Under the pieces are notes generated by a model. The model was not told where the DNA came from and did not search any database. It saw nothing but the letters and a program-made list of their open reading frames with translations. From Rhodobacterales bacterium (GTDB lineage Bacteria > Pseudomonadota > Alphaproteobacteria > Rhodobacterales > Rhodobacteraceae): DNA of 64,000 nt. Location of the stretch: contig PDRY01000012.1 in the NCBI GenBank assembly GCA_002748265.1, positions 62,001 to 126,000 of the forward strand. Reading direction: 5' to 3'. The stretch's first letter is position 1. Every line of letters starts with the position of its first letter. Below are positions 1 through 64,000 of the stretch, piece by piece. A program made the position numbers and the translations under genes.

Positions 1-1
1 C

Positions 2-430
2 ACCGGCTCCATGCAGCGCGCGATTGACGAAACCGAACGCCGCCGGGCCAAGCAGATGGCCTATAACGAAGAGCACGGGATCACACCCGCCACGGTCAAG
101 AAGAACGTCGAAGACGTGCTCGCCGGGCTCTATCAGGGCGACACCGACATGTCCCGCGTCACCGCCACGATTGAGGCGCCCTCGGGATCGAACTTCCAGG
201 CCGTGCTGGAAGGCCTGCGCGAGGACATGCGCAAGGCCGCCGAGAACCTCGAATTCGAAGAGGCCGCCCGCCTGCGCGACGAGATCAAGCGCCTGGAGCA
301 GGTCGATCTGGCCGTGGCCGACGACCCCTTCGCGCGCCAACAGGCGATCGAGGCCGCCAGCTCCGCCAGTGGCCGCTCCACCGCCGGGCGCCCCGGCCAA
401 CGCGGCGGGGTCAAGAAACGGCGGCACTGA
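2..430 (+). CDS. uvrB: Excinuclease ABC subunit B, C-terminal part (5' end outside window)
   Basis: This is the last 142 residues of UvrB, the DNA-damage recognition helicase that loads UvrC in nucleotide excision repair. The reading frame is open from base 2, so the true start lies upstream. The segment RRAKQMAYNEEHGI near the beginning matches the end of the helicase domain. A UVR motif follows (LREDMRKAAENLEFEEAARL, about residues 75-95 of the visible part), which is the coiled UvrB/UvrC interaction element. The protein ends in a basic, Gly-rich tail (GGVKKRRH). Nothing in the visible part is damaged. The promoter, where a LexA site would lie, is not visible. Confidence 0.95.
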   Translation, partial: TGSMQRAIDETERRRAKQMAYNEEHGITPATVKKNVEDVLAGLYQGDTDMSRVTATIEAPSGSNFQAVLEGLREDMRKAAENLEFEEAARLRDEIKRLEQVDLAVADDPFARQQAIEAASSASGRSTAGRPGQRGGVKKRRH

Positions 431-513
431 CGGCGGCGGCCCATCAGTCACCAGATGATGGGCCGCTCAGCCCCTGTCGCAGGCCTTGAAAAACCGGCGC
501 TCAATAAGCGCAG

Positions 514-550
514 TATAATAGTTGACTCTTTTAGTTGGGTTCTTTCATAA
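514..550 (+). promoter_or_regulatory. Candidate sigma-70 promoter for the DUF4198 gene
   Basis: TTGACT at 522-527 is followed after 17 bp by TCATAA at 545-550, 42 bp before the chosen start codon at 592. A perfect TATAAT is also present at 514-519 but without a good -35. The region is visibly more AT-rich than its surroundings. This is motif matching only. Confidence 0.4.
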
Positions 551-591
551 CTCATCATGCGCGTCTGAGCGCTAAGATATGGAGCACTGTT

Positions 592-1317
592 ATGACCCTT
601 CGAAATGCCGTTTTTCGCGGCCTGCTTGCGGCCACTTTCCTTGCAGCCCCTCTGGCTGCAAACGCGCATGATAGCTATTTTGAGAAGCGCTTTGGCGACT
701 GGGCGCTCGTCAATGGCCACGCCGGAGGTTCCGACGACAGCTACGAGCCCGAAAGCGTGGCGAATGCGGCCGCCCATGGCGCCGATGGATCGAGCGTCGA
801 GATCGAAACCGTCGCCAAGATGGACTACACGGCCTTCGTCCCGGCCGAAGACGCTGCCGTGATCACCGCCACTTTCCTGTCCGGCTTCTGGACGAAGGAT
901 AGCGATGGCAACTGGCACAACAAACCGAAATCCGAAGTGGAAAACGCGGAACGCTCCGGCGAATACGAGCGCTACGCCATCGCCATCGTGGGCGACGCGG
1001 AGACCTTCGCTCCGTTCGACCTGCCCCTGGAGATCGTCCCCTCCGCAAACCCGACGCACATGGAACCGGGTGATAAGCTCACCGTGACCGTGCTGGCCGA
1101 TGGCAGCCCGCTGGAAGGCGTCGAAGTCGGCTCCGCATATCCGGGGATTGAGCCCGTCAAAACCGCGGCGGACGGCACCGCAGAGGTGGAGCTTCAGGTG
1201 GGGCACAACATTCTTGTGGTCTCCCACAGCGTGCCTCACTCCGATCAGACCCAGGCCGACCGGCTGAACCACAAGGCCTCGCTCTCCTTCGTGTCTCATG
1301 ACGACCACGGCCACTAA
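592..1317 (+). CDS. Periplasmic DUF4198 family protein
   Basis: A 241-residue exported protein. The start at 592 was chosen because it has GGAG eight bases upstream and opens directly into a signal peptide (basic start, hydrophobic LLAATFLAAPLAANA, cleavage before HDSYF). The frame is open upstream to a TTG at 535 but without a signal. The mature protein begins with the HDSYF-type His motif typical of DUF4198, has a long central beta-rich stretch, a Gly/Asp-rich Ig-like turn region (PGDKLTVTVLADGSPLEGV), and ends His-rich (SHDDHGH). DUF4198 proteins are often linked to nickel or cobalt handling. No transporter gene lies next to it here, so metal binding is only an inference from the family and the terminal histidines. 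Confidence 0.8.
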   Translation: MTLRNAVFRGLLAATFLAAPLAANAHDSYFEKRFGDWALVNGHAGGSDDSYEPESVANAAAHGADGSSVEIETVAKMDYTAFVPAEDAAVITATFLSGFWTKDSDGNWHNKPKSEVENAERSGEYERYAIAIVGDAETFAPFDLPLEIVPSANPTHMEPGDKLTVTVLADGSPLEGVEVGSAYPGIEPVKTAADGTAEVELQVGHNILVVSHSVPHSDQTQADRLNHKASLSFVSHDDHGH

Positions 1318-1415
1318 GGCCGATCATGCCACCAAAGGCGCGATCTGGCTCCCGTGAACGGGTCGCAGCCAAAGACATACAGCCAGCCCGCATATCTTAA
1401 CGCATGCCCGCGTCC

Positions 1416-1439
1416 GAGCCCGCCCCAACCGGCGGGCTC
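1416..1439 (+). terminator. Perfect 9-bp hairpin, possible terminator
   Basis: The arms GAGCCCGCC (1416-1424) and GGCGGGCTC (1431-1439) pair perfectly across a 6-nt loop. The following bases (ATTCAT) are a poor U-tract, so termination efficiency is doubtful. It lies about 100 bp past the DUF4198 stop and before the tRNA on the other strand. Apart from this hairpin and the tRNA, nothing was seen in the 328 bp between 1318 and 1645. Confidence 0.4.
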
Positions 1440-1522
1440 ATTCATACGGCGCACAGGCAGGGAAGCGCCCTCCAGAGGCAGGTGACTGGCCTCCCATCGC
1501 GGCAATCGGAACGGATGATATC

Positions 1523-1599
1523 TGGCGACCCCTGAAGGACTCGAACCCTCAACCTGGCGATTAGAAGTCGCCTGCTCTATCCAGTTGAGCTAAGGGGCC
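1523..1599 (-). tRNA. tRNA-Arg(UCU)
   Basis: Read on the minus strand this folds as a complete 77-nt cloverleaf. The acceptor arm GGCCCCT pairs with AGGGGTC (one G-U pair), with discriminator G and an encoded CCA. The D arm is GCTCAACTGGATAGAGC, the anticodon stem is GGCGA/TCGCC, and the loop CTTCTAA gives anticodon TCT. The T arm carries GGTTCGAGTCC. It reads AGA codons, which are rare in this GC-rich genome. Confidence 0.97.
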
Positions 1600-1645
1600 A
1601 ACCAGAGCCTTCCCTACCGCGCACAGGCGGCTTTGAAAACCGGTT

Positions 1646-2491
1646 TCAGCCGATCCCGTGGCTGCGGTCGTAAAGGTTCGCCTCGGGCTCCACATGGGCG
1701 GCCAGCGCCTTTTTCTTGGGCTTGAGACACTCCATCAGCAGTGGGTGACACTCGGCCGTGTCGCTCGAATGCTCCGCGCCGCAATCGCCGCCGGGACAGG
1801 CGGACAGAACGGCGATCAGGTCGATCTCTGCCAGCAGGTCGATGTGATCCCCGGCCCGCGCCGGGCTGGCCTTCATGAAATACTGCCCGGTATCGGCGGT
1901 GAACCCCGTGCACATGAACACGTTCAGCACGTCATGCACATGCATCTCGGCCTCGCTCAGCGACAGGTCGGCGAACTCCGCCAGAGCGCGGGTCAGGTTC
2001 GAATGGCAGCAGTGGTGATAGTCGCCCCCCGACAACAGCGCGTTGGTGTAGGGATCGCAGCGCGTGCCGATCACGTCATGCACCCGCCCGCCATGCTCAT
2101 CTGTGCCGTACCAAGCCAGGCTATCGCCCACGATGGTTGCCATGGGCCGAAGATACGGGAACCGAGACCACAGCCGATCCCCTGCGCTCACATGGGTGCC
2201 ATGGAGCGCGCGGGTCTTGCCGGAATAGAACGCCTCAGACAAGTCTGCGGCGTGAAACAGGTTCAGATCCCCGACCTGTGCGCCCTCCGGGCAGGAGATC
2301 CGCAGAAAATGCCCGGCGGGCACCAGCATCGCCCGCGCATCACGCGGCGGCACCATCCGGCTCTTGGTCACGCTCGCCTTGCGCAAAGCCTTTTGCAGCG
2401 GCTCCAGATCGACGGGCGGCAGATCATCGACCGGATAGCAAATCACGGGGGCAATGGCGCGCCGCGCCTCGGCATCTTTGGGTGAAGTCAT
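1646..2491 (-). CDS. DUF1989 / urea carboxylase-associated family protein
   Basis: A 281-residue cytoplasmic protein of the DUF1989 family. These proteins often accompany urea carboxylase or purine and guanidine catabolic genes, and their biochemical role is not settled. Family hallmarks are visible: GHFLRISCPEGAQVGDLN, ALHGTHVSAGDRLWS, and a Cys/His-rich segment (YHHCCHSNL) followed by DVLNVFMC and SACPGGDCG, which together suggest a metal site. The start has AGGAGG five bases upstream on the minus strand. No urea carboxylase or allophanate hydrolase gene is adjacent here, so its pathway cannot be inferred from context. Confidence 0.85.
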   Translation of the reverse strand: MTSPKDAEARRAIAPVICYPVDDLPPVDLEPLQKALRKASVTKSRMVPPRDARAMLVPAGHFLRISCPEGAQVGDLNLFHAADLSEAFYSGKTRALHGTHVSAGDRLWSRFPYLRPMATIVGDSLAWYGTDEHGGRVHDVIGTRCDPYTNALLSGGDYHHCCHSNLTRALAEFADLSLSEAEMHVHDVLNVFMCTGFTADTGQYFMKASPARAGDHIDLLAEIDLIAVLSACPGGDCGAEHSSDTAECHPLLMECLKPKKKALAAHVEPEANLYDRSHGIG

Positions 2492-2542
2492 CCTGTCCTC
2501 CTAAGCGCCAGTCTGGCGCAGCCAGCGGTCGGCCCGCAAGCC

Positions 2543-2737
2543 CTAGCCGCGCCGCACACAGCCCTTGGGCCGCACCCCATCCGTCAGGCAGCTCCCCCCG
2601 CAATAGTCGCAGGTCCAAAACTCCTGCCCGCCGGCGTTGCGGCTCCGGTCCCGCCGCCACCGGCACAGCCGCGTCGCCGGATCGTGGGTCAGCATCACGT
2701 AGCCCACAACAATAACCAGACCGATAAGATAAACCAC
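2543..2737 (-). CDS. Small membrane protein with Cys-rich tail (64 aa), unknown
   Basis: A 64-residue protein starting at a GTG with AGAGAGG six bases upstream. Residues 2-17 form one hydrophobic helix (YLIGLVIVVGYVM). A basic stretch (RLCRWRRDRSR) follows, then CDYC-GGSC with a further Cys near the end (PKGC). This pattern could hold a zinc or another metal. The frame is open further upstream, but only through the non-coding sdhB terminator region, so the GTG start is preferred. It lies between the sdh operon terminator and the DUF1989 gene. No function recognised. Confidence 0.55.
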   Translation of the reverse strand: MVYLIGLVIVVGYVMLTHDPATRLCRWRRDRSRNAGGQEFWTCDYCGGSCLTDGVRPKGCVRRG

Positions 2738-2747
2738 GCAAAGCCTC

Positions 2748-2772
2748 TCTTTTGGCCCCAAATATCCCGGGG
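2748..2772. repeat. Dispersed intergenic element, copy A
   Basis: This begins TCTTTTGGCCCCAAATATCC and continues with CGGGG. It is base-for-base the same over 25 bp as the copy at 49471-49495. The core TTTGG-CC-CCAAA is a short palindrome. Related versions occur at 21391 and 31945. All four sit between genes next to GC-rich hairpins. Confidence 0.6.
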
Positions 2773-2811
2773 GAATTGGCCCGCATGGGCCAAGCGGCCA
2801 GAGCCCCACGG

Positions 2812-2845
2812 AAAAGGGGCGCGGAGGCGTCAGCCTCCGCGCCCC
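2812..2845 (-). terminator. Rho-independent terminator of sdhCDAB
   Basis: A perfect 13-bp stem is formed by GGGGCGCGGAGGC (2816-2828) and GCCTCCGCGCCCC (2833-2845) around a 4-nt loop. Read on the minus strand it is followed by TTTTCC. It lies 30 bp downstream of the sdhB stop codon. Confidence 0.85.
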
Positions 2846-2874
2846 GCCCGGCGCCCCGCATAGGGCGCAAAACC

Positions 2875-3654
2875 TTATACCGCGCGCTCGACCATCAGCT
2901 TCTTGATCTTGGCAATCGCCCGCGCCGGGTTCAGCCCCTTCGGGCAGGTCTTGGCGCAGTTCATGATCGTGTGGCAGCGATACAGCCGGAACGGATCTTC
3001 CAGGTAATCCAGACGCTCCGCCGTCGCCTCGTCGCGCGAATCGATGATCCAGCGATAGGCGTGCAGCAGGGCGGCAGGGCCCAGATACCGATCGCCATTC
3101 CACCAGTAGCTCGGGCACGAGGTCGAGCAGCTCGCGCACATCACGCATTCATAGAGCCCGTCGAGCTCCTTGCGGTCCTCGATGGACTGGCGCCACTCTT
3201 TCGCGGGACGGTTGGTCTTGGTCTCAAGCCACGGCATGATCGACGCGTGCTGCGCATAGAAATGCGTCAGATCCGGGATCAGATCCTTCACCACCGGCAT
3301 ATGCGGCAGCGGGTAGATCTTGATCGCGCCGTTCACCTCATCGGCGCCAAAGATGCAGGCCAGCGTGTTGATCCCGTCGATGTTCATCGCGCAGGATCCA
3401 CAGATCCCCTCGCGGCAGGACCGGCGGAAGGTCAGGGTCGGGTCGATCTCGTTCTTGATCTTGATCAGAACGTCCAGAACCATCGGCCCACAGCTGTCCA
3501 TGTCCACGAAATACGTGTCCAGGCGCGGGTTTTCGCCGCTGTCGGGATCAAAGCGATAGATCTGCACCTCGCGCAGATTGGTGGCACCTTGCGGCTTGGG
3601 CCAGGTCTTGCCCACCGTCATGCGGGAGTTCTTGGGAAGTCTCAGTTCAACCAT
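2875..3654 (-). CDS. sdhB: Succinate dehydrogenase iron-sulfur subunit
   Basis: A 259-residue subunit of respiratory complex II that carries electrons from the SdhA flavin to quinone at the inner membrane. The [2Fe-2S] ligands appear as CREGICGSC plus a later Cys (NTLACIF). The C-terminal ferredoxin domain has [11 protein letters not shown] and [14 protein letters not shown] for the [4Fe-4S] and [3Fe-4S] clusters. Length is normal for an alphaproteobacterial SdhB. It is the last gene of sdhCDAB, 12 bp after sdhA, and is followed by a strong terminator. Confidence 0.98.
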
Positions 3655-3666
3655 GGTCCAATCTCC

Positions 3667-5472
3667 TCAGAACGTCCGCGCCTTGGGCGCGATCTTCTTG
3701 AGCGCGATGCCGCCCTCGTCTTCCGTGGTCAGCGGGTCGGTGATGACCGGGCGGTAGCTCAGGTCGACAGCATTGCCCTCGACGCGGGCGATGGTGTGGA
3801 CACGCCACTTGTCGTCGTCGCGCTCCGGGTAATCCTCATGCGCGTGGGCGCCGCGGCTTTCCTGCCGCGCCTCGGCCCCGGTGATCGTGGCCAGAGCGTT
3901 GGGCATCAGGTTGGTCAGCTCCAGCGTCTCCATCAGGTCGGAGTTCCAGACCAGAGACCGGTCGGTGACCTTCAGATCGCCCAGCTTGGCGGCGATGGCG
4001 GTCATCTTCTCGACGCCCTCTTTCAGGGTCTTGTCGGTGCGGAACACGGCGGCGTCGGCCTGCATCGTCTTTTGCATCTCAAGCCGCAGCTCGGCGGTCG
4101 AGACGGCCCCATCCGCGTGGCGCAGCCCGTCGAAGCGGTCCAGAGCCTTGTCGATCTGCGCTTGCGGCGCGACCGGCACGGCGCTGTCCTTGTCCACGAC
4201 CTGACCGGCGCGGATCGCGGCGGCGCGGCCAAAGACCACAAGGTCGATCAGAGAGTTGGAGCCCAGACGGTTCGCCCCGTGCACCGAGGCACAGCCCGCC
4301 TCGCCCACGGCCATCAGGCCGGGCACGACCGCGGTCGGATCGTCTGCGGTCGGGTTCAGAACCTCGCCCCAGTAGTTGGTCGGAATGCCGCCCATGTTGT
4401 AGTGCACCGTCGGCAGAACCGGGATCGGCTCTTTGTTGACGTCGACACCGGCGAAGATCTTGGCGCTTTCGGAAATGCCCGGCAGGCGCTCGGCCAGCGT
4501 TTCCGGCGGCAGGTGGTTCAGGTGCAGGTGGATGTGATCGCCATCCTTGCCCACGCCCCGGCCCTCGCGGATCTCCATGGTCATGGAGCGGGACACGTAG
4601 TCACGCGGCGCGAGGTCTTTGTACTGGGGCGCGTAACGCTCCATGAAGCGCTCGCCTTCGGAGTTGGTGAGGTACCCACCTTCGCCGCGCGCGCCTTCGG
4701 TGATCAGGCAGCCTGCGCCGTAGATGCCGGTGGGGTGGAACTGCACGAACTCCATATCCTGAAGCGGCAGGCCCGCACGGGCCACCATGCCGCCGCCGTC
4801 ACCGGTGCAGGTATGGGCCGAGGTGGCGCTGAAATAGGCGCGGCCATAGCCGCCGGTGGCCAGCACGACCATCTTCGCGTTGAAGACATGCAGCGTGCCG
4901 TCGTCGAGCTTCCAGCAGATCACGCCGTTGCAGGCGCCGTCTTCGCCCATCAGCAGGTCGATGGCGAAATATTCGATGTAGAATTCGGCCTTCTGCTTCA
5001 GGCTCTGCCCGTAGAGCGTGTGCAGGATGGCGTGGCCGGTCCGGTCGGCGGCAGCGCAGGTGCGCTGCACTGCGGGGCCTTCCCCGAACTCGGTGGTGTG
5101 GCCGCCGAACGGGCGCTGATAGATCTTGCCCTCTTCGGTGCGCGAGAACGGCACGCCGTAATGCTCCAGCTCATAGACCGCCTTCGGGGCGGAGCGGGCC
5201 AGATATTCCATCGCATCCGTGTCGCCCAGCCAGTCCGAGCCCTTCACGGTGTCATACATGTGCCACTGCCAGTGGTCGGGGCCCATGTTCGACAGGGATG
5301 CGGCAATGCCGCCCTGCGCCGCCACGGTGTGCGAGCGGGTCGGGAACACCTTGGTCACACAAGCGGTGCGCAGACCTTGTTCGGCCATGCCCAGCGTGGC
5401 GCGCAGACCGGCACCGCCGGCACCCACAACGACCACATCATAATCATGGGTTTCGTATTCGTAAGAAGCCAT
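3667..5472 (-). CDS. sdhA: Succinate dehydrogenase flavoprotein subunit
   Basis: A 601-residue catalytic subunit that oxidises succinate to fumarate. The N-terminal FAD-binding fold has GAGGAG at about residue 18. The covalent-flavin histidine lies in [11 protein letters not shown] (His48). The catalytic region shows HPTGIYGAG and RGEGGYL, the substrate-binding arginines and HYNMGGIPT, and the C-terminal domain carries [12 protein letters not shown]. Length is typical. It sits 15 bp after sdhD in the sdhCDAB operon. Confidence 0.98.
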
Positions 5473-5487
5473 GGTTTCAGTCCTTGG

Positions 5488-5859
5488 TCAGAGCGCGAGG
5501 CGGATGATCGAAAAGGCAGCAACGCCCATCAGGAAATAGCTCAGCAGCGTCGTGCCGATGATGGCGATACGCCCCGCCGCGCCGTGAACATAGTCCTCGA
5601 TCATGGTCTGAACCCCGCCCTTGTAATGGACGAAACCGACGATGATCGTCAGCAGCGCCACGATCGCCGGGAACGGCCGGGCGTAGACGGCGCGCGCTTC
5701 TTCATAGCTGCTGCCCAGCGTGGTGCCGAAGGAGTAGACAAAGAAGAAGATCAGGCCGATCAGTGCCACGGCGCTGACCATCATATGCCAGTGATGCATG
5801 GTGCCGGAATGGGCGGCCCCAAGGCCGGTGGCGCGTTTGCGGTCGGTAAGATAGCTCAT
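5488..5859 (-). CDS. sdhD: Succinate dehydrogenase membrane anchor subunit D
   Basis: A 123-residue hydrophobic protein with three predicted transmembrane helices (about 28-46, 62-80 and 95-118). It anchors SdhAB with SdhC and contributes to the quinone and haem b sites; His residues near helix 1 (HHWHMM) and the HYKGG segment of helix 2 fit that role. The N-terminal stretch RKRATGLGAAHSGT is typical of alphaproteobacterial SdhD. It lies between sdhC and sdhA with short gaps. Confidence 0.93.
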   Translation of the reverse strand: MSYLTDRKRATGLGAAHSGTMHHWHMMVSAVALIGLIFFFVYSFGTTLGSSYEEARAVYARPFPAIVALLTIIVGFVHYKGGVQTMIEDYVHGAAGRIAIIGTTLLSYFLMGVAAFSIIRLAL

Positions 5860-5870
5860 GGCGGCCTCCC

Positions 5871-6254
5871 TCAGACGATGACTGCGGTGAAGATGGTGAG
5901 GATCACGGCGCCGATCACCATGATATAGGCAAAGCGCTCGCTCTCGCCGACGCCCAGCATCCGGCCCGAAGCCCAGATCAGGTGCCGGATCCCGGCCAGC
6001 ATGTGGTAGTAAAGCCCGGCCAGCGACAGGAACATCACCAGATCACCAAACCAGCAGGTCAGAACCCCGTTCGCGCGGGCATAGGCTTCGGGCCCATGGG
6101 CCAGAGCGGCAAACCACCACACGATCAGGATCGCGGTGACGATCAGGGCGTTGCCGGTGATGCGGGTAAAGATCGATGTCACCGACGTCCATTGCGGGCG
6201 GTAAATCGAAAGATGCGGGCTAAGTGGGCGGTCGCCGCGATTCACATCGGCCAT
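5871..6254 (-). CDS. sdhC: Succinate dehydrogenase cytochrome b556 subunit
   Basis: A 127-residue first gene of sdhCDAB. The signature RPLSPHLSIYRP at residues 9-20 and SIFTRITG (quinone-site Ser/Arg) are diagnostic. The HMLAGIRHL segment holds the haem-ligand histidine. Three transmembrane helices are visible. The promoter region upstream contains the double palindrome at 6371-6403, 117-149 bp before the start codon, suggesting regulated expression of the whole operon. Confidence 0.96.
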   Translation of the reverse strand: MADVNRGDRPLSPHLSIYRPQWTSVTSIFTRITGNALIVTAILIVWWFAALAHGPEAYARANGVLTCWFGDLVMFLSLAGLYYHMLAGIRHLIWASGRMLGVGESERFAYIMVIGAVILTIFTAVIV

Positions 6255-6370
6255 AGTGATCCCTCCTGGCTGGGCGTTTGGCCCCTTCTAGACCCGTTTG
6301 CCGTTCGCTGTCACGCAGCGGAATGGGAAAAACCGGGGAAAGGGCGCTAACACAGGCGGGATTTTTCGTT

Positions 6371-6403
6371 TTGTGATCACGGAAAAATATCCGTGATCAC
6401 AAA
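6371..6403. promoter_or_regulatory. Double GTGATCAC palindrome upstream of sdhC
   Basis: Two perfect 8-bp palindromes GTGATCAC lie at 6373-6380 and 6393-6400, centres 20 bp apart. They are flanked outside by TT and AAA and inside by a short AT-rich linker, so the whole element is nearly palindromic. A closely similar element occurs upstream of sucC (13367-13401). Spacing of about two helical turns suggests cooperative binding of two dimers on one face of DNA. The regulator is unknown; a GntR- or CRP/FNR-type protein is plausible. Confidence 0.65.
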
Positions 6404-6411
6404 TGGGCCGT

Positions 6412-7122
6412 CTATTTGGCCATTTCGCGGATATGGTCTTCGAACTCGGTGCACATGATGATCTCCGTGGTTTCGGGATCATAAAAGGCATTCGCCTCAC
6501 CGCAGCTTTCCAGCGTCACCGTCAAAGGCGCGCTCAGGCTGAACACCGCGTTCAGATCCCGGATCTCCTGAGCAAGCAACTGCGCGGTCAGGCTGCCATC
6601 CTCGCCCTCCAGAGAAAGCGTCTTGCCGGCACCACGCTCCGCCATCTCGTCCAGAACCGCGCCCCAGCTATGGGCGGCCTGATCGTATTCGTCCGGGCAG
6701 TATTCGGCGCGGTCCTCGGGCAGGCCCAGCTCTTCGGCCAGATCGGCGCGCTTGTCCGGGTCGGCGCCGTAGAAGATGCAGACCGTGTTGTAATAGCGCT
6801 GCTCATCGGGGCCGTGCACATCCCACCAGGCGACCTCTTCGCCCGCCTGCTCGCGCATCTCGACCTCTCCGGCAAAGCCGAAGGCCGCGTCATAGGCGAT
6901 GGATTGCGCGGCATCCTCTTCGAACAGCGCATCAATCAGGAAAATGGAAAACACGTCCGCCGCGTCTTCCTCCTGACCAAAGATCGGCACGCCTTCGATA
7001 TCGATCAGCGCGTGCCCCAGCTCGTGATAGAAGATGCCCAGCACATTGGCTTCGACGAACATCTCGTCGGCCTGGGCGGCCCCCGCGCACAGCAGCGCGG
7101 CAGTCAGAGCAGTGCGGATCAT
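6412..7122 (-). CDS. Exported DUF4344 metallopeptidase-like protein
   Basis: A 236-residue protein starting at 7122, with GGGAGG upstream and a short signal peptide (MIRTALTAALLCAGAAQA, then DE). The zinc-peptidase signature HELGH appears at about residue 33 (FYHELGHALID), with acidic residues downstream that could be the third ligand. Cys residues (SVCIF-like NTVCIF, EYCPDEYD, ESCGEA, IIMCTEF) may form disulfides, as expected for a periplasmic location. This is DUF4344 by pattern; substrate unknown. Its 3' end lies only 9 bp from the sdh regulatory palindrome. Confidence 0.8.
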   Translation of the reverse strand: MIRTALTAALLCAGAAQADEMFVEANVLGIFYHELGHALIDIEGVPIFGQEEDAADVFSIFLIDALFEEDAAQSIAYDAAFGFAGEVEMREQAGEEVAWWDVHGPDEQRYYNTVCIFYGADPDKRADLAEELGLPEDRAEYCPDEYDQAAHSWGAVLDEMAERGAGKTLSLEGEDGSLTAQLLAQEIRDLNAVFSLSAPLTVTLESCGEANAFYDPETTEIIMCTEFEDHIREMAK

Positions 7123-7260
7123 GGTAAACCTCCCTGATGTCGGACTTGCAATAAGACCGCGCCCGATGCGCCGTCCAGAGAAAAAGCTGGGCAGCACGAG
7201 CTGATCTGCCCCCCTTTTTTTCACATTATTTTGAGGCCCCGCGCCACAGCGCGGCGCGGT

Positions 7261-7375
7261 TTGACCGCTTATCTCGGATATTCGGTCATTTCGGCGACGC
7301 GCGCCCTGAAAGGCCTGAAAATGCCGTCCGGCCTGAGCCGTCCAATTTGACCGAAAATCGCGGAGTTTCGGTCAA
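7261..7375. promoter_or_regulatory. Inverted repeats of TTGACCGAAA upstream of the DUF4344 gene
   Basis: The 323-bp gap 7123-7445 contains TTGACCGAAA (7347-7356) and its exact reverse complement TTTCGGTCAA (7366-7375) separated by 9 bp. A second weaker pair, TGACCG (7262-7267) and CGGTCA (7283-7288), lies about 85 bp nearer the gene. They may be operator sites for the gene reading away on the minus strand. No open reading frame was supported in this gap. Confidence 0.4.
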
Positions 7376-7445
7376 TGCGCGGCGCTCGCACAGACGCGGC
7401 ACCGCCGCGCAGAGCGTTGGTAAACGCCCCGCGCGGTCTGTTCAT

Positions 7446-8474
7446 TCACGCGGGAATCAGCGCCCAGTAGTCGAGATCAAGCAGCACATGCGGCAGGTAT
7501 TTCCCATCCTCGCCCTTCAGCTCTCCGGGCGTGCCGCCCTTCGTCGCCACCAGACGCAGCCGCATGGCCCCCACGCCGTCGGTCGAAGTTTCAGCGGTAT
7601 CAATGACTTCCGACCAGGCCCGCACCGTGTCTCCCGCAAAGCACGGGTTGGCATGAGCACCGGCGTTCAGCCCCACGATCATCTGAGCATTGGCGAGCCC
7701 GTTGAAGCTCAGCGCCCGCGCCATGGAGATCACATGTCCCCCATAAATCAAACGCTTACCGTCCTCGCGATGGGTCGCATCGAAATGCACCTTGGCCGTG
7801 TTCTGCCACAGCCGGGTGGCCATCATATGCTCGGCTTCCTCGATGGTCACACCGTCCACATGGTCGATGATCTCACCGATCTTGTAGTCCTCCATCCGGT
7901 GCGGCTCCCCGGAGAGGGCAAAATTGTAATCGTCGAAATGGAGCCCCTCGGGCACGAAAAGATCCCCATATTCAACGTTCTCCGCCAGTTCCGGGATCAC
8001 CGTATCGGGCGTCGGAGCATCCAGATCGCGCTTACGCACCATGACCCAGCGGACATAGCTCAGAACGTCTTCGCCCTTATCGTTGACACCCGTGGTATGG
8101 ACCCAGACAACGCCGCTCTTACCGCTGGAGTTCTCTTTCAAACCAATGACTTCCGACGTCGAATGCAGTGTCTCTCCGGCATAGACAGGCCGGATCCAGC
8201 GGCCCTCGGCATAGCCCAGATTGGCCACCGCGTTCAGCGATACATCCGGCACCGTCTTGCCAAACACCGTGTGGAACACCGCCAGATCGTCCATCGGAGA
8301 CGACGGCAACCCGCAATTCCGCGCGAAGGCATCGGACGAATAAAGCGCATGCCGCGCCGGGTAGAGCGCGTGATACAGCGCCCGCTCTCCTGCACCGATG
8401 GTGCGGGGCACGGCATGGTGGATCACCTGACCCAGTTGATAATCTTCGAAAAAATGGCCCGGGTTCGTCTTCAT
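7446..8474 (-). CDS. mch: Mesaconyl-CoA hydratase (beta-methylmalyl-CoA dehydratase)
   Basis: A 342-residue enzyme of the ethylmalonyl-CoA pathway that hydrates mesaconyl-CoA to beta-methylmalyl-CoA. The sequence has two MaoC-type hot-dog halves: the first with FEDYQLGQVIHH at the N terminus, the second starting near LFVPEGLHFDDYN and containing YKIGEIIDHVDGVTIEEAEH. HVISMARALSFNGL and AHANPCFAGDTV match the family's hydratase and acyl-CoA site region. The start MKTNPGHFFED at 8474 is used because it overlaps the stop of the upstream DUF1737 gene (TGATG). The pathway neighbour mcl2 in the same operon supports the call. Confidence 0.92.
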   Translation of the reverse strand: MKTNPGHFFEDYQLGQVIHHAVPRTIGAGERALYHALYPARHALYSSDAFARNCGLPSSPMDDLAVFHTVFGKTVPDVSLNAVANLGYAEGRWIRPVYAGETLHSTSEVIGLKENSSGKSGVVWVHTTGVNDKGEDVLSYVRWVMVRKRDLDAPTPDTVIPELAENVEYGDLFVPEGLHFDDYNFALSGEPHRMEDYKIGEIIDHVDGVTIEEAEHMMATRLWQNTAKVHFDATHREDGKRLIYGGHVISMARALSFNGLANAQMIVGLNAGAHANPCFAGDTVRAWSEVIDTAETSTDGVGAMRLRLVATKGGTPGELKGEDGKYLPHVLLDLDYWALIPA

Positions 8475-8674
8475 CACAGCTCTCCCAGCTTCAAATTGCG
8501 CGAATAGTCGACATCCACATCTTTCACCACGGCCTGTCCGCAGCGCATGACGCCTTTTGCCGCATCGAAGCCGTAAGAGGGGCTGCCGTGAAGGCGCCAT
8601 CCCTTGGACAGGGCCTCAGTGACGCGGTGGCAGAAATCGGACGTGTCGTCCTCGGTGATAAAGCGGTAGATCAT
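8474..8674 (-). CDS. DUF1737 small protein
   Basis: A 66-residue soluble protein of the DUF1737 type. It opens MIYRFITEDDTSDFCHRVTE and contains GWRLHGSPSYGFD, the conserved aromatic/Gly core. It lies 3 bp after nnrU and overlaps the mch start codon by one base, so it is translated as part of the mcl2-nnrU-DUF1737-mch operon. No function is established; its place between two ethylmalonyl-CoA genes suggests a link to that pathway or simply shared expression. Confidence 0.85.
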   Translation of the reverse strand: MIYRFITEDDTSDFCHRVTEALSKGWRLHGSPSYGFDAAKGVMRCGQAVVKDVDVDYSRNLKLGEL

Positions 8675-8677
8675 GGC

Positions 8678-9226
8678 TCAGCTCGGGAAGGGGTAGTAGC
8701 CCAAAAGGCTGTGAATCCAGGCCGCTACGCCAAAAACGACGATGGTCGCGACGGGGAAGGTGAACTCCTTGCGGCGCACCGCCGGAGCGGGGGCGGTCCA
8801 TTCCGGCTCCGCGCGGTTGATCAAGATGACCTCGACGACCGCCCAAGCCATCAGCCCGCCAAACAGGATCATCGTCACCAAATCGCCGTTCACCAGAAGA
8901 TGCGCGAGCGCAAAGGTCTTCATCCCGGTCAGCATCGTGTGCCGGATCTTGCGATCCAGCCAGACGCCCTGCCCGGCGATAGCGAACAGGTAAAATGCAA
9001 TCAAAACCAGAAGGTTATTGATATGCGTCATGAACGCAGGTGGGGTCCAGACCGCAATGAAGGGCGCCCCGCGCACACCGATCACCATCAGCACGACCGC
9101 CAGCACCAGAGCGAGCGCAACCGCGCCCTTGCCCGGATCGCCCAGACGCGCGCGCGCCTCCGGGGCCACACGTTTGAACAAGTGGGCAGCGCTCCACAGC
9201 GCGAGCCCCAGAATGAGCCAGATCAT
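8678..9226 (-). CDS. NnrU family membrane protein
   Basis: A 182-residue integral membrane protein with about five hydrophobic helices. It begins MIWLILGLALWSAAHLFKR and has the NnrU-type blocks HINNLLVLIAFYLF and KTFALAHLLVNGDL. The NnrU family was named for genes in denitrification regulons but is widespread; NnrU is related to NnrS/MAPEG-like membrane proteins of uncertain role. Its start codon directly abuts the mcl2 stop, so it is translationally coupled. No denitrification gene lies nearby. Confidence 0.88.
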   Translation of the reverse strand: MIWLILGLALWSAAHLFKRVAPEARARLGDPGKGAVALALVLAVVLMVIGVRGAPFIAVWTPPAFMTHINNLLVLIAFYLFAIAGQGVWLDRKIRHTMLTGMKTFALAHLLVNGDLVTMILFGGLMAWAVVEVILINRAEPEWTAPAPAVRRKEFTFPVATIVVFGVAAWIHSLLGYYPFPS

Positions 9227-10075
9227 TTATCCCTCCAGGGCCGCAATGGCGTCCGCTTTTGCAAGTGTAGCACGGGCGGTTTCGACATGCAGGTTCTCGA
9301 CAATCTTGCCGTCCACAACGGCGACGCCGAGCCCTTCGGCCTCGGCGGCTTCGAACGCCTCGATCTGGCGGCGGGCCAGGTCGATCTCCGCCTCGGTCGG
9401 CGCAAAAGCGGCGTTGGCGATCTCTAGCTGCGCGGGGTGAATCAGGGTCTTGCCGTCAAAGCCCATGTCGCGGCCCTGGTCGCATTCGACCTTGAGCCCG
9501 TCATCATCCTTGAACGCATTGTAAACGCCGTCCAGAGCGGCGACGCCATGCGCCTTGGCAGCCATCAGGCAGGCCTGCAATGCGTAGAGCAACGGCTCGC
9601 GATCAGAGCGGAATCGGGTATTCATATCCTTGGCCAAGTCATTGGTTCCCAAAACAAAACCTTCGACCTTCGGATGCGCCGCGATAGCTGCAGCGTTGAG
9701 CACGCCAAGCGGCGTCTCCATCATGCACCACACCGGCAGGTCACCGGTGATCGCCGCGAGCGCGTCGATGTCTTCGGGGCCGTTCACCTTGGGCAGAAGC
9801 ACCGCATCGCACTCCATTCCGGCAACGGCCTCGGCGTCCGCTTTGCCCCATTCGGTGTCCAGCCCGTTGATCCGCACGATCCGCGCGCGATTGCCATACC
9901 CGCCGGTCGCCAGCTCGGCCGCGAGCGTGTCGCGCGCAGCGGGTTTTTCGGCGGGCGCAACGGCATCTTCAAGATCGAACAGAATCGCATCGCAGGCGAG
10001 GCCCCGCGCCTTGTCGAGAGCCCGCGTTTTGGAGCCCGGGATGTAGAGCGCAGAGCGGTAAGGACGGTGAGCCAT
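9227..10075 (-). CDS. mcl2: (3S)-malyl-CoA thioesterase, CitE/HpcH family
   Basis: A 282-residue TIM-barrel CitE-like enzyme. It shows RSALYIPGSKTRALDKA, the metal-binding region FDLEDAVAP, VRINGLDT, MMETPLGVLN and GTNDLAKDMN, and the C-terminal DGKTLIHPAQLEIAN. It resembles the shorter Mcl2 type (malyl-CoA thioesterase, releasing malate and CoA) more than Mcl1 lyase, which is longer and has a different N terminus. The start at 10075 has AGGAGG upstream. It is first in the operon with nnrU, DUF1737 and mch. A bifunctional lyase activity cannot be excluded from sequence alone. Confidence 0.85.
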   Translation of the reverse strand: MAHRPYRSALYIPGSKTRALDKARGLACDAILFDLEDAVAPAEKPAARDTLAAELATGGYGNRARIVRINGLDTEWGKADAEAVAGMECDAVLLPKVNGPEDIDALAAITGDLPVWCMMETPLGVLNAAAIAAHPKVEGFVLGTNDLAKDMNTRFRSDREPLLYALQACLMAAKAHGVAALDGVYNAFKDDDGLKVECDQGRDMGFDGKTLIHPAQLEIANAAFAPTEAEIDLARRQIEAFEAAEAEGLGVAVVDGKIVENLHVETARATLAKADAIAALEG

Positions 10076-10400
10076 GGGAGCCTCCTTGAAACAATCTTGC
10101 GCAACAGGTCGCAAAATTGACGCGATGCTTCAAGCGCAATCTGCCGCGCCGCAGAAAGGCGTGACGTTAACCCGATCTTTGGGGACGCAGCACCAGGGTC
10201 ATCCCGGAAAGGAGACATAATGCGAATCGCACCGATCGACCTTCTTGGAATACTGGCCTTTACGCTGCTCGCCGCGACGGGACGTCAACCCGACCGCCCC
10301 CCAGAACCGTGGCGTTCCAGCCCGCAGGAGCGCAGCGAAGTCGGATCCCGTCTGGCCGCCAGCTCGCCTGCAGCCAACAGGTGGGCCATCACACCAAGCG

Positions 10401-12228
<1,828 letters not shown>

Positions 12229-12240
12229 GAGCCATTCAAG

Positions 12241-12268
12241 GCGCCTCCCGGAGGTTTCCGGGGGGCGC
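12241..12268. terminator. Hairpin between mdh and convergent glycosyltransferase
   Basis: The arms GCGCCTCCCGG (12241-12251) and CCGGGGGGCGC (12258-12268) form an 11-bp stem with one G-U pair and a 6-nt loop. It occupies the whole gap between the two convergent stop codons, so it may serve both strands. Neither side has a clear U-tract. Confidence 0.5.
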
Positions 12269-12269
12269 T

Positions 12270-13304
12270 CTACAGGCCTGGAAACGGGCGCAGGTGCTGC
12301 GAAAGGCTTTCGACCCCGCGATAGCGCAGCGAAATATCGCTCCGCGGCGATTTCTCAAGATCCAAGTCCCGATAGTGCCGCGCGCCATCTGCGTGCTGCC
12401 CGCGCTGCGCGATATAGGCGACCCCTTCGGCGCCGCGCGTGAACGGGAAGTGCAAAACTCCGGCGACCCCGGCGCTGATCGGGAACGGGTCGCGCAGCTC
12501 ATGGGGCCCTTTCGCGAACCGGGCGCCGGTGCGCCATTTCACCAGCCCGATCTTGTTCATCACCAACGCCCGCCGCCACCGCGACTTGGTCAGCTTCGAG
12601 ACCACCCAACGCACCCCGCCGCGCGGCGGGTCGAGCGGCGCATCCACGCCCTCGAAGCGCCAGATCAGGGCACGCTGCCACCATGGCGCCTTGGTCGGAT
12701 CCGAATGAAACAGACGATGGCGCATCCCGCCATAGGCCGTGACCGGCGGCGTGGGGCGTTCCGTCAGCATCCGCTTGGACTTGCGCCGGATCGTGTAGCT
12801 TTGGAAGCCGTCCAACCAACGGAACGCCTCCGTCAACGGGCGATCACCTTTGTAGACCTGATCCGCAAGTGCGGCATCGGCATACATGTCGATCATCAGC
12901 GTGAACACGGCCTCCGCGCCCTCGTCGTCAAGCGCGGCGCAGAGCCGGTTCAGCCCCGCCTCCATCCCCAGCCACACGAAGAGCTCATCCACATCCGGCA
13001 GCAGCACCCAACGCCCGGCGCAGCGCGCATCCAGGATCTCTTGACGCCAGAGCGCCTTGTCTTGCGCATAGCTGGACCCATCGACGGGCTCATAGAGATC
13101 CACGTCTGCTGCGGCCCGCAGCAGATCGCGGCTTCCATCCGTGGAGCGATCATCGACAATCATGAAGCGCGGGGTGCAAATGGACCGGTAGTGATCCAGA
13201 AACGCGGGCAGCAGGTTCGCTTCGTTATGCACCAGGGCGATGACGGGCGTTTCGTCATCGCGCAGGGGTCGGTGCGACTCGACCGGGATCAGTTTGGGTT
13301 CCAT
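12270..13304 (-). CDS. Glycosyltransferase family 2-like protein
   Basis: A 344-residue cytoplasmic protein of the Glyco_tranf_2_4 type. The N-terminal part has ALVHNEANLLPAFLDHYR and MIVDDRSTDGSRD, the nucleotide-sugar binding start of a GT-A fold. LLPDVDELFVW supplies the DxD-like metal-binding motif. The C-terminal half is basic and rich in aromatic residues and is not recognisable. It has no transmembrane helix. No other cell-envelope gene is adjacent; donor and acceptor are unknown. It is divergent from sucC, sharing the intergenic region with the double palindrome. Confidence 0.82.
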   Translation of the reverse strand: MEPKLIPVESHRPLRDDETPVIALVHNEANLLPAFLDHYRSICTPRFMIVDDRSTDGSRDLLRAAADVDLYEPVDGSSYAQDKALWRQEILDARCAGRWVLLPDVDELFVWLGMEAGLNRLCAALDDEGAEAVFTLMIDMYADAALADQVYKGDRPLTEAFRWLDGFQSYTIRRKSKRMLTERPTPPVTAYGGMRHRLFHSDPTKAPWWQRALIWRFEGVDAPLDPPRGGVRWVVSKLTKSRWRRALVMNKIGLVKWRTGARFAKGPHELRDPFPISAGVAGVLHFPFTRGAEGVAYIAQRGQHADGARHYRDLDLEKSPRSDISLRYRGVESLSQHLRPFPGL

Positions 13305-13366
13305 CTCGCCCTCGTCATTACCGAGCCGGACGGTAAGCCCGCACCACCGGCTTGACCAGATCCCTG

Positions 13367-13401
13367 TTTGTGATCACACAGAATATTTGCGTGATCACAA
13401 A
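13367..13401. promoter_or_regulatory. Double GTGATCAC palindrome upstream of sucC
   Basis: Two GTGATCAC palindromes lie at 13370-13377 and 13391-13398, centres 21 bp apart, bounded by TTT and AAATG. The element ends 97 bp before the sucC start. It closely resembles the sdhC element at 6371-6403 in core, flanks, AT-rich linker and distance to the gene. It also lies 63-97 bp upstream of the divergent glycosyltransferase start. Confidence 0.65.
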
Positions 13402-13497
13402 TGCGCGGTTTTGCGATAACCGGATCAGTTTGCGGTTCTTTTCGTTGGGCCTGTATGGTTCAAAGAACCGAAGTCACCAGACGAAAGGGGTTCTGCG

Positions 13498-14691
13498 ATG
13501 AACATCCATGAATACCAGGCCAAGGCCCTGCTGCGCCAGTACGGCGCGCCAGTCAGCGACGGCCGCGTGGTTTTCAAGGCCGATGAGGCCAAATCCAAAG
13601 CCGGCGAGATGGACGGCCCGCTCTGGGTCGTGAAGGCTCAGATCCATGCGGGGGGCCGCGGCGCGGGCCACTTCAAGGAAGCCGACGCGGGCGATAAAGG
13701 CGGTGTGCGCCTGGCCAAATCGGTCGAAGAGGCCGCGGAAGAAGCTCAGAAGATGCTCGGCCGCACCCTGGTGACCAAGCAGACCGGCGAAGCGGGCAAG
13801 CAGGTCAACCGTATCTACATCGAAGATGGCTCCGACATTGAGCGCGAGCTGTATCTGGCTCTGCTGATCGACCGTCAGACCAGCCGCGTGGGCTTTGTCT
13901 GCTCCACCGAAGGCGGGATGGATATTGAGACCGTCGCGGAAGAGACCCCGGACAAGATCCTGTCCTTCTCTGTCGATCCGGCCACGGGCTACCAGCCCTA
14001 TCACGGCCGCCGCATCGCGTTTATGCTGGGCCTCGAAGGCCAGCAGGTGAAGCAGTGCGTCAAGCTGATGGGCATCCTCTACAAGATGTTCGTCGAGAAA
14101 GACATGGAGATGCTGGAGATCAACCCGCTGATCGTGACCGACAGCGGCGATCTGAAATGCCTCGACGCCAAGATGGGCTTTGACGGCAACGCGATCTACC
14201 GCCAGCCCGACATCGCCGAACTGCGCGACGAGACCGAGGAAGACCCCAAGGAGCTCGAAGCCTCCAAGTATGACCTGAACTACATCGCTCTGGACGGTGA
14301 GATCGGCTGCATGGTGAACGGCGCGGGTCTAGCCATGGCGACCATGGACATCATCAAGCTCTACGGCGCGGAGCCTGCCAACTTCCTCGATGTGGGCGGC
14401 GGCGCGACCAAAGAGAAAGTGACCGAAGCCTTCAAGATCATCACCTCGGACCCGAACGTGAAGGGCATCCTGGTGAACATCTTCGGCGGCATCATGCGTT
14501 GCGACATCATCGCGGAAGGCGTCATCGCCGCCGTGAAAGAAATGGGCCTGAAAGTGCCGCTGGTCGTGCGGCTGGAAGGCACCAATGTCGAGCAGGGCAA
14601 GGAGATTATCAACACCTCCGGCCTAGACGTGATCGCGGCGGACAACCTGTCCGACGGCGCCGAGAAGATCGTGAAAGCGGTGAAGGGGTAA
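13498..14691 (+). CDS. sucC: Succinyl-CoA synthetase (ADP-forming) beta subunit
   Basis: A 397-residue ATP-grasp subunit that, with SucD, makes ATP (or GTP) from succinyl-CoA. [19 protein letters not shown] is the canonical start. [17 protein letters not shown] is the nucleotide-binding loop, LEINPLIV the ATP-grasp metal site, and [10 protein letters not shown] the subunit-interface loop. AAGGGG lies upstream of the start. The stop codon is five bases before sucD. Confidence 0.98.
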
Positions 14692-14696
14692 GCACA

Positions 14697-15578
14697 ATGG
14701 CCATTCTCGTAGATGAAAACACCAAAGTGATCTGTCAGGGCTTCACCGGCTCTCAGGGCACGTTCCACTCCGAACAGGCAATCGCCTACGGCACCAAGAT
14801 GGTTGGCGGCGTGACCCCCGGCAAAGGCGGGATGGATCACCTGGGCCTGCCGGTCTTCAACTCCGTGCACGAAGCCAAGGCCGTGACCGAGGCCAACGCC
14901 TCCGTGATCTACGTCCCGCCCCCCTTCGCGGCGGACTCGATCCTCGAAGCCATCGACGCCGAGATGGAGCTGATCGTCTGCATCACCGAAGGCATCCCGG
15001 TGCTGGACATGATGAAGGTCAAGCGCGCTCTGGAAGGCTCTTCCTCCCGTCTGATCGGGCCGAACTGCCCCGGTGTCATCACCCCTGACGCCTGCAAGAT
15101 CGGCATCATGCCGGGCCACATCCACAAGCGCGGCTCCGTCGGCGTTGTGTCCCGTTCCGGCACCCTGACCTATGAGGCCGTCAAGCAGACCGCCGATATC
15201 GGTCTGGGCCAGTCCACCGCTGTCGGCATCGGCGGCGACCCGATCAAAGGGACCGAGCATATCGACGTGCTCGACATGTTCCTGGACGACGATGAGACCC
15301 AGTCCATCATCATGATCGGTGAAATCGGCGGCACCGCCGAAGAGGAGGCCGCCGAGTTCCTCGCCGAGCAGAAGAAGAAAGGCCGCTGGAAGCCCGTCGC
15401 TGGCTTCATCGCAGGCCGCACGGCGCCTCCGGGCCGCCGGATGGGTCACGCAGGTGCCATCGTCGCAGGCGGCAAGGGCGATGCGGAGAGCAAGATCGAG
15501 GCGATGAAATCCGCCGGGATCGTGGTCGCCGACAGCCCCGCCACCCTGGGCGAAGCGGTCGTCAAGGCGATCGGTTAA
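14697..15578 (+). CDS. sucD: Succinyl-CoA synthetase alpha subunit
   Basis: A 293-residue CoA-binding subunit. The N-terminal Rossmann-type CoA domain has [16 protein letters not shown] and [16 protein letters not shown] lies mid-protein, and the phosphorylated active-site histidine is in RMGHAGAIV near residue 249. The start was placed at the ATG at 14697, five bases past the sucC stop; AGGGG in the sucC end serves as ribosome site. Length is normal. Confidence 0.98.
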
Positions 15579-15584
15579 GGATCT

Positions 15585-15613
15585 GCCGCGCCGGGCATCT
15601 GTCCCGGCGCGGC
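15585..15613 (+). terminator. Perfect 11-bp hairpin after sucD (attenuator or processing site)
   Basis: GCCGCGCCGGG (15585-15595) pairs perfectly with CCCGGCGCGGC (15603-15613) over a 7-nt loop, starting 6 bp after the sucD stop. There is no U-tract, so it is more likely an RNA stabiliser or partial attenuator separating sucCD from the downstream sucAB part than a full terminator. Confidence 0.55.
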
Positions 15614-15619
15614 GTCGGA

Positions 15620-16198
15620 ATGCTGCAATGGCTCTTGGATATCACAACATGTCGCGGTCCGATGCCGCGTTTGCGCTTTTGGGGCAGAATCGCGCCTCTG
15701 GCCCTTGTCGTGATCGCCGGGGCCGTTTGCGTGTCGCAGATCTGGGGACCGCTCAGGCTTTCCACCGGGTCAGGCACACTTACCTATCTCTGGGCCCCGC
15801 AGCTTTTCATGCTGCTGGCCCTGCCGCTGATGTGGGGTCGGCTGGCGGATGCCGGGCTATCCCGCTGGATCAGCATCGCTCTGCTCGGTGCGCTGACGCT
15901 GGTGCCAAGCGCAATGTGGCTCCACGGCGCCGCCGAGGCGCAAAGATTTGGAAGCGCGACACAGGGCTTGATCGACGGAGTGGGCAGCGAACCGGCGGGG
16001 CTTCCAGCCGTCGTGGCCCTGGCGCCTGTCACGGCAACGGTCGACGTTATTTCGGCCTTCAGCGCAAGCTTATTTGTCATCTTGATCTGGATGGCCGTTG
16101 GGCTCGCCTTAACTCTGATATTATTCGTGCTGTTGCTGTTACCAACGGCCCCCCGTCCACCCAGCCCAAGGGCTGACAACGTAAGAGGTTCGGTATGA
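15620..16198 (+). CDS. DUF805-like integral membrane protein between sucD and sucA
   Basis: A 192-residue hydrophobic protein with about four or five transmembrane segments. PRLRFWGRIAPLAL near the N terminus and GRLADAGLSRWISIALLG resemble the DUF805 pattern (an arginine-rich start and an RLxDxGxSxW turn), though the match is loose. The start is uncertain: the ATG at 15620 lies just after the sucD hairpin with a weak ribosome site, and another ATG lies at 15662. Its stop overlaps the sucA start codon (ATGA), so it is coupled to sucA. Function unknown. Confidence 0.65.
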   Translation: MLQWLLDITTCRGPMPRLRFWGRIAPLALVVIAGAVCVSQIWGPLRLSTGSGTLTYLWAPQLFMLLALPLMWGRLADAGLSRWISIALLGALTLVPSAMWLHGAAEAQRFGSATQGLIDGVGSEPAGLPAVVALAPVTATVDVISAFSASLFVILIWMAVGLALTLILFVLLLLPTAPRPPSPRADNVRGSV

Positions 16199-19152
16199 AA
16201 GACCAGCCCAGCAACGACGACCTTCACGGCACGTCCTTCCTGCAAGGACATAACGCCGAATATGTCGAACAGCTTTATGCCCGCTACGCGGACAACCCTT
16301 CGGCAGTGGATGAAAGCTGGCAAGCGTTTTTCAAGTCTTTGGGCGATCCGACCGGCGATGCCAAAGCCGAAGCGGCAGGCCCGAGCTGGGGCCGGGGCGA
16401 CTGGCCTCCGGTGCCGCAGGACGATCTGACCGCCGCCCTGGACGGCCAGTGGCCCGCCGACCCGAAAGAGGCCAAGGCAGCCGCAGCGAAGATCACCGAG
16501 AAGGCCGCGGAAAAGGGCGTCGAGCTGACGGCTGAGCAGACCCGCGCTGCCGTTCTGGACAGTATCCGCGCGCTGATGATCATCCGCGCCTACCGGATTC
16601 GCGGGCACCTTGTGGCCGATCTGGACCCGCTGGGCATGCGCGATCAGACCCCGCACCCAGAGCTGGAGCCCGCCTCCTATGGCTTCACCGAAGCCGACAT
16701 GGATCGCCCGATCTTCATCGACAATGTGCTCGGTCTCGAAATCGCCACCATGCGCGAGATCATGGCCATCGTCCGCCGCACCTATTGCGGCACGTTTGCC
16801 CTGCAATACATGCACATCTCCAACCCCGAAGAAGCGGGCTGGCTGAAGGAGCGCATCGAAGGTCTGGGCAAGGAAATCCAGTTCACGGATATGGGCCGCA
16901 AGGCGATCCTGAACAAAATGGTCGAAGCGGAGGGCTTTGAGAAATTCCTCCATGTCAAATACATGGGCACCAAGCGGTTCGGCCTGGATGGCGGCGAAAG
17001 CCTCATCCCCGCGATGGAGCAGATCATCAAACGCGGCGGCGCGCTTGGCATCGAAGAGATTGTCGTCGGCATGCCTCACCGGGGCCGCCTGTCGGTTCTG
17101 GCCAACGTGATGGGCAAGCCCTACCGCGCGATCTTCAACGAATTCCAGGGCGGCAGCTTCAAGCCCGAAGACGTGGACGGCTCGGGCGATGTGAAATACC
17201 ACCTCGGCGCCTCCTCCGACCGCGAATTCGACGGCAACAAGGTCCACTTGTCGCTCACCGCGAACCCCTCGCACCTTGAGGCGGTGAACCCCGTCGTTCT
17301 GGGCAAGGCCCGCGCCAAGCAGGACCAGCTGCACGACGCGGAACGCACCAAAGTATTGCCGATCCTGCTGCACGGCGATGCCGCCTTTGCAGGTCAGGGT
17401 GTCGTGGCCGAGTGCCTTCAGCTCTCGGGCATCCGCGGGCACCGCACCGGCGGCTGCATCCATATCGTTGTGAACAACCAGATCGGCTTCACGACCGCCC
17501 CGCATTTCAGCCGCACCTCGCCCTATCCGACGGACATCGCGCTGATGGTGGAGGCTCCGATCTTCCACGTGAACGGCGACGATCCAGAAGCCGTGGTCCA
17601 CGCGGCCAAGGTCGCGACGGAGTTCCGTCAGAAGTTCCACAAGGACGTCGTCATCGACATGTTCTGCTATCGCCGCTTCGGTCACAACGAAGGCGATGAG
17701 CCGATGTTCACCAACCCGGTGATGTACAAGAAGATCAAAGGTCAGAAGACGACCCTGTCACTCTATACTGATCGCCTGATCAAGGACGGCCTGATCCCCG
17801 AAGGTGAAATCGAGGACATGAAAGCCGCTTTCCAGGCCCACCTGAACGAAGAGTTCGAGGCCGGCAAGGAATACCGCCCCAACAAGGCGGACTGGCTCGA
17901 CGGTCGCTGGGCGCACCTGGAGAAGAACGACAAGTATCAGCGCGGCAAGACCGCCATCAGCGATGAGACCATGGCCCAGATCGGCCGGTCTCTGACCCAG
18001 GCACCAGCCGATCACACGCTGCACAAGACGGTGACGCGGCTTCTCGACGCCAAGAAAGAGATGTTCGACACCGGCCAGGGCTTTGACTGGGCCACGGCCG
18101 AGGCGCTCGCCTTTGGATCATTGCTGACGGAAGGCTACCCGGTGCGTCTGGCCGGTCAGGACAGCACGCGCGGGACGTTCTCGCAGCGCCATTCCGGTCT
18201 GGTCGATCAGAAATCCGAAGAGCGGTACTACCCGCTCAACCACATCCGCGACGGGCAGGCACGCTATGAGGTGCACGATTCGATGCTCTCCGAATATGCG
18301 GTGCTGGGCTTTGAATACGGCTACTCGCTGGCGGAGCCGAACGCGCTGACCATGTGGGAAGCGCAGTTTGGCGATTTCGCCAACGGCGCGCAGATCATGT
18401 TCGACCAGTTCATCAGTTCGGGCGAAAGCAAGTGGCTGCGCATGTCCGGCCTTGTCTGCCTTCTGCCCCACGGCTTCGAAGGCCAGGGGCCGGAGCACTC
18501 CTCCGCCCGTCTGGAGCGGTTCTTGCAGATGTGCGGCCAGGACAACTGGATCGTAGCGAACTGTTCGACCCCGGCGAACTACTTCCACATCCTGCGTCGG
18601 CAGCTCCACCGTAGCTACCGCAAGCCGCTGATCCTGATGACGCCGAAATCTCTGCTGCGGCACAAATCGGCCGTGTCGAGCGCCGATGAGTTCCTCAGCG
18701 GATCGTCCTTCCACCGCGTGCTGGAAGACGACGCGGAACGGGGCAAGTCGGACACCAAGCTGGTTGCTGACAGCAAGATCAAGCGCGTCGTGATGTGTTC
18801 GGGCAAGGTCTATTACGACCTTCTGGCCGAACGCGACGCGCGCGGCCTCACCGATGTCTATCTGCTGCGCCTTGAGCAGTTCTATCCGTTCCCGGCGCAA
18901 TCCATGGTGAAGGAGCTGGAACGCTTCAAGCAGGCCGAGATCGTCTGGTGCCAGGAAGAGCCCAAGAACCAGGGCGCCTGGTTCTTTGTCGAGCCGAACA
19001 TCGAATGGGTGCTGGGCCGGATCAAGGCCAAGCATGGCCGCCCAACCTATGCCGGTCGCCCGGCCTCTGCCTCGCCGGCCACGGGTCTGGCGAGCGCCCA
19101 CAAGCAACAACAGGAAGAGCTGGTTAACGACGCTCTGACGATCAAGGAGTAA
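16195..19152 (+). CDS. sucA: 2-oxoglutarate dehydrogenase E1 component
   Basis: A 985-residue thiamine-diphosphate enzyme that decarboxylates 2-oxoglutarate and passes the succinyl group to SucB. The N terminus has the E1o-specific segment [14 protein letters not shown], used for E2 binding. Catalytic motifs include [14 protein letters not shown] near residue 290, [15 protein letters not shown], and the ThDP/Mg region NNQIGFTT. The C-terminal transketolase half carries RGTFSQRH and [10 protein letters not shown]. It overlaps the upstream membrane-protein gene by four bases and is followed by sucB after 5 bp. Confidence 0.97.
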
Positions 19153-19157
19153 CCCAG

Positions 19158-20627
19158 ATGACCGAAGTACGTGTGCCCACGCTGGGCGAATCCGTGACCG
19201 AAGCCACCGTCGCCACCTGGTTCAAGAAGGTGGGCGATCAGGTCGCAGCCGATGAGATGCTCTGCGAGCTGGAGACCGACAAAGTCACCGTCGAAGTGCC
19301 CTCCCCCGCGAGCGGCACCCTGACCGAGATCGTCGCCAAGGAAGGCGACACGGTTGGCGTCGATGCGCTTCTGGCGCAGCTGGGCGAGGCCGGAGATCAG
19401 CCCGCACCGAAGGCCGCCGTGAAAACCGAAGCCGCGCCTGCGGGCGGCGACCTGATGGACGTGATGGTCCCCACCCTGGGCGAAAGCGTCACCGAAGCCA
19501 CCGTGGCGAGCTGGTTCAAGCAGCCCGGCGAAGCCTTCGCAGCCGATGAAATCCTGTGCGAGCTGGAAACCGACAAGGTCTCCGTCGAAGTGCCCGCCCC
19601 CGCTGCCGGCACCCTGACCGAGATCATCGCCAAAGACGGCGAAACCGTTCAGGCGGGCGGTAAGCTGGCCGTGATGACGACCGGCGCGGGCGCGGCACAG
19701 GCCGCATCTGCGCCTGCCCCGCAGGCCACCACCGCCCCAACCGCACAAGGCGGCAAGGACGTGGAAGACGCCCCTTCTGCCAAAAAGCTGATGGCCGAAA
19801 AGGGCCTGTCGCGCGATGACGTGCAGGGCTCGGGCCGCGATGGCCGGATCATGAAGGAAGACGTACAAAACGCCTCCGCCAAAGCCGCCGCGCCCGCCCC
19901 GGCCCCGGCAGCCCCGCGCGAAACGGGCCCGCGCGAAGAGCGCGTGCGCATGACGCGTCTGCGCCAGACCATCGCCCGCCGCCTGAAAGAGGCGCAGAAC
20001 ACCGCCGCGATGCTAACCACCTACAATGAAGTGGACATGACCGGCGTCATGGAGATCCGCAATGAATACAAGGATCTGTTCCTCAAGAAGCACGGTGTGA
20101 AACTGGGCTTCATGTCCTTCTTCGTCAAAGCCTGCTGCCACGCGCTCAACGAAGTGCCGGACGTGAACGCCGAAATCGACGGCACCGACGTGGTCTACAA
20201 GAACTACGTCAACATGGGCGTCGCCGTGGGCACCCCCACTGGTCTGGTCGTGCCGGTGGTTCGCGATGCGCAGGACAAGAGCTTCGCCACCATCGAAAAA
20301 GAGATCGCCGAGCTCGGCACCCGCGCCCGCGATGGCAAGCTCTCCATGGATGACATGCAGGGCGGCTCCTTCACCATCTCCAATGGTGGTGTCTATGGCT
20401 CCCTGATGTCCTCCCCGATCCTGAACCCTCCGCAGTCCGGCATCCTCGGCATGCACAAGATCCAGGAGCGCCCCATGGCCATCGGAGGCCAGGTGGTGAT
20501 CCGCCCGATGATGTATCTGGCGCTGTCCTATGACCACCGGATCGTCGACGGCAAAGGCGCGGTGACCTTCCTGGTGCGCGTGAAAGAGGCTCTGGAGGAC
20601 CCGCGGCGTCTGCTGATGGATCTGTAA
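19158..20627 (+). CDS. sucB: 2-oxoglutarate dehydrogenase E2 (dihydrolipoyl succinyltransferase)
   Basis: A 489-residue E2 core subunit. Unlike the roughly 400-residue enteric form it has two lipoyl domains, with lipoyl-lysine motifs ETDKVTVEV (Lys42) and ETDKVSVEV (Lys140), joined by Ala/Pro-rich linkers. The E3-binding domain has [17 protein letters not shown] and [13 protein letters not shown]. The catalytic domain ends with the active-site region [16 protein letters not shown]. Tandem lipoyl domains are seen in some alphaproteobacteria. The usual partner lpdA does not follow directly; a MAPEG-type gene comes next. Confidence 0.97.
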
Positions 20628-20653
20628 CTCCCAACGCTCACAAGAAAACATGA

Positions 20654-20681
20654 GAGGCCGCGCCCACCATGTCGCGGCCTC
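20654..20681. terminator. Hairpin after sucB
   Basis: GAGGCCGCG (20654-20662) pairs perfectly with CGCGGCCTC (20673-20681) across a 10-nt loop, 27 bp after the sucB stop. The plus-strand tail (AGTCAATCC) has no U-run, so it may be a weak terminator or a 3'-end protecting structure for the suc transcript. Confidence 0.45.
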
Positions 20682-20711
20682 AGTCAATCCACGAACGACA
20701 GCACGGCCCAG

Positions 20712-21386
20712 ATGGGGCTTGAGCCCCTCTCCCCTGCACTGGCCCTGATGCTGATCGACTTGGTCTTTCGCTCACTGCGGTGGCTTTCACGCCATTGTGC
20801 GTTTGTGGTGATCGTCATCGCGTTCAAAACGCTGTCGGTGATCTTGCCCTTCCTCCTGGGCGGAGTGCTTCTCGTGATTGTGACGCTGTTTGCCGCCGCC
20901 GCAGTCGACAAACGTGCCGCACCAAACGATGATAAACCTCCCAAGGGAAAGAACCCCTCCGACCGGGACGAACCGCCAATGACATCGAACGAGCACATGA
21001 CCCCCGAACTCACCGCCCTCACCGTCGCCGCCCTCCTCCAGGCGATCCAGTTCGTACTCTACTCCGCGAGCGCTCAAAAACAGGTCGGCACCGATTACGC
21101 CGCCGGGCCCCGCGATGAGCAGCGCCAGTTGACCGGCACCGCCGGGCGGCTGCAGCGTGCGCTCCAGAACCATTTCGAGGGCCTGATCCTCTTCACCATC
21201 GCCGTGCTCGTCGTCACCCTCTCGGCTCAGGCCACCCCCTTCACCGCCGGTTGCGCCTACGCTTACTTGGGCGCACGGGTGCTCTACGTCCCCGCCTACG
21301 CCTTCGGTTGGACGCCCGGGCGGTCGCTGATCTGGTTCGTTGGCTTTTTCGCCACCCTCGCCATGCTGGTCAGCGCACTGATCTGA
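20712..21386 (+). CDS. MAPEG family membrane protein with unusual N-terminal extension
   Basis: The C-terminal 130 residues, from MTPELTALTVAAL at 20997, are a standard MAPEG protein (Membrane-Associated Proteins in Eicosanoid and Glutathione metabolism). They carry helix blocks, the basic segment QRALQNHFEGL with the family's N-H-E pattern, and AYLGARVLYVPAYA. The same frame is open upstream for about 95 more residues, adding a hydrophobic stretch (VVIVIAFKTLSVILPFLLGG) and a charged linker. No strong ribosome site decides between starts at 20712, 20979 and 20997. MAPEG genes near sucB and lpdA are common in Rhodobacteraceae. Confidence 0.75.
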   Translation: MGLEPLSPALALMLIDLVFRSLRWLSRHCAFVVIVIAFKTLSVILPFLLGGVLLVIVTLFAAAAVDKRAAPNDDKPPKGKNPSDRDEPPMTSNEHMTPELTALTVAALLQAIQFVLYSASAQKQVGTDYAAGPRDEQRQLTGTAGRLQRALQNHFEGLILFTIAVLVVTLSAQATPFTAGCAYAYLGARVLYVPAYAFGWTPGRSLIWFVGFFATLAMLVSALI

Positions 21387-21390
21387 CCTT

Positions 21391-21452
21391 CTTATTTGCG
21401 GCAAATACCTCGGGGTGAATGGAGCCGCAGGCTCCAGAGGGGCAGCGCCCCT
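21391..21452. repeat. Dispersed intergenic element, copy C, with three stacked hairpins
   Basis: TATTTG-CGG-CAAATA (21393-21407) is followed by CCTCGGGG, then GGAGCC-GCA-GGCTCC (21421-21435), then AGGGGC-AGC-GCCCCT (21438-21452). The order and spacing mirror copies A (2748), B (49471) and D (31945). It fills the gap between the convergent MAPEG and glycosyltransferase genes and likely acts as a bidirectional terminator. Confidence 0.6.
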
Positions 21453-23835
21453 AAACCCGTCCCGCCGCGAGAGCCTCCCGCACCTCACTGTTGCGCGACG
21501 CCTTGAGCGCATAGCCATGATGCCGCGCGTTCCCCTGCCCCGTTACGGGCAGCAACCGGTAGCCCTGCGCCTGACAGCACACTCCCAAAAGCCGCTCAAT
21601 CGCGTGGGCCGTGGTGCCGTCCAGTTGTCCGGCCTCGGGCGGGAAGTGCTCTGGCCGCAACCGAAGATCCAGGAGCGGACGCAGCGCCGCCGTGCGCGCC
21701 CACATCATCGAGCCGACGGGAAAGCGCAGGGCATCGTTGCCCGGCAGCCCGGTCATGATCCCCATCCGTGCCGCCAGTTCTTCCGCGATGGGGCGATTGT
21801 CGCCCCAATGGGCCGCGCTCAGCAGCGTCTTATGCACCAGTGGTGAGACGATCCCCAAATCGGGGACCGTCTGGAACAGAGACAGGATACGATTGATCTC
21901 ATCGCGGGACGGGAGCAGGCTATCAAAGATGTCCTCTAGCCAGCCGTCCAGCTGCGCGGAATGGCGCGATTTCTTACCGTGAAGGTGCAGCACGAGGTCA
22001 TGCCGGTCGTAGACATCGGCGAACCCGTAGAGCTTGGGATAGACGTCGCGACCGCGGTTCTCCATCATCCGGATGTCGGCCTCTGGAAAGGTCTCCCGCA
22101 GCTCCGCCGCCTTCTGTGGCGCATCCGTTGAGATATAGACCTGAACCGGCGCATCGATCATCGCCAAACGGTCGCGAAAGGCCGGCGCCAAATCGGCATA
22201 GTAGAGATGCAGGAACACCCCCAAGGGCCGCTCCACCTGTACGCGTGCCTTCCGGGGCCACAGACGCAGATGAGGCTTAGCGGCGTTGCGGTCGTGCCCC
22301 TCGCGATCATGGGCGAACAGGGGATCGCCCGAAACCGCCCGCAGGACCGCTGTGCGGCGGATATGGCCGCCAAGCGACAGAGGATAGGGACCATGAGAGG
22401 CGCCAAGCACCTCTATCACGCGCCGGGCCGTCTCCGCATGCGCGCCGATCACTGTGGCGGCGCGCTCGGTCAGCGGGAAGCTCAACGCCTCCCGGCATTC
22501 CCGCAGCGCACTCATAAGCGGATGAATGGGCAGGAGACCGGGCGGCGCGGGCGTTGCGAGCGTGACGACCCCGAGCCGTCCACGCCGCTCCGCAAGCGCG
22601 GCCATGCGCAGGATGGCCCAAGCCGCACGGGCCGTGGCCTTTTCCAGGGCCGGATCGTCTGGCAGCAGCGCTTCGGCCGGTCGCTCAAGCAACAGATCGG
22701 GCCGGACATCTTCAGGCAGATGGTCAAGCAAGGCAGGATCCGACAACCAAGCCGGCCCTTGCTCGCCCCCGGCCCAATCGATGACCTGTTCTGGCGTTGT
22801 CAGCAAGGCAGCCCCATCGGGCGGCTGCTCATCCGGGAGGTCCGACAAGGAAAGCTTTGACGCGGACGGACGGGCGCCCGGGATTTGCCTTGCCCCCTCT
22901 GCCCCCGCGAACGCGGGCGCGCAGTAAGCCTCCTGCGCCAGAATGCTGTCGGCGGCTTCTACGAAGGTCTCCGCCCTTTGGGCGAGGCTGAACCGTTCCC
23001 GGATCAGATCATGGCGTCGCGCTCGTTCCTCGGCATCCGGCGGCGGCCCTTTGAGCGCCCGTGTCAGAGCGGCGCGCAGCTCATCGGGCGTGCGTACCTG
23101 CTCAACATAGGGCAGATCGTCGAGAGCCAGGACCTCGTCCGAGATCACCGTCGCACCGGAGGCAATTGCGTCGAAACTTCGGTTGCTCATCATACCCGCC
23201 CGCGCCATGTGCGGCATGTGATCGTTGAGGATCACGCGCGCCCGCGCATAGGCGTCCGCAAGCCCCTCATAATCGAGATACTCTCCACCCAGCATCTCGT
23301 CGGGCAGCACGCCTTTCCAGCCCCGCCCCCAGACTTTCAGATCAAACCCCATCTGCGCGACGGTCGCGACGAGCCCGCGCGGCGCCCGCGAGGCCCGGCT
23401 TCCAACGAAAAGGACCGGAATATCTGGCGGCCCGGTCCAGCGATCGGGGCGGAAATGGTGGATGTCCGTACCCTGCATCATGGTTTGCGCGGGGATACCG
23501 CAATCCCGCAGCCTCCGCGTCAGGAGCGGGGCACAGGTGAACACCGCCTGATACCGGGCGAGCGTCGCAAGCGGTGCAAGGTTCGGCGGGCTGATGATCC
23601 ACAAGATGTTCGGCAGCCCCGGCACGGGATCATCCAGATGCGGACCGATGATGCGCAATACCACATCGCGCTGCCCGCTCGGCTTGGGAGCCTCGCCCCT
23701 ATAGAAGAGCCGCACCTGGTGACCGCGCGCTTCAAGATCGCGCGCCAACCCTTCCGAGAACTGCGTATCCCCCCACCCCGCCCGCGCAGAGCGGCGGGCG
23801 TTGGTGCTGATGTGGAAACAGATCGGATCGGGCAT
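21451..23835 (-). CDS. Two-domain glycosyltransferase with rhamnan-synthesis (RgpF-like) domain
   Basis: A 794-residue protein with two recognisable parts. Residues about 1-300 resemble a GT-B glycosyltransferase of the CgeB/Glyco_trans_1 kind (WGDTQFSEGLARDLEARGH, ILWIISPPNLAPL, VLFVGSRASRAPRG, NRSFDAIASGATVISDEV). Residues about 520-780 match the RgpF rhamnan-synthesis domain (GVFLHLYYADLAPAF, DIRMMENRGRDVYPKLYGF, HGKKSRHS, GSMMWARTAAL). The middle is a poorly defined Ala/Leu-rich linker. It probably builds a surface polysaccharide; no sugar-pathway genes are adjacent. Transcribed convergently with the MAPEG gene. Confidence 0.8.
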   Translation of the reverse strand: MPDPICFHISTNARRSARAGWGDTQFSEGLARDLEARGHQVRLFYRGEAPKPSGQRDVVLRIIGPHLDDPVPGLPNILWIISPPNLAPLATLARYQAVFTCAPLLTRRLRDCGIPAQTMMQGTDIHHFRPDRWTGPPDIPVLFVGSRASRAPRGLVATVAQMGFDLKVWGRGWKGVLPDEMLGGEYLDYEGLADAYARARVILNDHMPHMARAGMMSNRSFDAIASGATVISDEVLALDDLPYVEQVRTPDELRAALTRALKGPPPDAEERARRHDLIRERFSLAQRAETFVEAADSILAQEAYCAPAFAGAEGARQIPGARPSASKLSLSDLPDEQPPDGAALLTTPEQVIDWAGGEQGPAWLSDPALLDHLPEDVRPDLLLERPAEALLPDDPALEKATARAAWAILRMAALAERRGRLGVVTLATPAPPGLLPIHPLMSALRECREALSFPLTERAATVIGAHAETARRVIEVLGASHGPYPLSLGGHIRRTAVLRAVSGDPLFAHDREGHDRNAAKPHLRLWPRKARVQVERPLGVFLHLYYADLAPAFRDRLAMIDAPVQVYISTDAPQKAAELRETFPEADIRMMENRGRDVYPKLYGFADVYDRHDLVLHLHGKKSRHSAQLDGWLEDIFDSLLPSRDEINRILSLFQTVPDLGIVSPLVHKTLLSAAHWGDNRPIAEELAARMGIMTGLPGNDALRFPVGSMMWARTAALRPLLDLRLRPEHFPPEAGQLDGTTAHAIERLLGVCCQAQGYRLLPVTGQGNARHHGYALKASRNSEVREALAAGRV

Positions 23836-23908
23836 GAGGGCTCTTTGCGGCTGTGCCGCAGCCTAGGCGGAGACACGCGGCGGGGACAAGCGCCCCCGCC
23901 AAACCACG

Positions 23909-25297
23909 TCAGTTTGTGATGATCTCGGGCCCCATCAAGGTCGTGGGCAGCCATGTGGAGATCCACGGCACATAGGTCACCAGGATCAGGAACACGAAGA
24001 GCACCGCCAGGAACGGCAGCGCCGCGCGCACGACGGCCATCATCGGCATTTGCGCCACGCCCGAGGTCACGAACAGGTTGAGCCCCACGGGCGGGGTGAT
24101 CATCCCGATCTCCATGTTGACGACCATGATGATGCCCAGATGGATCGGATCCACGCCCAGCTCAATCGCGATCGGGAACACCAGGGGCGCGACGATCACG
24201 AGAAGGCCCGAGGGCTCCATGAACTGGCCGCCGATCAGCAGGATCACATTGACCACGACCAGGAACATGATCTTGCCAAAGCCCGCGGACAGCATCGCTT
24301 CGGCCACCTTTTGCGGGATTTGCTCATCGGTCAGAACGTGTTTGAGGATCAGCGCGTTGGCGATGATGAACATCAGCGTGATCGTCAGCTTGCCCGCCTC
24401 GAAAAGGGTCTCACGGGTATCGCGGTGGAACAACCCGGTGATCAGGGCCTGAGGTTTGCGCATAAGCGAGATCGGCGCGCCCTCGCCCGCCAGAGGCCCC
24501 ATGTCGCGATAGACAAAGGTCGCCACGATGAACGCGTAGACAGAGGCCACGGCAGCCGCTTCGGTGGGGGTGAAGATGGCGCCGGTCAGGCCGGGGATGC
24601 CGTAGATGCCGATCATGATGATCGCAATCAGCATGAGGCCCCAGAAGGCGTCGCGGAAGCTCGACCAGACCTCGCCCCAGCCCGCCCAATCGCCCTTGGG
24701 CATATTGCGGATGCGCGCGATCACCCAGATCGACACCATCAGCATCGAGCCCGCCAGAAGGCCCGGGATGACCCCGGCCAGGAACATGCGGCCCACGGAC
24801 ACATCGGTTGCGGAGGCATAGACCACCATTACGATGGAGGGCGGGATCAGAATGCCCAGCGTGCCCGCGTTGCAGATCACCCCGGCGGCGAAATCGCGGG
24901 TATAGCCGACCTCGCGCATGGCGGCGATCACGATGGAGCCGATGGCCACCACCGTCGCCGGGCTGGAGCCCGACAGCGCCGCGAACAGCATACAGGCAAA
25001 GACGCCCGCAATCGCCAAGCCGCCGCGCAGATGGCCGACGCAGGCAATGGCAAAACGGATGATCCTCTTGGCCACGCCGCCGGTGGACATGAAGCTGGAC
25101 GCAAGGATGAAGAACGGGATCGCCAGAAGCGTATAGTGCCCCGCCATGGCCTGATAGAGCGACTGCGCCACGCTCGCGAGCGAGGTGTCGGAGAAGGCCA
25201 GCAGGAACAGGGTCGAGCTGAGCCCAAGCGCCACGGCAATCGGCACGCCCAGCAGGAGCAGGCCAATGATAACGACAAACAGCAGAACAACTTCCAT
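23909..25297 (-). CDS. dctM: TRAP C4-dicarboxylate transporter large permease
   Basis: A 462-residue polytopic protein of about 12 helices, the cation-coupled translocation subunit of the TRAP system. It has the DctM signatures LLGVPIAVALGLSS, LAIPFFILASSFMSTGG, ALSGSSPATVVAIGSI and NAGTLGILIPPSI, and near the end MEIGMITPPVGLNLFV. It starts 3 bp after dctQ. A hydrophilic loop around residues 260-290 (FVYRDMGPLAGEGAPISLM) makes it slightly longer than many homologues. Confidence 0.95.
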   Translation of the reverse strand: MEVVLLFVVIIGLLLLGVPIAVALGLSSTLFLLAFSDTSLASVAQSLYQAMAGHYTLLAIPFFILASSFMSTGGVAKRIIRFAIACVGHLRGGLAIAGVFACMLFAALSGSSPATVVAIGSIVIAAMREVGYTRDFAAGVICNAGTLGILIPPSIVMVVYASATDVSVGRMFLAGVIPGLLAGSMLMVSIWVIARIRNMPKGDWAGWGEVWSSFRDAFWGLMLIAIIMIGIYGIPGLTGAIFTPTEAAAVASVYAFIVATFVYRDMGPLAGEGAPISLMRKPQALITGLFHRDTRETLFEAGKLTITLMFIIANALILKHVLTDEQIPQKVAEAMLSAGFGKIMFLVVVNVILLIGGQFMEPSGLLVIVAPLVFPIAIELGVDPIHLGIIMVVNMEIGMITPPVGLNLFVTSGVAQMPMMAVVRAALPFLAVLFVFLILVTYVPWISTWLPTTLMGPEIITN

Positions 25298-25300
25298 GGA

Positions 25301-26041
25301 TCAGCGCTCGCGGTGATAGGGATCGGGATTGGCGGAGAGCTCCGCCACGGCGGCCTCGGCCACGGCCTCTTCGGCCTCGTGGCTGACGATCAGGCTATCG
25401 CGCACCCCGCGGATCACGGCGATCAGAGCCTGCACACAGCGCAACAGGAACAGGCCCGCGCCAAAGGGCAGCACGAGATAGGGGACGACGCGGGGAAGCT
25501 TTTCATATTCCTCGCCGTAGTTGATCGCACCCTCCAGCCAGCGGAGAATACCCGGCATGGGCACCTGATCGGTGACATAGAACGCCCGATCCCGCACGCC
25601 TTCGGTGAAAACGCCTTCGGCCAGCTTGAACCCCTCCGTGCCTCCTATGCTCTCGATCCCCGGAATGAAACGGCCGGTGGTCGGCTGCAGCCCGGCAAAC
25701 GGCGCCCAATAGTCCCACGCGCCTTTCATCAGCAGAGCCGCGTAGAGCACGCAGGCAAGGCCCGCGATCACCGCCACCACCCGGCGCGGCGAAGGCGCCA
25801 GCAGCGATGTGATCGCATCCACGCCCAGATGCGCCGTCTTCTTCATCGCGTAGGACATGCCCAGCAGCACCAGCCAGGCGAACAGGATCAAAACGACCTC
25901 AAGCCCCCAGATGAGGCTCTCATTGAACAGGTAGCGCAGGACAACGTTGACGAAGGTGACAAGCGTCATCAGCCCCAAGATTGCGGCGATCAGGGTCTCT
26001 TCGATCCCGTCGATCCAGTTCTGACTGGTGTGATTTGACAT
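25301..26041 (-). CDS. dctQ: TRAP C4-dicarboxylate transporter small permease
   Basis: A 246-residue membrane protein with four predicted helices. The DctQ pattern EETLIAAILGLMTLVTFVNVVLRY is at the N terminus, followed by WGLEVVLILFAWLVLLGMSYAMKKTAHLG-type residues in helix 2. A longer loop between helices 3 and 4 (about residues 110-170) fits DctQ of this subgroup. It lies between dctP and dctM, separated from dctP by 191 bp holding two large hairpins. Confidence 0.92.
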   Translation of the reverse strand: MSNHTSQNWIDGIEETLIAAILGLMTLVTFVNVVLRYLFNESLIWGLEVVLILFAWLVLLGMSYAMKKTAHLGVDAITSLLAPSPRRVVAVIAGLACVLYAALLMKGAWDYWAPFAGLQPTTGRFIPGIESIGGTEGFKLAEGVFTEGVRDRAFYVTDQVPMPGILRWLEGAINYGEEYEKLPRVVPYLVLPFGAGLFLLRCVQALIAVIRGVRDSLIVSHEAEEAVAEAAVAELSANPDPYHRER

Positions 26042-26156
26042 GGTCCCCCCTGGCGCCGGGTTGTCCCGGTCGATTCATTTAGATTGAGGCAGGCAGGTCA
26101 GACAAGTTTCTCAGACCGCCCGAAGCGCTTTGTCCGAAGATGTGTCCGCAAGGCGT

Positions 26157-26224
26157 CTTTTCCCGCCGCGGGCCTGGGCCGGGAAAAGCCCTCCGGGGGC
26201 GAGACGCGCGCGCCGCCCCCGGAG
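26157..26224 (-). promoter_or_regulatory. Tandem hairpins between dctP and dctQ (attenuator)
   Basis: Two stem-loops fill the start of the dctP-dctQ gap: CTCCGGGGGC (26191-26200) with GCCCCCGGAG (26215-26224), directly after the dctP stop, and CTTTTCCCG (26157-26165) with CGGGAAAAG (26180-26188). Read on the minus strand the first is followed by GGGCTTTTCCC. Such structures would raise dctP mRNA relative to dctQM, as needed for an excess of binding protein. Confidence 0.6.
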
Positions 26225-26232
26225 ACCATCGC

Positions 26233-27234
26233 TTAGTGCTCGGCGTTGATCGCCTGCGCGGTGTCGATGTTCTCTTGCCCCACATCGCCTGCGAATTGGG
26301 CCCAGACGGGCTTCATCGCATCGACCCAGGCCTGACGCTGCTCGGCGCTCAGCTCGCGCACCACGCCGCCGGCGTCGATCACGGACTGACGGGCGGCCTT
26401 GTCGACCTCACCCACAGCGGCGTTCCGCTCGGCGGTCACCTCAGCCAGGATGGTCAGCAGCTGATCGCGCGTTCCGGCGTCGAGCTCATCGAGCCAGTCA
26501 ACGGAGGCAACCACCATGTAGTCCAGCAGGCCGTGGTTGGTTTCGGTGATGCCGTCCTGCACTTCAAAGAACTTCTGGCCGTAGATGTTCGACCAGGTGT
26601 TTTCCTGACCGTCCACAACGCCGGTCTGAAGCGCGCCGTAGACTTCGGAGAAGGCCATCGGCTGGGGCGAGGCATCGAGCGCCTCCATCTGCGCAACCAG
26701 CACGTCGGACGGCTGCACGCGGAACTTCAGACCCGCAGCATCGCCCGGCGCCATCAGCGGCTTGTTGGCCGAGAACTGCTTGAGCCCATTGTGCCAGAAG
26801 GCCAGCCCCTGCAGGCCCCGGCGCTGCATGGTGTCCATCATCGCCTGACCCGTCTCGGAGGTCTGGAACGCGTCCACGGCTTCCATGTTCTTGAACATGA
26901 AGGGCAGATCGAAAATGCGGAACTGCTTGGTGAAGGCTTCGAATTTGGACAGGGACGGCGCGGCCAACTGCACGTCGCCGTTCAGCATCGCCTCCAGCAC
27001 CTGATCGTCATTGTAGAGCGTGGAGTTCGGATAGACCTCCATGCAGGCGACGCCGTTCATCTCTGCGTTCACGCGCTCTTGCAGGAGCGAGGCCGCGATG
27101 CCCTTGGGGTGTTTGTCGGTGTTGGTGACGTGGCTGAACTTGATAACCATTTCACCATCGTCACACTCCGCCAGAGCCGCTGCAGCAGGCAAAGCGAGGG
27201 CAAGCGCCGTGGCGGCGGTGGTAAGCAGTTTCAT
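26233..27234 (-). CDS. dctP: TRAP C4-dicarboxylate periplasmic binding protein
   Basis: A 333-residue exported solute receptor that delivers succinate, fumarate or malate to DctQM. It has a signal peptide (MKLLTTAATALALALPAAAALA) and the family's VIKFSHVTNTDKHPKG opening. GLKFRVQPSDVL carries the conserved carboxylate-binding arginine, and PMAFSEVYGALQTGVVDGQEN is a DctP hallmark. Length and motifs agree with Rhodobacter capsulatus DctP. The start at 27234 has AGAGGAGG upstream. C4-dicarboxylate specificity is inferred from similarity and fits the nearby TCA-cycle genes. Confidence 0.92.
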   Translation of the reverse strand: MKLLTTAATALALALPAAAALAECDDGEMVIKFSHVTNTDKHPKGIAASLLQERVNAEMNGVACMEVYPNSTLYNDDQVLEAMLNGDVQLAAPSLSKFEAFTKQFRIFDLPFMFKNMEAVDAFQTSETGQAMMDTMQRRGLQGLAFWHNGLKQFSANKPLMAPGDAAGLKFRVQPSDVLVAQMEALDASPQPMAFSEVYGALQTGVVDGQENTWSNIYGQKFFEVQDGITETNHGLLDYMVVASVDWLDELDAGTRDQLLTILAEVTAERNAAVGEVDKAARQSVIDAGGVVRELSAEQRQAWVDAMKPVWAQFAGDVGQENIDTAQAINAEH

Positions 27235-27402
27235 GGGTGTACCTCCTCTGATGTGCGGTCGTTGCCGCACCATGACTCCCGGCGCATATGGGACCGCCTC
27301 TCTTCGCAACTGTCAATCCTACGACATGTCGCGATGGCGAGTCGTCGCCGGGGACGTTATTTACAAGGGCGTGGCCGCCTCATCCGGTCGCGCCTTCCCG
27401 GA

Positions 27403-28419
27403 TCAGCGCAGCAGCGGCAGCACCGGCAGCCGCTCGCGTTTGCGCATCAGCTCCATATGGCCCAGCGGGGTCCAACCGACAAAGGAGGTCTCCACCGGAT
27501 CGGTCTTGAGCGCCGCGCGCAGGGCGCTTTCCACCTGGCGCCGCTGGCCTTTGGGCAAGGGTGCCATATCGACGGTGATCTGCCCGCCCAGACCGCGCAG
27601 GCGCAGTGCGCGCGGCAAGGCTTTGACGGCGGCGAGGTTGGCTTTCAGCCCGGCCGCCGGGCTGGTGTCGCCGCCGGTGTTCACATCCACGGCAACCAGT
27701 GCGCGGGTCGGCTCCACCGCCATCCAGCCCGCGTCAAGCCGCTCCACCGGGTCGTGCAGGGCGTCGATCTGATCCATAGCCCCCTCGCGCTCCAACCCGC
27801 CGGGATCGGTCACGATATCTGCGGGCTCAGTCCATTCGCGCCAGGCGAGCGCGTGCGGGCCGTCGCCTTCGGTCAGCGCCTCGGGCTCTGTCCCGACGGC
27901 ATCGTCCTGAATGGCGGCGCACAGATCAGCCATGGCGGCGATGTCCTCCGCGATCTCCTCATCGGGGGCGCCCGCGCAGGAGGAGCGCAAAATGAGCCCT
28001 TCGACCCCGGCCTCCTCCGCCAGAGCGCGCAGGCGCAGGCGTTCGTCTTCGTCCTTGATCGCGCGCGAGATGTTCAGCCCCGGCGCGCCAGGCGTGACAA
28101 TGGCATAGCGGCTCTTGAACAGGACACGATCGGTGCAGGGCGTGGCCTTGCCGTCTTCGGCATAGCCCGTGACCTGCACGAGAAGCGGCTGACCGGGCGC
28201 AAGCCCTTTGCCCTGCCGCAAAAAGCCGCTTCCGCCGGGCAAGCGCAGCATCATGCCCCCCTGCCCCTTCATGGGCCGGTCGCAGATCGCCCGGAAGATC
28301 GCACCAGGGCGCGGCTGGCTCTCGTCGTCGATCAACAGATCTTCGAGCCGTCCGCGTTCCAGCCGCGCGGCAACCTCGCGGTCACCGATATGGTCGAGAA
28401 TGATCGTAGGGCGCATCAT
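27403..28419 (-). CDS. Short ribonuclease E/G family protein
   Basis: A 338-residue protein related to the catalytic part of RNase E/G. The DNase-I-like active-site stretch is clear: RALVAVDVNTGGDTSP (metal-binding Asp and Asn), LPRALRLRGLGGQITVDMAPL, and GQRRQVESALR. Much of the S1 and Zn-link architecture of full-length RNase E is absent, and the N terminus is shortened. It would be a small mRNA- or rRNA-processing nuclease. It follows maf, as commonly seen in Rhodobacteraceae (infA-maf-RNase). The yacG gene that often comes next is missing; dctP follows instead. Confidence 0.82.
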   Translation of the reverse strand: MMRPTIILDHIGDREVAARLERGRLEDLLIDDESQPRPGAIFRAICDRPMKGQGGMMLRLPGGSGFLRQGKGLAPGQPLLVQVTGYAEDGKATPCTDRVLFKSRYAIVTPGAPGLNISRAIKDEDERLRLRALAEEAGVEGLILRSSCAGAPDEEIAEDIAAMADLCAAIQDDAVGTEPEALTEGDGPHALAWREWTEPADIVTDPGGLEREGAMDQIDALHDPVERLDAGWMAVEPTRALVAVDVNTGGDTSPAAGLKANLAAVKALPRALRLRGLGGQITVDMAPLPKGQRRQVESALRAALKTDPVETSFVGWTPLGHMELMRKRERLPVLPLLR

Positions 28420-28460
28420 GGGCTGGCCTTCGCGTAGAGAATGGATCGGTTCGGGCTAGT

Positions 28461-29066
28461 TTACGCAGAAGACGCCGGAGCGCCATCAAGCATAAGCCCC
28501 GCCGCGCTCAGCAGGTTGGCCGTCTCGGCGAGCGGCAGCCCGACCACGCCGGTGAACGAGCCTTCGATCCACGGAATCAGCCGTCCGGCCGGACCCTGGA
28601 TGGCGTAACCGCCCGCTTTGCCCCGCCAGTCGTCGGTGGCGAGATAGCCCGCAAGCTCCGCCGCGCTGAGCGCCTTCATCTTCACCGTCGTAATCACGGT
28701 CTTTTCCCAAAGACGATCCCCGCGCCGCACGGCGATCGCCGTGGCCACCTTGTGGCGCCGCCCGGAGAGCATCCGCAAGAACGCCTCTGCCTCAGCGGCA
28801 TCCGCCGGTTTGCCCATGATCCGCCGCCCGACATAGACCGTCGTATCGGCCGACAGAGTGACTTCGCCCTCCGAAAGGGGCACGGCCTGCGCCTTCTCAC
28901 GCGCCATACGGGCCACGTAAGCTGCGGGAAGCTCAGCCTTTTCAGGGGTCTCGTCGATATCAGGCGGGCGCACATCATCCGGGACAAGCCCGATCTGCGC
29001 CAAAAGCTCCAGCCGCCGGGGCGAACCAGAGCCAAGCACGAGTTTCAGCCCGGTATCGGGCTGCAT
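28461..29066 (-). CDS. maf: Maf family nucleotide pyrophosphatase
   Basis: A 201-residue Maf/HAM1-like protein that hydrolyses non-canonical or TTP/UTP-type nucleotides. [19 protein letters not shown] is the diagnostic N-terminal P-loop-like motif, followed by [29 protein letters not shown] and [37 protein letters not shown] is the C-terminal signature. The ATG at 29066 is preferred; a GTG at 29075 overlapping the infA stop is possible. It lies directly after infA. Confidence 0.93.
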
Positions 29067-29071
29067 CGCCG

Positions 29072-29290
29072 TCACTTGAAGCGGTAGTTGATCCGACCCT
29101 TGGTCAGATCATAGGGGGTCATTTCGACCTGAACCTTGTCGCCGGCCAGAACCCGGATGCGGTTCTTGCGCATCTTGCCTGCCGTGTGTGCGATGATCTC
29201 ATGGCCGTTTTCCAGCTCGACCCTGAACGTCGCATTCGGCAGGAGTTCCTTCACGACGCCGGGAAATTCGAGCAGTTCTTCCTTGGCCAT
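29072..29290 (-). CDS. infA: Translation initiation factor IF-1
   Basis: A 72-residue single OB-fold protein, full length for IF-1. It shows [44 protein letters not shown] and the end [13 protein letters not shown]. It binds the ribosomal A site during initiation. GGAGACACC lies upstream of the start. It is followed at once by maf and then by the RNase E/G homologue. Confidence 0.98.
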
Positions 29291-29437
29291 GGTGTCTCCT
29301 GATTTAGCACCCGCAACCGCGCGGGCATGGCGCTAGATGCTCCTGCGGCACAGAAAAATCAAGGGTTCATAATGCCCGCCGTCAGTCACGTCGCGGTTTT
29401 TTGGACCGCTGTGGCGGTTCCACGTCTCTTCGCGCGA

Positions 29438-29896
29438 TCACGAGCTCTCGGCAAGCGGCGGGCCGAAACGGCTCACGAGCCGCTCGCGGATCTGGTCGCG
29501 CGCCTGGCGATAAGCCGCCAGCTTGGCCTCGCGCCCGTCCCCAAGGCCAGTGGGATCCAGGATCGGCCAGTATTCGACATCCAGATGATAGACCCGCGTC
29601 AATTCGAGAGCCTGCCGCTGCGAGGCCGGGGTCAGGGCGATCACAAGATCGAACGAGCCCAGATCATCCCCCCATTCGCGCATCTCATCAAAGGACCGGA
29701 CGCGGTGGCGGTGCAGCTCCACCCCGATTTCTTCGCAAACGGTGATGGCGAATCCGTCGATCTCCCGATCGCTCTTCACTCCGGCGGACTGCACATAGCA
29801 GGCCGTGCCGTAGAGCTGTTTCATCATGCCCTCCGCCATGGGCGAGCGCACGGAGTTGTAATCGCAGCAGAAGAGAACCGAATGGGGGAAAGCCAT
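29438..29896 (-). CDS. Low-molecular-weight tyrosine phosphatase / ArsC-like protein
   Basis: A 152-residue cytoplasmic protein of the low-molecular-weight phosphatase fold. The phosphate loop CX5R(S) is CDYNSVRS (Cys11, Arg17), and the catalytic aspartate is in LDPTGL near residue 114. The family includes protein-tyrosine phosphatases and thioredoxin-linked arsenate reductases. No arsenic genes are nearby, so the phosphatase role is as likely. It is 4 bp after UPF0262 in the murA-hisD operon. Confidence 0.88.
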   Translation of the reverse strand: MAFPHSVLFCCDYNSVRSPMAEGMMKQLYGTACYVQSAGVKSDREIDGFAITVCEEIGVELHRHRVRSFDEMREWGDDLGSFDLVIALTPASQRQALELTRVYHLDVEYWPILDPTGLGDGREAKLAAYRQARDQIRERLVSRFGPPLAESS

Positions 29897-29900
29897 CGGC

Positions 29901-30380
29901 TTAGCCCCCGAAATGCAAAACGCAGATCAAGGTAAACAGGCGCCTTGCGGTGGCATCATCGACCTCGGCCTTGCCATCGAGCCGCTCTTGCAGCACCCGC
30001 GCCCCTTCATTGTGGATGCCGCGCCGCGCCATGTCGATGGTTTCGATCTGGGCCGGGGGCATATGCTTCACCGCGTCGAAATAGCTTTCACAGATCTGGA
30101 AGTAATCCTTCACGACCTGTCGGAACGGCCCGAGCGAAAGGTGAAACTCCCCCGCAGGCTCATCGTTTTCGGTCGAGAGCGCAAAGACCAGCCGACGATC
30201 GCGAATCGCGATCTCCATCTTGTAGGGACCGGCGGGCACCGAACGATCATCCCGCTTGGGCAGATCAAAGCTGTTTTCTTCCAGAAGATCGAACATCGCC
30301 ACGCGGCGCTCTTGCTCGATCTCGGGCGTGGGCGGCGGCAGCGCCGCGTCGTCCAGGGTGATGTCAGTGATATGGCTCAT
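29901..30380 (-). CDS. UPF0262 family protein
   Basis: A 159-residue soluble protein. It has the UPF0262 blocks IEQERRVAMFDLLEENSF, GPYKMEIAIRDRRLVF, LSLGPFRQVVKDYFQICESY and EGARVLQERLDGK. It is conserved in alphaproteobacteria beside hisD, but its role is unknown. It begins 3 bp after the SemiSWEET gene's stop. Confidence 0.93.
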   Translation of the reverse strand: MSHITDITLDDAALPPPTPEIEQERRVAMFDLLEENSFDLPKRDDRSVPAGPYKMEIAIRDRRLVFALSTENDEPAGEFHLSLGPFRQVVKDYFQICESYFDAVKHMPPAQIETIDMARRGIHNEGARVLQERLDGKAEVDDATARRLFTLICVLHFGG

Positions 30381-30383
30381 GGC

Positions 30384-30632
30384 TTACCCGTAGATCAGCT
30401 TCGCAATGACGATGGAACCCACCAGGGTCACCGATATCGTATTGCCTGCGATGATAGGAAGAGACCCGATCAACACGCCATAGATCAACCAAAGAAGCAG
30501 CGTGACCAGGATCAGCACATGCCCGGTCAGCGACAAATCGCCCGTATGCCGAGACCGCCAGGTCTTTGCGACCTGAGGAAGCCAGCACAAAATGCCCAAG
30601 ATGGCCGCGGCGGACCCGATCCAGTTAGCCAT
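30384..30632 (-). CDS. SemiSWEET-like sugar transporter (PQ-loop/MtN3)
   Basis: An 82-residue membrane protein with three helices. GILCWLPQVAKTWRSRHTGDLSL contains the PQ motif of the MtN3/SemiSWEET fold and WLIYGVLIGSLPIIAGNTIS the conserved third-helix Asn. Bacterial SemiSWEETs dimerise to form a facilitative sugar channel. Its start overlaps the hisD stop by 8 bp, so it is translationally coupled into the murA-hisD-UPF0262 operon, where such a gene is not the usual occupant. Confidence 0.9.
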   Translation of the reverse strand: MANWIGSAAAILGILCWLPQVAKTWRSRHTGDLSLTGHVLILVTLLLWLIYGVLIGSLPIIAGNTISVTLVGSIVIAKLIYG

Positions 30633-31926
30633 TCAATCTCTCCAATCGGGCGGTCACCGACAGGCCATGCGCTTCAAGGCTCTCCGATTGCGCCAATGTC
30701 TCTGCCGCCGGTCCGATCGCCTTGAGCGCTTCGGGGGTCATGCGCGACAGCGTTGTGCGTTTGAGGAAATCCATGACGGACAATCCAGACGAAAAGCGGG
30801 CCGAGCGCGCCGTGGGAAGCACGTGGTTCGGGCCACCCACGTAATCGCCGATGGCCTCGGGCGTGTAGCCGCCCAGGAAAATCGCTCCGGCATGGCGGAT
30901 CTTGGCCGCCAGAGCATCGGGATCTTGCGTGCAGATCTCCAGGTGCTCGGCCGCAATGCGATTGGCCAGATCGGCAGCTTCATCCCAGTCCCGGACCACG
31001 ATGACCGCGCCATAATCCGCCCAGCTCGCCCCAGCGATCTCTCGGCGGGTGAGCGTCTTCAGACGGGCTTCCACGGCGGCCTCCACCTTGTCCGCAAAGG
31101 CGCGCTCATCGGTGATCAGAATGGACTGAGCACTGGCGTCGTGCTCGGCCTGGCTCATCAGGTCGAGCGCGATCCAATCGGGGTCATTCTCGGCATCTGC
31201 GATCACGAGGATCTCAGACGGGCCCGCGATCATGTCGATCCCGACCTTGCCGAACACCCGCCGCTTGGCCGCCGCCACAAAGGCGTTTCCGGGCCCGGTG
31301 ATCTTGTCCACCGGCGCGATGGCCTCCGTACCGTAAGCCAGGGCCGCAATCGCCTGCGCCCCGCCCACGCGGTAGATCTCGTCGACCCCGGCAATCCGGC
31401 AGGCCAGCAGCACCAGCGGGTTGATCACCCCGTCCGGCGTCGGCACCGTTACAGCCAGCCGCCCGACCCCCGCAACCTTGGCCGGAACCGCGTTCATCAG
31501 AACAGAGGACGGATAGCTCGCCAGCCCGCCGGGCACATAGAGCCCCGCCGCATCGACAGCACCCCACCGCCATCCCAGCTGCGCACCCGTCTCATCTGTC
31601 CAGAGCGCGTCCTCCGGCATCTGCCGCGCGTGGTAAGCGCGGATCCGCTCCGCCGCGAGTTCAAGCGCCGCGCGCTCCTTAGGGCTGACCTGCGCGCAGG
31701 CGGCGTCGATCTCCGCCTCGGAGAACCGAAGCCCCTCCGCATCGAGCGTAAGCCGGTCAAACTGCGCCGTCAGCGCGATCAGGGCCGCATCGCCCTCCGC
31801 ACGCACGCGGGCAATGATCTCGGCCACGATGTCATCCACCTCGGGCGCGTCTTCACGCTTGGCGGACAGCAGCGCCGCGAACGCGTCTTCGAATCCCTCG
31901 TCACTGGTTTCCAGCCGCTGAACCAT
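30625..31926 (-). CDS. hisD: Histidinol dehydrogenase
   Basis: A 433-residue zinc enzyme that makes the last two oxidations of histidine biosynthesis. It has [16 protein letters not shown] at the start, [59 protein letters not shown] and the catalytic [15 protein letters not shown], then GPNHVLPT. The ATG at 31926 is used; a TTG ten codons upstream lies inside the dispersed element at 31945. No other his gene is nearby, as usual for this cluster. Confidence 0.97.
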
Positions 31927-31944
31927 CTGGCCCGCCCTCACTTT

Positions 31945-31973
31945 CTTATTTGTCAAAATACCTCCGCCGGAGG
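31945..31973. repeat. Dispersed intergenic element, copy D
   Basis: CTTATTTGTCAAAATACCTC begins the copy, which ends in the hairpin CCTCCG-C-CGGAGG (31961-31973). It is the most diverged of the four copies but keeps the order of an AT-rich short palindrome, then ATACCTC, then a GC-rich hairpin. It lies between the DUF2948 and hisD genes, inside an apparent operon, so here it may separate transcripts or process the RNA. Confidence 0.45.
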
Positions 31974-31983
31974 CATTGAAATC

Positions 31984-32448
31984 TCAGGCGCCGTGATCGG
32001 GCACCTGTCCCGACGGCGCCACATAGGGCCGCGTCACGTCGCGCAGCACCGCCTCGAGCGTTTCGACCTTCGCCTCAATCTCGCCGTCCCCGGCAAAGAT
32101 TAGACGAACGGTACCCGTACCATCTTCGCCCGGTTCAAATCCGATATCGAGCAGCGAAAGCACCTCATCGCCATCTCCGGGCGCAAGCCCCTGAGACCGA
32201 ACGGCCTCGACATCATCAAAGACCAGCGTGGCCCGCACCCGCTCCACCCCATGATCGCCGCCATCTTCGCGGCGCAACCGGTTAAGCAGCAGCGCAAACC
32301 GGCGCTCCTTGCGGCGAAAGGTCAGATCGGCTCCGGTCAGGACAGCGTCCTGACACAGGCTGGCGATCACCGTCAGATCGTCCGCATCCCGCGCGACCAG
32401 ACGAAGCGGCCGCTCCGCCCCATCCTCGAAACTTGCATCCCGGCTCAT
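31984..32448 (-). CDS. DUF2948 family protein
   Basis: A 154-residue soluble protein. It has [44 protein letters not shown] and [27 protein letters not shown], the DUF2948 pattern found between murA and hisD throughout the Rhodobacterales. Its start codon overlaps the murA stop (ATGA). Function unknown. Confidence 0.92.
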
Positions 32449-33713
32449 GACCCCGGCACCCGCTGAATGCGCGCGCCCACAGCGCCCAGCTTTTGCTCCA
32501 GCTGCTCATAGCCGCGATCCAGGTGGTAAACGCGGTTCACCTGCGTCTCCCCTTCTGCGGCCAGACCGGCCAGGATCAGGGACACCGAGGCCCGCAGGTC
32601 CGTCGCCATGACCGGCGCGCCCTTAAGCCGTTCGACCCCATGCACCTTGGCGATGCCGCCATGCACGTCGATCGACGCCCCCATGCGCAGCAGCTCCGGC
32701 GCGTGCATGAAGCGGTTCTCAAAGATGCGCTCTTCCAGAACGCTGGTGCCATCGGCCAGGCACAGCGCCGCCATCATCTGCGCCTGCAGATCGGTCGGAA
32801 AACCGGGATAGACCTCGGTCACGACATCCACGGGGCGCAGCCGGTTCCCGTTATTGGTTACGCGCAGGCCCTCGCCCGTCTCTTCGATGGCGACGCCGGT
32901 CGCCTCGAGCTTCTCGATGAACGCTGCAAGATGATCGCGCCGCCCGCCGACACATTCGACAGAGCCCCCGGCAAGCGCCGGTGCCAGCATATAGGTTCCG
33001 GTTTCGATCCGGTCCGCCACCACGGCGTGGGTCGCGGCATGGAGCCGATCCACCCCCTCAATCGTGATGGTCGAGGTGCCCGCCCCGTCGATATGAGCGC
33101 CCATGGCGATCAGGCAATCGGCCAGATCGACGATCTCGGGCTCGCGGGCGGCGTTTTCGATCACGGTCGTGCCCTTGGCCAGCGTCGCGGCCATCAACGC
33201 GTTCTCAGTCGCGCCGACGGAGGCAAACCGCATCTCGATCCGCCCACCTTTGAGCCCGCCGGGCGCGGAGGCGTAAAGATAGCCGTCCCGCAGTTCCACC
33301 TCGGCGCCGAGCGCCTCCATGGCGGAGATATGGATATCCATCGGGCGCGCCCCGATCGCGCAGCCCCCCGGAAGCGAAACGACCGCCTCGCCGGTGCGGG
33401 CCAGAAGCGGGCCCAGCACAAGGTTCGAGGCGCGCATCTTCCGCACGATCTCATAATCGGCACGGGTGCTTTCCAGGTTGTGCGTGGACAAAACGACGGT
33501 CTGACCGTCATTGAGCGCCTTCGCCTCGGTGCCCAGAGACTGCAGCAGCCGGGTCATGGTGCGGATGTCGCTCAGACGCGGGACATTGGTCAGCGTCAGC
33601 GGTTCTTCGCTGAGCAGCGTGGCCGGCATGAGCGCAAGCGCGGCGTTCTTTGCACCGGCGATGCGAATCTTTCCGTTCAGGGGCCGCCCGCCCGTCACAA
33701 TGATCGAATCCAT
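32445..33713 (-). CDS. murA: UDP-N-acetylglucosamine 1-carboxyvinyltransferase
   Basis: A 422-residue enzyme that commits UDP-GlcNAc to peptidoglycan by adding enolpyruvate. It has [19 protein letters not shown] at the N terminus, the active-site loop [15 protein letters not shown] with Cys118 (the fosfomycin-reactive cysteine), [19 protein letters not shown] and [17 protein letters not shown]. The start MDSIIVTGG at 33713 lies one base after a 46-aa upstream gene's stop. Confidence 0.98.
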
Positions 33714-33714
33714 T

Positions 33715-33855
33715 CTACTCTTCCTCATCCTTGCCCGGCGCATCGTCGGCTTGCGCCCGCGCCCTGGCCTGCGCCTTCCGGCGCGCCATGTTCTTTTTCA
33801 GCGCCTCTTTCAGGCGCATTTCACGATCATCCTTGGGGGAACGCGTCTCTTTCAT
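33715..33855 (-). CDS. 46-aa basic/acidic protein upstream of murA, unknown
   Basis: A 46-residue frame reading [20 protein letters not shown], then an Arg/Ala-rich helix ([15 protein letters not shown]), then an acidic end (DEEE). Its stop codon lies one base before the murA ATG, so coupling is likely. It is charged throughout and probably helical. The ribosome site is weak. Its placement, clean frame and amphipathic charge pattern support a real gene. No function recognised. Confidence 0.6.
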
Positions 33856-33941
33856 GGGTCGGTCCTACCAAGCCGGGCAAAAACCGTCCAGCCGGGGCTT
33901 GCACCCCGCCGCGACAATCGCTATTGCCCCGCTCCACAGGC

Positions 33942-34016
<75 letters not shown>

Positions 34017-34180
34017 CTTCCCTCCCCGCACAGAATGCATCGCCCGGCCCCCGGATTATTGCTGCGTAGCTTTTGCGCCTGGCTTCAAACACCACCGAAT
34101 GACCCAATCGAATCGCAGAGGGGACGAGGGCGGCTTTGTTGAGGCCCTTTCAGAGTTTCACGTCGAGCGGGCCAGCCCCA

Positions 34181-35671
34181 CTATCCGGCAAAGCTGATCG
34201 TCGCGGCAACGGCCCGTTTCCAGGCGGAGTATCGGGCATCTTGCCAGATCTCATCCCGGAGCGGCTCGAAGCGCGCCTCCCTGGACCAGGACTTTGCAAA
34301 AGCGTCCATGTCGGGAAGCAGCCCTGCCCCGTGCCCGGCCAACCAGGCGGCGCCCATGGCCGTGGTCTCTAGGACACGCGGCCTCTCGACGGGGGCGCCC
34401 AGGATGTCCGCCAGGAACTGCATCGCCCAGTCCGAGCCGCTCATCCCGCCATCAACCCGCAAGGCGCAGCCGGAGGGGGCATCCCAGTCAGCGCGCATCG
34501 CCTCCAGCAGATCGCGGGTCTGGAACCCCACGCTCTCGAGCGCCGCGCGGGCCAGCTCTTCGGGGCCCGAATTGCGGGTCAGCCCGTAGATCGCCCCCCG
34601 GCACTCCGCATTCCAATAGGGCGCCCCGAGCCCGGTGAAGGCTGGCACCAGAACCAGCTCCTGCGCGGGATCGGCAGCATCGGCGAGCGGCTGCGTTTCT
34701 GCGGCGTTGCGGATGATCCTGAGCCCGTCGCGCAACCATTGGACAACAGCCCCGGCGATAAAGATCGACCCTTCCAGGGCATAGGTCGGCGCGCCGTCGA
34801 GCTGATAGGCGATGGTGGTCAAGAGCCGGTTCCGGGACCGCACCGGGGTGCCCCCCGTGTTCAGCAGCGCGAAACACCCCGTCCCGTAGGTCGATTTCAT
34901 CATGCCCGGTTCGAAACAGGCCTGCCCAATCGTGGCCGCCTGCTGATCCCCGGCAATACCTAAAATCGGGATCGGGCGACCGAACAGATCCGGGCGCGTT
35001 TCGCCAAAAGCGGCGGCACAGTCCCGGACTTCGGGCAAAAGCGCCATGGGGATGTTCAGCCGGTCACACATGGTGCGCGACCATCGGCCTTTGACGATAT
35101 CATAGAGCATCGTGCGCGCGGCGTTGGTGGCATCCGTGACATGCGCGGCGCCTCCGGTCAGCTTCCAGACCAACCAGCTGTCGACGGTCCCGAACGCCAG
35201 CTCCCCCGCTTCGGCCCGCGCGCGGGCGCCGTCCACATGATCGAGGATCCAGGCCAGCTTCGTTGCGGAGAAATAGGGATCGAGCAGCAGCCCCGTGCGC
35301 TCGGCCACCGTCTCTTCGAAGCCCTCGGCCTTCAGGGCCTTGCACCGGCCAGAGGTGCGGCGGTCCTGCCAGACGATGGCATTGTGGATCGGCTTGCCGG
35401 TCTTGCGATCCCAGACGATGGTCGTCTCTCTTTGATTGGTGATGCCGATGGCGGCGATCTGCCCGGCGCCAAGCCCCGCCTTTTCGATCGCAGCACGGCA
35501 TGTCGCCGCGGTGGTGGACCAAAGGTCCATCGGGTCATGTTCGACCCATCCCGAAGCGGGGTAGTGCTGCGCAAATTCCTCCTGCGCGGTTGCGACAACA
35601 CAAAGCGATTCGTCGAACAGGATGGCGCGGCTGGAAGTCGTGCCCTGATCAATGGCCAGGATATGGGTCAT
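34181..35671 (-). CDS. glpK: Glycerol kinase
   Basis: A 496-residue FGGY-family kinase that phosphorylates glycerol to sn-glycerol-3-phosphate. It has [18 protein letters not shown] (phosphate loop), [41 protein letters not shown], and [20 protein letters not shown] near the end. It is the second gene after glpD with a 22-bp gap. The start at 35671 is the first codon of the conserved [10 protein letters not shown]. Confidence 0.97.
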
Positions 35672-35693
35672 CACTCTTCTCCCTGTCTGGCGG

Positions 35694-37289
35694 TCAGTCT
35701 GCGGCAGCCTGCGCGCCCTGTCGATGCTCCACCATCCACTGCGCGACCTCATCGGCCTGCTCTGGCGTCAGACGCAGACCCAGCTTGCCGCGCCGCCACA
35801 GCACATCTTCGCCGCTGCGGGCAAATTCGCGATCGCGCAGCCAGACCAGCTCCGCTTCGGTCAGGGTTCCTCCGAAATCATGCCCCAGATCGCCGCGCCG
35901 CTGCGCCGCGCCCAGCATGGTGCGGGCCTCGATGCCGTAGGCGCGCACCAGGCGCTGTGCCCATGGCACCGTGAGAAACGGATAGTCGTCGCACAGCGTG
36001 GCGACCAGCTCCGGCACACCATCGACGGGGAAATCCCCGCCCGGCAGCGGCGCCGCACCCGTCCAGGCCGCCCCCCGCGGGCCAAGCGCCGATCCGATCC
36101 GATCAAGCGCCGCCTCCGCCAGCTTGCGATAGGTCGTGATCTTGCCCCCGAACACACTGAGCACCGGCGCTCCGCCTTCTTCGTCAAATCCGAACACATA
36201 GTCGCGAGTCGTGGCCGACGCGTTACTGGCCCCATCATCATAGAGAGACCGCACGCCGGAATAGCTCCAGACCACATCTTCTTCACTGATCGGCGCGGCC
36301 AGGTAGCCATTTACGAAGTCGATGAGATAGCGACGCTCCTCTTCAGAGCAGCGCGGGGTCTGATCGGGGGACGCGTGATCTGCATCCGTGGTGCCGATCA
36401 AGGTGAAGTCGGCCTCATAGGGGATGGCAAAGGCAATCCGCCCGTCCGTCCCCTGGAAAAAATAGCTCTTGTCGTGATCAAACAGCCGCCGCGTGACGAT
36501 GTGACTGCCACGGACCAGCCGCACAGATTCGCGCCCTGCGATCCCGATCCGACCGCGCACGACCTCTTCCACCCACGGCCCGGCCGCATTCACCAGGAGC
36601 CGGGCGTGGTGCACCGCGCGCGCGCCGGTATCGGTGTCTTGGGTCTCAATTTTCCAAAGATCCCCTTCCCGCCGCGCCGCGACCACTTCGCTTCGTGTGA
36701 GAATGCGCGCGCCCCGGGCGGCCGCATCGCGGGCGTTGAGCACGACCAGACGCGAATCGTCGACCCAGCAATCGGAATATTCAAAGGCCCGGGCAAAACG
36801 ATCATCCAGCGGCGCGCCCTCGGGCGCATTGTGCAGATCGACGCGGGTGGTGCCCGGCAGCAGCTCGCGCGCGCCCAGATGATCGTAGAAGAACAACCCA
36901 AGCCGGACGATCCAAGCCGGGCGGCGCCCTTTGGTCCATGGCATCACGATCCGCAACAGACGCGAGACAGGCGTGTCGGTCTCGAACCTCATATCCTTAT
37001 GATACGGAAGGACAAACCGCATCGGCCAGCTGATATGCGGCATCGCTTTCAACAGCGCCTCGCGCTCGCGCAGCGCGGAGCGAACCAGCGAAACCTCAAG
37101 ATATTCCAGATAGCGCAGCCCGCCGTGGAACAGCTTGGTTGACGCCGAAGACGTGGCCGATGCGAGATCGCCCTTTTCAGCCAGCATCACCGAATAGCCC
37201 CGCCCGACAGCGTCACGGGCAATGCCGCAGCCATTGATGCCCCCGCCAATGACGAAGACATCGGTGATCTCATGGTCTGGTCTGGTCAT
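35694..37289 (-). CDS. glpD: Glycerol-3-phosphate dehydrogenase (FAD, aerobic)
   Basis: A 531-residue membrane-associated flavoenzyme that oxidises glycerol-3-phosphate to dihydroxyacetone phosphate and passes electrons to quinone. It has the FAD motif [19 protein letters not shown] at the N terminus, [34 protein letters not shown] and [16 protein letters not shown]. It is the first gene of a glpD-glpK pair. No glpR or glycerol uptake gene is in the window. Confidence 0.96.
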
Positions 37290-37364
37290 GGCCCGTCCGA
37301 TCGCGCGTGAGACTCCGTATAACGGTGCCCTGTGCCGCACCGTATCGCAATCGAAAGCCGCCGG

Positions 37365-38393
37365 TCAGAGTTTGACCAGCGTCTTTCCGAAGTTCCCGCC
37401 CTTAAGCATCCGTATGAACGCGTCCGGGGCGTTGGCCAGCCCTTCGGTGACGTCCTCGGGGATCGTCACTTTGCCCTGAGCGGCCAGAGGCGCAACCTCG
37501 CCCAGGAAGGCCCCCAGCTTGTCCCAATGGTCCGAAATGATGAAGCCCTGGACCGTCAGCCGCTGCACCAAAGCCATCCGCCAGGCCAGCGGCAGGCGGT
37601 CGGCGCCCGTGGGCGCTGCGTCCAGATCATACCACGCGACCATGCCGCAAAGAGGGATACGGCCAAACGTGTTCATGCAGGGCAAGACGGCCTCCAGCAC
37701 GGTGCCGCCGACATTCTCAAAATAGATGTCGATCCCGGCCGGGCAGGCCTCGTGCAGCCCGGCCCGCAGGGTCTTCGCATCCGCCCCCCGGTGGTCAAGG
37801 CAGGCGTCGAACCCCAGCGTTTCTACTGCATAGGCGCATTTCTCGGGGCCGCCCGCGATGCCAACGGCCCGCAAACCACGCGCTTTCGCGATCTGGCCGA
37901 CCATGGCCCCAACCGGACCCGTGGCGGCGCCAACCACGACGGTTTCGCCTTCTTTCGGCTGACCGATCTCTGTCAGCCCGTACCAACCGGTGAACCCCGG
38001 CATGCCCAGAACGCCAAGCGCCCACTGGGGCGGCAACCCGTTCATCATGTCGAGCTTGCGCAGCTCCTTTGCGGGCAGCGCCGCGTGGGTGGCCCATCCG
38101 CTTTCGCTTAGCACCAGATCGCCCGGAGCAAATCCGTCAGCGCGGCTTTCCAGAACGCGCCCGACCGTCGCGCCAGCCATGGGCGCACCGATCTCAACCG
38201 CCGCCGTGTACGACGGACCGGCATCCATCTTCCCGCGCTGATACGGGTCGAGCGAGAGCCAGTCAGCCTCGATCAGAACCTCGCCCTGCGCCGGCGAAGG
38301 GCGATCCGCATCCTCCAGCCGAAAGCACTCCGCCCGCACCGCGCCCTCAGGACGTTGCGCCAAAACGATCCGCTGCATGTTTTTTTCGCTCAT
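37365..38393 (-). CDS. NADP-dependent oxidoreductase, medium-chain (CurA/leukotriene reductase-like)
   Basis: A 342-residue zinc-independent medium-chain dehydrogenase/reductase. It has LSLDPYQRGKMDAGPSY, VVVGAATGPVGAMVGQIAK (AATGxVG NADP loop), GIDIYFENVGGTVLEAVL and the end RMLKGGNFGKTLVKL. These match the YncB/CurA/prostaglandin-reductase group that reduces alpha,beta-unsaturated ketones or aldehydes. Only the 3' part of the long minus-strand frame is real; codons upstream of 38393 are antisense to the acyl-CoA synthetase. It is divergent from that gene. Confidence 0.92.
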   Translation of the reverse strand: MSEKNMQRIVLAQRPEGAVRAECFRLEDADRPSPAQGEVLIEADWLSLDPYQRGKMDAGPSYTAAVEIGAPMAGATVGRVLESRADGFAPGDLVLSESGWATHAALPAKELRKLDMMNGLPPQWALGVLGMPGFTGWYGLTEIGQPKEGETVVVGAATGPVGAMVGQIAKARGLRAVGIAGGPEKCAYAVETLGFDACLDHRGADAKTLRAGLHEACPAGIDIYFENVGGTVLEAVLPCMNTFGRIPLCGMVAWYDLDAAPTGADRLPLAWRMALVQRLTVQGFIISDHWDKLGAFLGEVAPLAAQGKVTIPEDVTEGLANAPDAFIRMLKGGNFGKTLVKL

Positions 38394-38504
38394 TTCCCAC
38401 GCGTCCTCTCTTGCACCGCTACCCGAATTTGAAACACTCTTCCGCAGGGCAAAACAAGAGGGCCGTCGGGGAAGTCGCTGACGGCATGACCGGGAGGGTA
38501 AGAC

Positions 38505-40136
38505 ATGAAAGCCATGATGATGAAACGCGCGCTGCGCGTATCCGATATTCTCGACTATGCCGCCGAGGTGCATCCGACGGCGGGCATCGTATCGGCGCGC
38601 ACCGAAGGTGACATCCACCACCAGACCTATCCCGAAACGCGGGCGCGGGTCGCACAACTGACCCATGCGCTCAAGAAGCTGGGCGTGGCGGATGGGCAGC
38701 GCGTCGCCACCCTGGCCTGGAATACCCACCGCCACTTCGAGCTCTACTACGCCATCCCCGCCGCAGGCGGCGTGTGCCACACGATCAACCCCCGCCTGTC
38801 CGCGGAGCAGATGGTTTACATCACGCACCACGCCGATGATCGGCTCCTGTTCACCGACACGACCTTCGTGCCCGTTCTCGAGGCGCTCTACAGCGAACTG
38901 CCAGCGGGTCTGCGCATCGTTGTCATGACCGACCGCGCGCACATGCCCGACAGCAAGCTGGAGCTTCTGTGCTACGAAGAGCTTCTGGACGGCGAGCCAG
39001 AAACCTTCGACTGGCCCGAGATCGACGAAAACGATGCGATGGGGCTGTGCTACACCTCTGGCACCACGGGGCACCCGAAAGGCGCGCTTTACTCCCACCG
39101 CTCGACGGTGCTGCACGCGATGATGATCGCCGTCGCCCTGCCCGACGCCCTGCAGGAAGGCCGCAAGGTGCTCCCGGTCGTTCCGATGTTCCACGTCAAT
39201 GCCTGGGGGCTCCCCTATGCCGGGCCGCTGACCGGGGTTACTCTGGTGATGCCGGGCCCCAACCTGGATGGCGAAAAGCTGTGGCATCTCATGGACAGCG
39301 AAGACGTTTATTCTGCCTGGGGCGTGCCGACCGTGTGGCTGTCGCTTCTCGCAGCCATCAAGGAACACGGACGCAAGCCGCACAGCTTCCACGACGTGGT
39401 GATTGGCGGATCGGCCGCGCCGCGCTCCATGATCGAGACCTTCGAGGACATGGGCGTCAATGTCTGCCACGCTTGGGGCATGACGGAGATGAGCCCGCTC
39501 GGAACCCAGTCCAATCTGCCGATCTACATGTGGGACGCCCCCCATGATGAAAAGATGGCCGCGAAAGCGAAACAGGGCCGGCGGGTGTTCGGTGTCGATC
39601 TCAAGATCGTCGATGCAAACGGCAACCGCCTGCCCCATGACGGCGAAACCCAGGGCGCGCTCCATGTGCGCGGGAATTCGATCGTGTCCGGCTACTTCAA
39701 CAACGAAGAAGCAACCCGCGAAGCGATGGATGCCGAGGGTTGGTTTGCCACCGGCGATATCGCCCTGATCGACAAACGCGGCTACCTGACCCTGACCGAC
39801 CGCGCCAAGGATTTGATCAAGTCGGGCGGCGAATGGATCAGCTCCATCGACCTTGAAAACGTCGTGATGGCGCATCCGAAAGTGGCCAACTGTGCCGCCA
39901 TCGCCGTGCCCCACCCGAAATGGGACGAGCGCCCCGTGATTGTCATCGTGCCCACCGAAGACGGCACCCCGGAGCGCGCGGAAATCATGGAGATGCTGTC
40001 GGAGCATTTCGCCAAGTGGCAGCTTCCCGATGACATCGTGTTCACCGATACGCTCCCCATGACCGCGACGGGCAAAGTGTCCAAGCTGACTCTGCGCCAG
40101 CGGTATCAGGATCACGTTCTGCCCAGCGTGGAGTGA
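38505..40136 (+). CDS. Acyl-CoA synthetase (AMP-forming), medium-chain/DmdB-like
   Basis: A 543-residue ANL-superfamily ligase that activates a carboxylic acid to its CoA thioester. It has CYTSGTTGHPKGALYSHR (ATP loop, about residue 181), HAWGMTEMSPLG, GWFATGDIALIDKRGYLTLTDR (AMP-binding) and the C-terminal lysine motif TATGKVSK. The N-terminal block RVATLAWNTHRHFELYYAIP resembles medium-chain and 3-methylmercaptopropionate (DmdB) ligases of roseobacters. The substrate cannot be fixed. It overlaps the following SDR gene. Confidence 0.9.
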   Translation: MKAMMMKRALRVSDILDYAAEVHPTAGIVSARTEGDIHHQTYPETRARVAQLTHALKKLGVADGQRVATLAWNTHRHFELYYAIPAAGGVCHTINPRLSAEQMVYITHHADDRLLFTDTTFVPVLEALYSELPAGLRIVVMTDRAHMPDSKLELLCYEELLDGEPETFDWPEIDENDAMGLCYTSGTTGHPKGALYSHRSTVLHAMMIAVALPDALQEGRKVLPVVPMFHVNAWGLPYAGPLTGVTLVMPGPNLDGEKLWHLMDSEDVYSAWGVPTVWLSLLAAIKEHGRKPHSFHDVVIGGSAAPRSMIETFEDMGVNVCHAWGMTEMSPLGTQSNLPIYMWDAPHDEKMAAKAKQGRRVFGVDLKIVDANGNRLPHDGETQGALHVRGNSIVSGYFNNEEATREAMDAEGWFATGDIALIDKRGYLTLTDRAKDLIKSGGEWISSIDLENVVMAHPKVANCAAIAVPHPKWDERPVIVIVPTEDGTPERAEIMEMLSEHFAKWQLPDDIVFTDTLPMTATGKVSKLTLRQRYQDHVLPSVE

Positions 40137-40909
40137 TGCAGATCGATGGCAAAATCGCCTGCGTCACCGGCGCGGGCGGAGGCATTGGGCGCGCGCTTGC
40201 CTGCGCTTTGTCGCAGGCGGGCGCGGCTCATGTGATCTGCACCGATATCGACGCAGACGGGGCCGCCGAAACGGCATCGCTCTGCGGCGGAGAGGCGCAT
40301 GTGCTCGATGTCCGCGACCGCGCTGCGCTTGCCGCTTTGGTCGATGATGTCGAAACCCGGCTTGGCCCGATCGACATCTTCTGCGCCAATGCGGGGGTTC
40401 TGACCCTGGGCGGCATCGACACACCCGAGCCCGACTGGCAGCGGACCTGGGAGATCAACGTGATGGCCCATGTCCATGCTGCGGAGGTCATGGTGCCGCG
40501 CATGGCGGCGCGGGGCGGCGGGACAATCCTGACCACGGCGTCGGCGGCGGGGCTTCTCAGCCAGGTTGGATCGGCGCCCTATTCGGTCACGAAACACGCC
40601 GCGGTTGGCTTCGCTGAATGGCTCCATTTCTCGCATTATGATGACGGCATCCGCGTCTCGTGCCTGTGCCCGCAGGCGGTGCAAACGGACATGATCGCGG
40701 GGCACGAGGACGGCGTGGCGTCCATCGACGGCATTCGCACCCCCGATGAGGTGGCAACCGCCTGCCTTGAGGCGATCCGGGAGGAACGGTTCCTCATCCT
40801 GCCGCATCCACAGGTCGCGGGCTACGTGAAGCTCAAAGCCTCGGACCCGGAGAAATGGCTGGGCGGCATGCGGATGCTGCATCGTCAGTTTTCAGTCGAG
40901 AAGACCTGA
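40136..40909 (+). CDS. Short-chain dehydrogenase/reductase
   Basis: A 257-residue classical SDR. It has the NAD(P) loop TGAGGGIGRAL near residue 12, CANAGVLTLGGID, the catalytic serine in TTASAAGLLSQ and YSVTKHAAVGF (YxxxK). The start ATG overlaps the stop of the acyl-CoA synthetase (TGATG); a GTG one codon earlier is also possible. The tight coupling suggests both act on one acyl substrate, perhaps with the divergent oxidoreductase. Confidence 0.93.
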   Translation: MQIDGKIACVTGAGGGIGRALACALSQAGAAHVICTDIDADGAAETASLCGGEAHVLDVRDRAALAALVDDVETRLGPIDIFCANAGVLTLGGIDTPEPDWQRTWEINVMAHVHAAEVMVPRMAARGGGTILTTASAAGLLSQVGSAPYSVTKHAAVGFAEWLHFSHYDDGIRVSCLCPQAVQTDMIAGHEDGVASIDGIRTPDEVATACLEAIREERFLILPHPQVAGYVKLKASDPEKWLGGMRMLHRQFSVEKT

Positions 40910-40944
40910 GACTCCTTGCCGCAGAGCGGGCCTGAGACACAAAT

Positions 40945-40975
40945 TCGTTACATGCACGTCACGCTTCCGTGACCC
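40945..40975 (+). promoter_or_regulatory. Pho-box-like triple direct repeat upstream of PhoX-like gene
   Basis: Three copies of CGTnAC occur with exact 11-bp spacing: CGTTAC at 40946, CGTCAC at 40957 and CGTGAC at 40968. PhoB binds direct TGTCA-type repeats with an 11-bp period, so the layout suits a Pho box although the individual matches are moderate. It lies 86-116 bp before the start of the DUF839 gene. Confidence 0.45.
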
Positions 40976-41002
40976 GCGGCGCCTAGCCAGAGCGACGGCT
41001 CT

Positions 41003-41024
41003 CGCCCCCCGATTCCCGGGGGCG
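41003..41024. other. GC-rich hairpin between SDR and DUF839 genes
   Basis: CGCCCCC (41003-41009) pairs with GGGGGCG (41018-41024) over an 8-nt loop. It may end the SDR transcript or lie in the leader of the DUF839 mRNA. No U-tract follows. Confidence 0.35.
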
Positions 41025-41060
41025 ACCCCTGTGGACCAAAACCCAATTAGGAAGCTACCC

Positions 41061-42608
41061 ATGCAAAAGAAGCTCGCTCTGCTGCTGGCCGCCACCGCAA
41101 TGACTCCCGTTGCTGCCCTGGCCGACACCCTGACCCGCGTTGCCACCGTCCCGCTCGGCGGCGAAATCACCGGCATCTTCCAAAATGGCGATGACCTGTT
41201 CTTCAACGTCCAGCACCCGGACAGCGACATCGGCACCGATTTCGCCCTGGCCACCGTCGGCATCGTCGCCAACGCCAACCTGGGCGCCGAAGAACTGGCC
41301 CCGGCCATGACCGACGAAGAGAAGCGCGTTGTCCGCACTTCGCTGGGCGACTACCAGATCCTGCTGCAGGAAGGCGTGAACGGCGCCGGCGTGATCAAAT
41401 CCGCTGACGGCTCCAAAGAGCTGCTGATCTCCAACGACCCCGACTTCAACGGCTTTGTTCCGACCGAAGACGGCAAGGGCCTGCTGTTCACCAACTGGGA
41501 AAACCGTCCCGGCGCCATGTCCAAGGCCGCTCTGACCCGCGCTGAAGACGGCACCTACTCCGTCGACAGCATCGACATGGTCGACTTCTCCGGCGTCAAA
41601 GGCACCTGGGTGAACTGCTTCGGCACCGTGTCCCCCTGGGGCACCCCGCTGACCTCCGAAGAGCTGTATTTCGACAACTCCGCCGACTGGAACAACCCGG
41701 AATACAAGTACATCGACGACAACAAGGTGCTGGCCGAGTACCTGGGCGAGTATCCGAACCCCTACAACTACGGCTACATCGTCGAAATCACCGACCCGAC
41801 GGGCACCGCCACCCCGGTCAAGCAGATGGCCATCGGCCGTATGTCCCACGAAAACTCCGTCGTGATGCCCGACCAGACCACCGTCTACACCACCTCCGAC
41901 GGCACCGGTCAGGCGTTCTTCAAGTTCGTCGCTGACACCGCTGGTGATCTGACCTCCGGCACGCTCTACGCCGCCAAGGTCACCCAGATGGGCGACGCTG
42001 GCGCCGATGCGGCCACCACCGCCTTCGGTCTGGAGTGGGTCGAGCTGGGCCACGCCTCCAACGACGAGATCGCCGCCTGGGTCGCCGACTATGACGGCAT
42101 CACCCTGGACGACTACAAAGCCGGTGAGAACAACTACATCACCGACGAAGAGATCGCCGACTGGGCCGCTGGCAACGCCGCCGACAACCGCGTCGCGTTC
42201 CTGGAATCCAACAAGGCCGCTGCCGCCAAAGGCGCGTCCGCTGAATTCCGCAAGATGGAAGGCGTCAACATCAACGTCGCCGGTCTGGAAGCTGGCACCG
42301 CCCCGCACATGTATGTGGCGATGTCTGCTGTCGAGAAGACCATGTCCGACGGCGAAGGCGACATCGACGTGGCCGAGAACAAGTGCGGCGTGGTCTATGA
42401 GTTCGAGATGGACGGCTACAACGCCACCAAGATGACCCCGGTCATCGCGGGTCACGGCTACAATGGCGATGCGGAAGTCAACCAGTGCCCGCTGGACAGC
42501 ATCTCCAACCCGGACAACCTGGTGGTTCTGGAAGACGGCCGCGTGATCGTCGGTGAAGACACCGGCAAGCACGAGAACAACGCGCTCTACATCTGGACCA
42601 AGGGCTAA
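41061..42608 (+). CDS. Exported PhoX-like (DUF839) protein
   Basis: A 515-residue secreted protein with a Sec-type signal (MQKKLALLLAATAMTPVAALA). DUF839/PhoX-type features: GKGLLFTNWENRPGAMSK (family variant of TNHE...PGG), GTWVNCFGTVSPWGTPLTSEE, MGRMSHE-like AIGRMSHENSVVMPDQTTVY, YTTSDGTGQAFFKFVA and the final NPDNLVVLEDGRVIVGEDT. PhoX enzymes are calcium/iron phosphatases usually exported by Tat; this signal lacks a twin arginine, so phosphatase activity is unproven. AGGAAG precedes the start. Codon choice is very uniform (GGC, GCC, ACC, CTG), suggesting high expression. A strong terminator follows. Confidence 0.82.
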   Translation: MQKKLALLLAATAMTPVAALADTLTRVATVPLGGEITGIFQNGDDLFFNVQHPDSDIGTDFALATVGIVANANLGAEELAPAMTDEEKRVVRTSLGDYQILLQEGVNGAGVIKSADGSKELLISNDPDFNGFVPTEDGKGLLFTNWENRPGAMSKAALTRAEDGTYSVDSIDMVDFSGVKGTWVNCFGTVSPWGTPLTSEELYFDNSADWNNPEYKYIDDNKVLAEYLGEYPNPYNYGYIVEITDPTGTATPVKQMAIGRMSHENSVVMPDQTTVYTTSDGTGQAFFKFVADTAGDLTSGTLYAAKVTQMGDAGADAATTAFGLEWVELGHASNDEIAAWVADYDGITLDDYKAGENNYITDEEIADWAAGNAADNRVAFLESNKAAAAKGASAEFRKMEGVNINVAGLEAGTAPHMYVAMSAVEKTMSDGEGDIDVAENKCGVVYEFEMDGYNATKMTPVIAGHGYNGDAEVNQCPLDSISNPDNLVVLEDGRVIVGEDTGKHENNALYIWTKG

Positions 42609-42630
42609 GCCCACCCCGGATATGATCGCG

Positions 42631-42660
42631 AAGGAGGGCCGTTTCGGCCCTCCTTTTCAT
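42631..42660 (+). terminator. Rho-independent terminator after the DUF839 gene
   Basis: AAGGAGGGCC (42631-42640) pairs perfectly with GGCCCTCCTT (42646-42655) across a 5-nt loop and runs into TTTT. It begins 23 bp after the stop. It separates the DUF839 gene from the imelysin operon. Confidence 0.92.
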
Positions 42661-42716
42661 TTGTTGACTAATTCAATCGGATTTTTCGGTTGTCCAACCT
42701 TTTAAGTCAGGTTAAA
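42661..42716 (+). promoter_or_regulatory. AT-rich promoter region of the imelysin operon
   Basis: The region holds GTTGACTAATTCAATCGG (42663-42680), a short palindrome GGTTG-TC-CAACC (42688-42699) and TTTAA-TTAAA inverted halves (42701-42716). TTGACT is a good -35, though no convincing -10 stands 17 bp away. An iron-responsive operator would be expected for this type of operon, but no listed consensus could be matched with confidence. Confidence 0.35.
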
Positions 42717-42740
42717 TGGGCGCATCCAAGGAGGGCCATC

Positions 42741-43211
42741 GTGACCGAATCCCTGACAAGCCCCGGAGCCGCCCCTGTCGGCCATCTGCAGGACCTCAGC
42801 GCAACCGGACAGCTCGCAGTATTGTGCCTGCGCGGCCTTGGCCGTCGTGAAAGCGAGCTTTCCAAAGGCCTGTCCGCCCATTTCCCGTCCAGCACGGTCG
42901 CTGCGCTGATCGCGCGCTGCGATGATCTGATGCAGTTCCTCGCCCGCTATGCGCGGCGGCCCTTCATGCGGCACCAACCCGATTGTCCCTGCTTGGGCGC
43001 CGACGAGGCCGCGTTTGCGCATCTGATTGATCTCACCGAGACCGGAGAACGCGAAGACGTTCTGATGTTCGCTATGATGTTGACGCGGCCGGACATGGCC
43101 CCTTGCCTCCTGCCGCTCGCGGAAGCCTTTACGCTCACCCTCCATCGCGCCCTGGCCCAGAGCCGCCGCACGATGGGGTGCCCGTATCACCAATCCACTC
43201 ACGTTCACTAA
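42741..43211 (+). CDS. Unrecognised 156-aa protein, first gene of the imelysin operon
   Basis: A 156-residue protein starting at a GTG with AAGGAGGG five bases upstream. There is no signal peptide or membrane segment. It is mostly helical, with Cys/His groups HQPDCPCLGADEA (about residue 90) and MGCPYHQSTHVH at the very C terminus, which look able to bind a metal. The stop is 7 bp before the first imelysin gene. The family was not recognised. Its position suggests a cytoplasmic accessory or iron-sensing role, which is inference. Confidence 0.75.
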   Translation: MTESLTSPGAAPVGHLQDLSATGQLAVLCLRGLGRRESELSKGLSAHFPSSTVAALIARCDDLMQFLARYARRPFMRHQPDCPCLGADEAAFAHLIDLTETGEREDVLMFAMMLTRPDMAPCLLPLAEAFTLTLHRALAQSRRTMGCPYHQSTHVH

Positions 43212-43218
43212 GGATAGA

Positions 43219-44466
43219 ATGATGAAAAATCTCCTGCTGACAACCACGGCCGCGCTTGGCCTCGCTTCGATGGCGAGCGCAGAAGTGGACATTGCCGCAG
43301 TCACCGCAAATTACGGCGACATCGCGCTTGCCGGGTATGAGGACAGCCTCGTGCTGGCGAAAGATCTGCGTGTCGCACTGGGCGAGCTGGTCGAGAGCCC
43401 CAGCGACGCGACCCTGAACGCTGCGAAAGCCGCCTGGCTGCGCGCCCGCGTTCCCTATCAGCAAACCGAGGCCTTCCGTTTCGGCAACCCGACCGTCGAC
43501 GATTGGGAAGGCAAAGTGAACGCATGGCCTCTGGATGAGGGCCTGATCGACTATGTCGAAGGCGATGCGGGCGTGAACCCGGAAAACCCCTATGCGAGCG
43601 CCAATGTCGTCGCGAACACCACGCTCACCGTCGCGGGTGAAACCGTCGACGCCTCCGCCATCACCCCCGAGCTGCTGGAAAGCCTGCACGAGGTCGAGGG
43701 CATCGAAGCCAACGTCGCCACCGGCTACCACGCCATCGAATTCCTGCTCTGGGGCCAGGACCTCAATGGCACCGACGCTGGCAACGGCGCGCGCACGGCG
43801 TCCGACTACGACACCGAAAACTGCACGAACGGCAACTGCGATCGTCGCGGCGAATACCTTCTGGCCGCGTCTGATCTGCTGATCTCTGATCTGGAAGACG
43901 CCGTGGCCAACTGGTCCGAAGGCGGTCAGGGCCGTCTTGATCTGGCTGAGGGCGACCCGCTGGTCATGGCCTTCACCGGGCTGGGATCGCTGTCCTACGG
44001 CGAACAGGCGGGTGAGCGGATGAAGCTTGGCCTTCTCCTCCACGATCCGGAAGAGACCCACGACTGCTTCGCGGACAACTCCTCGATGAGCCACTATTAT
44101 GACGGGCTGGGCATCCGGAACGTCTACACCGGTCGCTATGTGCGCATCGACGGCTCCGTCGTCGAAGGCCCGTCCTTGATGGATGTGGTTGCCGAAAAAG
44201 ACGAGGCTCTGGCCATCAATCTGCTGGCCGACATGAACCACACCATGTCCGCGCTTGGCGCGCTCAAGACCGCTCAGGAAGCCGGCACCGCGTTTGACCA
44301 GCTGATCGGCGTTGGCCACCCCGGCAATGAGCTGACCCAGAACGCCATCGACGGGCTCGTCGCTCAGACCCGCAATATCGAGCGTGCGGTGACCGTGGTC
44401 GGCCTGGAAGGCGTGGCCATCGAAGGCTCCGATTCGCTGGACAACCAGTCGGCCGTCTTCGAGTAA
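43219..44466 (+). CDS. Imelysin family iron-regulated protein (IrpA-like)
   Basis: A 415-residue exported protein with a signal peptide (MMKNLLLTTTAALGLASMASA). The imelysin GxHxxE motif is present as GYHAIEFLLWG (His171, Glu174). Other family blocks are FRFGNPTVDDWEGKVNAWPLDE, GSLSYGEQAGERMKLGLLLHDPEETHDCFADNS and GHPGNELTQNAIDGL. Imelysins are periplasmic or outer-membrane proteins found in iron-repressed operons and thought to help iron uptake. An ATG one codon downstream (43222) is equally good. The di-haem oxidoreductase gene follows 6 bp later. Confidence 0.93.
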   Translation: MMKNLLLTTTAALGLASMASAEVDIAAVTANYGDIALAGYEDSLVLAKDLRVALGELVESPSDATLNAAKAAWLRARVPYQQTEAFRFGNPTVDDWEGKVNAWPLDEGLIDYVEGDAGVNPENPYASANVVANTTLTVAGETVDASAITPELLESLHEVEGIEANVATGYHAIEFLLWGQDLNGTDAGNGARTASDYDTENCTNGNCDRRGEYLLAASDLLISDLEDAVANWSEGGQGRLDLAEGDPLVMAFTGLGSLSYGEQAGERMKLGLLLHDPEETHDCFADNSSMSHYYDGLGIRNVYTGRYVRIDGSVVEGPSLMDVVAEKDEALAINLLADMNHTMSALGALKTAQEAGTAFDQLIGVGHPGNELTQNAIDGLVAQTRNIERAVTVVGLEGVAIEGSDSLDNQSAVFE

Positions 44467-44472
44467 TAGACT

Positions 44473-45960
44473 ATGACACGGCTCCTTCCCTTGGCATTTT
44501 GTGCTGTGGCCGGATCGGCCATGGCGCAGGGGGGGGAGCCACACCTTTCCCCGGCTCCCCGTACGCCCGACGAGACGGCTCGCGTGGCTGCGGTCACGGC
44601 CCCCTCCCCCGACAGCCCCGAAAAGTTCGAAGCCCTCCCCGGCGGCGCGACAACGCCCCGAGGGCATTCCATCAGGATCATCACCAACGGGCTCGCGCCA
44701 TCGGCCAACCTCGATGACGACGCGGCGCTCGACTTTATCACCGGGCAGCAGGTGTTCGAACGGCTGTGGGTGTCTGCCCCGTCCTCGACTCATGCCAGTG
44801 ACGGGCTCGGCCCCCTCTACAATGCGCGCTCCTGTGCGACCTGCCACCCCGGCGGCGGGCGCGGCGCGGCACCGGGAGAGGGGATCGGGACCGCTCTCAG
44901 ACTGTCCCTGCCCGATCTGCCCGATACCGACCTGGCAGAGCTCTCCGCCTATCTGGAGGGGCAACCGGAGCCGACATATGGCGTCCAGTTGCAGGATCGC
45001 TCCATCTCTGGCGTCGCAGCCGAAGGGTCGATGGCGGTCACATATGACCCCCAAGAGGTCACGCTCGCGGATGGAACGGTCGTCACGCTTCATGCGCCGC
45101 GCTACGCAATCGCGGATGCGCGCTATGGCGCGCCTGATCCCGATGTCCTGATCTCTGCCCGCACCGCGCCCACGCTGATCGGCATGGGGCTGCTGGACGC
45201 GATTCCCGAGGCCGACATCCTGGCGCTCGCTGATCCCGATGACGCGGACGGAGACGGCATTTCCGGCCGCCCGAACTGGGTGGTTTCCCGCGCCCATGGC
45301 ACCGTGATGCTGGGGCGCTTTGGGCACAAGGCCAGCGAGCCCACCGTGCTGGATCAAAGCGCCGCCGCCTTCCACCGCGATATGGGGCTGTCCACACGGC
45401 TCTATCCCAATGGCGCCGGCGAGTGCACCGAAGCGCAGGCCGCCTGCCTTGACGCCCCCGATGGCAACACCGACCGGCTCGACGGGGTCGAGGTGGCCGA
45501 TGCCATGCTCGATCTCACCGTACACTACGCTGCAAACCTCGCACCTGAGCGTCGCGAGGGACTGGATGACCCGCAGGTGATGCGCGGCAAAACTCTCTTC
45601 CACGAGACCCGCTGCACGTCCTGCCACACGCCCAAACACGTCACCCACCGCCTGCCCGACCGGCCCGAGCATTCCTTCCAGCTGATCTGGCCGATGACCG
45701 ATCTGTTGCTGCATGACATGGGCGAAGGGCTGGCGGATCACCGGCGTGAATTCGGTGCGAACGGGACGGAATGGCGGACTGCGCCACTTTGGGGTCTTGG
45801 CGCACGCGAACCGGAGCGTTACCTCCATGATAGCCGGGCCCGCTCGGTGCTGGAGGCCATCTTGTGGCATGGCGGCGAAGCCGCACCCCACGCAGCGGCA
45901 GTCCAGCAAATGACGACCGAAGACCGCAATGCCCTGATCGCCTATCTGGAGTCGCTATGA
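44473..45960 (+). CDS. Di-haem oxidoreductase (DHOR, 'thiol oxidoreductase')
   Basis: A 495-residue exported c-type cytochrome with a signal peptide (MTRLLPLAFCAVAGSAMA). Two haem-attachment motifs, CATCH (Cys121) and CTSCH (Cys381), define the DHOR family. GPLYNARSCATCHPGGGRG and the C-terminal LWGLGAREPERYLHDSRARSVLEAILWHGGEA are typical. It is usually found between two imelysin genes, as here. The old name thiol oxidoreductase has weak support; a redox step on iron or its ligand is a possible role. It overlaps the next gene by four bases. Confidence 0.92.
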   Translation: MTRLLPLAFCAVAGSAMAQGGEPHLSPAPRTPDETARVAAVTAPSPDSPEKFEALPGGATTPRGHSIRIITNGLAPSANLDDDAALDFITGQQVFERLWVSAPSSTHASDGLGPLYNARSCATCHPGGGRGAAPGEGIGTALRLSLPDLPDTDLAELSAYLEGQPEPTYGVQLQDRSISGVAAEGSMAVTYDPQEVTLADGTVVTLHAPRYAIADARYGAPDPDVLISARTAPTLIGMGLLDAIPEADILALADPDDADGDGISGRPNWVVSRAHGTVMLGRFGHKASEPTVLDQSAAAFHRDMGLSTRLYPNGAGECTEAQAACLDAPDGNTDRLDGVEVADAMLDLTVHYAANLAPERREGLDDPQVMRGKTLFHETRCTSCHTPKHVTHRLPDRPEHSFQLIWPMTDLLLHDMGEGLADHRREFGANGTEWRTAPLWGLGAREPERYLHDSRARSVLEAILWHGGEAAPHAAAVQQMTTEDRNALIAYLESL

Positions 45961-47045
45961 TCCGCCTGACCCTGACCGCTCTGAGCCTGACGCTCGCCCT
46001 TCCCGCCACGGCCCAGGAGGTCACCCGCGAAGGGCTGGGCTACAACGCCGCAACCGGCCTGCCCTATGAGGCCCCCGGGCGCGGCATTGTCGATTACGAC
46101 GCGCTCGTGCGGCGCGAGCTGGAAGTGTTGAAGCACCAATTTGGAGCGTTCCGCGACGCAAGCGCTCAGATGGAGAGTACGGCGCGCGCCTATTGCGCCG
46201 GGGACACCGATGCCGACGCCGTCAAGGCCGCCACCCGCGCCGCCTGGATCGCCTGGGCTCCGCTCGACAGCTACCAGTTCGGCCCGATGGAGCATACCGG
46301 CGCCGCGCTGACCGTGAATTTCTGGCCCGACAAGCGGGGCTTCGTGAATGCCGGGGTCGCGCAGATCTACACCCTCCCCGAAGCCGAGCAGGGCACGCCC
46401 GAGGGCATCGCGAAGGTTTCTGCCGCTGGGCAGGGCTTCCCGGCTCTGGCCGAAGTGCTGACCAATGACGATCTGGCCGACTGCCCCGCCGTGATTGGGC
46501 TCTCGGCCAATCTGGCGGGGCTTGGCGAGCGCCTTGACGCGGAATGGTTCGGCCCACAGGGCTGGGCAGAGATCGCGGGCAGCGCAGGCCCCGACAACCC
46601 CGTCTACCTCGCTCCGTTCGAGTTCACCAAAGAGATTTACTCTTCCGTGATGTTCGGACTGATCCGCGCCGGAGAGCAGCGCATCGCGCGCCCAATGGGG
46701 ACGGAACGTGGCGGCATTCCTGCCCGCGTCGACGGCCACCGGCTGGCGATCGGCAGCGACCTGATCAAAGCGCAGCTCGCCGGTGCCGCTGAAATGCTAC
46801 AGCTTGGTTTTGCGGGCGACGTCACCGAACCGGACCGCGCCTGGGTCATCGACGTGTTCGAACAGGCCGAAGCCCGCATTGATCGGATCGGCATGCCCCT
46901 TGCCGAGGCCGTGGTCGATCCCGACGCCCGCTGGCGCGTTGGCGAGGCGCTGAACAAAATCACCTATCTGAAAGAACAGATGGACCGCGACATCGGTCCC
47001 GAGCTGGGCGTGGATACCGGGTTTTCCCCGGCGGATGGCGACTGA
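45957..47045 (+). CDS. Second imelysin family protein
   Basis: A 362-residue exported protein with a signal peptide (MIRLTLTALSLTLALPATAQ). It keeps imelysin blocks such as WIAWAPLDSYQFGPMEHTGAA, FWPDKRGFVNAG and EFTKEIYSSVMFGLIRAGEQR. The GxHxxE motif of the first paralogue is replaced by GFPALAEVL, with no histidine, so this copy likely differs in metal binding. Its ATG overlaps the DHOR stop (ATGA), and its stop overlaps the next start. Confidence 0.9.
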   Translation: MIRLTLTALSLTLALPATAQEVTREGLGYNAATGLPYEAPGRGIVDYDALVRRELEVLKHQFGAFRDASAQMESTARAYCAGDTDADAVKAATRAAWIAWAPLDSYQFGPMEHTGAALTVNFWPDKRGFVNAGVAQIYTLPEAEQGTPEGIAKVSAAGQGFPALAEVLTNDDLADCPAVIGLSANLAGLGERLDAEWFGPQGWAEIAGSAGPDNPVYLAPFEFTKEIYSSVMFGLIRAGEQRIARPMGTERGGIPARVDGHRLAIGSDLIKAQLAGAAEMLQLGFAGDVTEPDRAWVIDVFEQAEARIDRIGMPLAEAVVDPDARWRVGEALNKITYLKEQMDRDIGPELGVDTGFSPADGD

Positions 47046-48118
47046 TGCACCGCCGCCACTTCCTGTCCCTGAGCGCCGCGCTTGCCGCCCTGCCCTCCGG
47101 GGCGGCATGGGCGGAAGTCGGTCGCCCGGACTACCTGACCGCCGCCAATGACGCAGACAACGCAACCTATCTGCTCGGGCTGACCCGCAGCGGAGAGGTC
47201 CGCTTTGCCTTGCCCATCCCGGCGCGTGGTCATGCGGCAGCGGCTCACCCGACCCGCGCCGAAGCGGTCGCTTTCTCGCGGCGCCCCGGCCGCTACGCAA
47301 CGGTCATCGACTGCGCCCAAGGTCGCGAGATCGCCCGCCTGGAAAGCCCCGAGGGCCGCCATTTCTACGGGCACGGCGCGTATACGGCCGATGGCGCCTT
47401 CCTTCTGACCACTGAAAACGATTTCGAAACCCCGGCCGGGGTATTGAGCGTTTATGATGTGGCCGCTGGATATAGGCGTATTGACGAGCTCCCCTCCGGC
47501 GGGATCGGCCCGCATGAGATCATCCGGCTCGCCTCGGGCGGCTTTGCCGTGGCCAATGGCGGGATTCAGACCCACCCATCCAACGACAGGGCGCGGCTGA
47601 ACCTGCCGACCATGCGCCCCAACCTGACCTGGCTGGACGCCGACGGCGCGATCACCGATCAAACCGCCCCCCCGGACGCGCAGCGGCTGAACTCCATCCG
47701 ACATATCGCGGCAGCGCCCGACGGCACCATTGTCGCCGCGCTGCAATGGCAGGGCTACCCGCTGGACCGGGTGCCGCTGATGGCGCGGATCACGGCGGGC
47801 GGGATCAGCTATCACGACCATCCCGACACGGCCCGGCTGAAGAACTATGGCGGCTCAGTCGCAGTGTCTGCCGATGGCGGCACCATTGCCGTGACGGGCC
47901 CCAAGGGCGGGCATGTGATTTATTTCGACGGAGCGACCGGAGCACCCAACGGATCCGAAGCGCTCGATCTGGCAAGCGGAGCGGCCCCGGACGGGCAGAG
48001 CGGGATCGTGCTCACCTGTGCGGATGGGCTTGCGCATCGCGGCGCAGCATCGGGCGCTACGCGGCTGGATGTCGTGGATGGCGGCTGGGTGTTCGACAAC
48101 CACCTTGTCCCGGTGTGA
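47045..48118 (+). CDS. DUF1513 family protein, probable Tat substrate
   Basis: A 357-residue protein with a twin-arginine-like signal (MHRRHFLSLSAALAALPSGAA). The mature part is a beta-propeller-like DUF1513 protein: RGHAAAAHPTRAEAVAFSRRPGR, RHFYGHGAYTADGAFLLTTEND, GIGPHEIIRL and HPSNDRARLNLPTMRPNL. DUF1513 genes end imelysin/DHOR operons. Tat export suggests the protein folds or takes its cofactor in the cytoplasm. Start and preceding stop share one base (TGATG). Confidence 0.92.
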   Translation: MHRRHFLSLSAALAALPSGAAWAEVGRPDYLTAANDADNATYLLGLTRSGEVRFALPIPARGHAAAAHPTRAEAVAFSRRPGRYATVIDCAQGREIARLESPEGRHFYGHGAYTADGAFLLTTENDFETPAGVLSVYDVAAGYRRIDELPSGGIGPHEIIRLASGGFAVANGGIQTHPSNDRARLNLPTMRPNLTWLDADGAITDQTAPPDAQRLNSIRHIAAAPDGTIVAALQWQGYPLDRVPLMARITAGGISYHDHPDTARLKNYGGSVAVSADGGTIAVTGPKGGHVIYFDGATGAPNGSEALDLASGAAPDGQSGIVLTCADGLAHRGAASGATRLDVVDGGWVFDNHLVPV

Positions 48119-48139
48119 GACGCACGGAGATCAGATAAC

Positions 48140-48478
48140 TCAGATGAGCTTGTGCTTGACCCAAGTCACTTGAGACGCCAGCCAAAGCGACACGCGATCC
48201 GGCGCCGCGATCTGAGCGACCGGGATCGCAGGTTCGGGCAGGGCCGAAGTCAGCCGGTCCAGCCGGAGCCCGTAGCCTTCACCGCCTAGCGCCACAAGCG
48301 CCGCCGTCTTGGCGCCCAAGGCGAAGGCGGTTGCCATCAGGGTCAATCGCACTCCCGCGCCGACACGGCGCCGCAGGTGCAGCATCGACCGTCCCCGCGC
48401 GCGCTGTGCCTCAACTTGACCATGCTGCGCTGAAATGCGCGCCAGGCGCTCTTCAAAACGGGTGTTCGATACGGGCAT
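48140..48478 (-). CDS. Single-pass membrane protein, unknown (112 aa)
   Basis: A 112-residue protein. The ATG at 48478 has AAGGAG seven bases upstream; a longer frame starting 20 codons earlier lacks one. The N-terminal 45 residues are charged and helical (RFEERLARISAQHGQVEAQRARG). One hydrophobic segment follows (VRLTLMATAFALGAKTAALVAL, about 47-68), then a Pro/Ala-rich region and the end VTWVKHKLI. It converges with the DUF1513 gene. Not recognised. Confidence 0.7.
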   Translation of the reverse strand: MPVSNTRFEERLARISAQHGQVEAQRARGRSMLHLRRRVGAGVRLTLMATAFALGAKTAALVALGGEGYGLRLDRLTSALPEPAIPVAQIAAPDRVSLWLASQVTWVKHKLI

Positions 48479-48565
48479 GCCGGGGCTCCTTGGCGTTCGT
48501 GCTGCCGACAGAGTCGCCCCCAATCTTGGCCACAACATGGCGCGTTCGGAGCGCCGGAGTGACCC

Positions 48566-49438
48566 TTATCTGGCGTTCTCCACAACGAGGCAGCACCACT
48601 CGCCAATGTCTTCCCGATCGACCAAGGCCATGCCATGCGCGGCATAGACCGATGCGACTTCTTCGCCCTGCTCGCGCAGCAGCCCCGACAGGATCGCCCG
48701 CCCGCCCGGCGCCACATGCGCCGCCATGGACGGCGCCAGATCGACCAGCGGCGCCATGAGGATATTGGCAAAGACCAGATCAAAGGGCGCCGCCTCGGCA
48801 AAGGCGGGCGCATCGAAGCCCGCAGCTTCGACGCAGGCAATGCGCCCCGCCATGTCATTGGCGGCGAGGTTGGCTTCGGCCACGTCAACAGCCACCTGAT
48901 CCAGATCGCCCGCCACAACCACCGCGTCGCTGGTGGCCGCCGCCGCCATGGCCAGAACCGCGGTGCCGCATCCGACATCGGCCACGCGGGTCGGCACACG
49001 CCCGGCATCCAGCTCACGATCATAGGCGCGCAGGCAGCCCAAGGTGGTGCCGTGATGGCCGGTGCCAAACGCCATGGCCGCTTCGATCAGGAGCGCAACG
49101 CGCCCCTCGGGCACCTTTTCGGCATCGTGGCTGCCATAGACAAAGAACCGCCCCGCCTCGACGGGTTTCAGCTCACGCCGGACTTTGGCGACCCAGTCGG
49201 TCTCGGGCAGTTTGCTCACCGCGAACGGCTTGGCGCCAAACGCGGCCGCCAGCACGGCCAGTTCCGCCTCGGAGGGCGATTCCTCGAAATAGCCGCCGAC
49301 TTCCCAAAGGCCGGAGCCGTCTTCGATCTCGAACACGCCCACGCCCATCGGCGCCGGGTCCATGCCCTCCATGGCCTCGCCCAGGCTTTCGGCGGGCGCC
49401 TTGCCCTCCAACGTCGTCAATGCGGTAAACGTGGTCAT
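48566..49438 (-). CDS. prmA: Ribosomal protein L11 methyltransferase
   Basis: A 290-residue SAM-dependent methyltransferase that trimethylates ribosomal protein L11. The SAM site has AMAFGTGHHGTTLGCL, VADVGCGTAVLAMAAA and the catalytic NILMAPL (NPPY-like Asn-Ile-Leu). AILSGLLREQGEEV is the usual C-terminal block. The N-terminal substrate domain is short and acidic. Start MTTFTALTT at 49438. Confidence 0.93.
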   Translation of the reverse strand: MTTFTALTTLEGKAPAESLGEAMEGMDPAPMGVGVFEIEDGSGLWEVGGYFEESPSEAELAVLAAAFGAKPFAVSKLPETDWVAKVRRELKPVEAGRFFVYGSHDAEKVPEGRVALLIEAAMAFGTGHHGTTLGCLRAYDRELDAGRVPTRVADVGCGTAVLAMAAAATSDAVVVAGDLDQVAVDVAEANLAANDMAGRIACVEAAGFDAPAFAEAAPFDLVFANILMAPLVDLAPSMAAHVAPGGRAILSGLLREQGEEVASVYAAHGMALVDREDIGEWCCLVVENAR

Positions 49439-49470
49439 GCCGGTCTCCTCAAGAGCGCATCCGCCCCATT

Positions 49471-49515
49471 TCTTTTGGCCCCAAATATCCCGGGGTGTGG
49501 GGGCAGAGCCCCCAC
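49471..49515. repeat. Dispersed intergenic element, copy B, with hairpin
   Basis: The first 25 bp (49471-49495, TCTTTTGGCCCCAAATATCC then CGGGG) are the same as copy A at 2748. The hairpin GTGGGGGC-AGA-GCCCCCAC (49497-49515) follows at once. It lies between proS and prmA, both on the minus strand, and probably ends the proS transcript. Confidence 0.65.
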
Positions 49516-49546
49516 GCGGGTCGCGCGCATCCGCGCGCTAAACCCC

Positions 49547-50887
49547 TCACATATGCGGCGCGTAAATCTCCGCGATCTTCGCGACAGCCGCTTCGGGGCT
49601 CAGTTCCTCGCTCTCACCGGTCCGGCGCGATGTCAGCTCGACCACGCCGTTCTTGAGCCCACGCGGCCCAACCGTGATACGCCACGGCACCCCGATCAGA
49701 TCCATGGTGGCAAACTTCGCCCCGGCCCGCTCATCGCGGTCGTCATAGAGCGGCTCCAGCCCGTGCGCGATCAGCCCCGCTTCCAGAGCTTCGCAGGCCG
49801 CATCCGCCGCCTCATCGCCCTGACGCAGGTTCACGATCCCAGCGTGGAACGGGGTCACGCCTTCGGGCCAGATGATGCCGTTGTCGTCGTGGTTCGCCTC
49901 GATCAAGGCGCCAAGAAGGCGGCTGACCCCGATCCCGTGCGAGCCCATATGCACCGGCACCTGGTTGCCATCGCGGTCCGTCACGGTGGCGCCCAAAGGC
50001 TCCGAATAGGTCGTGCCGAAATAGAAGATCTGCCCAACCTCGATCCCGCGCGCCACGCGCTTGCGGTCTTCGGGCACATCGGCCCAGACGGCTTCGTCAT
50101 GGGTTTCATCGGTCCGCGCATAGAGCGAGGTGAACTCGTCCATCACGCCCTGGCACTGCGCCACATCGTCAAAGTCGATGTCCCGCTGACCCAGCGAAAT
50201 GTCGGTGACCTGCGCGTCGTAGAACACTTCGCTCTCGCCGGTTTCAGCCAGCACAAGGAACTCGTGGGTGTAATCCCCCCCGATCGGCCCGCTGTCGGCG
50301 CGCATCGGGATCGCCTGAAGCCCCATCCGCTCGTAGGTGCGCAGATAGCTGACCAGATGGCGGTTATACGCGTGCAGCGCGTCTTCCTTGGTCAGGTCGA
50401 AATTGTAGCCGTCCTTCATGAGGAACTCGCGGCCCCGCATCACGCCGAAGCGGGGGCGGATTTCATCGCGGAACTTCCACTGGATCTGGTAGAGCGTCAG
50501 CGGCAGGTCTTTGTAGCTCTTTACGTAGGTGCGGAACGTGTCGGTGAACATCTCCTCCGCTGTGGGGCTGTAGAGCATGTCCCGCCCGTGGCGGTCCTGC
50601 ATGCGCAGCATCTCTTCGCCATAGCCGTCATAGCGTCCGCTCTCGCGCCACAGATCCGCCGATTGCAGGGTCGGCATGAGCATCGGGATATGCCCGGCCT
50701 TCTGCTGCTCTTCATGGACGATCTGTTCGATCCGGCGCAGCACCTTAAGCCCGAGCGGCAACCAGGAATAGATCCCCGCGCTGCACTGGCGGATCATCCC
50801 GGCGCGCAGCATCAGCCGGTGGCTGACGATTTGCGCATCGGCGGGCGTCTCCTTGAGAACGGGCAGGAAGTAGCGGGACAGGCGCAT
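49547..50887 (-). CDS. proS: Prolyl-tRNA synthetase (short alphaproteobacterial type)
   Basis: A 446-residue class II tRNA synthetase. It has [41 protein letters not shown] (motif 1 region), [55 protein letters not shown] (motif 2) and [16 protein letters not shown] (motif 3). It lacks the roughly 180-residue editing insertion of the bacterial long form, as is typical of alphaproteobacteria. Long motifs were read in parts. Confidence 0.96.
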
Positions 50888-50929
50888 GGGCGAGCCTTTC
50901 GGAAAAGCGGTTTCACGTCAGGATCGGGT

Positions 50930-51118
50930 CTAGTCCCGGCTGCGGATGCAGGCAAGGCGCCTCAGCCATCGCGGAAAAAACGGCCAGCGACGGCGGCACT
51001 GCCCCTGATCGTGAGCACTCTTCGCCATTTTTGCAAAGATAGCGCGCTCTTCCTCAATCGAAGACGGCGCCTCATCGGGCGGAATGCCCCAATATTCTTT
51101 GATCCATGGCCTCTTCAT
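50930..51118 (-). CDS. Possible small protein (62 aa), unknown
   Basis: A 62-residue frame between proS and the divergent LysR gene. It reads MKRPWIKEYWGIPPDEAPSS, then EEERAIFAKMAKSAHDQG and a basic Arg/Trp-rich end. The first 40 residues look like a real folded small protein; the tail is less convincing. The ribosome site is weak. No family recognised. Confidence 0.4.
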   Translation of the reverse strand: MKRPWIKEYWGIPPDEAPSSIEEERAIFAKMAKSAHDQGQCRRRWPFFPRWLRRLACIRSRD

Positions 51119-51184
51119 TCTATGATTATCTCGTGCGCGCGGCAGTGCTTCACAGTCATGAAAAGCGAAAGCATCGTTTCAAAA

Positions 51185-52018
51185 ATGAAAGATCAGATCC
51201 TTTGGACAGCCCTTCCCGCTTTTCTTGCCATCGCTGATCATGGAGGGCTCACGGCGGCGGCCCAGCATAGCGGGCACAGCGCCGCAACCTTGTCGCGGCA
51301 TATCTCCCGGCTTGAGCAGCATCTGGGCAAGCGCCTGTTTCTGCGCGGTGCGCAAGGGTATCAACTCAGCCCCGAGGGCCGGGCCTTGCTCCCCCTCGCG
51401 CGGCGTATGGCCCATGACGCGGACCAGATCGAGCGATGGACCGCGGATGCCCCCGCCCCGCCGAGCCTGCGGATCTCGGCCGGGCCATGGACGGCGCGGT
51501 GGCTGGCGCAGGCGATTGCCCCGCAAGACATCTCGTGGCGGCCCAGTTTCGTCAGCGCCATCACTCGCACGGATATCGCCCGCAGGGCTGTCGATATCGG
51601 CATCCGGAATGCGCGCCCGACGCAAAGCTGGCTGGCGGGCCAAAAGATCGGCACGCTGCGCTACGCCGTTTTCGCCCGAGACCCAGATGTGCCGGGCTGG
51701 ATCACCATGACGGAAGACGCCGCGCGGCTTCCTAGTGCGCAATGGGTTGCCACCCATGTGACACGCAGCGGGGCACCCGTTTCTGCCCGGACCAACTGCC
51801 CGATCCTGGGCGCGACTCTGGCTGCGCAGGGGCATGGGCGCATCGTGCTGCCCCTGTTTGCGGGGGCGCTCACCTCTGGCCTGACGCGGATCGGAGCCCC
51901 GATCGACGCGCTCACCAGCGAGGAATGGCTGGTCAGCCACCACGAGGCCCGTTTTGATCCACAGATCCGGCAGGCGCTCACTGATGTCCGCGCCGCGTTA
52001 AAAGGCAAACCGGCTTGA
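51185..52018 (+). CDS. LysR family transcriptional regulator
   Basis: A 277-residue regulator. The N-terminal winged helix-turn-helix is clear: LPAFLAIADHGGLTAAAQHSG, ATLSRHISRLEQHLGKRLF and GYQLSPEG. The C-terminal effector domain is less conserved and somewhat short (RISAGPWTARWLAQAIAP onward), ending in ALKGKPA. An ATG nine codons upstream (51158) is in frame, but neither start has a strong ribosome site. Its target is not evident; the divergent neighbours are proS and a possible 62-aa gene. Confidence 0.85.
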   Translation: MKDQILWTALPAFLAIADHGGLTAAAQHSGHSAATLSRHISRLEQHLGKRLFLRGAQGYQLSPEGRALLPLARRMAHDADQIERWTADAPAPPSLRISAGPWTARWLAQAIAPQDISWRPSFVSAITRTDIARRAVDIGIRNARPTQSWLAGQKIGTLRYAVFARDPDVPGWITMTEDAARLPSAQWVATHVTRSGAPVSARTNCPILGATLAAQGHGRIVLPLFAGALTSGLTRIGAPIDALTSEEWLVSHHEARFDPQIRQALTDVRAALKGKPA

Positions 52019-52066
52019 ACGCCCGGGCGGCTTAAGCCATCTGAAAGGAAAGCTGAGGAGACGCCC

Positions 52067-53155
52067 ATGGCCCTGCCCGCCAAACAACAAGCGACCTATT
52101 GGGGCGCCGCCGCCGCCGTGACCTTCATTGCGCTCTGGACGCTCGGAGACGTGCTCATGCCGTTCATCCTGGGGGGCGCAATCGCCTATCTGCTGGATCC
52201 GGTGGCCGACCGGCTGGAGGCTTGGGGGCTGTCGCGAGCCCTCGCCGTCACGCTGATCTCGCTCACGGCGCTGCTGCTCTTCGTGATGGCGCTGCTGATC
52301 GTGATCCCGGCCTTGATCGGGCAATTTGCCGACCTGCGCGCGAACTGGTCTTCGATCATCGACGGGCTGACCGGACGGGTGCGAGACATGATCGTAGGTA
52401 CCCCGCTTGAGCGCTTTTTGGTCGATCAACAGACCTTCCAGAGCTACATGGCTGACCTGACCACCTGGCTTCAGAACCGGGCGGGTTCCCTGGCCGAAAA
52501 GGTGCTCGGATCGTTCCGCGGCGTGGTGAATATCGTCATGCTGCTGCTGATCGTGCCGGTCGTGACCATCTACCTGCTGGTCGATTGGGACCGGATGATT
52601 GCCGGGATCGACGATCTTCTGCCGCGCGATCACGCGCCCATCGTGCGCAAAATTGCGGGCGATATCGACAAGACCCTCTCCGGGTTCGTGCGCGGCCAAG
52701 GGTTGGTCTGCGTCATCATCGGCACGTTCTATTCCGTCGCGCTGAGCATCGTCGGGCTCAACTTCGCCCTGGTGGTCGGCTTCATTGCGGGGCTGGTGAG
52801 CTTCATTCCCTTCGTCGGCGCCATCATCGGGGGTGTGCTCGCCATCGGGCTCGCGCTCGTGCAGTTCTGGGGCGACTGGTGGATGATCTTGGCCGTGGCC
52901 GCGATCTTTCAGGCCGGACAGTTTCTGGAAGGCAATATCCTCACCCCCAAGCTGGTAGGGAACTCCGTGGGGCTTCACCCGGTCATGCTGCTGGTCGCCT
53001 TGTCGGTGTTCGGCGCGCTGTTTGGCTTTGCCGGGCTGCTTGTCGCGGTTCCGCTTGCCGCGATGCTGGGGGTGCTGTTCCGCTTCGGTGTGTCGCAATA
53101 CAAGGAAAGCCGGCTCTACAAGGGGCACGCGGGTCAGGAAGAAGGCGCGGAATGA
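52067..53155 (+). CDS. AI-2E family (PerM-like) membrane protein
   Basis: A 362-residue polytopic protein with about eight helices. It has the family blocks FILGGAIAYLLDPVADRLE, a central amphipathic region, VVTIYLLVDWDRMI, and GLVSFIPFVGAIIGGVLAIG plus LEGNILTPKLVGNSVGLHPVMLL toward the end. The AI-2E/PerM family includes quorum-signal exporters and uncharacterised permeases. GAGGAG precedes the start. Its stop overlaps the hdaA start (ATGA). Confidence 0.92.
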   Translation: MALPAKQQATYWGAAAAVTFIALWTLGDVLMPFILGGAIAYLLDPVADRLEAWGLSRALAVTLISLTALLLFVMALLIVIPALIGQFADLRANWSSIIDGLTGRVRDMIVGTPLERFLVDQQTFQSYMADLTTWLQNRAGSLAEKVLGSFRGVVNIVMLLLIVPVVTIYLLVDWDRMIAGIDDLLPRDHAPIVRKIAGDIDKTLSGFVRGQGLVCVIIGTFYSVALSIVGLNFALVVGFIAGLVSFIPFVGAIIGGVLAIGLALVQFWGDWWMILAVAAIFQAGQFLEGNILTPKLVGNSVGLHPVMLLVALSVFGALFGFAGLLVAVPLAAMLGVLFRFGVSQYKESRLYKGHAGQEEGAE

Positions 53156-53871
53156 CCCGGCAGCTCAGCTTTGACTGGCCACGTGACACCGCCATGGGCG
53201 AAGGCGATTTCTTCGTCAGCGGCCCCAATGCGGAGGCCCGCGCGCAGCTCGATGCGCCGCAGGCCTGGCCACGGGGCAAGCTGTGCCTGACCGGTCCCAA
53301 GGGCTGCGGCAAGAGCCATCTCGCCCAGATCTTCGCGGCGCGCCACGGGGCAACCGTGCTCAACACCGCCGACCTGACCCCCGACACGCACAGGCCCGAA
53401 GGCCCGACCGTCATCGAAGACGCCGACCTTTTGCCGCAGGACTGCGAAGAATGGCTGTTCCATCTTCACAACGCGCTTGCCCTGCGCGCGCCGCTGCTTT
53501 TGACCGCGCGGACAGAGCCCGCCCGCTGGCATATCCGGCTGCCCGACCTGGCCAGCCGGATGCAAGCGACGACCGTGGCCCGGATCGGAGAGCCAGACGA
53601 AGCCCTGCTGGCCGCCATCATGGTCAAGCTGTTCACCGACCGCCAGATTGCCCCGGCGCCCGACCTGACGGACTATCTGCTGCCGCGCATTGAGCGCAGC
53701 TACCAGGCCGTGCAAACGATTGTCTCGCGCCTGGACCGCGCCGGGCTGGCCCATGGCCGCCCCGTGACCAAGCAGCTCGCCGTGGATCTTCTGAACCACC
53801 GCCTGCCAACGCCGTCACAAGCGCGTCACGTCAATGTTGCAGGGCAAGAGAAACGCAGGAGGAATGCATGA
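53152..53871 (+). CDS. hdaA: DnaA-related chromosomal replication regulator HdaA
   Basis: A 239-residue AAA+ protein that, with the sliding clamp, promotes ATP hydrolysis by DnaA. MTRQLSFDW carries a clamp-binding QLSFDW motif at the very N terminus. Walker A is GPKGCGKSHLA (about residue 44) and Walker B-like VIEDADLL follows. It lacks the DnaA DNA-binding domain, as expected. It is coupled by ATGA overlaps to the AI-2E gene before and ppk after. Confidence 0.9.
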   Translation: MTRQLSFDWPRDTAMGEGDFFVSGPNAEARAQLDAPQAWPRGKLCLTGPKGCGKSHLAQIFAARHGATVLNTADLTPDTHRPEGPTVIEDADLLPQDCEEWLFHLHNALALRAPLLLTARTEPARWHIRLPDLASRMQATTVARIGEPDEALLAAIMVKLFTDRQIAPAPDLTDYLLPRIERSYQAVQTIVSRLDRAGLAHGRPVTKQLAVDLLNHRLPTPSQARHVNVAGQEKRRRNA

Positions 53872-56048
53872 CCAATCCGATCCCCACCGCAGATTTCCTC
53901 AACGCCAAGTTCCCGGACGCGATCACCGTCGAAGAAGACCTGTCCGGTCCGGCCCGGTTCTTCAACCGCGAGCTGTCCTGGCTGGCCTTCAACTGGCGCG
54001 TCCTTGAAGAGGCCGAAAACCCGCGCGTGCCCCTGTTGGAACGGATGCGGTTCCTGTCCATCTCGGCCACCAACCTCGATGAATTCTACACCGTCCGCGT
54101 GGCGGGCCTGCGCGAGCTGGCGATGGAGGGTCATACCACCCCCGCCGCCGACGGGCTGACCCCGGAAGAGCAACTGGTCAAGATCAGCGTCAACGCGCGC
54201 GAACTGATGGGGCGGCAGCAGAAGGTGTTCAACGAATTGCGCGCCCTGATGGAGACGCAGGGCCTGCACATCCTCAGCCGTCATGACCTGATGGATGAGG
54301 ACAAAGAGCATCTTCAGGACGTCTTCCTCGACAGCGTGTTCCCGGTTCTGTCGCCGCTGGCCATCGACCCGGCGCACCCGTTCCCGTTCATCCCGAACGA
54401 AGGCATTTCGCTCGCGCTCGAGCTGGAGCGCAACAAGGACAAGGCCCCGTTGCGGGCCCTGCTGCCCATTCCGCTCCAACTGGATCGGTTCATCCGGCTT
54501 CAGGGCGGCGAAGGGATCCGCTTCCTGCCGCTCGAAGAGCTCCTGCTGGAATACATCTCTGCGCTGTTCCCCGGATACAAGGTCAAGGGCCACTGCACCT
54601 TCCGCGTGCTGCGCGACAGCGATCTGGAGGTCGAGGAAGAGGCCGAAGATCTGGTGCGCGAGTTTGAAACCGCGCTCAAGCGTCGCCGCCGCGGCGAGGT
54701 TGTCCGGCTCAAGATGACCGAGAACGCCCCCAAGGGCCTGCGCCGGATGATCATGGAAGAGCTTCGCGTGGGTGACGAAGAGCTGATCCCCGTCAACGGC
54801 TTTATCGGCGTCGGGCAGCTTTCGGAACTGGTCGTGGATGACCGGCCCGACCTGCTCTGGACGCCGTTCAGCCCCCGCGTACCGGAGCGCGTTCAGGACC
54901 ATGATGGCGATCTTTTCGCGGCGATCCGTCAAAAAGACATGCTCCTGCACCACCCCTATGAGACCTTCGATATGGTGGTGCGCTTCCTCAAACAGGCCGC
55001 GGCCGATCCGAATGTCGTGGCGATCAAGCAATCGCTCTACCGCACGTCCAAACAGTCCCCGATTGTCGAGGCCCTGTGCGAAGCGGCGGAAGACGGCAAA
55101 TCCGTCACCGCCCTGGTGGAGCTGAAGGCCCGCTTCGACGAGGCCGCAAATATCCGCCAGTCCCGCCGCCTGGAGCGCGCGGGCGCCCATGTGATCTACG
55201 GCTTCATGAACTGGAAGACCCACGCCAAGATCGCCACCGTGGTCCGGCGCGAGGGCGACAAGCTGGTGACCTACACCCATTACGGCACCGGCAACTACCA
55301 CCCGATCACAGCTAAGATTTACACCGACCTGAGCTTCTTCACCTGCGACGCGGCCTTCGGGCGCGATGCCACCAAGGTGTTCAACTATGTCGGGGGCTAT
55401 GCCCATCCTGACAAGCTGGAGAAGCTCTCCATCAGCCCGACTCTGATGAAGCCGCGCCTGATCGAGCTTCTGGAGCGCGAGGCAGAGCACGCCAAGGCCG
55501 GACGGCCCGCCGAGGTCTGGGCGAAGATGAACTCGCTCATCGAGCCCGAGATCATGGATGCGCTCTACAAGGCATCGCAGGCCGGGGTGAAGATCAGCCT
55601 CGTGATCCGGGGCATCTGCGGCATCCGTCCGGGGATCAAGGGCCTGTCGGAAAACATCCGCATCAAGTCGATCGTCGGCCGGTTCCTCGAACACTCGCGC
55701 ATCGTCTGTTTTGGCAATGGCGGCGGGCTGCCCTCGAAGGATGCGCTTGTCTATTTCGGCTCTGCCGACTGGATGGGCCGCAACCTGAACCGCCGGGTGG
55801 AAACTCTGGTGCCGGTCGAAAACGCCACGGTGAAAGCCCAGATCGTCGAACAGATCATGGCGGCGAACATGGCCGACACGGCGCAAAGCTGGATCATGGA
55901 CGGCATGGGCGGCTGGACCCGGACCCCGCTTCCCGAAGGGGCGTTCTCGTTCAACTGCCACAAGTTCTTCATGGAAAACCCGTCGCTGTCCGGCCGGGGC
56001 AGCGCGGGCGCGAAGGATGTGCCGAAGCTGACCCATACCGACGACTGA
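53868..56048 (+). CDS. ppk: Polyphosphate kinase 1
   Basis: A 726-residue enzyme that polymerises the gamma-phosphate of ATP into polyphosphate. It has FNRELSWLAFNWRVLEEA at the N terminus, PHYETF-like HHPYETFDMVVRFL, KQSLYRTSKQSPIVEAL, the phosphorylated histidine in MNWKTHAKIATVVRREG, THYGTGNYHPITAKIYTDL and the C-terminal GSADWMGRNLNRRVE. Full length. The start overlaps the hdaA stop by four bases. Confidence 0.97.
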   Translation: MTNPIPTADFLNAKFPDAITVEEDLSGPARFFNRELSWLAFNWRVLEEAENPRVPLLERMRFLSISATNLDEFYTVRVAGLRELAMEGHTTPAADGLTPEEQLVKISVNARELMGRQQKVFNELRALMETQGLHILSRHDLMDEDKEHLQDVFLDSVFPVLSPLAIDPAHPFPFIPNEGISLALELERNKDKAPLRALLPIPLQLDRFIRLQGGEGIRFLPLEELLLEYISALFPGYKVKGHCTFRVLRDSDLEVEEEAEDLVREFETALKRRRRGEVVRLKMTENAPKGLRRMIMEELRVGDEELIPVNGFIGVGQLSELVVDDRPDLLWTPFSPRVPERVQDHDGDLFAAIRQKDMLLHHPYETFDMVVRFLKQAAADPNVVAIKQSLYRTSKQSPIVEALCEAAEDGKSVTALVELKARFDEAANIRQSRRLERAGAHVIYGFMNWKTHAKIATVVRREGDKLVTYTHYGTGNYHPITAKIYTDLSFFTCDAAFGRDATKVFNYVGGYAHPDKLEKLSISPTLMKPRLIELLEREAEHAKAGRPAEVWAKMNSLIEPEIMDALYKASQAGVKISLVIRGICGIRPGIKGLSENIRIKSIVGRFLEHSRIVCFGNGGGLPSKDALVYFGSADWMGRNLNRRVETLVPVENATVKAQIVEQIMAANMADTAQSWIMDGMGGWTRTPLPEGAFSFNCHKFFMENPSLSGRGSAGAKDVPKLTHTDD

Positions 56049-56054
56049 TAGACC

Positions 56055-56071
56055 CGGGGCACCGCGCCCCG
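56055..56071. terminator. Short hairpin between ppk and convergent DUF167 gene
   Basis: CGGGGC (56055-56060) pairs with GCCCCG (56066-56071) over a 5-nt loop, centred in the 27-bp gap between the two stop codons. It is the only candidate terminator for either gene; no U-tract. Confidence 0.4.
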
Positions 56072-56075
56072 CGGT

Positions 56076-56327
56076 TCAGTCGATGCGAAACTGCTTGTCG
56101 CGCGCGGTGTCGCCCCGGATCAGGGTCAGGCGCGATTTCGGCACACCCAAAGCCTTGGCCAGCAGCTTCGTGACCGCCGCATTGGCCTTCCCCTTGTCCG
56201 GCGGCGCCGTGACATAGACCCGAAGCGGCGTGCCCTCTTCGATCCGCTCGCGGGAGGCTTTGGGCGTTGCCTTGACGGCCACGACAGCACCGGGCTGGAC
56301 AAGATAAGAGAGATCGGGAAGCGCCAT
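56076..56327 (-). CDS. DUF167 (UPF0235) family protein
   Basis: An 83-residue protein of the YggU/DUF167 fold. It has AVVAVKATPKASRERIEEG, LRVYVTAPPDKGKANAAVTKLLAKALGVPKSRLTLIRGDTARDKQF, matching the family's PxxGKAN core. Function unknown. It converges with ppk and diverges from the nitroreductase. Confidence 0.93.
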   Translation of the reverse strand: MALPDLSYLVQPGAVVAVKATPKASRERIEEGTPLRVYVTAPPDKGKANAAVTKLLAKALGVPKSRLTLIRGDTARDKQFRID

Positions 56328-56412
56328 GGCGCCACCCTATCGCCGCCCCCAGCCCCCCGCAATCTGGCACTTCGCCCGGCGCGCCCCTATGTGTTGCAGG
56401 AAAGGAAACACC

Positions 56413-56997
56413 ATGTCTGATCACGCTCCGCTGCGCTCTCCTGAAACGCTCGACTTCCTGCTTGCCCGGCGCTCACGCCCGCCCAAGTTCCTGACCGCCC
56501 CCGGCCCGGACCGCGAGGAGCTGGAGACGCTGCTGACCGCCGCCCTGCGTGTGCCCGATCACGGCAAGCTGGAGCCCTGGCGGATCGTCGTTCTGGGCCC
56601 GAATTCCCGCGCGGAGTTGGCCGCCACGGCCCGCGAGACCGGCCCCGACCTGGGGCAGCCCGAGGACAAGGTCGAAAAAGGGGCTGCTCAGTTCGAGAGC
56701 CCCTGCACCGTGGTCGTGATCGCCTCCCCCCACAGCACGGATCGCATCCCCGAGGTCGAACAGACCCTCTCTGCGGGCGCGGTGTGCGTGAGCCTCGTCA
56801 ACGCGGCGCTAGCTGCGGGCTGGGGGGCAAGCTGGCTCACCGGCTGGATCGCCCATGACCCCCGATTCGCCGCGCCCGCCTATGGGTTGGCCGATCACGA
56901 ATGGGTGGCGGGTCTGATCCATATCGGAACCGAAAAGGCCGCCCCGCCCGATCGCCCCCGCCCGGACCGCGACGCAAAGACCGAATGGCGCCCCTGA
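56413..56997 (+). CDS. Nitroreductase family protein (YdjA-like)
   Basis: A 194-residue flavin-dependent reductase. SPETLDFLLARRSRPPKFL is the N-terminal FMN-binding block, followed by AALRVPDHGKLEPWRIVVL and AAGWGASWLTGWIAHDP. It lies in the compact YdjA-like group. The start at 56413 has AAAGGAAA upstream. Its stop overlaps the next gene's start (TGATG). Substrate unknown. Confidence 0.93.
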   Translation: MSDHAPLRSPETLDFLLARRSRPPKFLTAPGPDREELETLLTAALRVPDHGKLEPWRIVVLGPNSRAELAATARETGPDLGQPEDKVEKGAAQFESPCTVVVIASPHSTDRIPEVEQTLSAGAVCVSLVNAALAAGWGASWLTGWIAHDPRFAAPAYGLADHEWVAGLIHIGTEKAAPPDRPRPDRDAKTEWRP

Positions 56998-57734
56998 TGG
57001 ACCTGATCTTTCGATCCGTCTCCCGCGCCCTTGACCAGATCGGTGATCCGCGATTCCGCTCTGTCATGCTGCGCGGGATCGGCATCACGCTGGCCGCACT
57101 GATCGGACTCTACGCGCTCACCTTCTGGGGTGTCGGCGCGCTGATCGGGGACGGGATCACCCTGCCCTGGATCGGAACGCTGACCTGGGTCGATACCGTC
57201 GCTTCCTGGGGCTCTTTGGTGCTCATGCTGGGGCTGTCCGTGTTCCTGATGGTGCCGATTGCGCAGGCGGTGCAGTCGCTGTTTCTCGAAGACATCGCAG
57301 ACGCGGTCGAATCCCGTCACTACCCCCATCTGCCCCCCGCGCAGTCGGTCCCGCTGGCCGATGCGCTGCTGGACGGGCTGCGTGCATTTGCCGTGCTGGT
57401 CGGAGCCAACATCCTCGCGCTCGCGCTCTATGTGATGCTCGCCCCGCTGGCGCCGGTGATATTCTACGGGCTGAACGGCTTTCTTCTGGGGCGCGAGTAT
57501 TTCCAGGTCGCGGCCCTGCGCCGGGTGGGCGCGCGTGAGGCCAGACGCCTGCGCCGCCGCCACATCGCAACGATCTGGGCGGCGGGGGTTCTCATGGCAT
57601 TGCCGCTGACGATCCCGGTCTTGAACCTGCTGATCCCGGTGCTGGGTGCTGCGTCATTCACCCATATCTATCATGGGCTTACCGCCGCGACGGCGCGATC
57701 AGCCGGTGCAGGTTCTCCAGATCCTCGATGGTGA
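56997..57734 (+). CDS. EI24/CysZ-like membrane protein
   Basis: A 245-residue protein of about five or six helices. It shows LIFRSVSRALDQIGDPRFRSV, LMVPIAQAVQSLFLEDIADAVE, PVIFYGLNGFLLGREYFQVAALRR and the basic EARRLRRRH, an EI24/CysZ (sulfate-permease-associated) pattern. An ATG four codons earlier (56985) is possible. Its 3' end overlaps the convergent DUF1467 gene by 56 bp. Confidence 0.88.
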   Translation: MDLIFRSVSRALDQIGDPRFRSVMLRGIGITLAALIGLYALTFWGVGALIGDGITLPWIGTLTWVDTVASWGSLVLMLGLSVFLMVPIAQAVQSLFLEDIADAVESRHYPHLPPAQSVPLADALLDGLRAFAVLVGANILALALYVMLAPLAPVIFYGLNGFLLGREYFQVAALRRVGAREARRLRRRHIATIWAAGVLMALPLTIPVLNLLIPVLGAASFTHIYHGLTAATARSAGAGSPDPRW

Positions 57735-57960
57735 CCCATCCCGACAGGATCACCGCCGCGCAGATCCCCCAGATGACCACGGCCACGAGCGTGGTCATCT
57801 TCGCCTTCCGGCCAAGTTGAGGATCGGACGGCGCCGAGGAATGGGTCCCCGGCACCACATCTCCGGATTCGCCCTGCGTCGTGAGCCGCAGCGGCAGCAT
57901 CACGAAGAACACCATGAACCAGATCACGGAAAACAGGACGAGCCCGGAGGTGATGTCCAT
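57679..57960 (-). CDS. DUF1467 family membrane protein
   Basis: A 93-residue protein with two helices flanking a hydrophilic loop. LFSVIWFMVFFVMLPLRLTTQGE and GDVVPGTHSSAPSDP are DUF1467 hallmarks, ending LVAVVIWGICAAVILSG and a short basic tail. It is widely conserved beside the epimerase gene in alphaproteobacteria; role unknown. Its ATG overlaps the epimerase stop by one base. Confidence 0.93.
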   Translation of the reverse strand: MDITSGLVLFSVIWFMVFFVMLPLRLTTQGESGDVVPGTHSSAPSDPQLGRKAKMTTLVAVVIWGICAAVILSGWVTIEDLENLHRLIAPSRR

Positions 57961-58364
57961 CAGACCTGCTCCAGCTCAATCAGGCAGCCGTTGAAATCCT
58001 TCGGGTGCAGGAACAGCACCGGCTTGCCATGGGCGCCGATCTTGGGCTCTCCGGTGCCCAGAACGCGGGCGCCTTCGGCCTTGAGCTTGTCGCGCGCGGC
58101 GATGATATCTTCGACCTCATAGCACATGTGGTGGATGCCGCCCGACGGGTTCTTTTCCAGGAAGCCGTTGATCGGGCTGTCGTCGCCGAGGGGGTAGAGC
58201 AGTTCGATCTTGGTGTTGGGCAGGGTGATGAACACCACCGTCACGCCGTGATCGGGTTCATCCTGGGGGGCGCCGACATCCGCGCCCAGAGTGTCGCGAT
58301 ACTGGGCCGAAGCCGCCTCCAGGTCGGGCACTGCGATTGCCACATGGTTCAACCGTCCGATCAT
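57960..58364 (-). CDS. mce: Methylmalonyl-CoA epimerase
   Basis: A 134-residue vicinal-oxygen-chelate enzyme that interconverts (R)- and (S)-methylmalonyl-CoA. It has GRLNHVAIAVPDLEAA, ELLYPLGDDSPINGFLEKNPSGGIHHMCYEV and FLHPKDFNGCLIELEQ, with the metal-binding His and Glu residues. The start at 58364 has GGAGG upstream; in-frame codons further up lack one. It links to the ethylmalonyl-CoA pathway, whose mch and mcl2 genes lie at 7.4-10.1 kb. Confidence 0.95.
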   Translation of the reverse strand: MIGRLNHVAIAVPDLEAASAQYRDTLGADVGAPQDEPDHGVTVVFITLPNTKIELLYPLGDDSPINGFLEKNPSGGIHHMCYEVEDIIAARDKLKAEGARVLGTGEPKIGAHGKPVLFLHPKDFNGCLIELEQV

Positions 58365-58498
58365 CCTTGCCTCCATCCTTGATCTCACGCCCTTGTGCCG
58401 CCCCCGCGCGACTTTGCCAAGGGGATCGGGGCGCCGTTAATGGCCGGTTTACCCTTCTGCGCTCCAAATGGCGTGACGCTGCCGAACGGAGATAGATC

Positions 58499-59224
58499 AT
58501 GACCAGCCTGGATGACCTGCTTGAACACCGCCCGCCCACGCCTGAGCGGCCCTTGCTGGGGCTGACGATGCTCCTCGTCGAAGACAGCCGGTTCACATGT
58601 GAAGCGCTGCGCCTGATGTGCCTACGCTCGGGCGCACGCCTGCGGCGGGCCGGATCGCTCCACCATGCCCGGCGGCACCTGTCCACGTATCGTCCCGGCG
58701 CGGTCCTGATCGACCTTGGGCTGCCTGACGGGGATGGCGCCTCGCTGATCCAGGAACTGGCAAGCGCGGCCCCCCGTGTCGGCGCCGTGCTGGCGACCAG
58801 CGGCGATCCTGATGGTCGTGAGCGGGCGGAAGCCGCGGGCGCGGATGCGTTCATGCCCAAGCCGGTCACCAGCCTCGCCATGTTCCAGAACACGGTGCTA
58901 AGCGCCCTGCCCCGTGATCGCCGCCCTCCGGGGCCGCGCCTGCTCCCGCAGGAGGAGATCGCCCCCGATCCAATCGCTCTGCGAGACGACCTCTCCCATG
59001 CCGCCGCGCTGCTCGCCCCCGGAGGCACCGGGATCGAGCTGGAGTATGCCGCGCAGTTCCTCGCTAGTCTTGGCAAGGCGGCGGGCGATGGTGTGCTGCG
59101 ACGCGCCGGGGAGGAGCTCAGCGAACGCCTGGTGACGGGTCGGCCGGTCGGCAATGCGCTGTCGCGGCTCAACACCATGGTCACCCAGATGCTGAGCGAG
59201 ACACGGTGCCCGATGGACGCCTAA
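58499..59224 (+). CDS. Response regulator receiver-domain protein
   Basis: A 241-residue cytoplasmic protein. Residues about 20-130 form a receiver domain: LLVEDSRFTCEALRLM (acidic pocket), AVLIDLGLPDGDG with the phosphoacceptor aspartate, and FMPKPVTSLAMF with the conserved lysine. The remaining 110 residues are helical and have no recognised DNA-binding fold. GGAG precedes the start. It has no adjacent histidine kinase, so it is an orphan regulator or part of a phosphorelay. Confidence 0.87.
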   Translation: MTSLDDLLEHRPPTPERPLLGLTMLLVEDSRFTCEALRLMCLRSGARLRRAGSLHHARRHLSTYRPGAVLIDLGLPDGDGASLIQELASAAPRVGAVLATSGDPDGRERAEAAGADAFMPKPVTSLAMFQNTVLSALPRDRRPPGPRLLPQEEIAPDPIALRDDLSHAAALLAPGGTGIELEYAAQFLASLGKAAGDGVLRRAGEELSERLVTGRPVGNALSRLNTMVTQMLSETRCPMDA

Positions 59225-59375
59225 CGAACGAAAATCCTGTCACGGGTCGATCCGCGAGCGGGAGCAATTTCGGCAGACGGGTGAGCAATTGAGCTGACGC
59301 CGAACTCCTCCGAAATAGGAAGCCAAACGCTAACAACTCACATCAGCAAGGAATAACCGCCTAGTCCCCTATCAA

Positions 59376-59406
59376 ACGCAAACGGGCCGCCCCGAAGGAC
59401 GGCCCG
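59376..59406 (-). terminator. Terminator of the F0 ATP synthase operon
   Basis: The arms CGGGCCGCCC (59383-59392) and GGACGGCCCG (59397-59406) form a 10-bp stem with one internal mismatch and a CGAA loop. On the minus strand it is followed by TTTGCGTTTG. It lies 22 bp after the atpF stop. The rest of the 203-bp gap 59225-59427 holds nothing recognised. Confidence 0.75.
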
Positions 59407-59427
59407 CGCGATCTCATTCAAGCGATC

Positions 59428-59991
59428 TTAGTGGAGCTTCGCGTCCACGACGCCGATCGCTTCATCAATCATCTTGTTGGCGCTCGTTGCGGTGGTCTGT
59501 TCAGCCACCACCTTGCGCGCCGCTTGCACGGCGAGCGAAACAGCACTGTCCTTGACCTCGCGCTCGGCCGCCTCACGGGCGTTCTTGAGCTGGTCTTCGG
59601 CAGCTTCCATGCGCCGCGCCACGGAGCGACGGATGTCCTCCTTGGCCTCTTCGGCGGCGCGTTCGGCTTCTTCGCGCGCATTGGCAACGATACGATCCGC
59701 CTGCTCCTGCACATCCTTCTGCTTGCGCTCATAAGAGGCGAGCAGCGTCTGCGCCTCTTCGCGCAGCGCCTTGGCTTCGTCCAGTTCCGACTGGATGCCC
59801 GCGGCGCGGTCATCCAGCATCTTGGTCATCATGCCGGGGACCTTGAAGTAGATCAGGATGGCGATGAACAGCAGGAAGGCCAGCAGCACCACGAAGTTGG
59901 TGTTGTGCAGCGAGAAGAACGGACCCGAGGCAGCAAGGGCCGGTTGGGCCGAAAGCGTCAGCGCGGCGGCTGTGAGTGCAATACGGCTCAT
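59428..59991 (-). CDS. atpF: ATP synthase F0 subunit b
   Basis: A 187-residue peripheral-stalk subunit. A signal-like N terminus ([17 protein letters not shown]) precedes the membrane anchor [19 protein letters not shown] long charged helix follows ([20 protein letters not shown] and repeats) that dimerises with the b' subunit. It overlaps the atpX stop by four bases and is the last gene of the operon. Confidence 0.95.
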
Positions 59992-60539
59992 CCCTTGATC
60001 CTTTCATCGACAGCGGCGGTCAGCGCAGCCTGATCGGCGGAGCCGCCCAGGGCCGCAACAAGAGCGCCAGCGGTGTCAATCGCGGCCTCACGCGCCGTGC
60101 TGGCCGCCTGGTCGCGAATGTCCGCGATTGCCTTTTCGGCTTCGGCGGTCTGCTCGGCGATCTGAGCGTCGGCACGGGCCAGTTCGGCATCCAGGTCCTT
60201 CTGGATGTCGGCGCGGGCCTTTTCGACGATCTGGTTCGCCTCGGCGCGGGCATCGGCAAGCGCCTGATCATAGGCGGCTTCGGCCTCGACGGCCTTTTGC
60301 TTCAGCTCCTCGGCACTGGCGAGGTCATTGGTGATCGTCCCCTGACGCTCGGCCAGAACGCCACCGATGCGCGGCAGCGCAACGCGGGTCAGGATGAAGT
60401 AAATCGCCAGAAGGGCGACGATCAGCCAGAAAATCTGGTTCGGGAAGGTCGAGAAATCGAGCTGCGGCATACCCGCACCGCTTTCGGCAGCGTGCTCCAT
60501 TTCGGCGGCGACCGATTCCACGTGGGTGGTGTTAGCCAT
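59988..60539 (-). CDS. atpX: ATP synthase F0 subunit b'
   Basis: A 183-residue second stalk subunit typical of photosynthetic and related alphaproteobacteria. Its anchor is [16 protein letters not shown] at about residues 32-47, followed by [17 protein letters not shown] and a long Ala/Glu-rich coiled coil. It differs from subunit b in lacking the signal-like start and forms a b-b' heterodimer. Confidence 0.94.
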
Positions 60540-60571
60540 GGCGGACCCCTTTGATCTCTGATGCGGCCCCA

Positions 60572-60598
60572 GGCCGGAACGCGTGTGGCGCCCCGGCC
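60572..60598 (-). other. Stem-loop between atpE and atpX
   Basis: GGCCGG (60572-60577) and CCGGCC (60593-60598) form a stem with a 15-nt loop in the 86-bp gap after atpE. It may protect the 3' end of the highly used atpE segment or damp read-through, giving more c subunits than b subunits. Inferred from position. Confidence 0.35.
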
Positions 60599-60625
60599 CG
60601 GCCGTAAGGATGGATCAGAGGTCGC

Positions 60626-60862
60626 TTAGACGGCGAACATCAGCAGCAGAGCAACGAGGAACGAGAAGATCCCCAGAGCTTCTGCGAACGCGATGCCGAT
60701 GAAGAGCGTCGCGGTCTGGCCACCGGCAGCCGACGGGTTGCGCAGGGCACCCGACAGGAAGTTGCCAGCCACGGAACCCACACCAACAGCGGCGGTGCCG
60801 GAACCGATGGCAGCCAGACCGGCGCCGATGAACTGACCCATTTGTGCGATATCGCCTTCCAT
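60626..60862 (-). CDS. atpE: ATP synthase F0 subunit c
   Basis: A 78-residue hairpin of two helices that forms the rotor ring. [23 protein letters not shown] is the Gly-rich first helix. The loop has ALRNPSA with its conserved R-N-P, and the proton-carrying glutamate lies in [15 protein letters not shown] ribosome site precedes the start. Confidence 0.98.
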
Positions 60863-60908
60863 ATCCTTGTCTCCTTACGATGGAATTGAGGGAAGTAGTT
60901 TTCAGACC

Positions 60909-61706
60909 TTAGTGCGAGGGGTGCAGCGCATCCTTCAGATACACGCAGGTCAGAATGGTGAACACGTAGGCCTGGATGAAGGCCACCATGACCTCCAGAC
61001 CGTAGATTGCAGTGATGGCCACGATGGACAGGGGCGCAATCGCCGCAATGGCAGCAAAGCCAGCGAACACTTTCATCACCGCGTGACCGGCCATGATGTT
61101 GCCGGCAAGACGGATGGAGTGGCTGACAGGCCGCACGAAATAAGAGATAAGCTCGATCACAGCAAGGATCGGGCGCAGCGCCAGCGGCGCCGACTTGACC
61201 CAGAACAGCTCAAGGAACTTGGCGCCGTTCTTCACGAAGCCCAGCACCGTCACGGTGAGGAACACCGCCAGAGCCAACACCGCCGTCACAGCAATGTGCG
61301 AGGTCGGGGTGAAGGAGGTCGGGATCAGGCCCAGCATGTTGGCCATGACGATGAAGAGGAACAGCGTCATGATATAAGGGAAGTATTTCACCCCATCTTT
61401 GCCTGCCACGTCTTCGACCATCTTGTAGACAAAGCCATAGGCCAGTTCGGCCAGGGACTGGCTGCGGCTCGGCACCATGGCGCGCTTGCGGGTGCCGATC
61501 ACCAGCAGCAGGACAACGGCCAGAACGGCAATGCCCATCCACAGGGTCGCATTGGTGATCGTGTAGAAGCTGATCGGACCGTCGCCAAAGAGCGGCTTGA
61601 TCTCGAACTGATCGAGTGGGTGGAAAACCAGACCACCGCCTTCGCCATGCGCGGCGTCGGCAGCGTGGGTGGCGGCGTCGTGTGCTTCGGTCGTCGTGTT
61701 GGCCAC
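60909..61706 (-). CDS. atpB: ATP synthase F0 subunit a
   Basis: A 265-residue proton-channel subunit. It has five or six helices and the essential arginine in [30 protein letters not shown] and [17 protein letters not shown] are typical of subunit a. The N terminus ([17 protein letters not shown]) is His/Ala-rich and soluble. It begins 1 bp past the atpI stop. Confidence 0.97.
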
Positions 61707-61707
61707 G

Positions 61708-62055
61708 TCAGTCTTCCTCGTCCTCGTCCGCCTTGGGCGGCATGTCCTGCCCGATATCGGGCCCGTGTATCTGCTGCACCTCTTGCGCGGTGCGCATCAA
61801 GGTCTTCACTCCGGCCGCGAGGCCCAGGAAAATGAAAACCACCATCAAAAACGGCTTGGTGCCAAACAAGGCATCCAGCCCAAAACCGATGGCGAACCCG
61901 ATCCCGAGCCCGGCCACCAGCTCGACCACCATGCGCCAGGCGATCTGCGCCTGGGAATAGTGCTCTTCGGAGTGGTGCTTTTGCGCCTCCGGCCCTTTCG
62001 CCGCGGCGATCCGCTCTTCCAGAGCTTTGAGCCGCTCGGCATCCGTTTCGGGCAT
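61708..62055 (-). CDS. atpI: ATP synthase protein I
   Basis: A 115-residue assembly factor for the c-ring. [14 protein letters not shown] is the N-terminal helix, [24 protein letters not shown] the first membrane segment, and [20 protein letters not shown] the second. The acidic tail (DEDEED) is common. The ATG at 62055 is used; a GTG eight codons upstream is possible. First gene of atpI-B-E-X-F. Confidence 0.92.
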
Positions 62056-62204
62056 TGCAGTCGCACCAGTTCCGTTCACCGCAGGAGGTACGGCGCAGGG
62101 CGAACCGAGTCAAGCGCACAGACGCGAAAGCCATCCGATTGAAAAATATAACGATTTACCAGCGAAAGCCTTTCAACATGCACTGTTGGCGCTCACAACG
62201 ATAT

Positions 62205-62220
62205 TCAACCAGATGGTTGA
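62205..62220 (+). promoter_or_regulatory. Perfect palindrome upstream of the ArsR gene (candidate operator)
   Basis: TCAACCA-GA-TGGTTGA (62205-62220) is a perfect 7+2+7 palindrome, followed at once by a further CCAACC. It lies 32 bp before the ArsR start codon and about 150 bp before atpI on the other strand. Perfect dyads of this size are typical ArsR-family operators, so autoregulation is likely. Confidence 0.6.
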
Positions 62221-62252
62221 CCAACCTGCCGGGATGGCGTTGAAGCAGCGCC

Positions 62253-62657
62253 ATGGCTGACACGCTCGACACCACCTTCGCCGCCCTTGCGGACCCAACC
62301 CGAAGAGCGATTCTGGCGATGTTGTTAGAGGACGACATGGCCGTGACGGATGTCGCGACGCCGTTCCAGATGTCTCTGGCCGCGATTTCCAAGCACCTGA
62401 ACGTGCTGACGGCGGCGGGCCTCATCAGTCAGGAGAAACGCGGCCGCGTGAAATGGTGCAAGCTGGAGCCCGACGCCCTGCGCGCGGCAAGCACGTGGAT
62501 GCTGGGCTTCGGGCAGTTCAACCCCGAAGACCTGGACGCCCTGGAGGACGTCTTGCTGCGACTGGGATCAGAGAGCGAACTGGACGACGGCCAGAACGAT
62601 CACGATGAGGCCGACAAGATAGATGATGGCACGCATGGGACTTCCCTCCAGTTGTGA
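62253..62657 (+). CDS. ArsR/SmtB family transcriptional regulator
   Basis: A 134-residue winged-helix repressor. ALADPTRRAILAMLLEDDMAVTDVA and MSLAAISKHLNVLTAAGLISQEKRGRVKWCKL are the DNA-binding core. It lacks the CxC metal motif of classical ArsR; a single Cys lies in KWCKL, so the signal may not be a metal. The last 28 residues are acidic low-complexity sequence and lie antisense to a 22-aa microprotein gene. It is divergent from the F0 operon. Confidence 0.9.
   Translation: MADTLDTTFAALADPTRRAILAMLLEDDMAVTDVATPFQMSLAAISKHLNVLTAAGLISQEKRGRVKWCKLEPDALRAASTWMLGFGQFNPEDLDALEDVLLRLGSESELDDGQNDHDEADKIDDGTHGTSLQL
62568..62636 (-). CDS. 22-aa membrane microprotein antisense to the arsR 3' end
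   Basis: A frame of 22 codons, MRAIIYLVGLIVIVLAVVQF plus two residues, preceded on the minus strand by TGGAGGG about seven bases before the ATG. The product is almost entirely one hydrophobic helix with a single Arg near the start. Single-helix microproteins of this YLVGLIVIV type occur in other Rhodobacteraceae as far as I recall. It lies fully inside the plus-strand ArsR coding sequence. Confidence 0.6.
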   Translation of the reverse strand: MRAIIYLVGLIVIVLAVVQFAL

Positions 62658-62750
62658 GGCGTTCAGATAGCGCCTTAGGGCGTCATTGTCAGGGGGCCTT
62701 GGCTGGCCCATAGTCGCCCCACTGTAACCGAAACTCGGTGAGTTCGCGCC

Positions 62751-63221
62751 ATGAAAGTTGTTCGCCACCATCCCGCACAGCTGATCTTGGCCGAGCGGCC
62801 CCTTGTTTGGGCCGCGTTTGGGTTTTTCGGGACCATGGCTTTTGCGACGGCCGCGGTGCTGACTTTCGGAGAAGGTGTGTTCGTCAGTCTCGCTCTTGCT
62901 GCGGGCGCGATCTTTTGGGCGCTGATCTCATCGCTCATCATTCAGCGGGTCCAGGTCATCTTTAACCGGGAGACGGGAAAAGTGCGGCTGCGGCGGCGCT
63001 CTGCCTGGTCCTATCAGGAACAGATCCTTCCTCTGGCCGAAGTCGCCTCGGTTCTGCGTGTGGGCGACAGATCGGATGGGACGACCGTCTACCGCTATGA
63101 GCTGGTGATGACCGACGGGCGCCAGCTCCCCATTGAGGAAAGCTTCACCAATGTCGGGCGCCCGCAATCCGTCGCCGACACAGTGAACGCCTGGCTTGAC
63201 TCGCGTGGGCCCGCCGCCTAA
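62751..63221 (+). CDS. Membrane protein with cytoplasmic PH-like tail, unknown
   Basis: A 156-residue protein. Two helices occupy about 17-37 (PLVWAAFGFFGTMAFATAAVL) and 43-64. The rest looks beta-rich (NRETGKVRLRRRSAWSYQEQ, LPLAEVASVLRVG, TTVYRYELVMTDGRQLPIEES), a pattern seen in small membrane proteins with a PH-like domain. No name could be given. A terminator-like hairpin follows at 63293. Confidence 0.75.
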   Translation: MKVVRHHPAQLILAERPLVWAAFGFFGTMAFATAAVLTFGEGVFVSLALAAGAIFWALISSLIIQRVQVIFNRETGKVRLRRRSAWSYQEQILPLAEVASVLRVGDRSDGTTVYRYELVMTDGRQLPIEESFTNVGRPQSVADTVNAWLDSRGPAA

Positions 63222-63292
63222 ATCCGGCCCAACACCCGGAAGCCCTGTCTTCCGGTCCTGCGCTCATGCAGGATCGCCCCCCGTCAGCGCGA

Positions 63293-63313
63293 TGCGCCCA
63301 CGGGGGCATTTTT
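63293..63313 (+). terminator. Terminator between the membrane protein gene and ffh
   Basis: GCCC-ACGG-GGGC with flanking partial pairing (63293-63308) runs into ATTTTT (63308-63313). It lies 72 bp past the preceding stop and 63 bp before ffh. A second hairpin, CCGGAAG/CTTCCGG, lies just upstream near 63235-63254. Confidence 0.65.
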
Positions 63314-63375
63314 GATATTCGGCGCTGCGTGCCCATCTAGGACACAGGCGCAACAACACCGGAGGCGACGGCCCC

Positions 63376-64000
<625 letters not shown>

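Follow-up and report, generated by a model that had tools for sequence, protein, structure and literature searches.

Paired candidate AkgR operators upstream of sdhCDAB and sucCD-sucAB in a Rhodobacterales bacterium

The closest described systems concern two regulators of Rhodobacter sphaeroides, AkgR and CceR, which we take to be the GntR protein RSP_0981 and the LacI regulator RSP_1663, respectively. As set out in the available portion of PMC4344238, RSP_0981 is predicted to target RSP_0967-6 (succinyl-CoA synthetase, sucCD) and RSP_0974-6 (succinate dehydrogenase, sdh), and is also predicted to regulate RSP_0965-62 (2-oxoglutarate dehydrogenase, sucAB-lpd); for RSP_1663, the predicted motif is [A/G/T]GTT-N6-8-AAC. 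A second source, again in the portion available, gives GTGATCAC as a motif among AkgR binding sites and calls AkgR a transcriptional activator, citing Imam 2015 (PMC6365646). Because the AkgR motif and the predicted R. sphaeroides targets have been reported in print, the regulator, its motif and its targets are already known for that species, and no new class of regulation is presented here.

Here, we compare with these systems a window of 64,000 nucleotides from a Rhodobacterales bacterium (positions 62,001 to 126,000 of contig PDRY01000012.1, assembly GCA_002748265.1), in which a preliminary description had pointed to a palindromic element common to two TCA-cycle operons. We consider it very likely that each of the two elements discussed below is an AkgR operator pair, and that the two activate sdhCDAB and sucCD-sucAB together.

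Paired palindromic elements upstream of two TCA-cycle operons

The sdhCDAB operon is found on the minus strand, where sdhC (5871..6254; Pfam Sdh_cyt PF01127) is followed by sdhD (5488..5859; Sdh_cyt), sdhA (3667..5472; FAD_binding_2 and Succ_DH_flav_C) and sdhB (2875..3654; Fer2_3 and Fer4 models). On the plus strand, sucC, encoding the beta subunit of succinyl-CoA synthetase (13498..14691; Pfam ATP-grasp_2 and Ligase_CoA), precedes sucD (Pfam CoA_binding, Ligase_CoA and Succ_CoA_lig), whose longest open frame spans 14499..15578 and whose true start is probably inside that frame, downstream of sucC. The same strand continues after sucCD with sucA, the E1 component of 2-oxoglutarate dehydrogenase (16195..19152; Pfam 2-oxogl_dehyd_N, E1_dh and OxoGdeHyase_C), and sucB, a dihydrolipoyl acyltransferase (19158..20627; Pfam 2-oxoacid_dh). 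The frame at 11113-12228 is assigned by Pfam to mdh.

A scan of the window places exact GTGATCAC cores at 6373-6380 and 6393-6400, with starts 20 bp apart and a gap of N12, and at 13370-13377 and 13391-13398, 21 bp apart with a gap of N13. We draw the candidate paired operator upstream of sdhC as TTTGTGATCAC-N12-GTGATCACAAA (6370..6403, minus strand, core centres 6376.5 and 6396.5), and that upstream of sucC as TTTGTGATCAC-N13-GTGATCACAAA (13367..13401, plus strand, core centres 13373.5 and 13394.5). The sdhC element, 34 bp in length, is self-complementary at 30/34 positions, with 14-bp perfect arms flanking AAAATA, and 118 bp separate its end from the start codon of sdhC. For the sucC element (13367-13401), self-complementarity extends to 28/35 positions, and the distance from its end to sucC is 99 bp. 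These measurements agree with the preliminary description in its two perfect cores 20 bp apart upstream of sdhC (starts 6373 and 6393) and in its similar element upstream of sucC, which has the same TTTGTGATCAC and GTGATCACAAA halves at N13, and adjust it in two details: the near-palindrome, given there as 33 bp, is better drawn as 34 bp (6370-6403), and the element, correctly placed upstream, stands 118 bp rather than 117 bp from sdhC.

The pattern TGTGATCAC-N8-14-GTGATCACA occurs twice in the window, compared to 0.00 expected from 100 shuffles, and the extended half TTTGTGATCAC four times, compared to 0.01 expected on shuffling. In the whole assembly (2.79 Mb, 56 contigs, 88% complete), TTTGTGATCAC is likewise present in four copies, every one within the sdhC and sucC elements, and the double core occurs twice, as these same two elements, whether the gap is searched over N10-15 or over N2-32. 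Random positions genome-wide, which the preliminary description had named as the outcome that would count against it, are thus not what is seen, as both double cores lie upstream of TCA operons. Single GTGATCAC words with at most one mismatch are frequent (53 in the window, with 26 expected), and so a lone core means little and the pair is the informative part. The statement that the element stands nowhere else in the window is correct for the double element but not for the single core, which recurs at 859-866, within open reading frames of both strands, probably by chance.

The composition of the cores also bears on a CRP/FNR-type regulator as the protein that binds them. The CRP consensus is TGTGA-N6-TCACA, and both TGTGA and TCACA can be read in the cores, but TGTGA and TCAC abut within each core, and 12-13 bases separate one core from the other, such that the CRP spacing is found neither within nor between cores. 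We regard this assignment as highly improbable.

Conservation of the pair and its likely regulator

Across 248 genomes representing an even draw from the family Rhodobacteraceae, the exact double core (N9-16) was found in 221, mostly twice per genome, and the reversed-pattern control in 0/248; not all pairs in this count need be TCA sites, as the only pair of one genome (G061, N14) is not upstream of sdhC, sucC or sucA. When gaps of N2-32 were searched in 71 genomes, the matches listed comprised at least 75 double cores in 36 genomes, 60 with N13 and four with N12, the remaining 11 among those listed being scattered over eight gap lengths. The loci fetched, which take in every off-spacing pair among the matches listed from the 71-genome scan, provided 152 distinct double cores (N2-32) whose placement relative to genes was then determined. 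Here, 136/139 pairs with N12-13 precede sdhC (58), sucC (77, taking one triple array twice) or sucA (1), compared to 0/13 pairs with other gaps, indicating that spacing and target go together. In each of 20 loci of 20 kb, picked for having both pairs close together on one contig, pairs stand upstream of sdhC and upstream of sucC (in one locus, L094, sucA). Absence of the pair upstream of sdhC in relatives, the other outcome that had been named as adverse, was therefore not observed, the pairs being kept upstream of both sdhC and sucC. In a class-level sample of 289 genomes, the N12-13 pair was present in all four family members and in 2/285 others (loci L238 and L239), and the reversed control gave five matches, all in one genome (G320).

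The three N12-13 pairs in other positions (3/139) are those of loci L238, L035 and L239, of which the latter two may be chance occurrences. The L035 pair (1501-1529 of the locus, G042:C16:228293-228321) is the third N13 pair of its genome and is not upstream of sdhC, sucC or sucA. The triple array mentioned above, from Pseudotabrizicola sediminis (L227, 19912-19961), has three GTGATCAC cores upstream of sucC, with successive cores 21 bp apart. A search around 129 pairs for an additional degenerate core at equal spacing gave no excess at N12-13 (2 + 4 matches, as at other offsets).

The 27 genomes that lack the exact double core are not uniformly devoid of similar sequences, as 24 of them have N13 matches with up to two mismatches (0-11 each across the 27), which reflects how common GTGATCAC-like words are. 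In G040, one of these genomes, a pair with one mismatch lies 108 bp upstream of sucC and another 144 bp upstream of sdhC, and G155 also has two 1-mismatch pairs.

The GntR helix-turn-helix model has 11 matches in the genome of interest, 10 of them above the cut-off. One GntR protein is common to four genomes that retain the site and are small or have a single pair, namely the ortholog of L013. L013 is encoded outside the window, at C2:67471-68112 of the genome of interest, and has GntR and FCD domains; in sequence, the closest protein of solved structure is McbR (4p9f, E 2.5e-20). An L013 ortholog (E <= 1e-50) is present in 224/248 family genomes, and its distribution follows that of the double core closely, with 218/221 genomes having the double core compared to 6/27 genomes lacking it (Fisher 3.5e-22). 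The better matches in other genera are 66-81% identical, whereas among the 285 class-sample genomes outside the family, 24 have a matching protein, with identities of just 29-41%. The genomes with a double core but without a strong L013 ortholog are G019, G096 and G114. Those with the ortholog but without an exact double core are G040, G122, G147, G155, G166 and G201, of which G040 is no true exception, given its two 1-mismatch pairs; completeness is 71-76% for G122, G147 and G166, and 92% for G155. The exception that stays unexplained is G201, which is 97% complete and has the ortholog, yet shows only scattered 2-mismatch pairs.

The two are also linked in part of the family. The gene for the L013 ortholog is within 20 kb of the double core in 16/48 genomes for which both positions were listed, at 5-18 kb, in agreement with the numbering of the R. 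sphaeroides genes RSP_0974-6 (sdh) and RSP_0981 (the regulator); in the other 32/48, it is either more than 50 kb distant or carried by a different contig. No GntR gene adjoins sdh or suc in the 20 loci of 20 kb described above (L080-L099).

We also considered other GntR-FCD proteins as candidates for binding the elements, above all the PdhR/LldR-like L007 (C1:183440-184207). PdhR controls sdhCDAB in Shewanellaceae, as stated in the available part of PMC5343134, and L007 has matches (E <= 1e-20) in 197/248 family genomes, in 187/221 of those with the double core compared to 10/27 of those without (Fisher 3e-7). This correlation is, however, weaker than that of L013, and 34/221 double-core genomes have no L007 match, for which reason L007, taken as a first candidate for the regulator, was set aside. 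Five of these genomes, G018, G042, G050, G062 and G077, have an L013 ortholog in the absence of an L007 match, and GntR matches number only two in G033 and three in G090, both small genomes, one match in each being the L013 ortholog, some 8 kb from the double core. Binding by L007 or a similar protein is hence quite unlikely in our estimation. As a separate observation, the L007 locus has, upstream of the PdhR-like GntR gene, a lone GTGATCAC (581-588, G000:C1) located about 105 bp ahead of a frame that by eye resembles a lipoprotein of the OmpA type.

Taking these distributions into account, we conclude that the elements are very probably AkgR binding sites, kept in paired form by much of the family, and that the L013 ortholog is likely AkgR itself, based on co-occurrence, linkage and the target list in print. 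The suggestion that two TCA operons answer to one common regulator is supported, the pair and the GntR ortholog being co-inherited, and, of the two candidates that had been put forward, AkgR is favored, since GTGATCAC is its reported motif, and CceR, whose motif differs, is not. We note also that FCD domains frequently have a third metal-binding histidine. In L013 and its G090 and G033 relatives, an aspartate appears to occupy the place of this histidine in the C-terminal part of the FCD domain (by eye, from unaligned sequences), and this may bear on the ligand.

Promoter placement and proposed mode of action

In the window, a -35-like hexamer, GTGACA, is found at 6309..6314 on the minus strand, 58 bp from the sdhC operator, and is followed after 16 bp by a weak -10-like sequence, TCTAGA, at 6287..6292 on the same strand. 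The GTGAC portion recurs in the promoters of relatives, as it is present downstream of the pair in 48/56 sdhC promoters, with 49 occurrences at distances of 48 (2), 57-60 (40), 69 (1), 78-80 (4), 86 (1) and 214 bp (1). When 47 promoters are aligned on GTGAC, T (41/47) and A (39/47) are conserved 22 and 23 bp further, as in a -35/-10 arrangement. The window retains only the T of this conserved TA, and a consensus scan found no sigma-70 promoter in either window region (sdhC or sucC), for which reasons the -10-like assignment is weak. At the sucC promoters, the conserved base at the positions 47 and 48 bp beyond the pair is T (54/70 and 53/70, respectively).

The clustering of these distances hints at a helical phasing between the -35-like GTGAC and the pair, which we do not consider established, because the genomes are related, the period is poorly resolved (R of 0.81 at 10.0, 0.82 at 10.5 and 0.75 at 15.5), and, on a stricter count, 7/9 off-cluster GTGAC positions fall in phase within 2 bp, with P = 0.07.

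The LacI-type regulator CceR was considered as well, RSP_1663 being a predicted regulator of the R. sphaeroides sdh operon (PMC4344238, available portion). Halves of the form GTTAnCG/CGnTAAC are somewhat enriched between the pair and sdhC, in 13/56 promoters (shuffled mean 3.0, maximum 9), and possibly form the site of a second regulator, such as CceR. The motif in that same partial account, [A/G/T]GTT-N6-8-AAC, is nevertheless not matched by the cores, which read GTGATCAC, and GTT-N6-8-AAC between the pair and sdhC shows no enrichment (4/56, shuffled mean 3.7). That CceR binds the elements themselves thus seems to us scarcely credible; a CceR site may instead stand beside the pair, not within it.

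The position of the pair relative to the promoter bears on the sign of regulation. It is conceivable that AkgR binds the elements, but that the pair assembles a repressor complex or anchors a DNA loop rather than forming an activating array. GntR-type proteins are often repressors. In addition, for other GntR-family regulators, constantly spaced double sites have been interpreted as units of cooperative action (PMC4494728, in the part available). In 47/48 of the sdhC promoters that have a -35-like element, however, the pair is 48-80 bp upstream of this element and not over it, and AkgR is named a transcriptional activator (PMC6365646, as excerpted). With the pair upstream of a likely promoter, the placement is that of an activator and not of a blocking repressor, and we judge the repressor or loop reading to be unlikely.

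Returning to AkgR as an activator, we propose that one AkgR dimer would bind each GTGATCAC core and thus two dimers each element, a stoichiometry suggested by the symmetry and spacing of the sites. Core centres 20 or 21 bp apart correspond to two turns of B-DNA, so that the dimers would be positioned side by side on the same face, where they would probably bind cooperatively. Bound upstream of a sigma-70-like promoter, the pair would activate transcription, and AkgR, in response to a ligand that signals demand, would raise sdhCDAB and sucCD-sucAB jointly, covering the part of the cycle that converts 2-oxoglutarate into fumarate.

A further core is found upstream of akgR itself in most relatives examined. 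Exact GTGATCAC is present 17-62 bp upstream of the matched L013-ortholog start in 66/80 relatives (the closest 80 of 474 confirmed loci), compared to 0.8 expected from the word frequency in the same loci, and occupies a position at which a bound protein could obstruct the initiation of transcription or translation. The regulator copy of the window genome has no exact core, its best match, TTGATCGC, having two mismatches, and 14/80 relatives likewise lack one. Where present, this single core would allow AkgR to limit its own synthesis, and such self-control in relatives is probable. We infer from sequence that AkgR binds in the Rhodobacterales host, as two dimers, cooperatively and with an activating sign, and that it represses its own gene.

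A more specific model, which we offer tentatively and hold to be somewhat less probable than its converse, is that AkgR acts as a dimer-of-dimers activator needing a rigid, two-turn, same-face pair, possibly phased with the -35 element (at 48, 57-60, 69 and 78-80 bp), that its regulon has here shrunk to two lower-TCA operons, and that a single self-limiting core operates in most relatives. The comparison of two sites exactly two turns apart for activation with one site at the regulator's own gene makes this mechanism testable, and the pair provides a clean cis-element from which TCA control can be read from sequence in many Rhodobacteraceae, including marine roseobacters.

Comparison with described regulators

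Double operators of FadR- and HutC-type GntR regulators resemble the present elements in consisting of two palindromes at near-constant spacing that are taken to form one cooperative unit, but lie in divergons, unlike the window elements, and GT and AC are usually 2-3 bases apart in a FadR-subfamily site, compared to four in the window cores (PMC4494728, in the part available). The GntR-like PS417_07240 of Pseudomonas simiae, involved in deoxyribonate use, shares the motif, having GTGATCAC upstream of its own gene at -47 to -40; it is 32% identical to AkgR, belongs to a different pathway, and is described, in the available text, with a single core (PMC6365646).

A closer arrangement is seen in L238 (992-1020), from a genome of another alphaproteobacterial family (G393), where an N13 double core adjoins a GntR-FCD gene whose product is 28% identical to the AkgR ortholog. 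This pair differs in that it has a TonB-receptor gene on one side and the regulator gene on the other, and does not precede TCA genes. The GTGATCAC motif seems to accompany GntR proteins of this subfamily. The regulator gene at L238 is followed by an open frame that, by eye, resembles a short-chain dehydrogenase.

The paired arrangement was not found described in the literature searched on AkgR, CceR, RSP_0981 and GTGATCAC, as far as the available portions of those sources extend. AkgR of R. sphaeroides is the nearest counterpart, with the same operons, the same palindrome GTGATCAC and a GntR-type regulator, and differs in that its palindrome is described, in the text available, but not as pairs 21 bp apart. 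The window genome departs from it also in having the exact extended half at two operons only and in lacking the akgR core. Set against this system, what may be new is the placement of cores two helical turns apart, the limitation of the regulon to two operons in the present genome, and the control that AkgR probably exerts on its own gene via a single core.
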